NCBI GenBank assembly: GCA_000380225.1
Contig: KB904821.1
Span: 331,633-395,632 of the forward strand
From: a filamentous cyanobacterium ESFC-1
GTDB lineage: Bacteria; Cyanobacteriota; Cyanobacteriia; Cyanobacteriales; Spirulinaceae
Direction: 5' to 3'
DNA length: 64,000 nucleotides
Shown: positions 1 to 64,000 of the stretch, piece after piece
Numbering within the stretch: position 1 is the stretch's first letter
Layout of the letters: each line of letters starts with the position of its first letter
Notes under the pieces: model-generated
What the model saw: the letters and a program-made list of their open reading frames with translations, nothing else
The model's database searches: none
What the model was told of the DNA's origin: nothing
Position numbers and translations under genes: made by a program

Positions 1-9215: not shown

Positions 9216-9240
9216 TTCAGCTTTATTGTAGCTTTATTGT

Positions 9241-9482
9241 AGTGTCGTGACACACTTTAAATGGTGGGTTACGGCGGATAACTAGATTGCAGTCATAGCC
9301 TAGATTCTAGCCGCCTAACCCACCCTACAATAAAGCACATTTTTAGCTGTGTCACGGCAGTAGTGGCGCGACACACTTTAAATGGTGGGTTACGGCGGAT
9401 AACTAGATTGCAGTCATAGCCTAGATTCTAACCGCCTAACCCACCCTACAATAAAGCACATTTTTAGCTGTGTCACGACAGT
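9241..9482. repeat. Two tandem 121-bp palindromic (MITE-like) units
   Basis: Copy 1 covers about 9241-9361 and copy 2 about 9362-9482, nearly identical with a 121-bp period. Each unit is itself an imperfect palindrome: the left arm carries GTGACACAC and GGTGGGTTACGGCGG, and the right arm carries CCGCCTAACCCACC and GTGTCAC. The outer GTGACAC/GTGTCAC ends resemble terminal inverted repeats. GCTTTATTGTA, part of the right arm in inverted form, also precedes copy 1. There is no coding capacity. It lies between a plus-strand and a minus-strand gene, so the RNA hairpins could act as terminators. Confidence 0.85.
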
Positions 9483-9607
9483 AGGGTGCGTTAACGAAGT
9501 GTAACGCACCATCTTAATACTATAAATTTAATTTCTCAATCAAAACAACCTAATTTAACAGGTTGTTGTGTCTTGAAATATGATGATGGTGGGCGCTGCC
9601 CACCCTA
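9483..9607. repeat. Two further dispersed palindromic repeats
   Basis: GGTGCGTTA (about 9486) pairs with TAACGCACC (about 9503) around a short loop, and GGTGGGC pairs with GCCCACC at about 9586-9602, followed by CTAC. Both match the style of cyanobacterial palindromes ending in CCCACCCTAC. With the adjoining tandem units, about 370 bp of this spacer is hairpin-forming repeat. Confidence 0.6.
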
Positions 9608-9615
9608 CATTTAAG

Positions 9616-9885
9616 TTATGTTTCTACTTGGTTAACTTCGGGATTTTCTTCAAGTTCTACTTCGATACAAACGCGGATTTTACCCTTTTTCCAGCCACCC
9701 CCTTCGAGGGCTTGGAGAAAGTTTCCCTCCAAACCATCTTGGCATAAATCGGCATCATAGCCATTACTACACTGACTTCCTAACCATCCTTTATACTGAG
9801 CAACGGTAAAAATATTTCCTGCACTCAAATGGTTCTCAAACATTAAAACATCATCATTGCTGAGATAAATTCGCTTTTGATTCAT
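9616..9885 (-). CDS. KGK-domain protein (paralogue 3 of 3)
   Basis: 89 aa. It has the two landmarks of the cyanobacterial KGK family: an N-terminal DDVLMFENH and a C-terminal Gly-rich turn then WKKGKIRVCIEVELEE, which contains the literal KGK. The family has no known function. This copy also has the run CSNGYDADLCQDGLEGNFLQ in the middle, so three Cys including one in the last strand. It is the last gene of a three-gene tandem array on the minus strand, 15 bp after the next paralogue. It retains the KGK triplet, unlike the other two. Confidence 0.75.
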   Translation of the reverse strand: MNQKRIYLSNDDVLMFENHLSAGNIFTVAQYKGWLGSQCSNGYDADLCQDGLEGNFLQALEGGGWKKGKIRVCIEVELEENPEVNQVET

Positions 9886-9900
9886 TATTTTTTCCCTGAT

Positions 9901-10182
9901 TTACGACTGTATTTCATCTATTTCTGAATATGACTCATTGATTTCGACTTCAATACATAGTTGAATCTTGGCAGTTTTCCAGCCTCCACCATCTTTTGCA
10001 GAAAGATATTTTCCTACAATTCCATCTACAAAGGCTGCATTTGCGTTGCTAGAACCTCCCAATCTCTGCGTCAGCCAATCTTTCAGTTGGTCACCCGTGA
10101 AAGTTGTACCCAGAGATAAACCCTGACTCGATTCAAACCGCAAAACGTCGTCATTGTCGAGGTAAATACGTTCTTTATTCAT
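9901..10182 (-). CDS. KGK-domain protein (paralogue 2 of 3)
   Basis: 93 aa from the ATG at 10182; an upstream in-frame start at 10203 would add seven residues but overlap the preceding gene more. I choose 10182 because its ATG overlaps the stop of the upstream paralogue within ATGAATAA, suggesting translational coupling. The domain landmarks are DDVLRFESSQG and GGGWKTAKIQLCIEVEI; the KGK triplet has become TAK while the flanking hydrophobic strand is kept. The function is unknown. Confidence 0.72.
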   Translation of the reverse strand: MNKERIYLDNDDVLRFESSQGLSLGTTFTGDQLKDWLTQRLGGSSNANAAFVDGIVGKYLSAKDGGGWKTAKIQLCIEVEINESYSEIDEIQS

Positions 10183-10459
10183 ATTGGTTATCCTCGATTG
10201 CAACTAAAGCATTTTCCGGTTGCATTTCAACGGGGATAATCTCAACACGAACGCGAACCCGTACTTTTTGCCAACCACCGCCTTTTTGGGCTGATAGGTG
10301 TTCGCATTCTAAGCCTTCACCGAGGAAGGTTTGGTCTCTATTAGTTAATTGTCCTTTGAGAAAGTCTTGCAGTTTTTGGGCTTCACAGATGTTAGTGCTG
10401 AGAAGGTGATTATACTTCTCGAAGCGCAGTACATCGTCGTGTTGTAGTTCGATTGACAT
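10175..10459 (-). CDS. KGK-domain protein (paralogue 1 of 3)
   Basis: 94 aa and first of the array. Landmarks are DDVLRFEKYNH near residue 8 and GGGWQKVRVRVRVEI near residue 66; KGK has become KVR. The shared skeleton among the three copies (DDVL, then a helix 'F..AQ.L..WL', then a Gly-Gly-Gly-Trp turn and a basic-to-acidic beta strand) shows they are tandem duplicates that have diverged. A Thr/Glu-rich tail follows. The upstream region to 10633 holds the terminator-like hairpin shared with ppsA, so the promoter of this array is probably within 10460-10549. Confidence 0.72.
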   Translation of the reverse strand: MSIELQHDDVLRFEKYNHLLSTNICEAQKLQDFLKGQLTNRDQTFLGEGLECEHLSAQKGGGWQKVRVRVRVEIIPVEMQPENALVAIEDNQYE

Positions 10460-10549
10460 GGAGGGTTTTTAAGAATACACCAATCCTAAAGTTCCCCAAG
10501 TTGAGCCAAAAAGCTCCCATTTGGTGTAATTTTTTCAATGCGAACATTC

Positions 10550-10613
10550 AGAACCCCGGTTTCTTATCTGCTGACCAATCAAGTTAAGATTTGACCAGAG
10601 AAACCGGGGTTCT
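10550..10613. terminator. 15-bp stem hairpin downstream of ppsA
   Basis: AGAACCCCGGTTTCT at 10550-10564 and AGAAACCGGGGTTCT at 10599-10613 are perfect complements. The hairpin lies 20 bp past the ppsA stop, as expected of a transcription terminator for that gene. The ACCCCGGTTT core recurs at 39055-39087, so it is a recurring module. Confidence 0.65.
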
Positions 10614-10632
10614 AGAAGATTAGACTATACGC

Positions 10633-13011
10633 TTATTTACCCAAATGCCGCTTGACTTGAATCACGCTGTCGGGATTCAGGGAAATCGAATCGATTCCCT
10701 GATTTACTAGAAATTGAGCAAATTCGGGGTAATCGCTGGGGGCTTGACCGCAAATCCCGACTTTACAGCCTGCTTCGTGGGCTACCTCGATAGCCATGCT
10801 AATCGCTTCTTTTACGGCTTCGTCTCGTTCGTCGAAAAGGTCGGCAAGGTCAGCCGAATCCCGGTCAACCCCTAAAACTAACTGGGTGAGGTCGTTGCTA
10901 CCAATGGAGAAACCATCAAAGCGATCGCCAAATTTTCGTGCTAGTAATACATTAGAGGGTAGCTCGCACATCACATAAACTTGCAAGCCATTTTCGCCCC
11001 GTTTTAAGCCGTTTTCTGCGAGGACTTCGAGGACTTTATCGGCTTCTTTGAGGGTGCGACAAAAGGGAATCATAATGATAATGTTGTCGAAACCGATTTC
11101 TTCGCGGACTTTTTTGATGGCAAGGCATTCGAGGGCAAATCCTTCGCGGTAGCGATCGCTATAATAACGACAAGCGCCGCGAAAGCCTAACATGGGGTTG
11201 TCTTCTTGGCCTTCAAATTCCGGGCCGCCGATAAGATTGGCGTATTCGTTGGTTTTGAAGTCGCTCATCCGCACAATAACGGGGTTAGGATATTGGGGGG
11301 CGGCGATTTTGGCAATCCCACGGGCGAGATTTTCCACAAAGTACGCACATTTATCTTCGTATCCATGCGTCATGTCGCGGATGGTTTGCCAGGCTTCTCG
11401 GTCTTCGAGTTTATCGTAATGTACCAAGGCCATCGGGTGGATTTTGATGATGTTGTTGATGATAAACTCCATCCGGGCTAAACCAATCCCATCTGCGGGA
11501 AGTCTCCACCAACGAAAAGAAGCCGCAGGACTGGCAACATTCATCATAACTGCGGTTTCAATTTCGGGAACGTCGTTTAAATCGACTTCTTCGGCTTCAT
11601 AGTCTAATAATCCGGCGAATATCTTGCCTTGGTCGCCTTCTGCACAGGATATCGTTACTTCTTGCCCGGCTTCGAGTTCTCGCGTTGCCACTCCTGTCCC
11701 GACAATGGCGGGAATGCCTAACTCCCGGCTGACAATGGCTGCATGGCAGGTGCGTCCCCCGTAATCGGTGACAATTCCGGCAACTCGCTTCATAATGGGA
11801 ACCCAGTCGGGGTCTGTCATTTCGGTAACGAGGATGCTGTCGTCTTGGACTTTATCAATGTCATCTGCACTGAGGATGCGGCAGACTTTCCCGGACGCGA
11901 TCGCATCCCCTATACTAAGACCAGCTAAGATTTCCTCGCCTTTATCCTTGAGTTTATAAGTCTTGAGCGACCCAGAGGACTTTTGCGACTGGACGGTTTC
12001 AGGACGGGCTTGCACGATGTATAAATCCCCTGTATCACCGTCTTTGGCCCATTCCATGTCCATCGGTTTGCCGTAGTGCTGCTCAATCTGCACAGCCCAC
12101 CGCCCTAATTGTAAGATTTCCTCGTCATTTAAAACAAAGCGATCGCGTTCTTTGCCAGGAGTATCGATGTTTTGAATCGTCTCGCTGCCCTCGCTGGCAT
12201 ACACCATTTTCTTCGTCTTGCTGCCCTTGGTTTTCTCGATAATGGGTTGCAAGTCGTTCTGCTCTAACAAGGGCTTAAAGACCGTGTATTGGTCGGGATT
12301 AACGCTACCTTGCACGACATTTTCCCCCAACCCCCAAGCGGCAGTAATCAGGGCTGCATCGGGAAAGCCTGTTTCCGTGTCAATGGAAAACATGACTCCT
12401 GCCCCCGCTTTATCCGAGCGTACCATTTTCTGTACGCCCACCGAAAGGGCAACTTGCATATCGTCGAAGCCTTTTTCTTGACGATAACTAATCGCTCGAT
12501 TGGTAAATAATGAGGCGTAACATTTACGACAAGCTTCTAAAACTTCTGTCGCTCCAGTTACATTGAGGAAGGTTTCTTGTTGTCCAGCAAAACTGGCTTC
12601 GGGTAAATCTTCAGCCGTGGCACTACTACGAGCCGCAATATCTACTTCTTCTGTATTATAGCGATCGCTCAAGGTTTTATAAGCGTCCTGAATCGCATCT
12701 TTTACAGCTTCGGGAAACTCCGCTTGCAGAAATAAACGGCGAATCCCTTTCCCCACTTCCGCGAGGGATTTTGAATTATTTTCTAGTTTGTTTAAATAAT
12801 CTTGAATTTGTGATTTTAAATCATTACTTTTAATAAATTCCCAATAAGCTTCTGAAGTAGTTGCAAAGCCATCGGGAACCCTAACTCCTTCGCTTTTGAG
12901 GTTACTAATCATTTCACCGAGGGAGGCATTTTTACCCCCCACTTCCTCGACATCTTCGGAGTTTAAGTCATCAAACCAGCGAATATATTTTTGTTCTTTG
13001 TCCTTAGTCAT
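10633..13011 (-). CDS. ppsA: Phosphoenolpyruvate synthase
   Basis: 792 aa, the same length as E. coli PpsA. It converts pyruvate plus ATP to PEP, AMP and phosphate in the cytosol. The order is an N-terminal ATP-grasp domain (GGKNASLGEM near residue 25, later ARSSATAEDLPEASFAGQ), the swivelling phosphohistidine domain with GGRTCHAAIVSRELG, and a C-terminal PEP/pyruvate TIM barrel ending in GSNDLTQLVLGVDRDS and CGQAPSD. All catalytic motifs are intact. The first eight residues (MTKDKEQK) are encoded by T/G heptad repeats on the opposite strand that continue upstream past the start. A 60-bp copy of the 5' end lies 147 bp further upstream. Confidence 0.96.
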   Translation of the reverse strand: MTKDKEQKYIRWFDDLNSEDVEEVGGKNASLGEMISNLKSEGVRVPDGFATTSEAYWEFIKSNDLKSQIQDYLNKLENNSKSLAEVGKGIRRLFLQAEFPEAVKDAIQDAYKTLSDRYNTEEVDIAARSSATAEDLPEASFAGQQETFLNVTGATEVLEACRKCYASLFTNRAISYRQEKGFDDMQVALSVGVQKMVRSDKAGAGVMFSIDTETGFPDAALITAAWGLGENVVQGSVNPDQYTVFKPLLEQNDLQPIIEKTKGSKTKKMVYASEGSETIQNIDTPGKERDRFVLNDEEILQLGRWAVQIEQHYGKPMDMEWAKDGDTGDLYIVQARPETVQSQKSSGSLKTYKLKDKGEEILAGLSIGDAIASGKVCRILSADDIDKVQDDSILVTEMTDPDWVPIMKRVAGIVTDYGGRTCHAAIVSRELGIPAIVGTGVATRELEAGQEVTISCAEGDQGKIFAGLLDYEAEEVDLNDVPEIETAVMMNVASPAASFRWWRLPADGIGLARMEFIINNIIKIHPMALVHYDKLEDREAWQTIRDMTHGYEDKCAYFVENLARGIAKIAAPQYPNPVIVRMSDFKTNEYANLIGGPEFEGQEDNPMLGFRGACRYYSDRYREGFALECLAIKKVREEIGFDNIIIMIPFCRTLKEADKVLEVLAENGLKRGENGLQVYVMCELPSNVLLARKFGDRFDGFSIGSNDLTQLVLGVDRDSADLADLFDERDEAVKEAISMAIEVAHEAGCKVGICGQAPSDYPEFAQFLVNQGIDSISLNPDSVIQVKRHLGK

Positions 13012-13218
13012 TGGTCATTTGTTGTTGGTTATTAGTTTGTAGTAAGGGCTTTAGCCCTTTATTGGTTGTTGTTTATTGGTTATTGGGCGGGGAAACCCCG
13101 CTTCGGAGTTTAAGTCATCAAACCAGCGAATATATTTTTGTTCTTTGTCCTTAGTCATTTGTTATTAGTTTTTAGATTGATGATTCGTTGTACATTGTAC
13201 ATTGTTAATTATTAATTA
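13012..13218. repeat. Heptad-repeat spacer upstream of ppsA
   Basis: This stretch mixes T/G heptads (TTGTTGG, TTATTAG, TTATTGG) at 13014-13085, a small palindrome GGGCGGGGAAACCCCGC near 13085-13101, the duplicated ppsA 5' fragment, and AT-rich TGTACATT repeats at 13192-13205. The palindrome AGGGCTTTAGCCCT sits at about 13045-13060. The ppsA promoter must lie inside or beyond these repeats. Confidence 0.7.
13101..13159 (-). pseudogene. Duplicated fragment of the ppsA 5' end
   Basis: These 59 bases repeat 12954-13012 at an offset of 147 bp. They include an ATG and the first 19 or so codons of ppsA (MTKDKEQKYIRWFDDLNS). The frame does not continue as ppsA beyond the copy, so it cannot make the enzyme. 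The heptad arrays on both sides suggest slippage or recombination between them as the cause. Confidence 0.85.
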
Positions 13219-13392
13219 TTATTCTGGCTTAGGAATCGGCTGCGGTTGCGGATTAGGAGTCGGTTGGGGAATCGGTGAAGGAGTCGGTTGGGGAGTCGGG
13301 GTTGGTGTGGGTTGCGGTTGGGGTGTCGGGACGGGTTGCGGGGGATTAGGATCAATCATAAAATCTAAAGTAGTTTTGAGTAAATTAGACAT
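13219..13392 (-). CDS. Short proline-rich (PQP/PTP repeat) protein
   Basis: 57 aa. The first 14 residues (MSNLLKTTLDFMID) look like a normal amphipathic N-terminus; the rest is a run of Pro-X pairs in which X is Gln, Thr, Asn, Ser, Ile, Val or Lys. The start lies 12 bp after the stop of the CYTH-like gene, suggesting an operon. The repeat is built from GGTTG/GGAGTC-type repeats on the plus strand. No Shine-Dalgarno is obvious. I do not recognise a family; Pro-X tails are typical of flexible or surface-exposed segments. The plus-strand glycine-rich reading of the same DNA is less likely. Confidence 0.5.
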   Translation of the reverse strand: MSNLLKTTLDFMIDPNPPQPVPTPQPQPTPTPTPQPTPSPIPQPTPNPQPQPIPKPE

Positions 13393-13404
13393 GGAAAAAA
13401 TTAA

Positions 13405-14016
13405 CTAGAAAAAGTTAGCATTGAGCCATTCAGCATAAGAGCGAGACTGATAGCTACTCAAGGAAAGATTGGGATTGGTTTTCGCAATCCAATTAATCGC
13501 TTTCTCGAAATCAGTTTCAGATGTTGTCTGGTCAACCGACATTTCAAAAGCAAATGTCCAATGGCGTTCATCTTGTACTTGTAGCTGAGTGAGTTCGCAA
13601 TAAGCGTTATGATAAACTCGTTGCGATCGCGTCTTCTGAACGGGGATACAATGGAATTGAGTAGTATCAGAAAAACCGGGAATCTCTCGATGACTCCATT
13701 TCAGCCAGCGTTCAAGATTACCTTGCCAGATTACTCGGTTACTTCCTGTACCAAATATTTCGCCAAACTGACGAATCCCTAAGTGTTTTTGATGCCATTT
13801 TAACTCTAAATTACCTTGGCGTAATTTGAGGTTAACGCCATTACCACCGGGAAGACAAAAATAATAATCCGTTCGTTGTTCATAGGAACTCACTGGCTCA
13901 CCCGGACAACGATGCTGAAACCACTCGCTGATTTCTGAGGGAATATCTCCATCGATAAACCAACGAACTTCTAGGGTTTGAAATGTTTGTAATTGCTGAG
14001 AATTCAAATTAAACAA
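13405..14016 (-). CDS. Hypothetical protein, CYTH-like
   Basis: 203 aa. The pattern near residue 16 (EVRWFIDG), then RTDYYFCLPG and VNLKLRQGNLELKWH, alternates charged residues with beta strands in the way of CYTH/thiamine-triphosphatase-type tunnel folds, which bind phosphorylated substrates with Arg/Lys/Glu inside a beta barrel. Strong EXEXK at the N-terminus is absent, so the assignment is tentative and catalysis is not implied. Trp-rich middle (WHQKH, WQGNLERWLKW). It is monocistronic or followed by the Pro-rich ORF. Confidence 0.45.
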   Translation of the reverse strand: MFNLNSQQLQTFQTLEVRWFIDGDIPSEISEWFQHRCPGEPVSSYEQRTDYYFCLPGGNGVNLKLRQGNLELKWHQKHLGIRQFGEIFGTGSNRVIWQGNLERWLKWSHREIPGFSDTTQFHCIPVQKTRSQRVYHNAYCELTQLQVQDERHWTFAFEMSVDQTTSETDFEKAINWIAKTNPNLSLSSYQSRSYAEWLNANFF

Positions 14017-14227
14017 ATTAAACTTGCGATAACTTTGCTACTACATAGATTCGCGCTCTTTATCTCAAGGTTAGCGAGGATTTGGTCTGGTTTTCCTCTC
14101 CCAGAGGAAGGACATCAGTTAAATTGCGTTAAGCCTTAACTGATGTCTGGGATTTGAACTTAAGAGGGTTGAGAAAAATCGAATCCAGTAAGAGGGTAAA
14201 GAACAAAGCCTCAATACAACTTTAGTA

Positions 14228-14452
14228 TTACAAATTGAGTTTAGAGTTGGGTTTCAGGAATAGCCAACTCACAAAGAAAAAAGACGCGGTAAACAACTGC
14301 ACAATATCAATCGCAGAGAGAAAACCATCGGCTAAAGCGGCAATGCTGCGGTCGATAATTCCAAACGACCAAGAGGAGATTCCAAAGAACCATAATCCCC
14401 GACGGAGAGTATTGAGGAACAAAAGTTTTTCTATATTTTGCTGCTCTTTCAT
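14228..14452 (-). CDS. Small two-helix membrane protein, unknown
   Basis: 74 aa. A charged N-terminus (MKEQQNIEKL) precedes two hydrophobic segments (about 18-38 and 48-68) and a short polar tail (KPNSKLNL). I do not recognise a family. The reading frame in the opposite direction is also open and contains no membrane pattern, so the minus-strand reading is favoured. Confidence 0.45.
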   Translation of the reverse strand: MKEQQNIEKLLFLNTLRRGLWFFGISSWSFGIIDRSIAALADGFLSAIDIVQLFTASFFFVSWLFLKPNSKLNL

Positions 14453-14803
14453 AAGTATTATTCCATAAACTAAATCGTTGTTTCATGCAGCTTTAACCGG
14501 GGAGATTGACGGCAGCATTTCTCGGTCTGGGGCTGAATGAGATTAGTTCTATATTAAGAAATGTAATAAAGACTTGCCATAACTCCAAAGAAGTATTATT
14601 GAGAAAATGGTAGAAATTCGCGATCGCGAAATCCATAAATGCCCCTATCAGCAATAGTCAAACTGTTTTAGGATTGGGTTATTTTTTTCTGAAAAGTTAT
14701 GTTCTGTATCGTTGATAACTATGCACAAAGATAGAGGAAAGCTGGCTCGTTTTTCTATCTTTGTAATGAAGTCAAAATCAATATCTATTGCTAAATTGTA
14801 AAG
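14453..14803. other. 350-bp spacer before the mgtC-like gene
   Basis: AT-rich. The only structure seen is a hairpin with AAAGATAG at 14727-14734 and CTATCTTT at 14755-14762 about 40 bp before the MgtC-like gene, which could be an attenuator or protein site. I looked for an M-box-like magnesium riboswitch and did not see one. No open reading frame stands out. Confidence 0.4.
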
Positions 14804-15283
14804 TTGCTAAATGAATATGAATCTAGACAATTGCTTGCAACTCTCTCGCATCTTGCTCCTATTAATGAATTACAATTTATCCTCAGAGTTGGGGCTTCAC
14901 TACTCATTGGTTTAGTGATTGGAGGGGAACGAGAAGCCAAAGACAAACCCGCAGGACTCAGAACCAATACATTAGTCAGTTTGGGTTCGGCTTTGTTTGT
15001 TTTGCTTCCAATTCAGTTAGAAATAGCTGCTCAAACCCCCGATACGCTCGCTCGTATTATCTCAGGAATTGTCTCTGGAGTGGGGTTTATTGGTGCAGGA
15101 ACGATTTTGCGGGAAAAAAATCAAAATCAGCGAGTGCGAGGTTTAACCTCTGCATCAGCAATTTGGGTATCTGCGTCCCTAGGAATTGCAGTGGGTTGTG
15201 GGTTGTGGATGTTTGCGTTGGTAGGAACAATTGCAGTATGGAGCGTGTTGCGATTGTTCAAAGTTTTGGAGAATTTTATTTAG
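14804..15283 (+). CDS. MgtC/SapB family membrane protein
   Basis: About 159 aa with a TTG start at 14804; no in-frame ATG exists near the domain, so the exact start is uncertain. The MgtC signature is clear: FILRVGASLLIGLVIGGERE, PAGLRTNTLVSLGSALF, and IVSGVGFIGAGTI, followed by RGLTSASAIWVSASLGIAVG. Four membrane segments are predicted. MgtC proteins modulate F-type ATP synthase and magnesium or phosphate homeostasis in pathogens; the role in cyanobacteria is not known. The long C-terminal domain of Salmonella MgtC is absent, as in most SapB-like proteins. Confidence 0.85.
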   Translation: MLNEYESRQLLATLSHLAPINELQFILRVGASLLIGLVIGGEREAKDKPAGLRTNTLVSLGSALFVLLPIQLEIAAQTPDTLARIISGIVSGVGFIGAGTILREKNQNQRVRGLTSASAIWVSASLGIAVGCGLWMFALVGTIAVWSVLRLFKVLENFI

Positions 15284-15335
15284 GTTAAATTTTGCAGTAA
15301 AATAACAGCAAAAATAAACTATTTTTTAAACGAAT

Positions 15336-15746
15336 CTACAGCAAGGGAAAATAAGACTGGACGTTACAGATACTAATTTGGTAATCTTGACAATACTGAT
15401 GATCGATATTTTCATAATTTGGCGATCGCATCACAATTAACTTTAACTTCGGAAACTGTTGTAAAACGAATTTATTTAATTCAGAATGAACGCAAGTCGA
15501 AATAATATCTGCATCTTTGTAGTGTAGTGCATTGTCAGGAGTCAGGCAATCCTGGAGCGCGATTAAATCATAATCTGATTCTAGTTTCTTTAAGGTTTGC
15601 CATTCCCAATCGACCATTTCAAAAATGACCATTTTTAGAGATTTTTGAGATACTTGGGGTGAAAAAGAGGGAAAGCTCAGAAGGTCAAAAATCATAATAA
15701 TTCCGAGTCCTTTTATTAAGAGTGCGATGGGTGGGTGGGGAATCAA
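15336..15746 (-). pseudogene. Truncated D-2-hydroxyacid dehydrogenase N-terminus
   Basis: The reading frame matches only the first 100 or so residues of D-isomer 2-hydroxyacid dehydrogenases: KMVIFEMVDWEWQ, then DADIISTCVHSELNKFVL, LKLIVMRSPNYENID and YCQDYQISICNVQSYF, resembling the catalytic-domain lobe before the NAD-binding region. It stops immediately after the conserved CNV..Y motif, and the MgtC gene follows 50 bp away, so the nucleotide-binding and catalytic Arg-Glu-His parts are missing. The first 38 residues are not family-like and are probably not translated. I read it as a deletion remnant; expression as a small protein cannot be excluded. Confidence 0.7.
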
Positions 15747-15949
15747 AAGATTAAAGAAAAAATCTCATGGTTATACATCTATCGGACAGCTTTAAACTGG
15801 AGAAGAGTAAAAGCTAGAGAGAAACCGATGAGAACCGATGAGAACCGAACTAGATTCAACGATAAAGCGATCGCGATTCTTTTTCCTATAACTTAAGATA
15901 GATTTTTAAAACTTCAAATCCCAGGATATTATTGACAACGCACTCAGTT

Positions 15950-16393
15950 TTACGGCAATTGGTAACTCGCGACTCGTACAATTAATTTGCCCCCATCAGG
16001 ATTGTAATTAAAAATAAAAGCTCCCGACTGAACTTCACCCCGCGATAGAAAAGTAATTTCTTGGGAACCCTGTTGTTGTAGCTTATCCTCTATCCATAGC
16101 TCTGCTACTACTTCTACAGATTTAACGGTTTGACCGCCTTCGTTCGTAACAGTAAACGGCACATAAAACTGTTCGTTAACTTGTCGAATATCAGCCGAAG
16201 TCTCGACTTCTAAAATGGGCGGCTTATAGGTTTGGCTGACCCAGCTATACACAATAAAGCTCACCACAACTCCGAGTAAAATTAAAGCAATACTAAAGCT
16301 AATCCACTCCGCCGAAGAACGTTGATTTTCTGCTGTTTCTTGTATTTCTTGATTTTCGCGATCATCGCGCAATTCTTTTGGTGTATCTGTCAT
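15950..16393 (-). CDS. TIGR02588-like membrane protein
   Basis: 147 aa. A charged N-terminus, one membrane helix at about 30-52 (SFSIALILLGVVVSFIVYSW), then a beta-rich domain (NEQFYVPFTVTNEGGQTVKS) facing the periplasm by the inside-positive pattern. It matches the conserved family TIGR02588, which occurs beside TIGR02587 proteins. Start and stop overlap with the upstream gene by four bases (ATGA), so the two are translationally coupled. Function is unknown. Confidence 0.7.
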   Translation of the reverse strand: MTDTPKELRDDRENQEIQETAENQRSSAEWISFSIALILLGVVVSFIVYSWVSQTYKPPILEVETSADIRQVNEQFYVPFTVTNEGGQTVKSVEVVAELWIEDKLQQQGSQEITFLSRGEVQSGAFIFNYNPDGGKLIVRVASYQLP

Positions 16394-17295
16394 ACTGCCA
16401 ACCGTCCTGCTGCACCGCCAATTGTAGCGGGTAAACCGAGTAAAATTGTATGTCTAATCCATAAAAGCAAAGGGTCGTGAAAAGATAAACGTTGAAAAAA
16501 CCACAACATCAACGCCGACATAATTAAAGCGACTAAATAAGAAAAAACCGTTTCGGCCAAAGGATGTTGAAAAATGCCTTTTTGTTGATGGCGTTTCGAT
16601 TCATTCGTAAACCCCGACGCAAAAACAATCCCATAAGAAATCAGTAACGAACTGCCCATAATTGCCAGTAACCACGGCGGCGAAGTCGGAGCCGCTAACA
16701 AGGTAATTTCGTCTGTCGGGGCGATACTAAAGCCAATAATAGTTGCGCCGATTACTGTCGCACTAAAATCAGTCAAAGTTTCTAAGAAATTAACTGATTT
16801 TCGCGATTGAGGACGTTGAACCAATCGTGAAAATTGGCGAGATTCGGCCTTAGTTTGAAACTGGGGTTCACCACTTAAAATTACCTGAGATAACGTTACT
16901 CCCAACGCAAAAGGAATCATCTCAAAGACAATTTTTCCCAACGCTTCCATCAAAGCAGTCTGCGGCGTAATACGTTGCAATAAAACCAAAATAGCCGTCG
17001 CACAAATCAAACCAATTGCTAACGCTTCCACACTTTCTGCGGCAGCATCGAGTAAGCCATCGCGACGACTGACCCGAAAACCCTCAATTTGATTTAACAA
17101 AAAAATCACCACAAAAGTTAACCCCAAAACCGCTAACAAAATCGGCGGTTGCACATAAGAGCCAATGCTCCAAACCTCCAGGGTATAGAGCAAGGGAATA
17201 CCAAATAAAAAACCCCCCGATGCACCCCCGGCTAATTCTTTTAACTCGCGTTTCCAAGGATTAGGGCGATAAGTTGAGGATCGACGCTGTTTCAT
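16390..17295 (-). CDS. TIGR02587-like integral membrane protein
   Basis: 301 aa with about seven hydrophobic helices. A conserved N-terminal GGASGGFLFGIPLLYTLEVW and a central RVSRRDGLLDAAAESVEALAIG are landmarks of the TIGR02587 family. It is paired with the TIGR02588-like gene, as in other genomes. Function is unknown; its divergent neighbour across 157 bp is a P-type Ca ATPase, so a shared control region and ion-homeostasis role are possible but unproven. Confidence 0.72.
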   Translation of the reverse strand: MKQRRSSTYRPNPWKRELKELAGGASGGFLFGIPLLYTLEVWSIGSYVQPPILLAVLGLTFVVIFLLNQIEGFRVSRRDGLLDAAAESVEALAIGLICATAILVLLQRITPQTALMEALGKIVFEMIPFALGVTLSQVILSGEPQFQTKAESRQFSRLVQRPQSRKSVNFLETLTDFSATVIGATIIGFSIAPTDEITLLAAPTSPPWLLAIMGSSLLISYGIVFASGFTNESKRHQQKGIFQHPLAETVFSYLVALIMSALMLWFFQRLSFHDPLLLWIRHTILLGLPATIGGAAGRLAV

Positions 17296-17452
17296 GGAAA
17301 AAATGGGAATAATACTCTTTTCGATCGTAAATCTCTATCTCTCTCGATAAATCTATAAATTGATAGAGTTGAAAAAAATCAGAAAATCCTAATATCTAAA
17401 CAATTTCTCCCCAATAAAACCTTACAGATTAATTTTTTAATCCTCAATATAT

Positions 17453-20149
17453 ATGAGCGCCACCGAGACAAAATCGCCAGAATCCGATAGTTTAGAATTT
17501 AGTGGGCGATCGCCCGATGCAACCTTAGACCAACTCGACGTTAATCCCGACCAAGGCTTAAGCGAATCAGAAGTACAGCAACGCCGGGAAAAATACGGCA
17601 AAAACCGCCTCGCTGAGAAAAAACAACGCAGTGCTTGGCAAATCCTCATTGCTCAGTTCAAAAGCCCGATTATCGCCTTACTGGCGGTTGCAGCCGTGTT
17701 ATCTTTCGCTTTTCAGCAATGGGTCGAAGGAGTCGCGGTCATTATCGCCATTTTACTCAACGCAGGCATTGGTTTTACCACCGAACTCAAAGCCCTAAGC
17801 TCGATGCAAGCTTTACAGGAATTGAGCCAAACCCAAGCCACCGTGCGACGAGAAGGGAAAATCCAAGAAATTTCCGCCGAAGAATTAGTCCCCGGCGATA
17901 TTGTCATTTTAGACAGTGGGGCGGTGATTGCGGCAGATTTGCGCGTCTTAGAAGCGTCGAAAATGCAAGTAGACGAATCAGCCCTCACCGGAGAATCCGT
18001 CCCCGTTACCAAAGACACCGAAATCATCGAAGACGATGTGCCTTTGGCCGAGCGTTCTAATATGCTATTCAAAGGTACAGCCCTAACGCGAGGCTCAGGA
18101 GAAGGTATTGTGGTAGCCACGGGAATGAATACCGAATTAGGTCATATTTCCAAACTTACCTCCGAAGCCGAAGACGAAATTACCCCCCTCGAAAAACGCC
18201 TTGATAAACTCGGACGCACCTTAATTTGGGTCACATTAATTGTTGCGGTTTTAGTCGCGATCGCGGGCATTATTGGTGGCAAAGACTTATTCTTAATGAT
18301 AGAAACGGCCATTGCCCTCGCCGTTGCCGCCGTCCCCGAAGGCTTACCCATCGTGGCCACAGTCGCCCTCGCTCGCGGTATGTGGCGCATGGCCAAGCGT
18401 AACGCCCTCATTAACCGCCTTTCAGCCGTCGAAACCCTCGGTGCAACCAACATCATCTGCACCGACAAAACCGGAACCCTCACGGAAAACCGCATGACCG
18501 TGGCTCGCATTGCCCGACTCGAAGATGAAATCGCCCTCACCGGGGAAGGATTAGCCCTAGAAGGCGAGTTTAAGCAAGAAGACAGCACTTTTGACCCCAA
18601 CGAAGACCAACGGCTCAAAACTGCCTTAGAAGTCGGTGTATTGTGTAATAACGCCTCCCTCCCCGACGAAGGCGAAGGAGACGAAACCATTGGTGACCCT
18701 ATGGAAATCGCCCTCCTCGTCGCCGGGGCCAAAGCGGGGATTCGTCACGAAGCCCTACTGAATCAATTTCCCGAACAGCGAGAAGTGGCTTTCGATACCG
18801 AAACCAAAATGATGGCCACCTATCATGAAAGCGACAATGGGATTCGCGTTGCTGTTAAAGGCGCACCCGAAGCCGTATTTGAGGTTTGCAGCCATTACCT
18901 CGGTACTGACGGTAAACAAGAAATGGGCCCGAGCGAACAATGGCAAGAACGCAGCACCCAACTCGCCCAAGAAGGCCTCCGCATCCTCGCCCTTGCCCAA
19001 AAAACCGTTGATAACCCCGACACCGAACCCTACAAAAACCTTACCCTCGTGGGTATTGTCGGCTTACTCGACCCCCCCCGCGAAGATGTCAAACCCGCCA
19101 TCAAAGACTGTCACGATGCCGGAATCCGCGTTATTATGGTCACCGGCGACCAACCCGTTACCGCCCGCAACATCGGGTTAGCCGTCGGCCTCACCAACGA
19201 CCAAGAAGCCGAAGCCCGCAAAGGGTCTGACCTCAAACCCCTCGCAGACTTATCTTCCCAAGAACAACAAAACCTGCAACAAGTCCCGATTTTCGCCAGA
19301 GTCAGCCCTGAGCAAAAACTCAACCTCATCGCCCTGCATCAAGCCAACAACGCCATTGTGGCCATGACTGGGGATGGCGTAAACGACGCACCCGCCCTCA
19401 AAAAAGCCGATATCGGGGTCGCCATGGGACAACGAGGTACTCAAGTCGCCCGTGAAGCCGCCGACATGGTATTACAAGACGACGCATTTGCCAGTATTGT
19501 CGCCGCCGTCCGCCAAGGTCGCGCCATTTTCAACAATATTCGCAAATTTACCGTATATTTGCTTTCGGGAAATATGGGGCAGATTATCGCCGTCGGTGTA
19601 GCTTCCCTCATCAACGCCCCACTGCCCTTACTTCCTCTACAAATCCTCTTTCTCAACGCCATTAACGACGTATTCCCCGCCTTAGCCCTCGGAGTCGGAG
19701 AAGGCAACCCCCAACAAATGCAGCATCCTCCCAGGGATAAAAGCGAAGCCATTTTAACCCGCAGTCATTGGACGGCTATCGGCGTTTACGGCGTGGTGAT
19801 TGCTGCGGTTGTTTTAGGGGCATTCTTCCTGTGTTTGCACGTCCTGGGCTACGAGCAAAACCAGGCAGTGACCGTATCCTTCCTTACCCTTGCCTTGGGT
19901 CGCTTGTGGCACGTTTTCAATATGCGCGACGACGACGCACCGATATTTCGCAACGAAGTCACCACCAATCCTTACGTCTGGGGGGCGTTGGTGATTTGTA
20001 CAGGGTTACTCCTCCTTGCGGTTTATATCCCCGGTTTAGCTGGCGTTTTAGGCATTGTTCGCCCCGGTTTGCAGGGTTGGGGCATTATCCTCGGCGTTAG
20101 CTTTGTCCCGGTGATTTTCGGGCAAATCTGGAAAGCGTTTAAATCTTAG
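17453..20149 (+). CDS. P-type cation ATPase, calcium-type (P2)
   Basis: 898 aa. N-terminal cation-ATPase domain, actuator loop with DESALTGESVPV, phosphorylation motif with Asp338 in DKTGTLTENRMT, nucleotide-binding domain, and the hinge TGDGVNDAPALKKADIGVAM. Membrane helix 4 has VPEGLP, typical of P2-type Ca/Na pumps, and helix 6 contains LNAINDVFPALALGVGEG. About ten membrane helices are predicted. It probably exports calcium; the exact ion cannot be read with certainty since the helix-6 motif differs from the canonical NxxxD pattern. It stands alone, divergent from the TIGR02587/88 pair. Confidence 0.92.
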   Translation: MSATETKSPESDSLEFSGRSPDATLDQLDVNPDQGLSESEVQQRREKYGKNRLAEKKQRSAWQILIAQFKSPIIALLAVAAVLSFAFQQWVEGVAVIIAILLNAGIGFTTELKALSSMQALQELSQTQATVRREGKIQEISAEELVPGDIVILDSGAVIAADLRVLEASKMQVDESALTGESVPVTKDTEIIEDDVPLAERSNMLFKGTALTRGSGEGIVVATGMNTELGHISKLTSEAEDEITPLEKRLDKLGRTLIWVTLIVAVLVAIAGIIGGKDLFLMIETAIALAVAAVPEGLPIVATVALARGMWRMAKRNALINRLSAVETLGATNIICTDKTGTLTENRMTVARIARLEDEIALTGEGLALEGEFKQEDSTFDPNEDQRLKTALEVGVLCNNASLPDEGEGDETIGDPMEIALLVAGAKAGIRHEALLNQFPEQREVAFDTETKMMATYHESDNGIRVAVKGAPEAVFEVCSHYLGTDGKQEMGPSEQWQERSTQLAQEGLRILALAQKTVDNPDTEPYKNLTLVGIVGLLDPPREDVKPAIKDCHDAGIRVIMVTGDQPVTARNIGLAVGLTNDQEAEARKGSDLKPLADLSSQEQQNLQQVPIFARVSPEQKLNLIALHQANNAIVAMTGDGVNDAPALKKADIGVAMGQRGTQVAREAADMVLQDDAFASIVAAVRQGRAIFNNIRKFTVYLLSGNMGQIIAVGVASLINAPLPLLPLQILFLNAINDVFPALALGVGEGNPQQMQHPPRDKSEAILTRSHWTAIGVYGVVIAAVVLGAFFLCLHVLGYEQNQAVTVSFLTLALGRLWHVFNMRDDDAPIFRNEVTTNPYVWGALVICTGLLLLAVYIPGLAGVLGIVRPGLQGWGIILGVSFVPVIFGQIWKAFKS

Positions 20150-20170
20150 ATGGTACAAACTTGTGCCATT

Positions 20171-20495
20171 GTCAATGTCCGAGTTCTCGCGATCGCGCAT
20201 AAGCGGCATAAACCGCTTCAATAACCGCCGATCGCAACCCTTTGTCTTCTAACGCCGCAACACCAGCGATGGTTGTACCGCCGGGACTGGTGACGCGATC
20301 TTTGAGTTGGGCGGGGTGGAGTTGGCTGTCTTGCAGTAGTTGGGCGCTTCCTAACACGGTTTGGAGGGCGAGTTGAGCGGCGATCGCGCGGGGCAATCCC
20401 GCTTTCACCCCCCCATCGGCGAGGGCTTCGATAAACAACGCCACAAACGCCGGGCCCGATCCCGATAATCCGGTCACTGCGTCCATGAGGTTTTC
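20171..20495 (-). pseudogene. Duplicated 3' fragment of proC
   Basis: These 325 bases repeat 20965-21289 (the proC 3' end) with only about four differences. An ORF from an internal Met ([14 protein letters not shown]) would give 104 aa of the C-terminal dimerisation domain, lacking the whole NADPH-binding Rossmann domain. It is not expected to be an enzyme. The match starts and ends abruptly at GTCAATGTCC and GAGGTTTTC. See the finding on Campbell-type integration. Confidence 0.92.
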
Positions 20496-20580
20496 AAGGC
20501 ATTGGTTGAAAGTAATCGCGATCGCATCCGAGATTTAGCTTTAACCGATCTGCAAACCTCCTCAACTTGAAGATAGCCGA

Positions 20581-20865
20581 TCAGCAGCATTCTTCTTCAA
20601 CTTGTCCCAGAAGTGCTAGGGCTTCTTCGTTGTTGTATTCTTCAAACAAGGCGTGAACTGAGTTGATTTGACTTCCCACAAAATAAAGGTCATCTTGTCC
20701 CAGAGATTGCTGATTTGCCAATTTAGTGCGGAAGTAGTCAACCCAGGGGCTAGGGTGGGGCGGTTCGGCTGTATATTGCTTAATGTATTCTAGAAGCTGT
20801 CGGGCTTTACCATCACAATCAATTCCCCGAAAGCTGACATAGCGATCGCCAGTTGGTTGGGTCAT
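20581..20865 (-). CDS. cowN: CowN, nitrogenase protection (N2-fixation sustaining) protein
   Basis: 94 aa. It follows the CowN family pattern nearly end to end: DRYVSFRGIDCDGKARQLL at the start, then PWVDYFRTK, DDLYFVGSQIN and the C-terminus LLGQVEEECC with a paired Cys. CowN binds nitrogenase and limits inhibition by carbon monoxide, and supports growth on N2 in proteobacteria. A GAGGA Shine-Dalgarno sits about five bases before the ATG. Its neighbours are not nif genes; it lies between proC and the proC fragment, so it was probably inserted there. This is the only gene in the window that suggests diazotrophy. Confidence 0.85.
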   Translation of the reverse strand: MTQPTGDRYVSFRGIDCDGKARQLLEYIKQYTAEPPHPSPWVDYFRTKLANQQSLGQDDLYFVGSQINSVHALFEEYNNEEALALLGQVEEECC

Positions 20866-20895
20866 GTTTTCCTCAAGATTTATTGCATTGACATC

Positions 20896-20920
20896 CTCCC
20901 CGCCCTAAAAGGGACGGGGA
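20896..20920. mobile_element. IS200/IS605-like end hairpin
   Basis: CCCCGCCCTAAAAGGGACGGGG is a GC-rich hairpin with a one-base bulge. The flanks TGACATCCTC before it and ATTCCTAGC after resemble the end of IS200/IS605-type elements (TnpA/TnpB) common in cyanobacteria. It is 30-55 bp upstream of cowN. No transposase is attached, so it is a remnant or a dispersed end. Confidence 0.55.
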
Positions 20921-20965
20921 TTCCTAGCAGTCGAACAAACTGAGTTGTTCGTACTTTAGATGGGG

Positions 20966-21772
20966 TCAATGTCCGAGTTCTCGCGATCGCCTATAAGCCG
21001 CATAAACCGCTTCAATAACCGCCGATCGCAACCCTTTGTCTTCTAACGCCGCAACACCAGCGATGGTTGTACCGCCGGGACTGGTGACGCGATCTTTGAG
21101 TTGGGCGGGGTGGAGTTGGCTGTCTTGCAGCAGTTGGGCGCTTCCTAACACGGTTTGGAGGGCGAGTTGAGCGGCGATCGCGCGGGGCAATCCCGCTTTC
21201 ACCCCCCCATCGGCGAGGGCTTCGATAAACAACGCCACAAACGCCGGGCCCGATCCCGATAATCCGGTCACTGCGTCCATGAGGTTTTCGGGGATATCTA
21301 CCACTTGCCCCACGGCTTCAAAAATATTCCGGGCTGTTTTCAAGTGGTCGGGGGTGACTTTTGCACCAGGGGCGATCGCGCTCATCCCTGCCCCTACCGT
21401 CGCGGGAGTGTTCGGCATTGTCCGAACCACAGGGTTTTCGGGAAAAGCCGCTTCGAGCCGAGCGAGGGGAACCCCGGCTAAAATCGAGACGATTAAACTT
21501 TTAGATTTAACTGAGTTTGTCTCGTTTAATTGCGCGGCGACTTTATCCAACACTTGCGGTTTAATCGCCAGCATCACCACCTCAGCGGCCATGGCCTCGG
21601 CATTACTGGTACTGGTTTTTACGCCGTATTGCTGCTGAAGTTGCAGCAAACGGTCGGGGGCGCGATCGCACACCAAAATTGCCTCAGCTTGATACAAGCC
21701 GCGATCGAGTAGGCGGGATAACAGCGCTTCGCCCATTACCCCGCCACCAATGAAACTAAGTTGAATAGACAC
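20966..21772 (-). CDS. proC: Pyrroline-5-carboxylate reductase
   Basis: 268 aa. It catalyses the last step of proline synthesis. N-terminal Rossmann domain with FIGGGVMGEALLSRLL, then VMLAIKPQVL and MPNTPATVGAGMS; C-terminal dimerisation and substrate-binding domain with [16 protein letters not shown] and SPGGTTIAG. All landmarks are intact. It lies 26 bp downstream of sepF. The proC-sepF-pipY-pipX neighbourhood is a known conserved cluster in cyanobacteria. Its last 325 bp are repeated at 20171-20495. Confidence 0.95.
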   Translation of the reverse strand: MSIQLSFIGGGVMGEALLSRLLDRGLYQAEAILVCDRAPDRLLQLQQQYGVKTSTSNAEAMAAEVVMLAIKPQVLDKVAAQLNETNSVKSKSLIVSILAGVPLARLEAAFPENPVVRTMPNTPATVGAGMSAIAPGAKVTPDHLKTARNIFEAVGQVVDIPENLMDAVTGLSGSGPAFVALFIEALADGGVKAGLPRAIAAQLALQTVLGSAQLLQDSQLHPAQLKDRVTSPGGTTIAGVAALEDKGLRSAVIEAVYAAYRRSRELGH

Positions 21773-21797
21773 GCTTCGCGAATTAAAAATCCAAGAT

Positions 21798-22397
21798 TTA
21801 CTGAGCCATCAAGTCTTGTTCCATTCCCCAAGCGGCGGGGGTTTGCATGGGCATAGGGGCTTGGCGCATAGGCGCAGCCGGAGCTTGCGTGACTTCGTTC
21901 ATCGTGCCAGCTTGAGTGGTCACTTGAACGCAACTGGGAGTAAACAAAAAGATACTTTCGCCAATGCGTTCTTGATGACCATCAATAGCGTAAGTCCCAC
22001 CCGCGACAAAATCAACGGCTCGTTGGGCTTCGTCTGGGTCGATGGTGGTGAGATTTAAAACCACAGATTTCCGTTCCCGTAGCGCTTGAATCACCTGGGG
22101 CATTTCTTCAAATGTCCGGGGTTCAACTACCACAACTTCCGACAATCCGGCAGTTCCGGGCATACCAATAACATTGTTACGAGGTGCTGATGAAGCCATA
22201 TCCGTTTCTGTGTTCAAAGTGGATCGTTCGCGGGGTCTTCTGCGGTTGGGGCGCTGTTCTTCAACAGCAGGCGCAGATGCTTCTTCGGGATAGACATTTT
22301 GGTATTCCGTGTTGTCCATCTCCTCATCATAATATTCGTATTCTTCGGCTTCGTTGAGGCCGACGAAATCTCGGAGTTTAGAAAAAATTGTATTCAC
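21798..22397 (-). CDS. sepF: Cell division protein SepF
   Basis: 199 aa. It anchors FtsZ filaments to the membrane at the division site (known as Cdv2 in cyanobacteria). An N-terminal amphipathic helix ([14 protein letters not shown]) is followed by an acidic then basic linker (about 15-90) and the SepF core ([48 protein letters not shown]). A low-complexity Met/Pro/Gln tail ends the protein. It is preceded by 440 bp of spacer from pipY and followed closely by proC. Confidence 0.92.
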
Positions 22398-22837
22398 TAT
22401 TTGCTTTCCCTCTCAAACTTCAGTTGAATGCTGGCTGATGTGCGCGTTTCCCTTCTGACTTAGCCTTAATGATTACAGGGCGTGTCTGGCCAAAGCCGGA
22501 TTGAGGCTTGACGCGATCGCCATTGCGTTTGGGCAATTGACTCAACAGAATTTAAGTCCCTATCATAGCAAGCTTTGAAGCACGCCCAATCCTTTAGCAA
22601 AAAATCTAGACAGTCCTCATATTTAAGTTGTGTCGGTAACATAATACTCTACTTTTCTCAATAATCCAGAATCTCAAAAGATTTTTTGGTTATTGGTTAT
22701 TGGTCATTTGTCCTTAGTCATTGGTTATTGGTAATTTCCTTCCCCCTCTTCCCAATTGCCGACTGCCGATTGCCGAGGAGCCCAAAAACTACTGCCCAAA
22801 AAACTGATTACTGATGACTGATTACTGATAACTGAAT
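22398..22837. repeat. sepF leader and heptad-repeat region between pipY and sepF
   Basis: 22398-22680 is unique DNA upstream of sepF, with its promoter expected there; I did not find a specific operator. 22680-22835 is low complexity: TTATTGG/TCATTTG heptads, then TTGCCGA/CTGCCGA units and CTGATTA/CTGATGA units before the pipY stop. These arrays recur at 25018-25198 and 57945-58250. Confidence 0.65.
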
Positions 22838-23521
22838 TCACCCTCTCGCGCCAAAAATAGCTTGACCGAGGCGAATTTGAGTTGCACCAGCTTTGAGGGC
22901 AAACTGATAATCCCCGGACATTCCCATCGAGTATTCTTGTATGGACATAAGTGGGTAGTTTTGAGCGTTGATTTTGTCGCCTAAATCCCGCACCGCTTCA
23001 AAAGCCGCGAGGGTTTCGTCGGGGGTAAGATGCAACGGCAAAATTGTCATCAAACCTTGAATTTTGAGATGTTCGCAGTTGTTGAGTTGGGGTAAGCTGT
23101 CGAGGAGTTCGGGGACAGTCCAGCCGTATTTGTCGGGGTCGGGTCGGACTTTGACTTGTAAGCAAACCTGGGGAGTCAAATTTAGTTCTCCGGCGAGGCG
23201 ATCCAGGCGTTGAGCGAGTTTGAGGCTGTCACAGGTATGGAGCCATTGAAAGTGTTGTAGGGCTTTTTTGGCTTTGTTGCTTTGGATATGGCCGATACAG
23301 TGCCAACAAATATCGGTCAAATCTTGGAGTTCTTCTTGTTTGGCGATCGCCTCAGAGATACGATTTTCGCCAAAATCCCGCACTCCTGCCTCATAAGCGG
23401 CGCGAACCGCCCCGGCGGGGAAAGTCTTGCTCACGGCGATTAAACGGACGCGATCGGGGATAGTTTGGCGGATTTGGGTTAAGCGCTGGGCGATCGCCTG
23501 GACAAAATCAGAGTCAGTCAT
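22838..23521 (-). CDS. pipY: PLP homeostasis protein (YggS/PipY)
   Basis: 227 aa, the single-domain PLP-binding TIM barrel (COG0325, PLPBP family) without a known enzymatic reaction; it maintains PLP and amino-acid balance. Lys near residue 31 in RLIAVSKTFPAG holds PLP, and the landmarks CWHCIGHIQSNK, SMGMSGDYQFALKAGATQIRLG are intact. It lies 30 bp after pipX, the arrangement known from Synechococcus where PipX and PipY are functionally linked. The name pipY rests on that context. Confidence 0.94.
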   Translation of the reverse strand: MTDSDFVQAIAQRLTQIRQTIPDRVRLIAVSKTFPAGAVRAAYEAGVRDFGENRISEAIAKQEELQDLTDICWHCIGHIQSNKAKKALQHFQWLHTCDSLKLAQRLDRLAGELNLTPQVCLQVKVRPDPDKYGWTVPELLDSLPQLNNCEHLKIQGLMTILPLHLTPDETLAAFEAVRDLGDKINAQNYPLMSIQEYSMGMSGDYQFALKAGATQIRLGQAIFGARG

Positions 23522-23551
23522 TTTATCGCTTTAACGAAACAGATGCTAAGT

Positions 23552-23824
23552 TCACTGAAATGTGCGTTGATGCACCTGAAGGAGCGCTCGATAATCTTCT
23601 TGGTTGCCTGTGCGACGCAAATGCCGCATCCAGTTTTCGACTAAAAGACGACCTTCAGAACGACTTACGGGTTCAAAAGTCATGCCTTCGCTCTTGACAG
23701 TAACGACAAAAAAAAGCCGTTGCGCGTACAAAGTCGTAAAAAGTTCTTGGTTTTCTTCTATTTGGCAAATTTTATAGAGTAAACCAAAAGTTGGGTGGTT
23801 TAAATAGGTTTCGTTACTGTTCAT
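23552..23824 (-). CDS. pipX: PipX, co-activator of NtcA and PII partner
   Basis: 90 aa, the usual length. It follows the PipX pattern throughout: ETYLNHPTFGLLYKIC, ELFTTLYAQRLFFVV, then EPVSRSEGRLLVENWMRHLRR. A Tudor-like N-terminal domain binds PII (GlnB) or NtcA according to 2-oxoglutarate and ATP/ADP levels; the C-terminal helices complete the fold. It heads a pipX-pipY operon. A possible NtcA-like site lies upstream at 23913-23926. Confidence 0.95.
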   Translation of the reverse strand: MNSNETYLNHPTFGLLYKICQIEENQELFTTLYAQRLFFVVTVKSEGMTFEPVSRSEGRLLVENWMRHLRRTGNQEDYRALLQVHQRTFQ

Positions 23825-24137
23825 CCAGACTTAAGAAAATCAATGCCCATACGAAGTAAAAATATCGGCGATTCCTGAATCAATGTAGCAGTCTTAGGGG
23901 TTCTTGTCAGGTTTACATAGAGTTACGATCCTTAATCTTAATCTTGTTGGGCGGGCTGACTGTTTGATCAATAATCCGATCATATCCTGATTTGGGAACA
24001 ATTTGTTCAGTTTAATCGAGGGTTTTCTAAATATCTAGAACCTAGAGAACCTGTTGATTTTTAGCAGTTGCCCATCATGGCTAGAATCGAGGTTAGAGCC
24101 ATTATTAGGTAAGGATGCACAAAAAGCGATCGCGCCT
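23825..24137. other. 313-bp spacer upstream of pipX
   Basis: Between the pipX start and the stop of the EcfT gene. Apart from the possible NtcA site it holds AT-rich DNA with no tRNA, terminator or frame that I can support. The plus- and minus-strand frames reaching into the EcfT gene are shadows of it. Confidence 0.4.
23913..23926 (-). promoter_or_regulatory. Possible NtcA-type site upstream of pipX
   Basis: Read on the minus strand, GTA-N8-TAA is a five-of-six match to the NtcA consensus GTAN8TAC. A candidate -10 box (TACATT, matching TAN3T) lies 25 bases further downstream, a little longer than the usual 22. The distance to the pipX start is about 88 bp. This is pattern evidence only. Confidence 0.3.
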
Positions 24138-25007
24138 CTAACCCAAGGCAATTCGCGCCCACCAAAATACGGGCAACAAACCCAAGACCACCCAATCAGG
24201 ACGATGCAAGCGGAGGATATGCCATTGTACCCGATGGCGATCGATTTGGGTAAACCCCCGTACATCCATCGCGATCGCGATTTGCTCTGAGCGCAATAAG
24301 AGATTTTTGAGGACACGCTCGACGATAATCAACCAAACTTGAGTGCTTTTTCGCAATCCCAACTTTTTCCAATTAATGGCGCGAGTATTCACAGAACGAA
24401 TTAAATTCTGCACTTCTTCGAGTACCAAGGGAATAAAGCGCAAAGAAAGCGTCAGGGTTAAGACAATTTCGGTGACGGGCAGTTTAAAACGTTCTAGAGG
24501 ACGCAGAAAGTAGTCGAGGGCGGCGGTAATCTCCTCTGGGGCAGTGGTGAGCAAATACAAGCTAGTGCTGTAAATCAGGGTAAAAATAATCGAGCCTAAG
24601 CGCATCGCCAAATCCAAAGATCGGCGGGTAATGGTAATGCGCCCGACTTCATACAGCACATATTGGTAATCGCTCGGTTGTGGTAACTCCGTTTCGGGGA
24701 GGGGTAAGCGGGGTTGATAGGTTAGGGCAAGGCCATCGGGAGCGATCGCGGTGAAAATAAAGGCAAATGTCCCCAATAGTAACAACCATCCCATTTGCTG
24801 CTTCAACGCCCGCCAGGGAATCCTGGCAGACAGGGAAATCGCGATCAACAGCAGCACCAACCCCAAACGCGCCCAGGTACTCGCCAAAACCGGGGCAAAG
24901 AGGAAACTCATCAACCAAGCCATTTTGACGCGGGGATCGAGGCGGTGCAGCCAGGTAAAGGGTTGTTCGAGATATAACCCAATCGGAAGCGATCGCAGTA
25001 AGTCCAT
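24138..25007 (-). CDS. Energy-coupling factor transporter T protein (EcfT/CbiQ)
   Basis: 289 aa. Transmembrane T component of ECF-type vitamin/metal importers. Residues 20-120 contain four hydrophobic helices after the cytosolic start HRLDPRVKMAWLMSFLF. The coupling helix region has TEIVLTLTLSLRFIPLVLEE and the Ala-x-Arg-Gly type motif AMDVRGF that contacts ATPases. No A (ATPase) or S (substrate) component is nearby, as expected for group II systems that share one T module. It lies downstream of der with heptad and octamer repeats between. Confidence 0.85.
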   Translation of the reverse strand: MDLLRSLPIGLYLEQPFTWLHRLDPRVKMAWLMSFLFAPVLASTWARLGLVLLLIAISLSARIPWRALKQQMGWLLLLGTFAFIFTAIAPDGLALTYQPRLPLPETELPQPSDYQYVLYEVGRITITRRSLDLAMRLGSIIFTLIYSTSLYLLTTAPEEITAALDYFLRPLERFKLPVTEIVLTLTLSLRFIPLVLEEVQNLIRSVNTRAINWKKLGLRKSTQVWLIIVERVLKNLLLRSEQIAIAMDVRGFTQIDRHRVQWHILRLHRPDWVVLGLLPVFWWARIALG

Positions 25008-25198
25008 TATTTGTCCTTTGTCGTTTGTCCTTTGTCCTTGGTTGTTGGTTATTTGTTGTTGGTTGTTAGTTATTGGTTGTTCGCCAACATCCCCATTTCT
25101 TTCACCGATTGCCGATTGCCCAAAAACACTGATGACTGATTACTGATAACTGATAACTGAAAATCCCCCCCGACTGCCGATTGCCGATTGCCTACTGC
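25008..25198. repeat. Heptad and TGCCGAT/ACTGATA repeat spacer
   Basis: TCCTTTG/TTGTTGG-type heptads (25010-25080), CTGATTA/CTGATAA heptads (25130-25162) and TTGCCGA units (25172-25198) separate the genes der and EcfT. The order of repeat types matches that at 22680-22835. Confidence 0.75.
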
Positions 25199-26557
25199 CT
25201 AAACTTTAGTTGCCCGATTCGTACTCCGCTCCATTTCGCGAGCCTTTTTACCCCGCCAGAAAATGCGGATGGGGGTTCCGGTGAAGCCGAGAGAGGTGCG
25301 GAATTGTCGTTCGATGTAGCGGCGATAATTGTCGTTAAATCGTTTGGGATCGTTGACAAAAAGCGCGATCGCAGGCGGACGACTGCTGACTTGTGTACCG
25401 TAGTAGATTTTACCCTGTTTGCCTTGGCGCGTGGTGGGCGGGGAGTGCCATAAAATCGCTTCTTCGAGGACTTCGTTAATCACAGAGGTACTCACGCGGC
25501 GTTGGTGTTGTTCGGCGGCGCGATCGACAAAATCAATGATTTTATCAACTCGTTTTCCGGTTAAACCACTGGTAAAAAGCATTTCTGCCCATTCTAGGAA
25601 GTAAAAACGGTCTTTGATGTGTTTTTCGTACTCGTAGATGGTGTAAGAGTCTTTTTCGACCGCATCCCATTTATTCACAACAATTACTGCCGCGCGGCCT
25701 TCTTCCATCACCCGATTCGCCAGTTTTTGGTCTTGTTCGGTAATGCCGTCTACTGCGTCAATCACAATCAACACCACATCGGCCCGACGAATGGCTTTAA
25801 AAGCGCGGTTAATGCCAAAAAATTCTGCGCCATATTCGACGTTTTTCTTGCGACGAATCCCGGCAGTGTCGATGATTCGGTAGGTTTTATCATTGCGCTC
25901 GACGAGCATATCAATGGCATCGCGGGTCGTACCAGAAACCGGGCTGACAATGGCGCGACTTTCCCCGGTGATGGTGTTGAGGAGGGTGGATTTGCCAACG
26001 TTGGGACGGCCGACAATGGCAATATTGAGAATGTCGCGATCGGGCAATTCGGCGCTTTCTGGCAGTTTTTCGACTAAATCATCTAATAATTCTCCGGTGC
26101 CGTTGCCGTGAATGGCAGAAATGGGATAAGGATTGCCGAGGTTTAATTCCCAGAATTGCGCCGCTTGAATGATGCCTTGTTCGATGGATTCGCATTTGTT
26201 GACCGCGAGGAAGACGGGGACTTCTTGCAAGCGCAACCACTGAGCAATTTCTTGGTCGGTTACTGTTGGCCCGGCTTGACCATCGACGACGAAAAGGGCG
26301 GCTTGGGCTTCGGTAATGGCGGTGAGGGCTTGTTCGCGAATGAGGGGTAAAAATTCGCTGTCGTCGTCGAAGACTAAACCTCCGGTGTCTACTACCAGAA
26401 ATTCTCGGTCTTGCCAGAAGGCGAATTGATAGGTGCGATCGCGTGTAATTCCGGGTTTGTCGTGGACGATCGCGTTTTGCGTTTGGGATAAACGATTGAC
26501 TAGAGTTGATTTCCCGACGTTGGGACGACCGATAATTGCAACAATAGGTAATGCCAT
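25199..26557 (-). CDS. der: Ribosome-associated GTPase Der (EngA)
   Basis: 452 aa. Two tandem G domains, each with [10 protein letters not shown] (residues about 9 and 182), the second with [12 protein letters not shown] and NKWD, followed by a KH-like C-terminal domain that ends [15 protein letters not shown]. Essential for 50S subunit maturation. All motifs are intact; the length is normal for the family. Confidence 0.96.
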
Positions 26558-26598
26558 AATATTTAAGCCATATATACGATCTTTAATCGTAGCAATTT

Positions 26599-27702
26599 TT
26601 AACTCGATCTTACGGGGACTTCTTGTTGTTCAATTTTTAGGCCGCGATCGCCCATGGCGGCGGTAAATAATTCCGTTGATAATGCCTGTTCTACTGCCCA
26701 AATTCCGGGTTTTTGCAGTTTTCCTTCTAAAATGTATTGGGCGACGGTTCCTGTGCCAATTCCGGCGGATACGGCGGTATTTTTATGGACTAAGGTCGAG
26801 CAGTATTTTTGCGTTTTGCCGTCTTTTTCGCCTTGAATTTCGGCCCGCATTGCTACCCCAATTCCACTTAATTTATCGGTGACTTTCGTCATTTTATGAG
26901 ACACTTTCGAGAAGAACTCAATTCCTCTAGAACCTTCAATCCAAGCAGAGGGAAAAACATGGGCGGTAATCCAAGTTAAATGATTGTATAAATCGGGAAC
27001 TGAGCCAAATTTGGTAATAATATTATTGACCCCTGGAAAGGACTCAGCAAAGGTATAAGCTTCGGGCATATCAAACCAGTAAACCCCAGTTTTGCCGTAG
27101 GGTTCAGGGAAAGTTACCGTTTCGCGATCGCTATAGGGGGAAACCCTATGCCATTGCTTATCCATCCACACGGGAAAGGGTTGACGCAAGCCCAGAAATG
27201 TGGTGCGTAATACAGTTAAACCTGCCCCACCTGAACCGGCTACAACATAGCTTAAATGAATGGTTTTGGCTTGGTCAAAATGTTCTACGCCTTGCCGCAC
27301 CATACTGTTAGAAATACCGGGAAAAATGCCTGTATTTAAAATGGCTGTGATTCCGGCTGCTTCGGCTTTCTCTCGCAGCTTGATCGCTTTTTGGAAAAAG
27401 GAGCGATGATCGCTAACATCAAGGTAATGACTTCTTTCTTCAATACAGGTTTTTAAAACTCGTCCATCTCGGTAATGAAATGGCCCCGCACAATGAATGA
27501 CTAAATCTGATTCTCGCACCGCTTGACGCAGTTTTTCGGTATGGTCTAAGTCTAATTGCAGCCACCGGGTTTGCGATCGCCCATCTTCGTTTACCTGACG
27601 ACTGGTAACGGTAATTTCAGCATCTGTATGGTTAGAAATATCCTGGGCAACACAACTGCCAATTCTTCCTTTTCCTCCTAAAATTAAAACTTTCTGAGAC
27701 AT
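26599..27702 (-). CDS. Saccharopine dehydrogenase-family oxidoreductase
   Basis: 367 aa. An N-terminal Rossmann domain starts [17 protein letters not shown], followed by [15 protein letters not shown] and [11 protein letters not shown], which are typical of saccharopine dehydrogenase NADP-binding domain proteins, including large plant and cyanobacterial paralogues of unknown substrate. The catalytic partners and substrate cannot be read. A membrane association is possible (residues 150-185, [18 protein letters not shown]) but weak. It lies 41 bp upstream of der on the same strand. Confidence 0.8.
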
Positions 27703-28023
27703 AGATTATTGATTTCTACTAATTCCTAAAGTAATTTTATCGGAAGATGGACAATTTTAAAATTCAGAGGATTGCTGCCGGAGTCTCCTACCGACAATCG
27801 GGGTCATTTTCCCAGGTGGACTAGCCCCCTTATTAATTTTTTCAAAAAAGCTATTATTTCTCATCCAGTTTGAGAGCAAGAATAATACCTATTTCTTAAG
27901 AATGAGACCGATCAAATGAAAATACTATATCAATCGAAAATAATGAAATTTTGGCTCTATACTACTGCAAATCGAGGGGCAATTCAGCCCTAACCATCCC
28001 TGGCGATCGCGCCTTTTTTCGCT
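27703..28023. other. 320-bp spacer, nothing identified
   Basis: AT-rich DNA between two minus-strand genes. A short palindrome (AAAAGCT/AGCCCC region near 27823-27853) and a run of A/T at 27885-27950 are visible but match no element I know. I searched for cobalamin- or lysine-type riboswitch motifs by eye and saw none. Confidence 0.35.
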
Positions 28024-28599
28024 TTAATCATTGAGGTAAGCCAACACGATAATCTCGCCATTATCGCGATACCCTAAAGCCAAAAAACCTTCGATAACTT
28101 CACCATCGCCAAGATCATAAACCCGGAAATCCGTCACTTCTGGGGCGCTAAAAGCAGCAACTAGGATATCGCGTAACGTATCATAATCATTGCTGTAGGA
28201 TGGGCCTAGGGAATTGTAATCGCGGCTATAGGATAGGTCTAGGGAATTGTACAAACCATCAAGCCCCATCTCAATATCAGAAAGGGCAGAGGCATACTTT
28301 AATTCGTCAAAAAGATCGAGGGAACAAGAGGGAGGGCGTTGATAAGCTAAATTCCAAACTTCGAGCCAAATAATACCATCTTCGGGTGTCCAATTATGGG
28401 GTTGCCAATGCCATTTTTCCCCCACAAAGCGCTGATAATAGCTGAGGGCTACTGAGTCTAAATCACTGCCTGGTTCGATTTTGTCATAAAAAGCATTTAC
28501 TCCCAAAACCCTGCCACGATCTGGTGGTTGTCCCGGTACGCGATGGATAATATTAATTAAGTTTTGAGCATATTCGGGCAGAGATTGAGAAGCAGTCAT
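28024..28599 (-). CDS. Hypothetical protein with an 11-residue tandem repeat
   Basis: 191 aa from the ATG at 28599 (MTASQSLPEYAQNLI); an upstream frame extension (to 28641) reads a HIP1 palindrome and is not favoured. I do not recognise a family. The middle carries two tandem copies of about 11 residues (LSYSRDYNSLG and PSYSNDYDTLR), encoded by a 33-bp repeat at 28192-28257. Trp-rich 'EKWHWQPHNWTPEDGIIWLEVW' marks the first half. It ends FLALGYRDNGEIIVLAYLND. The gene is probably not exported. Confidence 0.6.
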   Translation of the reverse strand: MTASQSLPEYAQNLINIIHRVPGQPPDRGRVLGVNAFYDKIEPGSDLDSVALSYYQRFVGEKWHWQPHNWTPEDGIIWLEVWNLAYQRPPSCSLDLFDELKYASALSDIEMGLDGLYNSLDLSYSRDYNSLGPSYSNDYDTLRDILVAAFSAPEVTDFRVYDLGDGEVIEGFLALGYRDNGEIIVLAYLND

Positions 28600-28692
28600 G
28601 GACAATCTAGAAATTAATATTGCAAATCGCGATCGCGGCATTTCCAGTCAAGGGTAAAATAAAGCTTGCTTCATTTTCAAATGCCCCGTCTT

Positions 28693-29340
28693 ATGAGCTT
28701 TGCTTTGATTTCACCGGATATTAGCTACGATCGCGTCCCCCTCCAAACCCCCATTCGCTTGGGGATTCTCGCGTCGGGGAGTGGCAGCAACTTCGAGGCG
28801 ATCGCCCAAGCCATTGCCGACGGTAAACTCAATGCTACCATTCCTATTGTTATCTACAACAACCCTAACGCCGCCGTGGTCGAACGGGCTTCTCGTTTGG
28901 GGGTCAAAGCCATTTTACTCGATCATCGGCTCTACAAGCGCCGGGAAGACCTGGATCGGGCAATTGTAGAAACCCTGCGCCAGCATAAGGTAGATTGGGT
29001 AATTATGGCGGGGTGGATGCGGATTGTCACTGCGGTGTTGCTGGATGCTTATCGCGATCGCGTCCTCAATATTCACCCTAGTTTATTGCCCAGTTTCCCC
29101 GGTATTCGCGCTGTAGAGCAAGCATTGGCGGCTCAAGTCAAGGTAACGGGCTGTAGCGTCCATTTTGCCCATCTAGAGGTCGATAGCGGCCCGATTGTCA
29201 TGCAAGCAGTAGTTCCTGTCATGGGGGATGATACGGCTGAAACCCTACACCAGCGCATTCAAACCCAAGAGTACCGCATTTTTCCCCTCGCGATCGCCCT
29301 GGCTGCTCATCAAGCCCAACAACCAACAACCAATAACTAA
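28693..29340 (+). CDS. purN: Phosphoribosylglycinamide formyltransferase
   Basis: About 215 aa from the ATG at 28693; an ATG at 28681 or TTG at 28666 would extend it. It transfers a formyl group from 10-formyl-THF to GAR in purine synthesis. Motifs: LGILASGSGSNFEA, WMRIV, the catalytic NIHPSLLPSFPG (Asn and His) and LEVDSGPIVMQ (Asp). The last five residues (PTTNN) and the stop codon fall inside CCAACAA heptad repeats, so the natural C-terminus has probably been replaced by repeat sequence. Confidence 0.94.
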   Translation: MSFALISPDISYDRVPLQTPIRLGILASGSGSNFEAIAQAIADGKLNATIPIVIYNNPNAAVVERASRLGVKAILLDHRLYKRREDLDRAIVETLRQHKVDWVIMAGWMRIVTAVLLDAYRDRVLNIHPSLLPSFPGIRAVEQALAAQVKVTGCSVHFAHLEVDSGPIVMQAVVPVMGDDTAETLHQRIQTQEYRIFPLAIALAAHQAQQPTTNN

Positions 29341-29705
29341 TGACAAACCGTGACAAGTTAAGGGTTTGGGCCTGTTGTCAAGTCCTGGGTAGGGGCGGGG
29401 TTTCCCCGTCCAATCCTCACCCATTTACCCCGTCAATTTTGTGGTTACCGCCGCCTCTAACTGCTGTATTCAAAGATAAGATTGGGCAAGGAAACCTTGC
29501 CCCTACAAAGGTTTAAGAGCATTCTTGACATTGTGGTTGTTGCTTTAACTTGTTATGACTGACCAATTACCAATTGAGGGATTTAGAGAAAAACCAACAA
29601 CCAACAAGCGCCGAGACCCCGCGCCGCCGTAAGGCGCACCTTGTAGCGCGAGTAGCACCTTGTAGCTCGGCAAGACACCAATAACCAACAACCAACAACC
29701 CTAAA
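29341..29705. repeat. MITE-like element plus CCAACAA heptads before rbgA
   Basis: 29389-29506 is a MITE-like unit with ends GTAGGGGCGGGGTTTCC and GGAAACCTTGCCCCTAC (near-perfect inverted ends). A related copy lies at 62285-62385. Between 29590 and 29700 there are CCAACAA-type heptads and two copies of the short run CACCTTGTAGC. No gene is seen. Confidence 0.75.
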
Positions 29706-30560
29706 ATGACTCCTCCCTTGATTCAGTGGTATCCCGGCCATATTGCCAAAGCCGAAAAACAACTCAAAGAACAACTCAAGCGCGTTGATGTTGTCCTCGA
29801 AGTGCGAGATGCGAGGATTCCCCTGGCTTCCCACCATCCCGAAGTCAAAAAGTGGATTCAAGACAAACCCCGCATTTTGGTGATGAATCGTGTGGATATG
29901 ATTCCCAAAGAGATTAGCCAAGCCTGGGGGGATTGGTTGCGATTGCAAGAGGAAATTCCTTACTTTACCAATGCCAAAAAGGGAAAAGGCGTGCGGGCAA
30001 TTGTCAAGGCGGCCCAAGGGGCAGGAGTTGCCAGTAACAAGCGCCGTATCGCCAGGGGAATGCGACCGAGGCCGGTGCGGGCGGTGGTGATTGGGTTTCC
30101 TAACGTGGGCAAATCGGCGCTGATTAACCGTTTAGTGGGGCGTAAAGCCGTCAAAAGCGAGCGTCGGGCGGGGGTGACGCGTCAGCTACATTGGGTGCGT
30201 ATTTCGGAGGAAATTGAGCTACTGGACGCACCTGGGGTCATTCCTTGGCGATTGGAAAATCAAGAGGATGCGGTAAAGTTGGCGATTTGTGAAGATATTG
30301 GCAATGCAGCTTACGAGAATCAGCTTATTGCGGCGGCTTTTGTAGATTTATTAGGCGATTTGGATTATGGCGGGGTTTTGTCTCAGTATGGCTTGGACTT
30401 GGCTTTGCGAACGGGGGAAGAATATATATACAATTTAGCCGAAGCCCGCTATGGGGGAGATTTAGAACGAGTGGCTGTGTTACTGTTAAATGATTTTCGC
30501 AAAGGCGTGATGGGGCCGATTCCTTTGGAGTTGCCGCCGATTGAGGGCTTTAAACAGTAG
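29706..30560 (+). CDS. rbgA: Ribosome biogenesis GTPase (RbgA/YlqF)
   Basis: 284 aa. Circularly permuted GTPase: the G4-type MNRVDM (about residue 60) and the G1 motif GFPNVGKSALINRL (about 129) appear in permuted order, with DAPGVIPWRL as G3. The start QWYPGHIAKAEKQLK is characteristic. It acts in late 50S subunit assembly. The ORF is complete. Confidence 0.94.
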   Translation: MTPPLIQWYPGHIAKAEKQLKEQLKRVDVVLEVRDARIPLASHHPEVKKWIQDKPRILVMNRVDMIPKEISQAWGDWLRLQEEIPYFTNAKKGKGVRAIVKAAQGAGVASNKRRIARGMRPRPVRAVVIGFPNVGKSALINRLVGRKAVKSERRAGVTRQLHWVRISEEIELLDAPGVIPWRLENQEDAVKLAICEDIGNAAYENQLIAAAFVDLLGDLDYGGVLSQYGLDLALRTGEEYIYNLAEARYGGDLERVAVLLLNDFRKGVMGPIPLELPPIEGFKQ

Positions 30561-30617
30561 CACAAAATCTTTTCAAACCCGCGCAAACTTATTTACTTCT
30601 TGTGCTAGACTGGCTAT

Positions 30618-31220
30618 ATGAGTAAGTTATCTATATCAGAAGCCGCTAAAATTAAAGGCGTTAGTCCGTCAACCCTTAGACGGTGGGAATCAGAAGGTAA
30701 ATTGATACCTGAAAGAACGCTTAATGGACACAGACGTTATGATTTAGCACAACTATTGGGAGTCAAGTCAGAACTTTCTTACACCATTGGTTATTGTCGA
30801 GTTTCTAGCCACGATCAAAAAAAAGACCTCGAAAGGCAAAAAGAAGTGGTAGAGCTATTCTGTTCTCAAAATGGTTGGCAGTTTGAGATCATAGAAGACT
30901 TAGGTTCTGGATTGAATTATAGCAAAAAAGGACTAAAACGTTTAATTCGATTAATTGTTGATAGCAAAGTAGAAAGACTTGTAATCACTCACAAAGATAG
31001 ACTTTTGCGTTTTGGTAGTGAGTTAATCTTTAGCCTTTGCGAACATTTTGGGACTGAGATTGTGATTATCAACAGAACTGAAGACAGTAGCTTTGAAGAA
31101 GATTTAGCTAACGATGTTTTAGAAATAATCAATGTGTTTTCAGCTAGACTTTACGGGTCTAGAAGTCACAAAAACAAAAAAATAGTAGAGGAGTTAAGAG
31201 ACGTTGCTACTCGGATTTAA
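30618..31220 (+). CDS. tnpA: IS607 family serine recombinase TnpA
   Basis: 200 aa. N-terminal MerR-type helix-turn-helix (SISEAAKIKGVSPSTLRRWE, residues 5-24), then the serine recombinase catalytic domain with the nucleophile in GYCRVSSHDQKKDL (about residue 57-70) and the conserved DRLLRFG (about residue 129). It ends SHKNKKIVEELRDVATRI. This is the usual TnpA length for IS607. It appears intact. TnpA of this type moves the element by site-specific recombination without target duplication. Confidence 0.93.
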   Translation: MSKLSISEAAKIKGVSPSTLRRWESEGKLIPERTLNGHRRYDLAQLLGVKSELSYTIGYCRVSSHDQKKDLERQKEVVELFCSQNGWQFEIIEDLGSGLNYSKKGLKRLIRLIVDSKVERLVITHKDRLLRFGSELIFSLCEHFGTEIVIINRTEDSSFEEDLANDVLEIINVFSARLYGSRSHKNKKIVEELRDVATRI

Positions 31221-31690
31221 GACTGAGTTAAAAATTAATAACAAGCCAAGAACTCAACTGCTGCAACACGCTCCGAACAGCCCGCCATGCCTGGAATTGG
31301 GGGTTAGCTTTAACCCAACAAATATTAGACCACAACCAAGCTAATCCTGACGATAAGATTAAGTTTCCGACAGCAATAGACCTTCATAAATGGTTAGTCC
31401 TAAGCGTGAAACCTAAAAATCCTGGGTATTATCAAAGTTCAAAGTGTGGGCCGCAATATACTTTAAGGCACTTAGCCGACCCTTGGAAAAGTTGTTTTAA
31501 AAAAGTTAGAGGTGTTCCTAAATTCAAAAAGAGAGGACGCAAGGATAGCTTTACTCTGGATGGGTTACACAAGGCGATCGCCCTCCTGGTAAGATATTAA
31601 AAAAAGGAATCTTTGATTATCCTGGGATGAGGGCTAAAAAGCTCGTTAACTCTGCCCGATTTGCGACTTTTTTTCGCGTTGGTCGCCCCT
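31204..31690 (+). pseudogene. TnpB (IS607-type) remnant
   Basis: The sequence after tnpA reads as parts of TnpB in more than one frame. LLLGFKTELKINNKPRTQLL is in one frame (31206 onward); after about 31275 the frame changes to AWNWGLALTQQIL and later to DLHKWLVLSVKPKNPGYYQ, KCGPQYTLRHLADPW and KFKKRGRKDSFTLDG. The frame stops at 31600 near residue 130; the catalytic RuvC part and zinc finger of TnpB are missing. So TnpB is non-functional here. Confidence 0.82.
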
Positions 31691-31694
31691 ATCT

Positions 31695-32867
31695 ATGAAA
31701 GCAACTTCTACAACTCCGATTATTCATGTTTGGCTGCCTAATATTTTTGAATTTAAAGGTGGAATTCAAGTTTATTCAGCTTTTTTTCTGCAAGCAATCC
31801 AAACGGCTTTTCCCCAGTGGCGCTATGATGTTTTTATTAAACACGATCGCCAGGCCGATCCGAGTTTTCCGCGATCGCCTTTGACGCGGTTTTATTGTTC
31901 GGGACAGTGGGATTTGGCGTTACGGACTCCGGCGTTTGCCTTCAATATTTTGAGTCAGGGTTGGGCTGCACAACCGGATTTAATTGTGGCAACTCATCTC
32001 AATTTTACCCTAGCGGCTTATTGGTTAAAACGGTTGCGGGGGATTCCTTATTGGACGGTGGCCCACGGGGTAGAAGCTTGGAATATTCAGCGACCCAATT
32101 TACAACGAGCGCTACATTCTGCCGATCGCATTTTAGCAGTAAGTGGCTATACTCGCGATCGCTTGCTCAAGGAGCAAAATCTCGATCCGGCTAAGGTGAT
32201 GATTTTGCCCAATACCTTTGATGAAACGCGGTTTAAAATTGCCCCAAAGCCCCAACATTTACTCCGTCGCTACAATTTAAAGGCCGATCAGCCGATTATT
32301 TTAACCGTGGCTCGTCTCGACAGTACCGAACAATATAAGGGCTACGACCGCATTATTCAAGCTTTGTTAAAAATTCGTCATCATTTATACAATGTTCATT
32401 ATATTCTAGTAGGAGAAGGCAACGATCGCCCCCGCATTGAGCGTTTAATCGAACAACTCGATATTAAACCTTATGTCACTTTAGCCGGTTTTGTAAATGA
32501 TGCGGAGTTGGTTGATTATTATAATTTATGTGATGTGTTTGCCATGCCGTCTTTAGGAGAGGGTTTTGGGATTGTTTATCTCGAAGCCCTGGCTTGTGGT
32601 AAACCTGTTTTGGGGGGCGATCGCGATGGGGCGGTTGATGCTCTTTGTCAGGGGGAATTAGGGGTTTTGGTGAATCCGAATGATGTGGATCGTATCGCCG
32701 ATTGTTTGATACAACTTTTAAAGAAAGTTCATCCTAATTCGCTTTTTTACGATCCCCTGGCTTTACGGGAAAAAGTAATTTCGATTTATGGTTTTGCAAG
32801 TTATCAAGAAAGGTTAACTCAGATTTTTAACGATTCTCATTTGTTTCAACGCTGTCTCGAATCCTAA
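31695..32867 (+). CDS. Glycosyltransferase, GT4 family
   Basis: 390 aa. N-terminal domain begins HVWLPNIFEFKGGIQVYSAFF, typical of GT4/GT-B sugar transferases. C-terminal domain has ILTVARLDSTEQYKGYDRII and the EX7E-type EGFGIVYLEALACGKPV. It transfers a sugar from a nucleotide donor to a glycan in the cytosol. Sugar and acceptor cannot be read. It begins just after the IS607-type element and ends 11 bp before the next GT. Confidence 0.92.
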   Translation: MKATSTTPIIHVWLPNIFEFKGGIQVYSAFFLQAIQTAFPQWRYDVFIKHDRQADPSFPRSPLTRFYCSGQWDLALRTPAFAFNILSQGWAAQPDLIVATHLNFTLAAYWLKRLRGIPYWTVAHGVEAWNIQRPNLQRALHSADRILAVSGYTRDRLLKEQNLDPAKVMILPNTFDETRFKIAPKPQHLLRRYNLKADQPIILTVARLDSTEQYKGYDRIIQALLKIRHHLYNVHYILVGEGNDRPRIERLIEQLDIKPYVTLAGFVNDAELVDYYNLCDVFAMPSLGEGFGIVYLEALACGKPVLGGDRDGAVDALCQGELGVLVNPNDVDRIADCLIQLLKKVHPNSLFYDPLALREKVISIYGFASYQERLTQIFNDSHLFQRCLES

Positions 32868-32878
32868 GCTTTGGTTTT

Positions 32879-34102
32879 ATGACATTTAAAGTATTACAAG
32901 TCATTCCTTCCCTGGCCTCGGTACGCGGAGGCCCGACAGAAGTCGCGATCAATTTAACAAAAGTATTACGCAAACGAGGCATTAACGTTGAAATTGTGAC
33001 GACGAATGATGATGGTGCTGAGGTGCTAGAAGTACCGCTACAAAAGCTAGTAACTTATCGAGGGGTTCCGGTACGTTTTTTCCCTCGTTTTGATGTGGAA
33101 TTGGGGCGCGATCGCGGTTTTTTGTTTTCCCCAAGTTTAACGCAGTGGTTGTGGGAAAATGTCCGTCACTATGACATTTTAGATAATCATTATTTGTTTT
33201 CTTATAGTTCGAGTTGTGCGGCGGCGATCGCCCGGCGGTTTAATGTCCCTTATACGGTGCGGACAATGGGGCAACTTTCCCCTTGGGCTTTGGCTCAAAG
33301 TCAACGGAAAAAGCAGGTTTACGCGAAGTTACTAGAACGAAAAAACTTAAACCACGCGGCGGCAATTCACTGTACTTCCCTCGGAGAAGTGGCAGATGTT
33401 CGTAAGTTTGGGATTGATTCTTCAACGATTACGTTGCCGTTAGGGGTGAATCTTCCTGAAACAATTCCTAATGCGAAAAAGAAGCTTTGTTATGAATATA
33501 ATCTCAATCCAGATTGGCCGGTTTTGTTGTTTCTATCCCGGTTACATTATAAAAAACGCTTAGAACTTCTCTTGCAAGCGTTACACCAAATGCCAGGAGA
33601 ACGCAATTTTTATTTATTAATTGCGGGAACGGGAGAAACGGCTTATATTAATCAAATCAAAAAACAAATTCAGGATTTAGATTTAGAAGGCAATTGTCGC
33701 TTTATTGGCTTTATTACCGGGGAAACCAAGGATTTAGTATTGCAGGGTAGCGATTTATTTGTGTTACCGTCGTATGCAGAAAACTTCGCGATCGCGGTGG
33801 CTGAAGCCTTGGCTGCGGGGACTCCGGTGGTGATTACCCCAGGGATTCAGATTGCACCGGAGATCGCCCAAGCGGATGCGGGATTGGTGGTAGAAGGGAC
33901 AACAGAGGCGTTTGTAGAGGCGATCGCGCAGTTACTCCAGTCTCCGGAGTTGCGATCGCAATACGGCAAAAATGGCCGCAACTTGGTACAAAAGCGTTTT
34001 GTCTGGGACGCGATCGCCAAACGCTTAATCCCTTTATATCAAACCATTATCGACAATCAACCCCTACCCCCAGAAGCCACCACTCTTTTAAAATCACCTT
34101 AA
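32879..34102 (+). CDS. Glycosyltransferase, GT4 family
   Basis: 407 aa. The N-terminus VLQVIPSLASVRGGPTEVAINL contains the conserved glycine-rich loop of GT4. C-terminal: LLFLSRLHYKKRLELLLQAL, then YAENFAIAVAEALAAGTPVV, an EX7E motif. It starts 11 bp after the previous GT and is co-oriented with the whole cluster. The sugar is unknown. Confidence 0.93.
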   Translation: MTFKVLQVIPSLASVRGGPTEVAINLTKVLRKRGINVEIVTTNDDGAEVLEVPLQKLVTYRGVPVRFFPRFDVELGRDRGFLFSPSLTQWLWENVRHYDILDNHYLFSYSSSCAAAIARRFNVPYTVRTMGQLSPWALAQSQRKKQVYAKLLERKNLNHAAAIHCTSLGEVADVRKFGIDSSTITLPLGVNLPETIPNAKKKLCYEYNLNPDWPVLLFLSRLHYKKRLELLLQALHQMPGERNFYLLIAGTGETAYINQIKKQIQDLDLEGNCRFIGFITGETKDLVLQGSDLFVLPSYAENFAIAVAEALAAGTPVVITPGIQIAPEIAQADAGLVVEGTTEAFVEAIAQLLQSPELRSQYGKNGRNLVQKRFVWDAIAKRLIPLYQTIIDNQPLPPEATTLLKSP

Positions 34103-34121
34103 CTTTTCTTGCAAAGCCAAA

Positions 34122-34844
34122 ATGTCTTACTCTCAACGCCTTTTAGAACAGGGTTCGAGTCTAACCCGTTTAGCCCATCAATCTCGCTTCGATCGCGTTT
34201 TAAAATTATTAGATAATCCCCCCTATCAAAAGGTATTAGATTATGGCTGCGGTGATGGTTTACTCTTAAAAGTGGCTCGCGATCGCGGCTTGATTCAAGC
34301 AGGATATGGGGTCGATCTTGCCCCGAATATGATAACCGCTTGTCTCGATATTTTTGCCGGGGATTCTGATTTTAAATTCTGTCAACCGGCGGCAATGCCT
34401 AACTTAATTCCCCCCCACAGTTGCGACTTACTTCTCTGTACAGAAACCCTAGAACACGTTAACAGTCCGAGTAAAATATTAGACACAGTTTTACCCTATT
34501 GTCAACCCCAAGCCAAGGTAATTATTTCCATTCCCATTGAAGTCGGCCCGTCCTTATTATTTAAACAAATAGGGCGTTATTTAGCGAACCTCAAAAGTCG
34601 TTATGGTTACGAACGCTACACCCCGCAAGAACTCTTTTCGGCGGCGATTTTATGGCAAACTAAAACCTTTCCTTCTTCCCATAACCAAGATGTGCCAATC
34701 CGCAGTCACAAAGGCTTTGATTACCGCGACTTAGAAGCCACCTTGCGGGAAAAAATCAAAATTGAACAACGGTTATTTTCCCCGTTTCCCTTACTCCAAA
34801 ATACCATTAACAGTACGGTTTTTTATATCGGCTCTATCCGCTAA
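34122..34844 (+). CDS. SAM-dependent methyltransferase (class I)
   Basis: 240 aa. Motif I is VLDYGCGDGLLLKVARD (about residue 39-55), with GVDLAPNMI next and the later LLLCTETLEHVNSP (motif IV). Methylation of a sugar or lipid intermediate is plausible from context; the substrate is unknown. It lies 19 bp after the GT and 18 bp before another methyltransferase-like gene. Confidence 0.85.
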   Translation: MSYSQRLLEQGSSLTRLAHQSRFDRVLKLLDNPPYQKVLDYGCGDGLLLKVARDRGLIQAGYGVDLAPNMITACLDIFAGDSDFKFCQPAAMPNLIPPHSCDLLLCTETLEHVNSPSKILDTVLPYCQPQAKVIISIPIEVGPSLLFKQIGRYLANLKSRYGYERYTPQELFSAAILWQTKTFPSSHNQDVPIRSHKGFDYRDLEATLREKIKIEQRLFSPFPLLQNTINSTVFYIGSIR

Positions 34845-34862
34845 TCAAATAGGAAATCTACA

Positions 34863-35525
34863 ATGTCTCATGCCGTTTCTCAAGATAATCTTTGTTTGCA
34901 TATTGGTTGCGGATTAGTGGTAGCTCCCGATTGGCAAAATTATGACGCTTCTTTGAGTTTGAGATTGAGCCAAATGCCCCTCGTTGGCAAGATTGCCGCC
35001 CAACAGTTGGCCTTGCCCAGTTGGTCGGAAACAGTGCGTTATGGTGATATTGTCAAAGGCTTAAAGATTGCCCCTCAAAGCTGCGATTTAATTTATGCAG
35101 CTCATGTTTTAGAACATTTGAGTTTAGACGATTTTCATACCGCCCTCGATCATATTTATACTTATTTAAAACCAGGGGGAACTTTCCGGGCTGTGGTTCC
35201 CGATCTCGAACAATATATTCAGTCTTATTGGCAACAGCGTCAAGATGAAGCGATCGCGTCCCAAGCCGCCATCGACTTTATGACGGCTTCAGGCATTGGC
35301 CGTTCGCGATCGCGCAAAACCTGGAAAGACCGACTGCGAGAAGCCCTGGCCAATTATCGCCATCAATGGATGTGGGATCGGCCTTCTTTGCAAGCCGCTT
35401 TTGCCGAACATGGCTTCAAAAATCCGCGTTTTTGTACCTATGGCGACTGGGACGATCCGCGTTTTGCTAAAGTCGAATATAAGGATAGTTTTGAATATGC
35501 GATTGGTGTTGAAGGTCGCAAATGA
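34863..35525 (+). CDS. SAM-dependent methyltransferase-like protein
   Basis: 220 aa. The start LCLHIGCGLVVAPDWQNYD is the glycine motif of small class I methyltransferase-like proteins, then IYAAHVLEHLSLDDFHTALD and KPGGTFRAVVPDLEQY. This subtype is common in surface-polysaccharide loci. No further substrate hints. It overlaps the next gene by four bases (ATGA at 35522-35525). Confidence 0.8.
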   Translation: MSHAVSQDNLCLHIGCGLVVAPDWQNYDASLSLRLSQMPLVGKIAAQQLALPSWSETVRYGDIVKGLKIAPQSCDLIYAAHVLEHLSLDDFHTALDHIYTYLKPGGTFRAVVPDLEQYIQSYWQQRQDEAIASQAAIDFMTASGIGRSRSRKTWKDRLREALANYRHQWMWDRPSLQAAFAEHGFKNPRFCTYGDWDDPRFAKVEYKDSFEYAIGVEGRK

Positions 35526-36109
35526 AAATGCGTTTTTCCCAACGACAAATTTTAGCATTGAGTGGCAGTGCGATCGCCCTGTTAATCGCCGGAATGGGCG
35601 GTTTTGTCGGGATACGGATTGCTCAGACTCGTCAAATTGCCCCGGAACCCCAAGCCATTCTCATGCTAGGGGGTGATTTTGACCGAGAACCCTTTACCGC
35701 CGCCTTTGCCCAATCTCGCCCAGATTTGCCGATTTGGGTGTCTTCAGGAATGCCAGAAGCCAAGTCGCGGCTCATTTTCACCTCGGCGGGCATTTCCCCT
35801 CAGCGCTTGCACCTCGACAATCGGGCTGTGGATACCGTGACCAACTTTACCACCTTGGTCAACGACCTCCAACAGCGCAACATCCGCCATGTTTATCTGC
35901 TCACCTCTGATTTTCACATGAGACGGGCTACCGCGATCGCGACGGTGGTTTTGGGCAGTCAGGGCATTGTTTTTACCCCGGTGGCGATTCCGTCGGCTAA
36001 AGAATCAGAATCCTGGTGGCGTGTTGCCCGCGATGGTAGTCGGGCGGTATTGTGGATGTTTACGGGACGCACAGGGGCAAGTTTAAACCCCCGTTTGCCT
36101 TCCTCATGA
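35522..36109 (+). CDS. DUF218 (YdcF/SanA-like) protein
   Basis: 195 aa. An N-terminal membrane helix (LALSGSAIALLIAGMGGFVG) leads to a DUF218 domain: AILMLGGDFDREPF, then LPIWVSSGMPEAKS, TVTNFTTLV and LLTSDFHMRRATAIA. DUF218 proteins include SanA/YdcF; roles in cell-envelope polysaccharide metabolism are suggested by context. It overlaps both neighbours by four bases. Confidence 0.85.
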   Translation: MKMRFSQRQILALSGSAIALLIAGMGGFVGIRIAQTRQIAPEPQAILMLGGDFDREPFTAAFAQSRPDLPIWVSSGMPEAKSRLIFTSAGISPQRLHLDNRAVDTVTNFTTLVNDLQQRNIRHVYLLTSDFHMRRATAIATVVLGSQGIVFTPVAIPSAKESESWWRVARDGSRAVLWMFTGRTGASLNPRLPSS

Positions 36110-37053
36110 AAATTAAAAAACGTCTTTATTGGCTTGCCGCCGGGATTGTCCTGGCTTTTATTTTGCTTGAAACGGGTTTGCGTCTGGGTTTGGGCTTAGG
36201 ATATCCCGTTTTGAGTATGGCAGACTCGCAAACCGGGTATCGTTTCCAACCGAATCAAAACCGCCGCCGTTTGGGAAAAAAACTGCAATACAATCAATAT
36301 TCCCAACGCTCTGATTTTGTGAAACTGCCAAAGCCTCAAGATACTTTGAGAATCCTCATGGTGGGGGATTCGGTGTTGAATGGTGGGACTCCGATCGATC
36401 AATCCCAAACCATCAGCGAGTTACTCGAAACCCAACTGGCTTCAAATGATGCCACCGTCGAGGTTTTGAATGCCTCTGCCGGATCGTGGGGCATTGGCAA
36501 TCAGTTGGGATATTTAGGCAAATTTGGCTTTTTTGACAGTGATATCTTGATTTTACAAATCGGGACTCACGATTTGGTACAGCCGACCAGTACGGGCGAT
36601 CGCGTCGGGATCGACCCCAATTATCCCAATCGCTTGCCGTTGTTAGCGACCCAGGAGTTATGGCAGCGTTATTTAATGCCAAGGGTACAACGGCGGTTAG
36701 GGAGAAATACGTCCCCGGAAATTCCCACAACTCCGGATTTAGAAGCGCAATTTCGGGAAAATATGGCGTATTTACAGGAAATTATCACTCTGGCACGTCG
36801 CGAGTCTCTCCCGGTTTATGTTCTCTATACTCCCAACTGGATTGATGTGTTGTCTCCCGACCCCAATCCCTTATACAAAGTCGAGTTTCTCGCCTTACTC
36901 GAAAGCCAGCAAGTCCCGGTTATTGATTTACAAGATCGCTGGCTATCTCTACCCGCAACGACCGTAGAATCGTATTTTCGCGATAGCGTTCACTTGACGG
37001 TTACGGGCAATCAAGCGCTCGTTAAAACCTTGCGATCGCGACTATCTCAATAA
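36106..37053 (+). CDS. SGNH/GDSL-family hydrolase
   Basis: About 315 aa from the ATG at 36106, which overlaps the previous stop (ATGA); the frame is open 18 codons further upstream but not used. An N-terminal membrane anchor (LYWLAAGIVLAFILLETGLRL). Block I is MVGDSVLNG (Ser nucleophile), block V is DSVHLTVTGNQ (Asp, His). SGNH enzymes are often O-acetyltransferase/esterases on polysaccharides, consistent with glycan modification. Topology: active domain outside the membrane by inference. Confidence 0.85.
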   Translation: MKIKKRLYWLAAGIVLAFILLETGLRLGLGLGYPVLSMADSQTGYRFQPNQNRRRLGKKLQYNQYSQRSDFVKLPKPQDTLRILMVGDSVLNGGTPIDQSQTISELLETQLASNDATVEVLNASAGSWGIGNQLGYLGKFGFFDSDILILQIGTHDLVQPTSTGDRVGIDPNYPNRLPLLATQELWQRYLMPRVQRRLGRNTSPEIPTTPDLEAQFRENMAYLQEIITLARRESLPVYVLYTPNWIDVLSPDPNPLYKVEFLALLESQQVPVIDLQDRWLSLPATTVESYFRDSVHLTVTGNQALVKTLRSRLSQ

Positions 37054-37599
37054 ACTTTCGCCGCAAAAAAATCAGCGATTTAAAACAGCGCAAAAACTTT
37101 ACACAACTTTTACAAAACGCCCCGTAGCCTCGTACAAATACAGAAAAGCGTTAGTAATTTTATCACCATCTTTCCCCAGACTTGCCAGAAAGAATGAATT
37201 ATGATATCGGTTATTTGGAGATAGTTTCAGTAATTTTACGGGGATTTGACAAATTGCGATCGCAATTCTAGAAGTGAGCATTCCTGGCTCAGAATAGGGT
37301 AACCTGGGAATGACCGTTGGTTTTTCCGCCATTTGCTTATAATTTGAGCAAGTTAATACGAGTTAGCTTCATTGCTCATCCTTCTTCATACCCGGTTGGT
37401 TGGGCTGGATTCAGGAAACTTAGCTCAATTTAATTAATTCAATGCCCAATTTTTGCGGGTATTTTTAAACTGACTTTTACAGGCACAAGTCATTGTTGAA
37501 ATTTATAACTTCAACCTAATTAATGGGATTGCCTGTTTTAAAATTGGCCCTGACAATGTGCGCTCATTTGCAAATATTATTCTCAAGGCAAAGTTGGGC
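37054..37599. other. 546-bp spacer with a possible short ORF
   Basis: Spacer between the SGNH gene and the third GT. A minus-strand frame at 37099-37332 (listed below) is the only candidate gene. 37340-37590 has AT-rich DNA that should hold the GT promoter; no specific element identified. Confidence 0.4.
37099..37332 (-). CDS. Possible small hypothetical protein
   Basis: 77 aa, MAEKPTVIPRLPYSEPG... ending LYLYEATGRFVKVV. I do not recognise it. Composition looks protein-like (no low complexity), but there is no Shine-Dalgarno and it lies on the strand opposite its neighbours. Treat as uncertain. Confidence 0.3.
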   Translation of the reverse strand: MAEKPTVIPRLPYSEPGMLTSRIAIAICQIPVKLLKLSPNNRYHNSFFLASLGKDGDKITNAFLYLYEATGRFVKVV

Positions 37600-38910
37600 A
37601 TGATTGAAAAACATCTACCTAAGTTTTTGTTTATTCCTTTTAAACGCTCTCAAAAATCTGTTGTTTCTTCTACGACTTCTGTCCCTTTACAAAGTCGTCA
37701 TAATTTATTGATTGTCACGCAATTTTTTCCCCCAGACTATGCAGCCACAGGTCAACTTATCGCCGAACTAGCCGCCCAACTCAGTCAGCAAGGACTCCGC
37801 ATTAAAATTTTTACGGCTCAACCGGGTTATGCCTTTCAAAAAGAGTCAGCCCCCCAATATGAAATTGCCGAAGAAACCATCATTCAGCGATCGCGGTCGT
37901 CTCGTTTTTTACCAAAACGTATTCGCGGACGCACCATTAATGGTTTAATTTTTTGCATACGCACTGCCCTACACCTCCTCAAAGCGGCTCGCCGTCAAGA
38001 CACCCTTTTACTCACCACAGAACCCCCTTATTTACCGTTTTTAGGGTATTTAGCGCATTTGTGTTTTGGGTTGTCTTATGTGTGTGTTTTATACGATTTG
38101 TATCCCGATGTAGCGGTGGAATTGCAAGTTGTGTCTAAAAATCATATCCTGACCCGCCTTTGGGATTGGTGCAATCGCTTAATCTGGAAACACGCTCAAA
38201 GTATTATTGTGCTGAGTTCGACCATGAAAAAACGAGTTGTGGCTAAAAATCCCGCGATCGCGGATAAAATAGTCGCCATTCCCAGTTGGTCTGACCCCGT
38301 AGCAATCAAACCCATCGCGAAACAAAAAAACTGGTTTGCTCAAAAACACAACCTGAGCGATCGCTTTACCGTTCTTTACTCAGGAAATCTCGGTCGCTGT
38401 CACGACATGGAAACCATCCTCGCGGCAGCCTTAGAACTCAAAAACGAGCCGATTCAGTTTGTCTTTATCGGTCACGGGGCCAAACTGCAAGGCTGTAGGG
38501 ATTACGTCCAACAGCATCAACTCACCAACTGCTTATTCTTGCCCTACCAAGACAAAGAAGTTCTCCCCTACTCCCTCACCGCTTGCGACCTGTCCTTGGT
38601 GAGTATTAGCCCCGGTTTAGAGGGTTTAGTCGCCCCTAGTAAGCTTTATGGCATTTTAGCCGCCGCCCGCCCCGTCGCCGCCATTTGCGAGTCTCATTCC
38701 TATTTACGAGAGTTACTGGCTGAGGCTCGTTGCGGTCAATGTTTCGACAATGGCGATCGCATCGGGTTAGCCGACTATATCCGCTATCTCGCCACCCAAC
38801 CGAGATTAGTGCAAACGTTAGGCCGTTCCGGCAGACGCTATCTCCTCGGCAACTGTACCCCCGAAATCGTCGCCCAAGAGTATCTCAAGGTTTTACTAAA
38901 CAACACCTAA
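37600..38910 (+). CDS. Glycosyltransferase, GT4 family (WbuB-like)
   Basis: 436 aa from the ATG at 37600; a GTG at 37558 would add 14 residues. The N-terminal domain has LLIVTQFFPPDYAATGQLIAE, the hallmark of WbuB-type glycosyltransferases, and VCVLYDLYPDVAVEL. C-terminal: LYSGNLGRCHDMETILAAA, PYQDKEVLPYSLTACDLSLV and a late P-S-KLYGIL motif. The sugar is unknown. It is separate from the other GT genes by about 550 bp. Confidence 0.92.
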   Translation: MIEKHLPKFLFIPFKRSQKSVVSSTTSVPLQSRHNLLIVTQFFPPDYAATGQLIAELAAQLSQQGLRIKIFTAQPGYAFQKESAPQYEIAEETIIQRSRSSRFLPKRIRGRTINGLIFCIRTALHLLKAARRQDTLLLTTEPPYLPFLGYLAHLCFGLSYVCVLYDLYPDVAVELQVVSKNHILTRLWDWCNRLIWKHAQSIIVLSSTMKKRVVAKNPAIADKIVAIPSWSDPVAIKPIAKQKNWFAQKHNLSDRFTVLYSGNLGRCHDMETILAAALELKNEPIQFVFIGHGAKLQGCRDYVQQHQLTNCLFLPYQDKEVLPYSLTACDLSLVSISPGLEGLVAPSKLYGILAAARPVAAICESHSYLRELLAEARCGQCFDNGDRIGLADYIRYLATQPRLVQTLGRSGRRYLLGNCTPEIVAQEYLKVLLNNT

Positions 38911-39054
38911 TGGTCACGTTTTTTGGATGATTTACTGGTGATTGGTTGTTGGTAGAGCAACCGCCAAATCGGTCAGGACAACATATCCATTCTGAGAAAA
39001 TAAGTCCCCGTGGGAGAGGGGTTTCACTGTCAGGCTTACTGCTATAGCCGACAC

Positions 39055-39087
39055 AAAACCCCGGTTTTTTCAACAAACCGGGGTTTT
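39055..39087. terminator. 13-bp stem terminator hairpin
   Basis: AAAACCCCGGTTT (39055-39067) and AAACCGGGGTTTT (39075-39087) form a perfect stem with a 7-base loop, T-rich on one side. It lies between the plus-strand GT gene and the minus-strand thrC, where a bidirectional terminator is expected. Confidence 0.7.
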
Positions 39088-39112
39088 AAATCAAAAGATA
39101 AAAGACAAAAAA

Positions 39113-40228
39113 CTAAAATCCCATCGCTTCAGCCACCGCATCCGGGTCGGCTTTGATGCCGCCGCGAACTTCATTTTGGCTGTGTTTGATGGCGCAATCG
39201 GGGTCTTTGAGACCATTTCCCGTTAAGACGCAAACCACCGTTGCTTCACTGGGGACTCGATCTTTAACTTTTAACAATCCTGCCACCGAAGCAGCACTCG
39301 CGGGTTCGCAAAATACTCCTTCTTCGCTGGCCAGTAAGCGATAAGCGTTGAGAATCTCCTCATCAGTGACGGGGTTAAATTCTCCTTGAGACGCATCCTT
39401 GACCGCGATCGCCTTTTGCCAGTTGGCCGGATTGCCAATGCGAATCGCCGTGGCTAAGGTGGTGGGATGGGAGACAATTTCTTGCTGAATCAAAGGCGCA
39501 GAACCCGCCGCTTGGAAACCCATCATGCGGGGCAGTTTTTGGCATTTCCCGGCTTGATGATACTCGCAAAAGCCCATCCAATAAGCGGTAATATTGCCAG
39601 CATTGCCCACGGGAATGCAAAGCCAATCGGGGGCTTGGCCGAGGGTATCTACCACTTCAAAGGCGGCGGTTTTCTGCCCCTCTAAGCGGTAGGGATTGAC
39701 CGAGTTGACCAAAGTTACCGGATAGCGCTCGGCCAAGCCCCGCACCACGTTAAGGCAGTCATCAAAGTTACCGTCAATGGCAATGACTTCTGCGCCGTAC
39801 AACAAGGCTTGCGCTAGTTTGCCTAAAGCGACATAGCCATCGGGAATCGTCACGAAAGCCCGCATTCCGGCGCGTCTGGCGTAGGCGGCGGCGGCGGCTG
39901 AGGTATTTCCCGTACTGGCACAGATCGCGGCTTTTGCCCCCGCTTCTTTGGCTTTGGACATGGCCATGGTCATGCCTCGGTCTTTGAAGCTTCCCGTGGG
40001 ATTTAAGCCGTCATATTTGACTAAAACCTTGACACCGCGACCAATTTGTGCTGATATCGCGGGGGCGGGGATCAAGGGGGTATTGCCTTCGAGGAGCGTC
40101 ACCACGGGGGTTGCGTCGCTCACGGGTAGAAAGTCGCGATAGGCTTCGATCAACCCCGGCCAGTTGGTGGGGTAGCGAGTGGTAGAGCGAGCAGTAGATT
40201 CAGCGTTTCTCGGAAGATTTAAAACCAC
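39113..40228 (-). CDS. thrC: Threonine synthase
   Basis: 371 aa, GTG start. It converts O-phosphohomoserine to threonine with PLP. The PLP Lys is Lys82 in [14 protein letters not shown]; the phosphate loop follows as [17 protein letters not shown]. The family is the shorter bacterial/cyanobacterial class. It lies between two convergent or codirectional genes; DEAD helicase gene follows upstream on the same strand after 111 bp. Confidence 0.95.
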
Positions 40229-40339
40229 AATTTCGATTGAAATGATGAATTATGAATGATGAACGATGAATAGACAGATCGACAAGCAATTTGGCGAGAC
40301 TATTCACCGTTGCTTAGTTTCCATCAATCCCAACGGGGG

Positions 40340-41779
40340 TTACTTTGAGACGTTTTTGGAGAGTTTGCGGTCGCTCCGGGGGGCGCGATCGCCACGGTAT
40401 TTTGATTTTTTCTGGGGCTTCCGTTTGCTGCGCTTGATTGGCTTATTAATATCAACATCGGGAACTTCCCAGTCTCCTTGCATCCAGTTGGGGCAAGACT
40501 GATCGTACACCATTTGCAAGGCCGCCGCCGCGATCGCGTGGGGATCGTATTCTTCGCTGAGTTCTTTCACCGTAGACAAGAAAGAAGCCATGCGCTCTCC
40601 GGCTAAGGTTTCTTTAACCTGGCGCTGGAGTTTTTCGAGACGACGAGCTTCGACTTGAGCGCGGTTGGGGATTTTGGAAATCTCAAAACGCTGACCCACA
40701 CGCCGTTCAATGCGCCGCATGAGATGGCGATCCATCGGTTGAATCAAAGAGATCGCGGTTCCGGTTTTACCCGCGCGGCCTGTGCGGCCAATGCGGTGAA
40801 TATAGGTTTCGGCGTTGTCGGGGAGGTCGTAGTTAATCACATGGCTGAGGTCTTCGACATCCAAACCACGAGCGGCGATATCGGTGGCCACCACCAAGCG
40901 CACTTGACCTTCCCGGAAGCGATGCACCAGGCGCTCTCGTTGATTTTGGCTGAGGTCGCCGTGATACTCATCGACGCTGTGACCCGAGGCTTGCAGGCGA
41001 CTGGTAATTTCCCCGGCAGAACGTTTGGTGCGGACGAAAATAATCGCCGCTTCTGGGTCTTCGAGTTCGAGGATCGGCATCAAGGCCTTGAGTTTTGTCC
41101 AACTGCGCGGCACACCATAGACTTTTTGATCGATGCGTGTGGGGGCGGAGTTGGCTTGTTTGACGCTGATCGTGACTGGATCGCGCAAGAAGGTGTCGAT
41201 CAGGTTGCGAATTTCTTTGGGCATGGTTGCCGAGAAACAAGCGGTGCTGCGTTCGCGGGGGGTTTGGCGCAGAATCTTCTTCACATCGTCGATGAAGCCC
41301 ATACTGAGCATTTCATCGGCTTCATCGAGAACGGCCCAGGTTAAGGTGGTTAAATCCAGTTCTTTACGGTCGAGGAGGTCGATCACGCGGCCAGGAGTTC
41401 CCACCACGATTTGGACACCCCGGCGCAAGCTGCGGATTTGCCGTTCGAGGGATTGACCCCCACAAATGGTTAATACTTTCAGGCGGCGATCGCCAGCGAA
41501 GTCTTGAACGGCTTGGGCGACTTGTTGGGCAAGTTCGCGGGTGGGGGTGAGGATTAGGGCTTGAACGGTGGTGCGATCGCGATCGATGCCATCGAGTAAT
41601 GGTAAAGAATAGGCGGCGGTTTTACCCGTCCCGGTTTGCGATTGACCCACCACATCTTGGCCGGAGAGTAGATGGGGAATTGCTTGGGACTGAATTTCAG
41701 TCGGACTTTCAAAGCCGAGGCGCTCTAATTGTTCGAGGCGGGCTTCGGAAAGACCTAAGCTGTTAAACGAAATAGTCAT
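40340..41779 (-). CDS. DEAD-box RNA helicase (DeaD/CrhR-like)
   Basis: 479 aa. Q motif GFESPTEIQSQAIP, motif I SQTGTGKT, PTRELAQQ, DEADEMLSMGF, SATMP, ARGLDVED, and HRIGRTGRAG are intact. A basic tail (KRSKRKPQKKSKYRG) ends the protein. It resembles cyanobacterial CrhR/CsdA-like helicases that are cold- and redox-induced; identity as CrhR is by similarity and length only. ATP-dependent RNA unwinding is inferred. Confidence 0.93.
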   Translation of the reverse strand: MTISFNSLGLSEARLEQLERLGFESPTEIQSQAIPHLLSGQDVVGQSQTGTGKTAAYSLPLLDGIDRDRTTVQALILTPTRELAQQVAQAVQDFAGDRRLKVLTICGGQSLERQIRSLRRGVQIVVGTPGRVIDLLDRKELDLTTLTWAVLDEADEMLSMGFIDDVKKILRQTPRERSTACFSATMPKEIRNLIDTFLRDPVTISVKQANSAPTRIDQKVYGVPRSWTKLKALMPILELEDPEAAIIFVRTKRSAGEITSRLQASGHSVDEYHGDLSQNQRERLVHRFREGQVRLVVATDIAARGLDVEDLSHVINYDLPDNAETYIHRIGRTGRAGKTGTAISLIQPMDRHLMRRIERRVGQRFEISKIPNRAQVEARRLEKLQRQVKETLAGERMASFLSTVKELSEEYDPHAIAAAALQMVYDQSCPNWMQGDWEVPDVDINKPIKRSKRKPQKKSKYRGDRAPRSDRKLSKNVSK

Positions 41780-41931
41780 AGAGTATTTTAGCGTTCGTTT
41801 GGTTTAGTTTAAGAAATGTTAACTGATTTAGGAAATCAGTTGCGATACGGATGACCGCAGCCATCCTTGGGTTTGGGGCAGTAGCGATCTCTACCTCCCC
41901 TGTAGCTCGATCTTGAGGCCAATTGCCTTGG
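41780..41931. other. Leader of the DEAD helicase gene
   Basis: 152 bp between rimO and the helicase gene on the minus strand. CTGATTT/AAATCAG inverted repeats at about 41824-41841 could be a leader hairpin. No element is identified otherwise. Confidence 0.3.
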
Positions 41932-43302
41932 CTATCGTGCTACCGCTTTAGGTTGGGAGTTTTCGCCCCAATCCCCCGTTAGCGAGGTTTCGGCCACAAC
42001 ACCGTACAAGTCATAAATGTCCGCGTCTGTGATTGTCACTGGGACAATTTCACCTAAGCTGGCTTCGCCTTGGACGTAAACCCAGCCGTCTACTTCAGGT
42101 GATGACGCTGGCGATCGCCCAATGAATTCTCCTGTGGTGGGATTTTCTTGTTCAATCAAAACGGGTACCGTTTTGCCAATTTCAGCTTGATTTTTATGCA
42201 GCGAAATCGGCTGTTGGATTTGCATTAAGATATCCCGACGGGCTTCGGCCACTTCAGGCGGAACAGTATTGGGCAGAGTGTAAGCTGGGGTTCCTTCTTC
42301 GGGGGAGAAGGTAAACACACCAACTCGATCGAACTCGTGACGTTGGACAAACTGCCGTAAATGCTCAAAGTGTTCCTCGGTTTCACCTGGGAAGCCTACA
42401 ATAAAAGTCGTTCGCAAAACGGCATTCGGCAACGCGGCCTTAATCCTCTCGATAATATCATCATTAACGCGTCCTTGCCAGGGACGGTTCATGGCCCGCA
42501 GGATTTCTGGGTGGGAGTGTTGCAGGGGCAAATCCAGATAGGGCAAGACGTTGGGGGTTTCTTGGATGGCGGTAATTACTTCTGAAGTTAATCCCGTCGG
42601 ATAGGCATAGTGCATCCGAATCCAAGGCACATCGACTTTTCCTAGCGCTCGTAACAACTCGGCTAACATCGGTTTTCCGTAAATGTCTTTGCCGTAGTTG
42701 GTGGTGATTTGGGAAATCAGGATTAATTCTTTGACCCCTTGAGAAGCCAGTTCGGTCGCTTCAGCCACAATCGACTCAATCGAGCGCGATCGCTGATTGC
42801 CCCGCAAATGGGGAATAATACAAAACGCGCAGCGATAATCGCAGCCTTCTGCCACCCGTAAATAAGCAACGGCTTCGGTGGTGGTGCGATAGCGGGGGAC
42901 GGTTTCATCGGCGATATAGGTGGGTTCGGGGGAAACCTCTTTCACTCTTTCCCCTTGTTCGACTCGCTCGATGGTATCGACGATTTTATGATAATCGCTG
43001 CTCCCCAAGAGGGCGACGGCTTCGGGGAGTTCTTCTAGTAATTCTGCTTGAAAATGTTGGGCCATGCAGCCCGTAATCACAATTTTCTTATCGGCTTCGG
43101 CCAGTTCGACGAGGGTTCTCACCGATTCTTCCCGAGCCGCCTGGATAAAACTACAAGTGTTAACAATAACGTAATCGGCTAGTTCTTCGTTGTTATCGAC
43201 ATCATAGCCAGCTTGAACGAGCAAGCCGAGCATGTGTTCGGAGTCAACGCGGTTTTTTTCGCAGCCTAAATGAGATAGTGCAATCGTTGGCTTGTTGCCC
43301 AT
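41932..43302 (-). CDS. rimO: Ribosomal protein S12 methylthiotransferase RimO
   Basis: 456 aa. N-terminal UPF0004 domain with [22 protein letters not shown] and ITGCMAQ (three Cys for the auxiliary cluster); radical SAM domain with [15 protein letters not shown] (CxxxCxxC); C-terminal TRAM domain. It methylthiolates Asp of ribosomal protein S12. Complete. It is separated from the divergent btpA by about 340 bp. Confidence 0.95.
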
Positions 43303-43639
43303 GCAGTTAATAAAAGTAAGGTGAAGCTAGAGTTTACAAAAAATTTGGATCAGTGGATGACTTAGCGCGATCGCCCCAAGCCAGCTTAAAATAGTTGGGG
43401 GCAATTTAACACGCAACTCGTCTTTATATTGTAAAAGACATTGATTTATCGTGGGCCTGTCCCGACCCTGAGAATTCTAAATTTCTGGACAATCCCTCCA
43501 GAATAGCTGAGAAATTAAGCGCGATCGCCGGGACATTTTTTCCTTTTGTCCCCATCAATCCGTTAAAATCTTCAACAGCCAACTCCGGGTTGCTGCTATT
43601 TTCAGTTGTTATTGACTGCTTAACTTCAATTAAGACTTC
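43303..43639. other. 337-bp divergent spacer rimO/btpA
   Basis: Region with promoters in both directions expected. An inverted pair GGGGGCAATT is not palindromic; I see nothing diagnostic. No small ORF (such as petN or psb genes) was found by eye. Confidence 0.35.
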
Positions 43640-44494
43640 GTGGATTTAACACAAATTTTCCCAACTCCTAATCCGATTATTGGCGTGGTTCACCTTTTGC
43701 CCTTGCCGAGTTCGCCTCGTTGGGGCGGCAATCTCAAAGCCATCATCGATCGCGCCGAACAAGAAGCCACGGCTTTGGCCGCCGGAGGCGTGGATGGCAT
43801 TATCGTGGAAAATTTTTTTGATGCGCCTTTTGCCAAAAAACAAGTCGATCCGGCGGTTGTGAGTGCCATGACCCTGATCGTGCAGCGTTTGATGAATTTG
43901 GTGATGTTACCCGTGGGGATCAACGTTCTCCGCAATGATGCCCACAGCGCCGTGGCGATCGCCACTTGCGTCCAAGCCCAGTTTATTCGCGTTAACGTCC
44001 TTACCGGAGTCATGGCTACCGACCAAGGCTTGATTGAAGGAGAAGCTCATCAATTACTACGCTATCGGCGCGAATTGGGCAGTGATACCGCCATTTTTGC
44101 CGATGTTTTAGTCAAACACGCTCGCCCTTTAGGAACCCCCAATTTAACCACCGCCGTCCAAGAAACCATCGAACGGGGTTTAGCCGATGGGGTCATTTTA
44201 TCGGGCTGGGCCACCGGCAGTCCCCCGACTCTAGAAGACTTAGAACTCGCCTCAGCCGCCGCCGGAGATACCCCGGTTTTTATTGGCAGTGGGGCGAATG
44301 ATGATAATATTGCCCGATTATTACAAGCCGCAGACGGCGCAATTGTCGCCAGTTCCCTCAAACGTCGCGGCCAGATATCTGAACCCATCGATCCGATTCG
44401 CGTCCAAGCTTTTGTCGAAGCGGCCCGTCAAAGTCCCCCCTTTTTGACTGAAAATTCGGCGGCGGCGGTTAAGTCGATGAAGATTGCGCCTTAG
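43640..44494 (+). CDS. btpA: Photosystem I biogenesis protein BtpA
   Basis: 284 aa, GTG start. Matches the BtpA/SgcQ family: PIIGVVHLLPLPSSPRWGG at the start, GVDGIIVENFFDAPF, and ADVLVKHARPLG; C-terminal segment PVFIGSGANDDNIARLL. BtpA is a peripheral thylakoid protein needed for photosystem I stability in Synechocystis. The fold resembles TIM barrels. It is upstream of a terminator-like hairpin at 44692. Confidence 0.93.
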   Translation: MDLTQIFPTPNPIIGVVHLLPLPSSPRWGGNLKAIIDRAEQEATALAAGGVDGIIVENFFDAPFAKKQVDPAVVSAMTLIVQRLMNLVMLPVGINVLRNDAHSAVAIATCVQAQFIRVNVLTGVMATDQGLIEGEAHQLLRYRRELGSDTAIFADVLVKHARPLGTPNLTTAVQETIERGLADGVILSGWATGSPPTLEDLELASAAAGDTPVFIGSGANDDNIARLLQAADGAIVASSLKRRGQISEPIDPIRVQAFVEAARQSPPFLTENSAAAVKSMKIAP

Positions 44495-44610
44495 TTGTTC
44501 GTCCTTTGTCATTAGTCCTTTGTCATTAGTCCTTTGTCATTAGTCCTTTGTCATTAGTCCTTTGTCCTTTGTCATTAGTCCTTTGTCCTTGGTTTTGGGT
44601 TACTAGGGCG
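44495..44610. repeat. TCCTTTG/TCATTAG heptad array
   Basis: At 44501-44600 a tandem array of the heptads TCCTTTG and TCATTAG in alternation, about 13 units with small disorder, directly after the btpA stop. Same repeat vocabulary as in the ppsA start region. Confidence 0.88.
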
Positions 44611-45026
44611 ACCGAGACTAATTCTTGGAAACTTAATTTGAGTTCTTCGGGCTGAACTGCTTACTAGCATTGGCTTTAAGGCTTTTTAGGAGTCTGTCCC
44701 CTCGCCCAAGTTGGCAGACCTTTTTTGCTGGGGAAAAACACCCCCTCTCAAAATTAAGAACAAATAATCAATAACTGGTGCGCGTCTTGTAGCGCACTAG
44801 AAATAACCAATAACACGCGTACCAGTAAATGATCGGGAAAACGTGACCGCGATCGCGCGGTGGACAAAGGACAAAAGACCAATGACCAATAACAAAGGAC
44901 AAAAGACAAAAGACAAAAATTCGAGCTAAAGTTGAAATCGAAGGATACAGTCACCGCGATCGGAAGCGGTAGGGTATTCTCGATCCATATAGTTTTGTTT
45001 GTAGAAATAATCTTAGGAATAAGCCA
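44611..45026. other. 416-bp spacer: terminator then repeats
   Basis: After the heptad array come unique DNA with a terminator (44692-44726), a second repeated GCGCACTAGAAAT/GTAGCGCAC patch at 44778-44800, and CA-rich heptads (AAGGACAAAAGACC, AATAACC) at 44865-44920. The VKOR promoter should be in 44920-45026. Confidence 0.5.
44692..44726 (+). terminator. Intrinsic terminator after btpA
   Basis: GTCTG at 44692 pairs with CAGAC at 44715-44719 (extended by partial matches), followed by TTTTTT at 44721-44726. It is 200 bp past the btpA stop, in its direction. Confidence 0.5.
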
Positions 45027-46004
45027 ATGAGCCGCCGACGTTCTACTCCCTGGATTCACCGTTGGTCGCGTCCTTTGATTGGGGCGATCGCGATTGTGGG
45101 AGCTATCCTGACCACTTATTTAACCATTACCAAAATCACCGGGGCAGATGTGGGTTGCGTCACCCCCACCGCCGGAAATGCTTCGGGTTGTAACGATGTC
45201 CTTGATAGTGCCTATGCCAGTGTTTTTGGCATTCCGTTGCCCTTGTTTGGCTTAACGGCTTACTTGTACATGGCCGGGTGTGCGTTAGGGCCGTTGGCGG
45301 TTAATCGCGATCGCCAAAAAAGAACGCGATCGCAACTCGAAAAATGGACTTGGCTGCTGTTACTGATCGGTAGCACATCCATGGTCGTTTTTAGCAGTTA
45401 CCTCATGTACGTTTTAGCTTTCGAGCTAAAAGCAGTTTGTTTGTACTGTATTGGTTCGGCATTATTTTCCCTGTCGCTATTTTTGCTCACCCTGTTCGGC
45501 CATAACTGGGAAGACATCGGCCAAGTTCTCTTTACTGGGATTATTGTGGCCTTAGTGACCCTCGTTGGCACCTTGGCGGTGTATGCCAATGTCAACAACC
45601 CCGTGGCCGAAGGCGGCCCACAGGCAATTCCCCAGGCAACAACCGCCCCCAAACCGGGATATGGTTGGGAAATCACCACAACATCAGGGGAAGCCGAAAT
45701 CGCCCTAGCCGAACACCTCACTGAAGTTGGCGCAGCCGAATACGGGGCTTATTGGTGTCCTCATTGCTACGACCAAAAGCAATTATTTGGTAAACAAGCC
45801 TTTGCCCAAGTCAACTACATCGAATGCGACCCCGAAGGTGAAAACGCTCAACCCCAAGCTTGTGTGGATGCGGGGATTCGCTCTTATCCCAGTTGGATTA
45901 TTGATGGAGAAATCTATCGAGGCACACAAACCTTAGACAAACTAGCAGAACTCACAGGGTATGAAGGGCCGAGTAACTTCCAATACACGTTGCCCGGACG
46001 CTAA
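45027..46004 (+). CDS. VKOR-thioredoxin fusion (disulfide-forming) protein
   Basis: 325 aa. N-terminal vitamin K epoxide reductase domain with four-five membrane helices; loop Cys44 and Cys55 and the active CLYC (Cys138/Cys141). C-terminal thioredoxin-like domain with CPHC (Cys244/Cys247) in GAYWCPHCYDQ. This fusion forms disulfides in the lumen/periplasm using quinone; the cyanobacterial/plant homologue (LTO1) affects photosystem assembly. All active Cys are present. Confidence 0.95.
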   Translation: MSRRRSTPWIHRWSRPLIGAIAIVGAILTTYLTITKITGADVGCVTPTAGNASGCNDVLDSAYASVFGIPLPLFGLTAYLYMAGCALGPLAVNRDRQKRTRSQLEKWTWLLLLIGSTSMVVFSSYLMYVLAFELKAVCLYCIGSALFSLSLFLLTLFGHNWEDIGQVLFTGIIVALVTLVGTLAVYANVNNPVAEGGPQAIPQATTAPKPGYGWEITTTSGEAEIALAEHLTEVGAAEYGAYWCPHCYDQKQLFGKQAFAQVNYIECDPEGENAQPQACVDAGIRSYPSWIIDGEIYRGTQTLDKLAELTGYEGPSNFQYTLPGR

Positions 46005-46102
46005 TCCCCAATTGTTGTAAAGCTGAGTTTAGGGGCTGGTCGTGTTTCCGCCTTGGCTTGGCAAGATTGGTATTGTTCCTCGCTCTAACTTATCTCCCTC
46101 TC

Positions 46103-48262
46103 ATGGCAAAATTCAGTCGCCGGATCGCTCAGGTTCAGCATTGGTTTAAACAAGAACAGCGTGCTTGGTGGGTTACAGGGAGTGTTGCTGGCAGCATCAT
46201 TCTTCTGCGCGGTCTAGGTTTATTTCAGCCCCTAGAATTGGCAGGATTGGATCTGCTGTATCACTGGCGGCCTGCGGGTAAAATCGAAGACCGCGTGGTG
46301 ATTGTCGAAATTGATGAAGATGACCTGCAAGCGGCAAAAGGTTGGCCTTTCCCGGATGAGACCATCGCAGAGCTACTGAGGCAGATTCACGCTTATGAAC
46401 CCAGAGCGATTGGGTTAGATATTTATCGGGATTTACCTGTACCGCCGGGCCGTCAAGAATTACAAGCCGCTTTTCGCGAAATTCCTAATTTAGTCGGCAT
46501 TGAACTATTACCCGATCGCGAAAATGTGAGAGTGCCACCGCCGCCCATTTTACCCGAACAGAATGCGGTGGGCTTTAATAATATTGTGCTGGATGCGGAT
46601 AACAAAGTCCGCCGGATGTTGTTGTATTGGCATTTAGAAGACGGCACATTTCGCACCAGTTTGGCGTTGAAGTTAGCAGAGATTTATTTAGCTGCAGAAG
46701 ATATTAAGGCAACAGCCGTTCCTAATTCCGACAATATGCGCTTGGGAAAATCTGTATTTCAGATATTAGAACCCTATGATGGCGGTTATGTACAGGTCGA
46801 TACGGGGGGGACTCAAGTTTTGAGTAATTTTCGCCGTCCCGATCGCTTTATTAAAGTTCCCATGCGGGATGTTTTAGCGGGGAAGGTCGATGAGGAGTTG
46901 ATGCGCGATCGCGTGGTGATTATTGGGTCTACGGCTCGCAGTTTAAAAGATTTATCTCTGATTCCCTATAGTACCAATTGGCTTGGAACCTCTGAACCGA
47001 TTTATGGGGTAGAACTTCATGCCAATTTCGTCAGCCAGATTATTAGTGCGGCCATCGATGGGCGATCGCTGTTGAAGACTTGGCCCGAGTGGGCGGAAAT
47101 CCTCTGGATTTTGGCTTGGTCGGGGGTGGGAGCTGTGTTAATGATTCAGGGGCGATCGGTTGGGCAAACGACAATCGTGCTGATCGGGGTGTTTGGGGTG
47201 TTGGTGGGAACGGCTTACGGTAGCTTTTTGGGGGGGTATTGGATTCCGTTGGTGCCTCCGGCTTTGGGGTTAGGGGGAGTGGTCAGTATTTTGACGGGTT
47301 ATTTGGCTCATCAACGGGAGGAGTTGAAACGGTCGAAGGAGTTTTTACAATCGACTATTAATGCCATTCCCGACCCGGTTTTTGTGAAAAATAAGGATCA
47401 TTGTTGGATTATTCTCAATCAAGCGTTTTCGCAATTTTTGGGCTACCCTTTAGAGGATTTAATCGGCAAGTCGGATTTTGATATTCTCAAACCCCAAGAA
47501 GCCAGGGTTTTTCGCGAACAAGACCGTCAAGTGTTGTTGACTCATCAAGCCCAGGAGAGTGAAGAACAACTCACCGATGCTGAGGGCAGGACTTATCAAA
47601 TCGCCACGAAACGTTCGTTACATCAAGATGCGGCGGGTAATGTGTTTCTGATTGGGGTGATTCGCGATATCACTGAACGCAAGCGGATTGAGGAGGAATT
47701 ACGGCGGACTGCGGTGGAGTTGACGAGATCGAATCAAGAGTTGCGCTTGTCTCAAGACCACTTGCATCGTTTGGCTTATTACGATTCTTTGACGGGTTTG
47801 GCGAATCGCAAGCATTTTTATGAAAGTTTACAGCAATCCCTAGACTGGGCCCAACAAGAAGATAAGTTGGTGGGGCTGTTGTTTATCGATCTTGATGGCT
47901 TTAAGCAGGTGAATGATTCTTGGGGTCACGATTTTGGCGATATGTTGCTCAAAGCTGTGGCTCATCGGGTGAAGAATTGCTTGCGGGGCAGCGATTTGGT
48001 GGCTCGTTTGGGAGGGGATGAGTTTACGGCGATTTTACCGGGGATCAAACAGGCATCGGATGTCGAGATTGTTACGGCTAAGATTGTGGCGACCCTTTCT
48101 CAGCCTTTTATGTTAGCAGACCGCCAGTTACAAATCGCAGCGAGTGTGGGCAGTAGTGTGTATCCCCTTGATGGGGACACCCAGGCGGTTTTGATTAAGA
48201 AGGCGGATACGGAGATGTATCGGGTGAAGCAACAAGGACGCGATCGCGAAACCTTGTCTTGA
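46103..48262 (+). CDS. CHASE2-PAS-GGDEF diguanylate cyclase
   Basis: 719 aa from the ATG at 46103 (MAKFSRRIAQV); the frame is open upstream to 46058. Order: an N-terminal anchor, a periplasmic CHASE2 domain (about residues 30-325, EDRVVIVEIDEDDLQ), three membrane helices (about 330-405), PAS (about 415-535, VFVKNKDHCWIILNQAF), GGDEF (about 550-715). The active loop ARLGGDEFTAILP is intact, and the inhibitory RxxD (RGSD) is present, so product control is likely. It should make c-di-GMP in response to an extracytoplasmic signal. Confidence 0.94.
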   Translation: MAKFSRRIAQVQHWFKQEQRAWWVTGSVAGSIILLRGLGLFQPLELAGLDLLYHWRPAGKIEDRVVIVEIDEDDLQAAKGWPFPDETIAELLRQIHAYEPRAIGLDIYRDLPVPPGRQELQAAFREIPNLVGIELLPDRENVRVPPPPILPEQNAVGFNNIVLDADNKVRRMLLYWHLEDGTFRTSLALKLAEIYLAAEDIKATAVPNSDNMRLGKSVFQILEPYDGGYVQVDTGGTQVLSNFRRPDRFIKVPMRDVLAGKVDEELMRDRVVIIGSTARSLKDLSLIPYSTNWLGTSEPIYGVELHANFVSQIISAAIDGRSLLKTWPEWAEILWILAWSGVGAVLMIQGRSVGQTTIVLIGVFGVLVGTAYGSFLGGYWIPLVPPALGLGGVVSILTGYLAHQREELKRSKEFLQSTINAIPDPVFVKNKDHCWIILNQAFSQFLGYPLEDLIGKSDFDILKPQEARVFREQDRQVLLTHQAQESEEQLTDAEGRTYQIATKRSLHQDAAGNVFLIGVIRDITERKRIEEELRRTAVELTRSNQELRLSQDHLHRLAYYDSLTGLANRKHFYESLQQSLDWAQQEDKLVGLLFIDLDGFKQVNDSWGHDFGDMLLKAVAHRVKNCLRGSDLVARLGGDEFTAILPGIKQASDVEIVTAKIVATLSQPFMLADRQLQIAASVGSSVYPLDGDTQAVLIKKADTEMYRVKQQGRDRETLS

Positions 48263-48488
48263 GAATTGATTGTAATATTTGATTGCATCTAAAACATTGT
48301 TTAATCTAAGGGGTTAAATAGACCTATATTTTGCTGGCTTAACGCTGGAAAACTGCTATATCCGTGAAATTTGGGAAATTATAAAGTCAATATAAAGAAA
48401 GCTTTAAAATTTTTGGACATTTTTGGCAACCGTGAATATACTGAATATAGGAGAGCAGTTAATCGATAACTCCACTGTTGAAGATTTT
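48263..48488. other. 226-bp AT-rich spacer
   Basis: AT-rich DNA ahead of the small secreted protein. An in-frame TTG at 48423 would extend that protein upstream but the extension lacks protein character. No specific element identified. Confidence 0.35.
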
Positions 48489-48719
48489 ATGAACGTGCAA
48501 CTCGGTCTGACAACTATCGCAACTGTATGGATGAGCCTTCAGTGTTTGATGGTCGGTACGGCGATCGCGACCGAGAAGCCAGAAACCCTGAAAGAAGGCG
48601 CTGCGGTGACTTCCCTAGAGACTTTTTCAGAAACAACACAACAGCGTAAAAGCGACGAGCCTTATCAACCCAGAGACAATGGCAGCCCGGATAGTTCTCA
48701 AGGATCGGGGACGCGCTAA
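48489..48719 (+). CDS. Small secreted protein with GSGTR C-terminus
   Basis: 76 aa from the ATG at 48489 (MNVQLGLTTIATVWMSLQCL). A signal-peptide-like N-terminus (to about residue 28, VGTAIAT) precedes a polar, probably disordered region that ends DNGSPDSSQGSGTR. C-terminal sequences of the type 'G-x-x-S-x-G-S-G-T-R' recur in short cyanobacterial exported proteins. No family known to me. Position between a GGDEF gene and thiE carries no hint of role. Confidence 0.55.
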   Translation: MNVQLGLTTIATVWMSLQCLMVGTAIATEKPETLKEGAAVTSLETFSETTQQRKSDEPYQPRDNGSPDSSQGSGTR

Positions 48720-49080
48720 GTTGAACTCAAGTTTAGCCTCATCAACAAGATTGGCGATCGCGGGGGAGCAGTCCCCAATTTTTGGGCAAGACTCCCCAGG
48801 CGATCGCCTTTATTTTGGACGGAGAATTTAAGACAGTCTGCTCTCGTAGTCTCCGTGAAAATACGGAATTAACTTTTTGCTCAATCCCCCGCGATCTCAA
48901 TTTTGACTTCTTTTGGCGCGATCGCCCAACTGCTGAGGGGAGCAATCAAAAAGTAATAAAAAGCACAAATTCTCAAATCTTTACCCGGTCGCTACACGGC
49001 TCTAAAGTGGAATCAGATTCTCTAAGTAAGGGGCAATTATACCCTAATATAAATAAGCTCTACCCTAAAACCCTATTAAA
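48720..49080. other. 361-bp spacer upstream of thiE
   Basis: It holds HIP1 sites and the inverted pair GGGGAGCAGTCCCC/GGGCAAGACTCCCC around 48755-48800. I looked for a thi-box/TPP riboswitch (CTGAGA and the paired GATCTGG region) and found none. A plus-strand frame at 48782-49132 overlaps thiE and is not supported. Confidence 0.45.
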
Positions 49081-50139
49081 ATGGACGATCAGTTTAGCTG
49101 GACTCAGCAAAAAGCCATCTATCGGATTTTAGATGCAAACCTAGACCGCGCTCGCGAAGGCTTGCGAATTATCGAAGAATGGTGTCGCTTTGGCTTAAAT
49201 AACAGCGAACTCGCCCGCGAATGCAAGCAGATGCGCCAAGAACTCGGCGCTTGGCATGATGCGACCTTACGCTACGCCAGAGACACTCCGAATGACCCAG
49301 GAACTGCCTTATCTCATCCCCACGAAGAACAGCGCCTCAGTCTCGAAGCCTTGTTACAGGCGAATTTATGTCGCGTTGAAGAAGCGTTGCGGGTGTTAGA
49401 AGAATATGCCAAGTTGTACAAACCCGCCATGGCCAAGGCGTGTAAGCAAATGCGCTACCGGACTTACACCCTCGAAAGTGCTTTAATCGCATCTCAGCGT
49501 CACGAAGCCTTAAAGCGATCGCCTCTGTATTTGGTGACTTCCCCTTCACCCCGGTTACTCGAAACCGTCGAAGCGGCATTACAGGGGGGATTGAGTTTAG
49601 TTCAGTATCGCAGCAAAGAGGCAGACGATCGCCTGCGGTATGCCGAAGCCCAGGCCTTGTGTGATTTGTGTCACAAGTACAATGCTTTGTTTTTGGTGAA
49701 TGACCGCATTGACATCGCGATCGCGGTGGATGCCGACGGGGTACACTTAGGCCAGCAAGATGCCCCTGTTGCCCTCGCTCGCGACTTATTGGGGAAAGAA
49801 CGCATTGTCGGACGCTCCACGACAAATGCCACAGAAATGCAAAACGCGATCGCCGAAGGTGCAGATTATATCGGCGTGGGCCCGGTTTATGCCACTCCCA
49901 CCAAAGAAGGGAAAAAACCCGCAGGCTTAGAGTATGTGCAGTATGCGGCGCAAAATAGCCCGATTCCTTGGTATTGTATTGGCGGTATTGACCCCAAAAA
50001 TATCCAAGAGGTTTTAGGGGCAGGAGGCGATCGCGTGGCGGTAGTGCGAGCGATTATGCAAGCCGAACAACCCACCCTCGTTACCCAGTATTTTCTCTCG
50101 CAATTAGCGAAAAAGCAAAAGTTAGCTTCCGTAGAGTAA
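49081..50139 (+). CDS. thiE: Thiamine phosphate synthase with N-terminal extension
   Basis: 352 aa. Residues 1-140 are an all-helical domain characteristic of cyanobacterial ThiE (DANLDRAREGLRIIEEWCRFG; then VEEALRVLEEYAK). Residues 150-345 form the TIM barrel: LYLVTSPSPRLLETV, LVQYRSKEADDR, LFLVNDRIDIAIAVDADGVHLGQQD, IGVGPVYATPTK and WYCIGGIDPKNI. It couples HMP-PP and THZ-P to thiamine phosphate. The stop codon overlaps the thiS start by one base (TAATG). Confidence 0.95.
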   Translation: MDDQFSWTQQKAIYRILDANLDRAREGLRIIEEWCRFGLNNSELARECKQMRQELGAWHDATLRYARDTPNDPGTALSHPHEEQRLSLEALLQANLCRVEEALRVLEEYAKLYKPAMAKACKQMRYRTYTLESALIASQRHEALKRSPLYLVTSPSPRLLETVEAALQGGLSLVQYRSKEADDRLRYAEAQALCDLCHKYNALFLVNDRIDIAIAVDADGVHLGQQDAPVALARDLLGKERIVGRSTTNATEMQNAIAEGADYIGVGPVYATPTKEGKKPAGLEYVQYAAQNSPIPWYCIGGIDPKNIQEVLGAGGDRVAVVRAIMQAEQPTLVTQYFLSQLAKKQKLASVE

Positions 50140-50381
50140 TGACTTCCACCTCGATTGAACTGCAAGTCAACGGCAAACCCGTTTACTGTTCCCCCCAGAC
50201 GACATTACCCCAACTGCTAGAACAACTCAATCTCAATCCCCGTTTAATTGCCGTAGAATATAACGGCGAGATTCTGCATCGGCAATATTGGTCAGACACA
50301 GAAATCCAAAAGGGCGATCGCCTCGAAATTGTGACGATTGTGGGTGGCGGAATGCGTTGTAATGCTATGCTAAACCCATAG
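50139..50381 (+). CDS. thiS: Sulfur carrier protein ThiS with C-terminal tail
   Basis: 80 aa, ubiquitin-like. Matches ThiS: VNGKPVYCSPQTTLPQLLEQL, then LIAVEYNGEILHR and the C-terminal EIVTIVGGG. ThiS normally ends in Gly-Gly, the site of adenylation and thiocarboxylate formation; here the GGG is followed by nine residues (MRCNAMLNP) before the stop. It thus needs trimming or is a stop-codon loss. The thiE stop overlaps the ATG. Confidence 0.88.
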   Translation: MTSTSIELQVNGKPVYCSPQTTLPQLLEQLNLNPRLIAVEYNGEILHRQYWSDTEIQKGDRLEIVTIVGGGMRCNAMLNP

Positions 50382-50415
50382 ATTTACTAGCACCCAAGCT
50401 GGCTCATTCTCCCTC

Positions 50416-51297
50416 ATGATTGCTCGGCAAAAACCGCAACATCAAGCCGTCTCTACTCTGGAAAACCGTAAACGTCTCAATTTAGCTTTTCTGCTGTTTC
50501 CGGGGACGTTGTGGTTGTTACTCTTTTTCCTCATTCCCCTGTTGATTGTCGTGCTGTATAGCTTTTTTGAGCGCGGCACTTATGGCGGTGTTTTGTGGGA
50601 ATTTACCCTCGAACATTACCAGCGTTTGCAAAATGATGTCTATTGGGAATTGTTGGCGCGATCGGTAGGTTTGGCGTTATTAACAACGGCAATTTGTTTG
50701 TTGATGGGCTACCCGATGGCCTTTTTTATAGCCACGCGAGATACCCGTTGGCGAAATACCTTATTACTCCTGATTATTATTCCCTTTTGGACTAACTTTT
50801 TAGTCCGTACTTATGCCTGGATTATTTTATTACGCCAAGAAGGAGTAATTAATGTTGTTTTACAACAATTAAATCTCATTGACGAACCGCTTAATCTCGT
50901 TTTCACGCCATTTGCCGTTATTATTGGCTTAATTTACGGTTATTTGCCGTTTATGATCTTGCCCCTTTATGCCACCATTGAACGGTTTAATTTTGCCTTA
51001 GTCGAAGCAGCTCAAGATTTAGGCGCAAGCGATATTAAAACCTTTTTCCGCATTGTTTTACCCCTCACAAAGCGGGGAATTATTGCAGGATCGTTATTAG
51101 TTTTTATTCCGGCAGTGGGGGCATTTATTACCCCGGATATCCTCGGCGGCGCGAAAGGTTTAATGATTGGTAATGTGATTCAAGACCAGTTTTTACGCGC
51201 TCGTAATACGCCTTTTGGTTCGGTTTTGTCTATCTTAATGATGGCAGTTATTTTGGTTCCGGTTTGGTTCTATTTCCGAGTAGCAGAAGATGAATAA
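50416..51297 (+). CDS. potB: Spermidine/putrescine ABC permease (PotB-like)
   Basis: 293 aa. Six membrane helices. The EAA loop reads EAAQDLGASDIKTFFRIVLP (residue about 200), the contact with the ATPase. It matches binding-protein-dependent polyamine permeases; PotB is chosen by gene order with PotC, PotD and PotA-like genes downstream. It lies 34 bp after thiS. An uptake of spermidine/putrescine is inferred. Confidence 0.85.
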   Translation: MIARQKPQHQAVSTLENRKRLNLAFLLFPGTLWLLLFFLIPLLIVVLYSFFERGTYGGVLWEFTLEHYQRLQNDVYWELLARSVGLALLTTAICLLMGYPMAFFIATRDTRWRNTLLLLIIIPFWTNFLVRTYAWIILLRQEGVINVVLQQLNLIDEPLNLVFTPFAVIIGLIYGYLPFMILPLYATIERFNFALVEAAQDLGASDIKTFFRIVLPLTKRGIIAGSLLVFIPAVGAFITPDILGGAKGLMIGNVIQDQFLRARNTPFGSVLSILMMAVILVPVWFYFRVAEDE

Positions 51298-51363
51298 ATT
51301 GGCAAAAAAACCTAACTTAAATTGGCTTGTTTCCTTATACTTTCATCAAACTCTCCTGGCTCA

Positions 51364-52230
51364 ATGAAACCAAAAGCAGATTCAACCATTCGCTCTCTTG
51401 GTAGATATGCCCTTTGGATTATTACAATTTTGGGGCTACTTTTTTTATATTTACCGATTATTGTTTTAGTTATTTATTCTTTCAACGATTCTCGTACTAA
51501 CGCAGTATGGCGAGGATTTACCCTGAAATGGTATGAAAGCTTATTAGCTGGCTTTAACGTGGGTTCAGAGGAAATTGGCTCAGAAATCATCTGGCAGGCT
51601 TTTTCTAATAGTATGATTGTGGGGATCATCTCCACCCTACTAGCTACGATTATGGGAACCGCGATCGCGATCGCCTTAGAGCGTTTTCGGTTTCGCGGAC
51701 GTTCGTTATTAGAAGGAATATTATTTCTACCGATTATCATTCCTGATATTACCATGGGGGTCGCCCTTCTGGTTTTCTTCAGTTTGATTTTCCAACTGAT
51801 TGAAACCTTAACCGGAGCTTATTTAGTCTTTGGACTACCTACAATTATTATCGGTCATGTTGCCTTTAATATATCCTTTGTAGCCGTTACAGTACGGGGT
51901 AGAATTGCCGAACTTGACCCTTCTATTGAAGAAGCTGCGTTGGATTTGGGGGCCAATGAATGGCGGGTATTTTGGCGAATTACATTTCCTTTAATTTTTC
52001 CGGCGGTGTTAAGTGGCGCGTTGCTGGCGTTTACCCTCTCTTTAGATGATTTTGTCATTACTTTCTTTACCTCTGGAGTGGGTTCAACCACATTACCTTT
52101 ATTTGTCTATGGCTTAGTGAAAAAGCCCGTTCCCCCCACCATTAATGCCATTTCTACCTTAATGTTGTTAGCATCATTATTGTTAGTTTTAGGGTCAATG
52201 ACACTACAAAACCAAGATAATCGTCAATGA
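51364..52230 (+). CDS. potC: Spermidine/putrescine ABC permease (PotC-like)
   Basis: 288 aa from the ATG at 51364 (MKPKADSTIRSLGRYAL), with an in-frame Met at 51322 unlikely. Six membrane helices; the EAA loop is EAALDLGANEWRVFWRITFP. Pairs with PotB; the gap is 66 bp. Typical PotC-like C-terminus. Confidence 0.87.
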   Translation: MKPKADSTIRSLGRYALWIITILGLLFLYLPIIVLVIYSFNDSRTNAVWRGFTLKWYESLLAGFNVGSEEIGSEIIWQAFSNSMIVGIISTLLATIMGTAIAIALERFRFRGRSLLEGILFLPIIIPDITMGVALLVFFSLIFQLIETLTGAYLVFGLPTIIIGHVAFNISFVAVTVRGRIAELDPSIEEAALDLGANEWRVFWRITFPLIFPAVLSGALLAFTLSLDDFVITFFTSGVGSTTLPLFVYGLVKKPVPPTINAISTLMLLASLLLVLGSMTLQNQDNRQ

Positions 52231-52569
52231 GAAGTTCACGCTACTAGGTAGAACCTAGGAACAAGTTTTGAGTTCGATTTTATAGCAGTAACACTTCGGG
52301 TTAGGACGTGGTGGGGTTTGCCCTCACCCCAACCCCCACGGGAGAGGGGCTTGTTTTCTAAAAATTGCGGCGGTGTCCTAACTGCTTTAGCGGTTACTAT
52401 AGTATTTACAAAAGCAATGTAAACCCTCTAATCTCGTTCCTGGGTTCTACCAAGGGACGCACCAAACAAGGCTCCGCCTCGATTTTACAATAGATATACT
52501 ATTAAGAAAAACCTAGAGGCGAGTTTACTTCTCAAATGAACATACTATATCTATGCCTAAACTAAAGCC
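52231..52569. other. 339-bp spacer potC-potD
   Basis: Holds the MITE-like element at 52247-52451 and a further 118 bp of AT-rich DNA with ACTATATC/ATACTAT repeats (52494-52557) before the potD start. potD may have its own promoter there. Confidence 0.5.
52247..52451. mobile_element. 205-bp MITE-like palindromic element
   Basis: Ends GGTAGAACCTAGGAAC (52247-52262) and GTTCCTGGGTTCTACC (52436-52451) are inverted with 15 of 16 matches. Inside, TTAGGAC (about 52293) pairs with GTCCTAA (about 52374), and a GGTGGGG/CCCCAACCCC patch adds further pairing, so the whole element can fold. It has no ORF. It splits potC from potD. I have not matched it to a known element. Confidence 0.6.
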
Positions 52570-53643
52570 ATGAAACGAATAATCCTACTTTTCCTTTTAT
52601 TCCTCTTTAGTGCTTTTATTCCCGTTAGCTGCGCGAGTAGCCCTTTAATTCCGGTCACTCCTTCCGAGGAGAATGTGCTTAATATTTTCAACTGGTCGGA
52701 TTATATCGCGCCTGAAGTAATCACAGCTTTTGAGGAAAAATATAACGCCAAAATTAACTATTCCACCTACGACAGCAACGAGTCTTTATTTGCAAAACTG
52801 CGGGGTGGAAATCCCGGTTACGATTTGATTGTCCCGACTGGGGATTATGTCGAAATTATGATCAAACTGGGAATGTTAGAAAAATTGAATCACGATAACA
52901 TTCCCAACCTCAAAAACCTAGATGATAAGTTTCTCGATTACTTCTTCGATCCCGGAAATCAGTACAGCGCCGCGTATCAATGGGGAACTGCCGGAATTGG
53001 TTATAACATCAAAGAAACCGGGGGCGAAATTGACAGTTGGACGGCATTATTTGACCCGAAATTTAAAAACCAAGTCGCACTTGTTGAAGATTTACGAGTG
53101 GTTTTAGGTCTGGTTTTAATTTACCTCGGAGAAGACCCCAACACCACCGATCCGGCAGTCATAGAAAAAGCCAAAGACTATTTAGTGCGCCAAAAAGAAG
53201 TTATTTCTGTATTTGCACCAGATACCGGACAAACCTTACTCGAACAAGGAGAAGTCGATCTCGCAGTGGAATGGAGTGGGGATATTTTTCAAGTGATGAT
53301 GGATAACCCGGATTTACGTTATGTGATTCCCAAAGAAGGGTCAATCGTCTGGGTGGACACTTTAGCGATTCCCAAAAATGCGCCTCATAAAGAACTCGCA
53401 GAAAAGTTTATTAACTTTACCCTAGAACCGGAAATTAGCGCCCAAATTTCAAATTATGTAGCTTATGCAACGCCGAATAAAGTCGCCTTAGAACAGGGCT
53501 TGATTACGGAGAGCGATCGCAACAATCCCGCCATTTATCCGCCTCCGGAAGTGTACGAAAGATTGCAATATTTACACGATATTGGCGAAGCAACAATTCT
53601 GTATGATGATGCTTGGACTGAACTCAAAGTTAGTTTGTGGTAG
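52570..53643 (+). CDS. potD: Polyamine ABC substrate-binding lipoprotein (PotD-like)
   Basis: 357 aa. Lipoprotein signal (LLFLFSAFIPVSC, Cys at about 21). The mature part starts NVLNIFNWSDYIAPEVI, diagnostic of PotD/PotF-type proteins, with the family features YDLIVPTGDYVEIM and VEWSGDIFQVM. It binds spermidine or putrescine in the periplasm and delivers it to PotBC. Confidence 0.93.
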   Translation: MKRIILLFLLFLFSAFIPVSCASSPLIPVTPSEENVLNIFNWSDYIAPEVITAFEEKYNAKINYSTYDSNESLFAKLRGGNPGYDLIVPTGDYVEIMIKLGMLEKLNHDNIPNLKNLDDKFLDYFFDPGNQYSAAYQWGTAGIGYNIKETGGEIDSWTALFDPKFKNQVALVEDLRVVLGLVLIYLGEDPNTTDPAVIEKAKDYLVRQKEVISVFAPDTGQTLLEQGEVDLAVEWSGDIFQVMMDNPDLRYVIPKEGSIVWVDTLAIPKNAPHKELAEKFINFTLEPEISAQISNYVAYATPNKVALEQGLITESDRNNPAIYPPPEVYERLQYLHDIGEATILYDDAWTELKVSLW

Positions 53644-53755
53644 GACAACTTTTACCATTTCAAGTTTCTTGTTTTAGACCAAAAGAAAGGTAACTGAAAG
53701 GATAATTGAATGCCATTTTTAATTGGAATGATAAACCTATATTCAGCCAAGAACA

Positions 53756-54598
53756 ATGAGATTTATTAACCCCAAAACTGACTATGCTTTTAAGAAAATA
53801 TTTGGTTCGGCAGAAAGCAAAAATATTCTGAAAAGCTTTCTCAATGCCTTGATTTATGAGGGTGAACCCGTTATTAGCGATTTAGAAATTATTAATCCTA
53901 ATTTACCCCCCAAATTACAAGGATTAAAAGATACTTATCTCGATGTCAAAGCAGAACTGAGTGATGGGACAATAGTCATTATAGAAATGCAAGTTTTGAA
54001 TGTACAATCTTTTGGTAAACGAGTATTATTCAATGCTGCTAAAACCTATGCGTTTCAACTACAATCTGGGGAAGGCTACCGAATGCTAAAACCTGTGATT
54101 GCCCTCACTTTGACAGACTTTGAGATGTTTTCTGGTCGCGAACATTATGTTTCTCGCTTTATCTATCGCGAGAAAACAGATAGTTTCATTTATCCTGAAA
54201 ATGATATTGAATTAGTTTTTATCGAATTACCTAAGTTTACCAAAGAACTCAACCAACTGGAAACGATTACTGACAAATGGATTTACTTTATAAAATCGGC
54301 GCGATCGCTCACGGAAATTCCCGATAATATGGACAATATTCCCGAACTCAATCAAGCTTTTGTCATCGCAAACCAAGCCAACTTAACTCGCGAAGAACTC
54401 GAAGACATCGAACGTCGCGAAATGTTTATTTATGACCAACAAGGTGCAGTTGCGTTAGCACGAGAAGAAGGACGAGAGGAAGAAAAGCGAGCGATCGCGC
54501 GTAACCTTTTGAGTCAATTGGATGATAACGCGATCGCGCAAATTACCGGACTCAGCCTCGAAGCCGTACAAGGATTACGCCAAGAATTTTCTGATTGA
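53756..54598 (+). CDS. Rpn/PD-(D/E)XK nuclease family transposase-like protein
   Basis: 280 aa. N-terminal FINPKTDYAFKKIFGSAESK is the signature of the Rpn (recombination-promoting nuclease)/PDDEXK family. The active motif is LDVKAELSDGTIVIIEMQV (Asp, and Glu-x-Gln). C-terminal AQITGLSLEAVQGLRQEF is a common tail in cyanobacterial members. It interrupts the pot operon between potD and a NAGPA-domain gene, and the stop overlaps the next start by one base (TGATG). The DNA is AT-richer than the flanks, consistent with acquisition. Rpn proteins bring recombination in E. coli; the role here is unknown. Confidence 0.86.
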   Translation: MRFINPKTDYAFKKIFGSAESKNILKSFLNALIYEGEPVISDLEIINPNLPPKLQGLKDTYLDVKAELSDGTIVIIEMQVLNVQSFGKRVLFNAAKTYAFQLQSGEGYRMLKPVIALTLTDFEMFSGREHYVSRFIYREKTDSFIYPENDIELVFIELPKFTKELNQLETITDKWIYFIKSARSLTEIPDNMDNIPELNQAFVIANQANLTREELEDIERREMFIYDQQGAVALAREEGREEEKRAIARNLLSQLDDNAIAQITGLSLEAVQGLRQEFSD

Positions 54599-55491
54599 TG
54601 TTAAAGCAAATTCTACTGGCATTTTTGCTGTTAATTAGTGGCGGGTTTATTCTCTTTGTAGATATTTTTGATGCCATTCGTCCGACAGCCACATTTCAAG
54701 CTTCTCGGCCTTTGTTTCGCGGCATTACTTATGGTCGTCAAGTGCGGAATTATCCGCGGCCTTTGGTGCTGCATTATGTCACGGTAGATTTGACCGATTC
54801 CGATATTCAATTAATTACAAATCCGGGGGTGAAACAAGGAGAAAAATATCAATTTGCGGCTCAAACAACGGGGGACTTTGCCCAAGAATTTAACGTGCAA
54901 TTGGCGATTAATGCAGGCTTTTTCTATCCGATAAAATATGGTACGCCGTGGCAGTTTTACCCGCAAAAAGGAGATTACGTTAACGTGGTGGGTCAGGCGA
55001 TCGCGCAGGGGGTCGAATATGAGCCAGCAAAGCCCGATTGGCCGGCTTTATGCGTGGGGAGTCAAAATGACGTTTCTATCGAGGTTACAGGGGAATGTCC
55101 GAAGGATACGGAAGTCGCGATCGCGGGTAGCCTACTCCTTCTCGATGACGGGAACGCGATCGCCTTTGATTCCGACGCACCCAATAACGAAAACGTCTAT
55201 CCCCGCATTGCTGTAGGGTTAAACCGCGATCGCACCCAACTGTGGATCGTCATTATCGATGGCCGTCAACCTCATTACAGCGAAGGGGTGACTTTAGCCG
55301 AATTTAGCGAAATTTTGAGCGAATTTGACATTAATGCCGCCATTAACCTCGACGGGGGCGGTTCAACTACCCTGGTTTCGGGTCACACCGGGAAAATCCA
55401 AGCCCTTAATTCTCCCATTCATAGCCGTATTCCCATGTATCAGCGTCCCATCGCCACTCACTTCGGGATTTATGCCGCCCCCCTCGATTAA
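54598..55491 (+). CDS. NAGPA-domain (phosphodiester glycosidase family) protein
   Basis: About 297 aa. A membrane or signal helix at residues 4-26, then a beta-rich domain: VTVDLTDSDIQLITNPG, LAINAGFFYPIKYGTPW and, near the end, FDINAAINLDGGGSTTLV, the family's catalytic-site landmark. Phosphodiester glycosidase domain proteins hydrolyse N-acetylglucosamine phosphodiesters on glycans and cell-wall polymers; its target here is unknown. Probably exported. It is co-transcribed with the Rpn gene (stop/start overlap). Confidence 0.85.
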   Translation: MLKQILLAFLLLISGGFILFVDIFDAIRPTATFQASRPLFRGITYGRQVRNYPRPLVLHYVTVDLTDSDIQLITNPGVKQGEKYQFAAQTTGDFAQEFNVQLAINAGFFYPIKYGTPWQFYPQKGDYVNVVGQAIAQGVEYEPAKPDWPALCVGSQNDVSIEVTGECPKDTEVAIAGSLLLLDDGNAIAFDSDAPNNENVYPRIAVGLNRDRTQLWIVIIDGRQPHYSEGVTLAEFSEILSEFDINAAINLDGGGSTTLVSGHTGKIQALNSPIHSRIPMYQRPIATHFGIYAAPLD

Positions 55492-55531
55492 AATAAGGGG
55501 GGATCGCGGTTCATGCAGCAAGGGGAAAGCA

Positions 55532-56656
55532 ATGCACGCAGTTGAACTCAAAGAAATTAGCAAAGTCTATAAAGGTCAGAATAATCGGGACTTTCTGGCA
55601 GTCGATAACATTAACTTGCAAATTGCCGAGGGGGAATTTTTCTCGCTTTTGGGGCCATCGGGATGCGGTAAAACCACATTACTGCGGGCGATCGCGGGGT
55701 TTGATGTCCCGACTTCCGGGGAAATCTTGATTCACGGTCAGCCTATGCGCGATCGCCCCCCCTTCGACCGTCCGGTTAATACAGTATTTCAAAACTACGC
55801 CTTATTCCCCCATCTCACCGTCGCCGAAAACGTCGCCTTTGGCTTGCAGATGGACAAAGTAGCCACCTCTGAGATTAAAACCAGGGTGGGGGATGCTTTA
55901 GCCTTAGTGCGTCTCAATGGTCTCGAAAATCGCCGTCCTCGGCAGCTTTCTGGCGGTCAACAGCAACGGGTAGCCCTGGCGCGGGCTTTAGTCAAACGCC
56001 CCGAAGTCCTGCTATTTGACGAACCCTTGGGGGCATTAGATTTGAAACTGCGAAAAGAGATGCAGTTTGAACTCAAATCCATGCAGCGTCAGGTCAGCAT
56101 TACCTTTGTTTACGTCACCCACGACCAAGAAGAAGCCCTTACCATGTCCGATCGCATTGCCGTGATGAATGGCGGTAAAGTGTTGCAAGTGGGAACGCCG
56201 AGTGAAATCTACGAAAACCCGCGATCGCGCTTTGTGGCAGACTTTATTGGGGAAACCAACTTCCTGTCTGGACAAGTCATGGACAGCGAAGGCGATCGCG
56301 TCCAAGTCTTGGTAGACGAAAGCCTCCCTCTCAGGGTACAGCACGACACACCGATCGCGCGCGATCGCTATGTCACCCTCGCGGTTCGTCCTGAAAAAAT
56401 CATGCTATATCCAGCAGATACCAACAAAGAACACTGTATCCCCGCTACCGTCGAAGATGTCATTTTCTTAGGCACAGATACTCGCTTTGTCGTCCGCTTA
56501 ACCCCTAGCAGTACCATTGTGGTTCGTCGCCAAAACCTGCAACCCGAAAGTTTCAATACCTCCGTCATTGGTCAAACCGTCAAGGTTAAATTAGCCCCCG
56601 AAAATATCCGCATTCTCCTTGAAGATGCTGCGACTCCTGACCCGGTTGCCGTGTAG
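55532..56656 (+). CDS. potA: Polyamine ABC transporter ATPase (PotA-like)
   Basis: 374 aa from the ATG at 55532 (AGGGG at 55520-55524 is its Shine-Dalgarno). Walker A GPSGCGKTT, signature LSGGQQQRVALARAL, Walker B LLFDEPLGALD, D-loop and H-loop (THDQEEA). A C-terminal TOBE domain follows (LAVRPEKIMLYP). It powers the PotBCD importer. The gene is separate from potBCD by two non-transport genes. Downstream is the convergent pdxH. Confidence 0.94.
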   Translation: MHAVELKEISKVYKGQNNRDFLAVDNINLQIAEGEFFSLLGPSGCGKTTLLRAIAGFDVPTSGEILIHGQPMRDRPPFDRPVNTVFQNYALFPHLTVAENVAFGLQMDKVATSEIKTRVGDALALVRLNGLENRRPRQLSGGQQQRVALARALVKRPEVLLFDEPLGALDLKLRKEMQFELKSMQRQVSITFVYVTHDQEEALTMSDRIAVMNGGKVLQVGTPSEIYENPRSRFVADFIGETNFLSGQVMDSEGDRVQVLVDESLPLRVQHDTPIARDRYVTLAVRPEKIMLYPADTNKEHCIPATVEDVIFLGTDTRFVVRLTPSSTIVVRRQNLQPESFNTSVIGQTVKVKLAPENIRILLEDAATPDPVAV

Positions 56657-56803
56657 CATTGAAGGGGCAGTGGGGTTTTTTGGGGCAATCGGCAATCGGC
56701 AATCGGGGTGTAGGGGCGCTCTTTTCCCCGCCCAATAGTGGGAGGAGTGGGAGGAAATTACCAATGACCAATGAAGGGATTGTGAGAACAACCCACAACC
56801 CAA
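56657..56803. repeat. Repeat-rich convergent spacer
   Basis: CGGCAATCGG repeats at 56686-56707 (reverse complement of the TGCCGATT arrays found elsewhere) and a GTAGGGGCGC palindrome arm. Spacer between convergent potA and pdxH. Confidence 0.55.
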
Positions 56804-57448
56804 TCAAGGCGCTAAACGCTCAATTTGCCAATTTCCAGCATTATCTCGGCAATAATTAAAGCGGTCGTGGAGGCGATTGGGGCGGCCTTGCCAAAACTCG
56901 ATGCGATCGGGAATCACGCGAAAGCCCCCCCAATGAGGAGGACGAGGCACTTCGCGATCGCGATACTTGTCCTCAAGTTCTTGTAAATTTTGCTCTAGAA
57001 CTGCGCGACTGTCTACTTCTTGACTTTGCGGAGAAGCCCAAGCCCCCAGTTGCGAACCGTGAGGGCGACTGGCAAAATAAGCATCGGATTCAGTGGGGTC
57101 AATGGGGGTAACTTTGCCCTCGATGCGGACTTGTCGTTCTAATGCTTCCCACCAAAAAACCAAAGCCGCTTGAGGATTTGCTTCTAGCTGGTGGCCTTTG
57201 TGGCTGTTGTAGTTGGTATAAAAGACAAAGCCGCGAGCATCAAAGCCCTTGAGTAACACCATTCTGGCACTCGGTTGGCCCTCTGGGGTGGCAGTCGCCA
57301 GAGTCATCGCATTCGGTTCGGGTAATTGGGCTTCTACCGCTTGGTTGAACCAGGTTTCAAACTGTGCCAACGGATCGGCGGCAATCTCCGCCCTCACTAA
57401 GCCCGCTTTGGTGTAATTTTGGCGTAAATCAGCAACAGAACGATCCAT
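56804..57448 (-). CDS. pdxH: Pyridoxamine 5'-phosphate oxidase
   Basis: 214 aa. Oxidises PNP/PMP to PLP with FMN. Landmarks: [64 protein letters not shown] and the terminal RLAP. Complete and of normal length. It starts at an ATG at 57448 in the context of a divergent LapA-like gene. Confidence 0.95.
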
Positions 57449-57586
57449 GAATTGAATATTATAGGATTTGTAGTAAGGTGTAAGTCACAAATTAGGGCGG
57501 CAATCCTAGCAGAATCGCGCCGCCCCAGTGAATTATTGTAATGGTTTACAGCCTCAAAATATGGCGATTGGTGACCTTAAAAGCCC

Positions 57587-57943
57587 ATGATGCGACAACT
57601 CAATTTCTTATTAATTTTTCTCGTTTGTTTGGCGATCGCGCTATTTAGTATTGAAAACGTCCAAACTACGCCGATTTATATCGTCCCCGATGTGGAGGTA
57701 GACGCACCCCTCGCGATTGAATTATTGGTAGCATTGGGCGTTGGGGCCGCGATCGCGTGGATGTTCGGTTTATGGAATCGCCTTCAGCAACAACTGGCTT
57801 ATCGCAAAGTCGCCAAAGAAGTCAAAGAACAATCAGCGCAAATCGAAGCCCTCCAAACCCAACTCGCCAGTTTCCAAGCCGAACAAGAAGAACAAAAACT
57901 CCTCCCCGAAGCCGAAGCCCAAAAGGATGAAGCTAGTTCTTAG
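57587..57943 (+). CDS. LapA/DUF1049-like membrane protein
   Basis: 118 aa. Two hydrophobic helices (residues about 4-21 and 44-62) and a coiled-coil tail with Gln/Glu/Lys. The first helix plus IENVQTTPIYIVPDVEVDAPLAIE is the pattern of LapA/YciM-type (DUF1049) proteins, which help in LPS or envelope assembly. It has an ATG start; the stop is followed by heptad repeats. Confidence 0.75.
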   Translation: MMRQLNFLLIFLVCLAIALFSIENVQTTPIYIVPDVEVDAPLAIELLVALGVGAAIAWMFGLWNRLQQQLAYRKVAKEVKEQSAQIEALQTQLASFQAEQEEQKLLPEAEAQKDEASS

Positions 57944-58249
57944 TTGTTTGTCATTGGTCATTTGTCCTTGGTCATTGGTCATTTGTCCTTGGTTGTTGGT
58001 TATTGGTTGTTGGTTGTTGGTTGTTGGTTATTGGTTGTTGGTTGTTGGTTAGAGGAATTATGAATTGTTTTTGGTTGTTGGCAGAATCCCTTAATTGGTA
58101 ATTGGTCATTGGTCATTGCTAATTTCTTCCCCCTCTTTCACGATTGCCGACTGCCGATTGCCGACTGCCGATTGCCGATTGCCGACTGCCGATTGCCGAT
58201 TGCCGATTGCCGACTGCCGAAGAAACTGATAACTGATAACTGATAACTG
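57944..58249. repeat. Long heptad/TGCCGAT repeat spacer
   Basis: 306 bp of low-complexity DNA: TCATTTG/TCCTTGG and TTGGTTG/TTGGTTA heptads (57951-58055), then TTGCCGA/CTGCCGA units (about 58140-58220) and CTGATAA heptads (58225-58249). The last run leads directly into the scpA start codon. No gene. Confidence 0.88.
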
Positions 58250-59020
58250 ATGACTGACCTAGCCCAAGAAGCGATCGCGGTATTAGTAGACCTAGCCCAA
58301 CGAGGAGAAATCGACCCTTGGGACGTACAGGTAATCGAAGTCATCGACCGCTATCTCAGCAAAATTGGGATCGCTGAAATTGAAACCGAAAAGCAAGAAG
58401 CCAACTTATCGCAATCCGGTCAGGCGTTTTTGTGGGCTTCGATGTTGGTATTGCTCAAAGCCAACACCCTAGAAGCGGCGGAAAATGAGCCAGAAGACCC
58501 GGAAGAACCCTTCGAGGAACTAGAAGATGGAAACGGGGGCGATCGCCGCTTACCCCTCAAATTAGAGCGTCACATTCGCCGCCGTCCTACTGCCCCACCC
58601 CCCCGTCGTCGTCGCGTCACTTTGCCAGAATTAATCGCGCAAATTCAAGAAATGGCGGTGGTGATGGAAACCCCCACCACTCCCAAGCCCCAGAAAACCC
58701 CGGCTTTGTCCCGTAAAGCCACAGCCCAAGCGATCGCGCAATTAGCCCATAATGAAAACCTGACTGAACTTGCCGGTCAACTCGAAGAATTTTTAACCCT
58801 ACGCTGGCCCCAACTGGTTCCTGAAACCGCCGACTTAGAACTCGAACAACTGGTAGATTATTGGACGCAAACCCAAGGAGACGTAGAAACAACCAACCAT
58901 CCCCCCAAGCGCGATCGCGTGGGCGTATTTTGGGCGTTGCTATTGCTATCCTCACAATCGAAAGTAGAACTGTCTCAAGCCGAGTTTTATCAAGATTTAA
59001 AAATTCGACCCCTAGCTTAA
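58250..59020 (+). CDS. scpA: Segregation and condensation protein ScpA
   Basis: 256 aa. Kleisin subunit of SMC-ScpAB condensin. N-terminal LVDLAQRGEIDPWDVQVIEV, central acidic linker, then LPELIAQIQEM and C-terminal winged-helix VFWALLLLSSQSKVELSQ. The start ATG lies in a CTGATGACTGAC repeat unit; no Shine-Dalgarno is present, and the upstream 5' leader is all repeat. Confidence 0.9.
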   Translation: MTDLAQEAIAVLVDLAQRGEIDPWDVQVIEVIDRYLSKIGIAEIETEKQEANLSQSGQAFLWASMLVLLKANTLEAAENEPEDPEEPFEELEDGNGGDRRLPLKLERHIRRRPTAPPPRRRRVTLPELIAQIQEMAVVMETPTTPKPQKTPALSRKATAQAIAQLAHNENLTELAGQLEEFLTLRWPQLVPETADLELEQLVDYWTQTQGDVETTNHPPKRDRVGVFWALLLLSSQSKVELSQAEFYQDLKIRPLA

Positions 59021-59149
59021 AAGTCAAGCAGATTAAGGCGCGATCGCCCACAAAAAGAGCAAGTGGTCTTCCACCAGTCCCCGAACTGGCTATAATCATG
59101 CTCAATTAACAAATAGACTTGTGGTGTAAGGTTTAGGAGCAAATATCTA

Positions 59150-60310
59150 ATGAAAGCCATGATCTTGGCCGCGGGAAAGGGAACTCGCGTCCGTCCCATC
59201 ACTTATACAATTCCCAAACCCCTCATTCCCATCATGCAAAAGCCTGTGATGGAGTTTTTACTCGAACTCCTCAAAAAACACGGCTTTAACGAAATTATGG
59301 TCAACGTCAGTCACTTGGCTGACGAAATCGAAAACTACTTTCGCGATGGCCAGCGTTTTGGGGTTCGCATTGGCTATTCCTTTGAAGGCCGGATTGAAGA
59401 TGGTCGCCTCATTGGGGATGCCTTGGGGTCAGCAGGAGGATTGCGACGCATTCAAGACTTCTATCCCTTTTTTGACGATACCTTTATAGTTTTGTGCGGT
59501 GATGCCTTAATTGACTTGGATTTAACCGCCGCTTTGAAATATCACAAAGAAAAAGGTTCTGTGGCCACGATCGTAACCAAACCCGTTCCCAAAGAACAAG
59601 TACCAAGTTATGGCGTAGTTGTAACCGACGACCAAGGCCGTGTTCAGTCTTTCCAAGAAAAACCCAGTGTAGAAGAAGCCCTGAGTACCGATATTAATAC
59701 CGGGATTTACATCTTTGAACCCGAGATCATCGATTACATTCCCCCCAAGCAAGAATATGACATTGGTAGCGAACTGTTCCCGAAATTAGTGGAAATGGGT
59801 GCGCCTTTTTATGCTGTGTCGATGGACTTTGAATGGGTTGATATTGGGAAAGTCCCGGATTATTGGCACGCCGTCCGAGGCGTTTTGTCTGGCGACATTA
59901 AAAATGTCTCGATTCCCGGTAAAGAAATTGCCCCAGGGGTTTATGCGGGACTGAATGTGGCGATTAATCTCGATAAGGTCGATATTCAAGGCCCGGTTTA
60001 TATCGGTAGCATGACCCGCATCGAAGACGGCGCAACCATTATTGGCCCGTCGATGATCGGCCCGAACTGCTGTATTTGTAAAGATGCCACCGTAGACAAC
60101 AGCGTGATTTTTGAATACTCTCGCTTAGGGCCGGGAGTGCGTTTGGTGGATAAGTTGGTCTTTGGACGCTACTGCGTGGATAAAAATGGGGCTTCGATCG
60201 ACCTCCAAGCCGCAGCCCTCGATTGGTTGATTACCGATTCTCGTCAATTACCCCCCCACAGCGAACCCCCGGAAAGGGAAGTGTTAGACGAGTTACGCAA
60301 TCAGGGTTAA
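59150..60310 (+). CDS. Sugar nucleotidyltransferase (mannose-1-P guanylyltransferase type)
   Basis: 386 aa. N-terminal nucleotidyltransferase MILAAGKGTRVRPITYTIPK (residue about 4-23) and FIVLCGDALIDLDL, EWVDIGKVPDYW; residues 250-360 form a hexapeptide-repeat beta-helix. The class includes mannose-1-phosphate guanylyltransferases and other NDP-sugar synthases; the nucleotide and sugar cannot be told. Plausible feeder of the glycan cluster. Confidence 0.88.
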   Translation: MKAMILAAGKGTRVRPITYTIPKPLIPIMQKPVMEFLLELLKKHGFNEIMVNVSHLADEIENYFRDGQRFGVRIGYSFEGRIEDGRLIGDALGSAGGLRRIQDFYPFFDDTFIVLCGDALIDLDLTAALKYHKEKGSVATIVTKPVPKEQVPSYGVVVTDDQGRVQSFQEKPSVEEALSTDINTGIYIFEPEIIDYIPPKQEYDIGSELFPKLVEMGAPFYAVSMDFEWVDIGKVPDYWHAVRGVLSGDIKNVSIPGKEIAPGVYAGLNVAINLDKVDIQGPVYIGSMTRIEDGATIIGPSMIGPNCCICKDATVDNSVIFEYSRLGPGVRLVDKLVFGRYCVDKNGASIDLQAAALDWLITDSRQLPPHSEPPEREVLDELRNQG

Positions 60311-60789
60311 AGAGCGAGATTTAATAGACAAAGGGCGATTTTTGTCCTTTGTCCTTTGTTGTTGGTTGCTGGGGAATCATATACCCTTGCGTTTAGGGCT
60401 TGAGATATTCCGTAGAGGCTCAAACTTAGATAGGTTGGGCAATGCCACCCCTGTCAAGTTGTAATTTTTAGCAGGCGAGAATAACTCTCATTCGCCCTAT
60501 TTTGTCGTCGTTGGCGCTCACATCATTACCACTTAATCACCAACTTGAAGATGAAAGCACAGTTTTTTTCTTCCCACTCCTCCCCCTCTTCCCCCTCTCC
60601 CCCCTCTCAAACGGGTAGAATCGAGCGCAAAGCCTACCACCTTGAAAGGGCTGGTTGGGCAATGCCTATCCTACACGATGTCTAATTTTGGGCAATTTGA
60701 AGATGGAAAGCAAAGAACAAACAACAAATAACCAACAACCAATAACAAAAAACCAGTCAATTTTCGGAAAAACCATTCACCCTTAAACA
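60311..60789. other. 479-bp spacer, several dispersed repeats
   Basis: TTTGTCC heptads near 60342-60362, two copies of GGTTGGGCAATGCC (60432 and 60653) as ends of small palindromes, C/T-rich run at 60572-60608, and AACAAATAACC-type heptads near 60720-60750. No gene or RNA is identified. Confidence 0.55.
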
Positions 60790-61539
60790 CTAAAGCGGTT
60801 GAATGTCGTTAAAGCGGATAAAGGTGTCGGGGGTGGGTTTGGCGATGGGATCGTCGCTGTTGGTGGTGGTGCGAATCGCCCGTGAGGTGAGGAGATAGTA
60901 CTTGCCGATTTTTTCGTGGAAATCTCTCACATCGTCTTGTTCGAGGATTTCTCCGGTATCTTTGTCGCGAAAAATGGCTTTAAATTGAACGACAAGATAA
61001 CCTTCGGGGGTGGGAGTTGTGCCAATGGTGTCTACGGTGACGGCATAATCGCCAAGGGTGCGCTGTACTTGGGTAATGACGTTATCGCGGACGCGGTAAT
61101 GAGATTCGCCGTTGTCGCCTTTTTCGGTAATCGCGATCGCATCAGGATCGTTTTCCCTATCGAGGCTATATTCATCGTTTTCGTGGCGTTGCGTAAAGGG
61201 GACTTGACGGCGATGGATAATCTCGGTTTTGAGTTGGTTGGCGATGAGTTGCCGCATTTGGTCGTCTTCGATGTTGATGACTTCAACGGTGAGGTCAGGC
61301 TGAATTTTGATAATGCCTTGGTCGAGGCGGCCTTGGTCGTTGATGGACACTTCGGCGGCATAACCGGGGAAGTCTTCGTCCCAGGTGTAGCGGTTTTCGT
61401 AGGCGTTGCGGAAGATTTCGGTGGCGGATTGGGCTTGGACGGGATTAGGAAGGGCAGATAATAGCAGGGCGCAAGCCACAATCGCAATCAAAGAACTCAG
61501 TAACCAAGATAGGACACGCTGCGGATTAAAATAATTCAT
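60790..61539 (-). CDS. Exported DUF3386-type protein
   Basis: 249 aa. Signal peptide residues 1-36 (ending NPVQAQ); then the domain starting EIFRNAYENRYTWDEDFPGYAAEV, characteristic of the DUF3386 family in cyanobacteria and plants. Mature protein is beta-rich. No known function. It is alone, with a 480-bp downstream spacer and about 225 bp upstream to queD, which is divergent. Confidence 0.68.
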   Translation of the reverse strand: MNYFNPQRVLSWLLSSLIAIVACALLLSALPNPVQAQSATEIFRNAYENRYTWDEDFPGYAAEVSINDQGRLDQGIIKIQPDLTVEVINIEDDQMRQLIANQLKTEIIHRRQVPFTQRHENDEYSLDRENDPDAIAITEKGDNGESHYRVRDNVITQVQRTLGDYAVTVDTIGTTPTPEGYLVVQFKAIFRDKDTGEILEQDDVRDFHEKIGKYYLLTSRAIRTTTNSDDPIAKPTPDTFIRFNDIQPL

Positions 61540-61763
61540 AGATTAAATATCATTTTTGCGCTTATTAATAAAAGTTAACATATTAAGATTAAGGGTGATA
61601 TCTAGCAGACGAGAGAGTCGGAAAATTGTCAAAATGTAGACTCGCTGCTGCGATCGCGCCCTTGTTACAATTTAAAGTCCTTGTGAGGCGATCGCGGTTG
61701 TCTCGACGGGTCTAAATTCGGGAAAATTACAAGAAGTAGCTGTTTTGCTTAGAAATCGAAAGC

Positions 61764-62150
61764 GTGGAAAGTTGGTCAATTTATAAAGAATTTCGTTTTG
61801 AAGCCGCCCATCGTTTACCGCATCACGATGGGAAATGCCGCCGTTTACACGGTCATAGCTTTGTCGGACGGATCTATGTCCGGGGCGATCGCCTGATCGA
61901 ATCTGGAGCCAAGCAAGGCATGATTATCGACTACAGCGACCTGAAAAAGTACCTCAAACCCTTGTTAAACGATTATTTGGATCATCACTACCTCAACGAC
62001 ACAACGGGGCTAGAAAACCCCACCAGCGAGGAGTTAGCCCGTTGGATTTATCACCAACTCGAAGCTGCGGGGTTGCCGGGTTTGTCGGCGGTGGAAATTC
62101 GCGAAACTTGTACTTCAGGTTGTCTATATTCGGTTAACAGTCATCAGTAA
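61764..62150 (+). CDS. queD: 6-carboxytetrahydropterin synthase / 6-PTP synthase QueD
   Basis: 128 aa, GTG start. Zn-binding His16, His29, His31 and catalytic Cys25 in AAHRLPHHDGKCRRLHGH; the later PTSEELARWIYHQL and VEIRETCTSGCLYSV. It supports queuosine or pterin synthesis. The start codon choice keeps the conserved FEAAHRL at residue 12. Its stop is followed at once by ATCAGTA repeats. Confidence 0.92.
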   Translation: MESWSIYKEFRFEAAHRLPHHDGKCRRLHGHSFVGRIYVRGDRLIESGAKQGMIIDYSDLKKYLKPLLNDYLDHHYLNDTTGLENPTSEELARWIYHQLEAAGLPGLSAVEIRETCTSGCLYSVNSHQ

Positions 62151-62284
62151 TCAGTAATCAGTTTTTTGGGCAGTAGGCTTTTCAGTAATCAGTTGTCAGT
62201 AATCAGTAATCAGTTTTTTGGGCAGTAGGCTTTTCAGTAATCAGTTGTCAGTAATCAGTAATCAGTTTTTTGGGCAGTAGGGTT
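62151..62284. repeat. 52-bp tandem repeat, about 2.5 copies
   Basis: A unit with period 52 bp (GTTTTTTGGGCAGTAGG starting at 62161, 62213 and 62265) separated by CAGTAATCAG heptads. Directly after the queD stop. Confidence 0.85.
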
Positions 62285-62385
62285 GTAGGGGTGGGGTTTC
62301 CCCGTCCAATTTTACGTTTTAGCGACGCAACATCAAATCGTAATTGTCCCAAAGTTGAGACTGGATGAGGAAACCTCACCCCTAC
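62285..62385. mobile_element. MITE-like element with GTAGGGGT ends
   Basis: 101-bp unit with ends GTAGGGGTGGGGTTTCC and GGAAACCTCACCCCTAC, imperfect inverted ends. It shares both ends with the element at 29389-29506 but has unrelated middle DNA. No coding capacity. Confidence 0.65.
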
Positions 62386-62454
62386 TGCTATAAAGGCGGG
62401 TTAGCGAGATAATAGATTAGATTTGAGGCAAAATCGTAATTGCCCCTAATAAAT

Positions 62455-63084
62455 TTAATTTTTAATGAGTAGAAATAGGGCTGCAACGAACATCATAGAG
62501 CCTGCTAAAAGGTTAAGTTTACGATTGGTTTGGGGATTGATGAGTTGTCTGGCTTTGAGGGCAAGAAAGGCATAAATCAGCTTAACGCCTCCGACGGTCA
62601 TAATCGCGATCGCAACAATAATTAAAGTGTCGCCCCAGGTGATTTGGGTTAGATCGAGAAACGCCGGGAAAAAGCCGAGATAAAATAAGGTGGCTTTTTG
62701 GTCAGCGAGGGTAATTGATAGTCCCGTAAAAAAGCTGGCAAAATTAGAAGATTTTTGCGTGTTTTCGAGTTCTAGGGTTTGAGGTTTGGCACGCAATAAG
62801 CGAATTCCTAAAAAGATTAAGTAAGCTGCACCGCCGTATTTAATTAAACTGAATAAGTTGCCAAACTTATCGGCAATTATGACTAAGCCTTGCAGGACAA
62901 TTACAATGAAAATAATGTCTCCGGTGACAATGCCTAATGTGGTAAAAACTCCCTGTTTAAAACCGGAGGTGGCAGAACGAGTGGCGACGGCTAAAACACT
63001 GACACTAGGTAGGGCAGATAGTACGATCATTGCACTAAATAAGGCAAAGATTGTACTTAATGTCATGCTGCTTGGAATTGGCAT
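62455..63084 (-). CDS. LysE/RhtB-family amino-acid exporter
   Basis: 209 aa. Six hydrophobic helices. LysE-superfamily landmarks: LPSVSVLAVATRSATSGFKQG (here with Ser-Val for the usual GP), GIVTGDIIFI, KYGGAAYLIFLGIRLL. Substrate amino acid is unknown. The start could be M1 or M7. Followed by a SWIM gene upstream after 46 bp. Confidence 0.85.
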   Translation of the reverse strand: MPIPSSMTLSTIFALFSAMIVLSALPSVSVLAVATRSATSGFKQGVFTTLGIVTGDIIFIVIVLQGLVIIADKFGNLFSLIKYGGAAYLIFLGIRLLRAKPQTLELENTQKSSNFASFFTGLSITLADQKATLFYLGFFPAFLDLTQITWGDTLIIVAIAIMTVGGVKLIYAFLALKARQLINPQTNRKLNLLAGSMMFVAALFLLIKN

Positions 63085-63130
63085 GATGATTTTAAAGTTA
63101 TTAGGCGTGTCACACCACTACTAATTTGAT

Positions 63131-63958
63131 TTAATTTTCCGAACGATTTAAGGCGGCGATCGCGGCTTGTTGACTGGCCATTTGATACCCTTGTTCGAGG
63201 TAATATCGTACTAAGTGAGCTTCGGCGGTGGCCAGAGGAAAAGAGCCGAGTAGTTCTAAAATCGTGGTTTGGTCAAGGGAGGGCGCGATCGCGACGAGGG
63301 AAGACGCTAAAGGTTCATCGTAGCGCCAGAAATCGGCTAAATTAAGCTTGGGTTGACGGCTTTTTGCTGATTTTGACCTATTGGTTCTTTTTCGCTTGCT
63401 GCTGCGCTTACTACCGCCTTTTGCGCCCTTACTACGACGTTGGCGCAGAGATTCGAGGATTTGTTCTTTGGTACGACCCCGCAGTTGAAATAACACAAAT
63501 GGGTCTTCACTAAAGCGATCGCCCAGTTGATAATACACCGCCCCAATATGTTTACAAGGATTGGCTTTGTCAGGACAAGAGCAATGAGAGTGAATATCAG
63601 CCAGGGTAAAGGGAAATAAGCTTAAACCATTGACCGTAAAAACTTCTTCAATATTAGCTGGCATTGTACCCGCTAATAATTTCGCTGAATAAATCGCTTT
63701 TTCTGACATCGTTGCGATCGTATAGTTCCAATCTTCATCAGAAAACGGACTTAAAGACAGAGAAACTTGATAAGGTTTGGGTTCGCTCCCTTTAACCTTT
63801 GCCAGTACCTTTGCACCTTTAAAGTTAATGCTTTCTACATTCCCTTCACTGGCATAACGGCGGGCCCGTTCGAGACGTTTTTTAAAGCGATAGGAGTCGA
63901 GCAATTCTAACCAACGCTCAACCCACCATTCTCGACTTTCTACAGCATAATCTGACAT
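63131..63958 (-). CDS. SWIM zinc-finger protein
   Basis: 275 aa. The SWIM motif is at Cys126-x-Cys128...Cys135-x-His137 (CSCPDKANPCKH). Upstream is a beta-rich region VLAKVKGSEPKPYQVSLSL, and after it a Lys/Arg/Ser-rich linker (about 190-215). SWIM domains bind DNA or proteins and occur with SNF2 helicases; no helicase is in view, though it could lie beyond the window edge. Function is otherwise unknown. It ends the window. Confidence 0.85.
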   Translation of the reverse strand: MSDYAVESREWWVERWLELLDSYRFKKRLERARRYASEGNVESINFKGAKVLAKVKGSEPKPYQVSLSLSPFSDEDWNYTIATMSEKAIYSAKLLAGTMPANIEEVFTVNGLSLFPFTLADIHSHCSCPDKANPCKHIGAVYYQLGDRFSEDPFVLFQLRGRTKEQILESLRQRRSKGAKGGSKRSSKRKRTNRSKSAKSRQPKLNLADFWRYDEPLASSLVAIAPSLDQTTILELLGSFPLATAEAHLVRYYLEQGYQMASQQAAIAALNRSEN

Positions 63959-64000
63959 GATTAATTAACAATTTACAATTAACAATTTACAATTTACAAT

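Follow-up and report, generated by a model that had tools for sequence, protein, structure and literature searches.

How did cowN come to lie behind proC in the filamentous cyanobacterium ESFC-1, and what does it do there? The initial annotation of this window (the whole 64,000-nucleotide stretch analysed, C1:331633-395632, where C1 is the contig) recorded a complete cowN with its own Shine-Dalgarno sequence, far from any nif gene, and took it to imply either a diazotrophic life style or a transferred gene with another role. The CowN work of PMC8047169 concerns proteobacteria, and the string 'cyanobact' does not occur in its main text. CowN itself is an already-known kind of protein; the host and the setting are the unusual part, and a somewhat surprising one. 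Of the new points, two stand out: the patchwork insert in which the gene sits, whose proC duplication and insertion sequence (IS) end were missing from the initial annotation, and the rare branch of cyanobacterial CowN to which the gene belongs.

The assignment to CowN is firm. The predicted protein matches Pfam PF20543 over positions 1-94 of 94 (124.2 bits, cut-off 27, E 3.3e-36) and the NCBIfam equivalog model NF033689 (122.5 bits, cut-off 48), and the annotated coordinates proved exact. GAGG at 20871-20874, 5 bases ahead of the ATG, bears out the reported Shine-Dalgarno sequence. A profile search of the ESFC-1 genome returned this single CowN match, and the same search matched none of 14 control genomes. 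In a 38-row alignment the conserved residues are present (DRY, the D-C pair near 16-17 and the C-terminal CC), and eight of nine nearly invariant positions are kept, the exception being N79, where D is usual. Identity to the 29 non-cyanobacterial rows of this alignment is 37-51%, the proteins of Gluconacetobacter, Rhodospirillum rubrum and Rhodobacter capsulatus not being among those compared. By model match, the protein belongs to the same Pfam and NCBIfam family as the CowN of Gluconacetobacter diazotrophicus, R. rubrum and R. capsulatus (PMC8047169), and a Mo-nitrogenase is likewise encoded in the genome. An AlphaFold2 model predicted from the 38-row alignment is all-helical (mean pLDDT 82, five helices of at least 4 residues, no strands), as is the four-helix bundle predicted for CowN in PMC8047169. 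A sequence search for a solved CowN structure gave no match at E up to 1, and none of the 24 Foldseek hits to the model reached E 0.001. The GC content of cowN (46.3%) is close to that of the window (46.6%). Judged from substitution rates, the dN/dS of ~0.125 between cowN and its closest copy, in Leptolyngbya sp. DLM2.Bin15, shows purifying selection along the path to that relative, a ratio that averages both lineages and so says little about the short time after insertion.

ESFC-1 was isolated in pure culture on N-free plates from an Elkhorn Slough mat, according to PMC3731833. PMC4995827 describes it as fixing nitrogen and carrying nifHDK, and describes sister Spirulina strains as being without nif. 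Its genome has three contigs totalling 5,632,035 bases, of which two measure 5,431,811 and 64,875 bases, and is the only one found in its genus by a genus search. We found nifH, nifD, nifK, nifE, nifN, nifB and nifV above curated NCBIfam cut-offs, all of the Mo type, with nifH at C1:2683667-2684485 and the remaining nif genes at ~C1:2.67-2.69 Mb, ~2.3 Mb from cowN. The annotation was thus right about both the distance from nif and the diazotrophic host. The genome search that it had proposed recovered all three nifHDK genes, and the opposite case, a genome with no nif genes and no CowN profile match, is excluded on both halves.

Table 1. Features of the insert and its surroundings (positions in the window).
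Feature	Position	Strand	Description
Cation P-type ATPase	17453..20149	+	Far side of insert, apparently unrelated; Pfam E1-E2_ATPase, Cation_ATPase_C and others
Second proC 3' copy	20171..20496	-	Last 326 nt of proC region, partner 20965-21290, 5 differences; contains 104-aa 3' proC fragment
NUDIX hydrolase gene tail	20496..20570	+	Last 24 codons and stop; converges on cowN, 10 nt between stops
cowN	20581..20865	-	Complete, ATG start, 94 aa; PF20543 and NF033689 matches; dN 0.095 / dS 0.759 versus DLM2.Bin15
cowN leader	20866..20887	-	22 nt, contains GAGG; IS similarity stops just ahead
IS200/IS605-type tnpB element end	20888..20964	-	Last 77 nt: final tnpB codons, G+C-rich hairpin, TCAA end
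proC	20966..21772	-	Complete, 268 aa; 57-69% identical to one homologue each in 14/15 other genomes searched

cowN lies downstream of, and on the same strand as, a frame that we take to be proC, encoding pyrroline-5-carboxylate reductase; among the 15 other genomes searched, the one in which no homologue was found is G488. Between the complete proC and the second copy of its 3' end is a patch of 468 nt consisting, in order, of the NUDIX tail, cowN, its leader and the IS end (Table 1). The joins around cowN are gap-free and can be read directly in the sequence.

The pieces of the patch have different affinities. Compared with the tnpB IS200/IS605-type elements of the same genome, the last 70 nt of the IS end are identical to two copies (C1:514016-514085 and C1:906977-907046), and the right end alone remains near cowN. 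Two more copies are 94% and 90% identical, and 15 further places (E up to 0.003) match the hairpin part alone. Four fuller copies have a tnpB ORF, and the one scanned matches Pfam OrfB_IS605; upstream of one tnpB copy, two overlapping opposite-strand frames (L063 982-1390) resemble a split tnpA by eye. Because no tnpB frame is left in 20888-20964 and the final codons alone persist, we regard this segment as an element remnant. Over 57 nt (20501-20557), the NUDIX tail shares 86% identity with a NUDIX gene elsewhere in the genome (C1:1150143-1150199, Pfam NUDIX). That gene converges not on cowN but on a radical-SAM gene resembling moaA by eye (the pair at L051 444-1433 and 1488-1973), so the tail near cowN does not come from that locus in its present form. 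The 22-nt leader we infer to be the remainder of cowN's former place.

The simplest account is that illegitimate recombination captured a piece bearing cowN and repeated the proC 3' end. IS similarity terminates at the element's TCAA end, and the 8 bases CCATCTAA are common to native sequence and IS where they meet at proC; this may be the microhomology that was used, which would also require a small deletion. The insertion would be recent, since just 5 of 326 bases distinguish the two proC pieces. We also looked for the empty proC-ATPase site in relatives; the 14 ProC loci examined in other genomes all lack this ATPase within a flank of ~1.5 kb. Across the 64-kb window, Rfam gave nothing at gathering score and there are no tRNA genes.

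The patchwork could be an artefact of assembly, in which case cowN would be real but located elsewhere or present in a different copy number. ESFC-1 is a short-read draft, assembled from shredded consensus pieces with 222-nt and 7.8-kb insert libraries (PMC3731833); the 326-nt repeat is longer than the reads, and the 794-nt tandem unit could collapse. However, the same paper reports 719x mean coverage and a manual check of possible misassemblies, the two proC pieces differ at five bases and the joins are gap-free, and the reported totals imply reads of ~123 nt on average, longer than the 77-nt IS remnant. We therefore consider an artefact very unlikely.

The position of cowN bears on how it might be expressed. 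A promoter scan, of a kind that non-consensus promoters escape, found nothing resembling a sigma-70 promoter in 20000-22000, and nothing resembling a terminator was found between proC and cowN. Nor do the 100 nt upstream of cowN contain an exact NtcA, NifA or CooA-core consensus, an absence that is weak evidence in itself; nif-coordinated expression of cowN is accordingly without support from the sequence. For NtcA and sigma-54, the strings used in this search are those we presume to be the consensus. For NifA and CooA, they were taken from PMC8047169. In contrast to the three proteobacterial systems, cowN of ESFC-1 has no adjoining cooA, sits after proC beside an IS end, and lacks an exact CooA-core or NifA consensus over the same 100 nt. 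With no promoter or terminator predicted between the two genes and no regulator consensus upstream, read-through from proC is plausible, and it is our leading idea for cowN transcription: the gene would now be transcribed via proC rather than from its own promoter responding to nitrogen or CO. We dropped the further claim that the insert removed a proC terminator, as the native proC-ATPase hairpin is weak (-4.7 kcal/mol, z +1.0) and is not called a terminator. A strong fold is predicted for the IS-derived leader (20845-20975; -37.8 kcal/mol, z -2.2, reached by 5 of 200 shuffles), and the ribosome site GAGG is unpaired in it.

How unusual is a cowN away from nif? The initial annotation regarded nif genes as the usual neighbours of cowN, and here our survey points the other way. 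From GTDB contigs we took 80 cowN loci, the best 80 by score of 168 confirmed and two of them cyanobacterial, and searched them with ESFC-1's own nif proteins; flanks were at most 6 kb per side and some were shorter, so the counts are lower bounds. At least 11 of these 80 loci have a nif-like gene in the examined flank. Five of the 11 are Azospirillum loci with a NifV-like match alone (~30% identity), and at least 6 of the 80 have an H, D, K, E, N, B, X or X-associated gene. The query labels X, X-associated, U and S are our own assumption; the others were checked by NCBIfam. One Rhodobacter query detected a Crp/CooA-like gene at 31 of the best 80 loci. None of the nine other cyanobacterial cowN loci has a nif gene in the examined flank, which is short in some. 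With core nif genes seen in the examined flanks of none of these nine and of six of the 80 fetched loci, a cowN far from nif is not unusual, and its isolation looks like the rule.

CowN is rare in cyanobacteria. It is carried by 2 of 386 genomes in a phylum sample, 4 of 388 in an order sample and 7 of 388 in a class sample; the samples overlap and together hold ten carriers. All four carriers of the order sample have nifH above cut-off, versus 59 of the 386 genomes of the phylum sample, and nifH is present in four of the five carriers tested (a set that does not include G780, G796, G894, G895 and G900). The fifth is Leptolyngbya sp. DLM2.Bin15, where nifH was the only nif gene sought and none was above cut-off. 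Because DLM2.Bin15 (G669) and G683 (99% complete, 2% contaminated) hold the same 6,901 bases, we took them as one assembly. A plasmid route was considered and rejected: one match was found in 72,556 plasmid records, in Rhodobacter sp. CZR27, at 44.7% identity.

The closest relative of the ESFC-1 gene belongs to DLM2.Bin15 (L064, RECH01000185.1), with 82% identity in protein and 83% in DNA, and the tree pairs the two proteins at 99/91. Their surroundings differ: the DLM2.Bin15 copy is followed by a pgk-like gene (by eye), shows no match to NUDIX over the 6.9 kb examined, and has a different upstream sequence over the 60 nt compared. Between these two genomes, CowN is 82% identical (synonymous p 0.477) and ProC 61% (synonymous p 0.657), whereas between ESFC-1 and G489, a member of the same family, CowN is just 49% identical and ProC 69%. 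These crossed identities argue for transfer. The source of the insert was probably a cyanobacterium, with which the GC content of cowN and octamers in the insert would fit: cowN and the NUDIX tail each contain a copy of an octamer that we take to be HIP1, and to be linked to cyanobacteria. It occurs 134 times in the window and is absent from three of nine cyanobacterial cowN frames, so we treat it as a mild hint only.

The CowN tree that had been proposed as a check delivers this pairing and little of the deeper history, since with 94 columns and long branches it can be neither dated nor rooted. A single clade of all ten cyanobacterial CowN proteins is not rejected (p-AU 0.5) yet appears in 0% of 200 bootstrap trees; with G488 left out, the clade costs 10.66 log-likelihood units (p-AU 0.304), and a five-row version of the test gives 14% and p-AU 0.42. 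The free tree has 2 changes of cyanobacterial label. For the suggestion of a transferred gene this means that transfer itself is upheld by the identities, the tree pair and the patchwork, while a straight proteobacterial origin, though conceivable, is not shown and the movement would rather have been between cyanobacteria. It could also be that there was no transfer and that an old resident cowN was relocated within the ESFC-1 genome, as the unrejected single clade and the native IS would allow. This seems unlikely to us, though worth keeping in mind, because the more distant DLM2.Bin15 has the closer CowN and the same-family G489 the closer ProC, and because the NUDIX tail differs by 14% over 57 nt from the genome's own NUDIX gene.

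What does the protein do? Since it matches the family, has an intact frame and a dN/dS of ~0.125, and shares the cell with a Mo-nitrogenase, we consider CO protection of that enzyme the likeliest role, by analogy with the known proteins. The CowN of Gluconacetobacter binds directly but weakly to the MoFe protein and lowers the affinity for CO at the active site ~tenfold (PMC8047169). CowN of ESFC-1 would likewise bind the MoFe protein weakly and lower its affinity for CO, letting N2 fixation continue under CO, which may be present in a microbial mat. Taken together, a working cyanobacterial CowN with this role, set in a recombined patch beside proC and transcribed by read-through, is the explanation that we hold to be probable.

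Alternatively, cyanobacterial CowN may have a role independent of nitrogenase, for example on another CO-sensitive enzyme, with its presence in N2 fixers partly a coincidence. The absence of nifH above cut-off from DLM2.Bin15 leaves room for such a role: the cowN of this genome is intact, with low dN/dS to the ESFC-1 copy, and the genome with the same contig is rated 99% complete. The other nine cyanobacterial copies, as described above, have no nif gene in the examined flank, and at three of the ten loci cowN is adjoined by a divergent LuxR-type gene. Yet DLM2.Bin15 is a metagenome-assembled genome (MAG), binning can lose a nif region, and nifH alone was sought there. Four of five tested carriers do have nifH, and carriers are enriched for it in the phylum sample (2/2 versus 57/384 others, Fisher p 0.023) and, less clearly, in the ESFC-1 family (2/2 versus 2/11 others, p 0.077), both comparisons being small and uncorrected for kinship. 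We find a nitrogenase-independent role distinctly unlikely; the other role raised by the initial annotation has the nearest CowN-bearing MAG in its favour and no direct support. We attach a similarly low probability to cowN being a silent or decaying passenger of chance recombination. The insert looks young, adjoins an unrelated gene, and has trimmed the gene's own upstream region to 22 nt; moreover, the interrupted cowN of the relative G488 indicates that loss of the gene does occur. In ESFC-1, however, the frame is open, the C-terminal CC and other motifs are conserved, dN/dS is low, and the ribosome site is unpaired in the predicted fold.

It is possible to go further and propose that cyanobacteria have their own CowN branch, a stand-alone gene passing between distant lineages and able to persist where nitrogenase is absent, and that in ESFC-1 it forms a reversible cassette in which CO- and nif-responsive control has been swapped for proC read-through. 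We rate this broader proposal improbable; if it were true, the 326-nt repeats would permit precise loss or amplification of the cassette. Given a rare and patchy cyanobacterial CowN branch, one could test if N2 fixation in mats is limited by CO and if CowN is able to work in the absence of CooA or NifA control, and because ESFC-1 is a pure-culture isolate, both questions can be addressed in this strain.

Three observations concern cowN in other cyanobacteria. In G488, cowN is interrupted by ~120 nt that look repeat-like by eye (L028 ~1570-1690), and this genome has nifH above cut-off. The divergent LuxR-type genes mentioned above (L168 8778-9509, L169 6164-6961 and L170 2712-3455, with a GerE domain and an unassigned N-terminal portion) are candidate regulators of cyanobacterial cowN. 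Upstream of cowN in G489 (L027 9516-9616) is a perfect inverted repeat, TGACAC-N14-GTGTCA, which is a possible operator.
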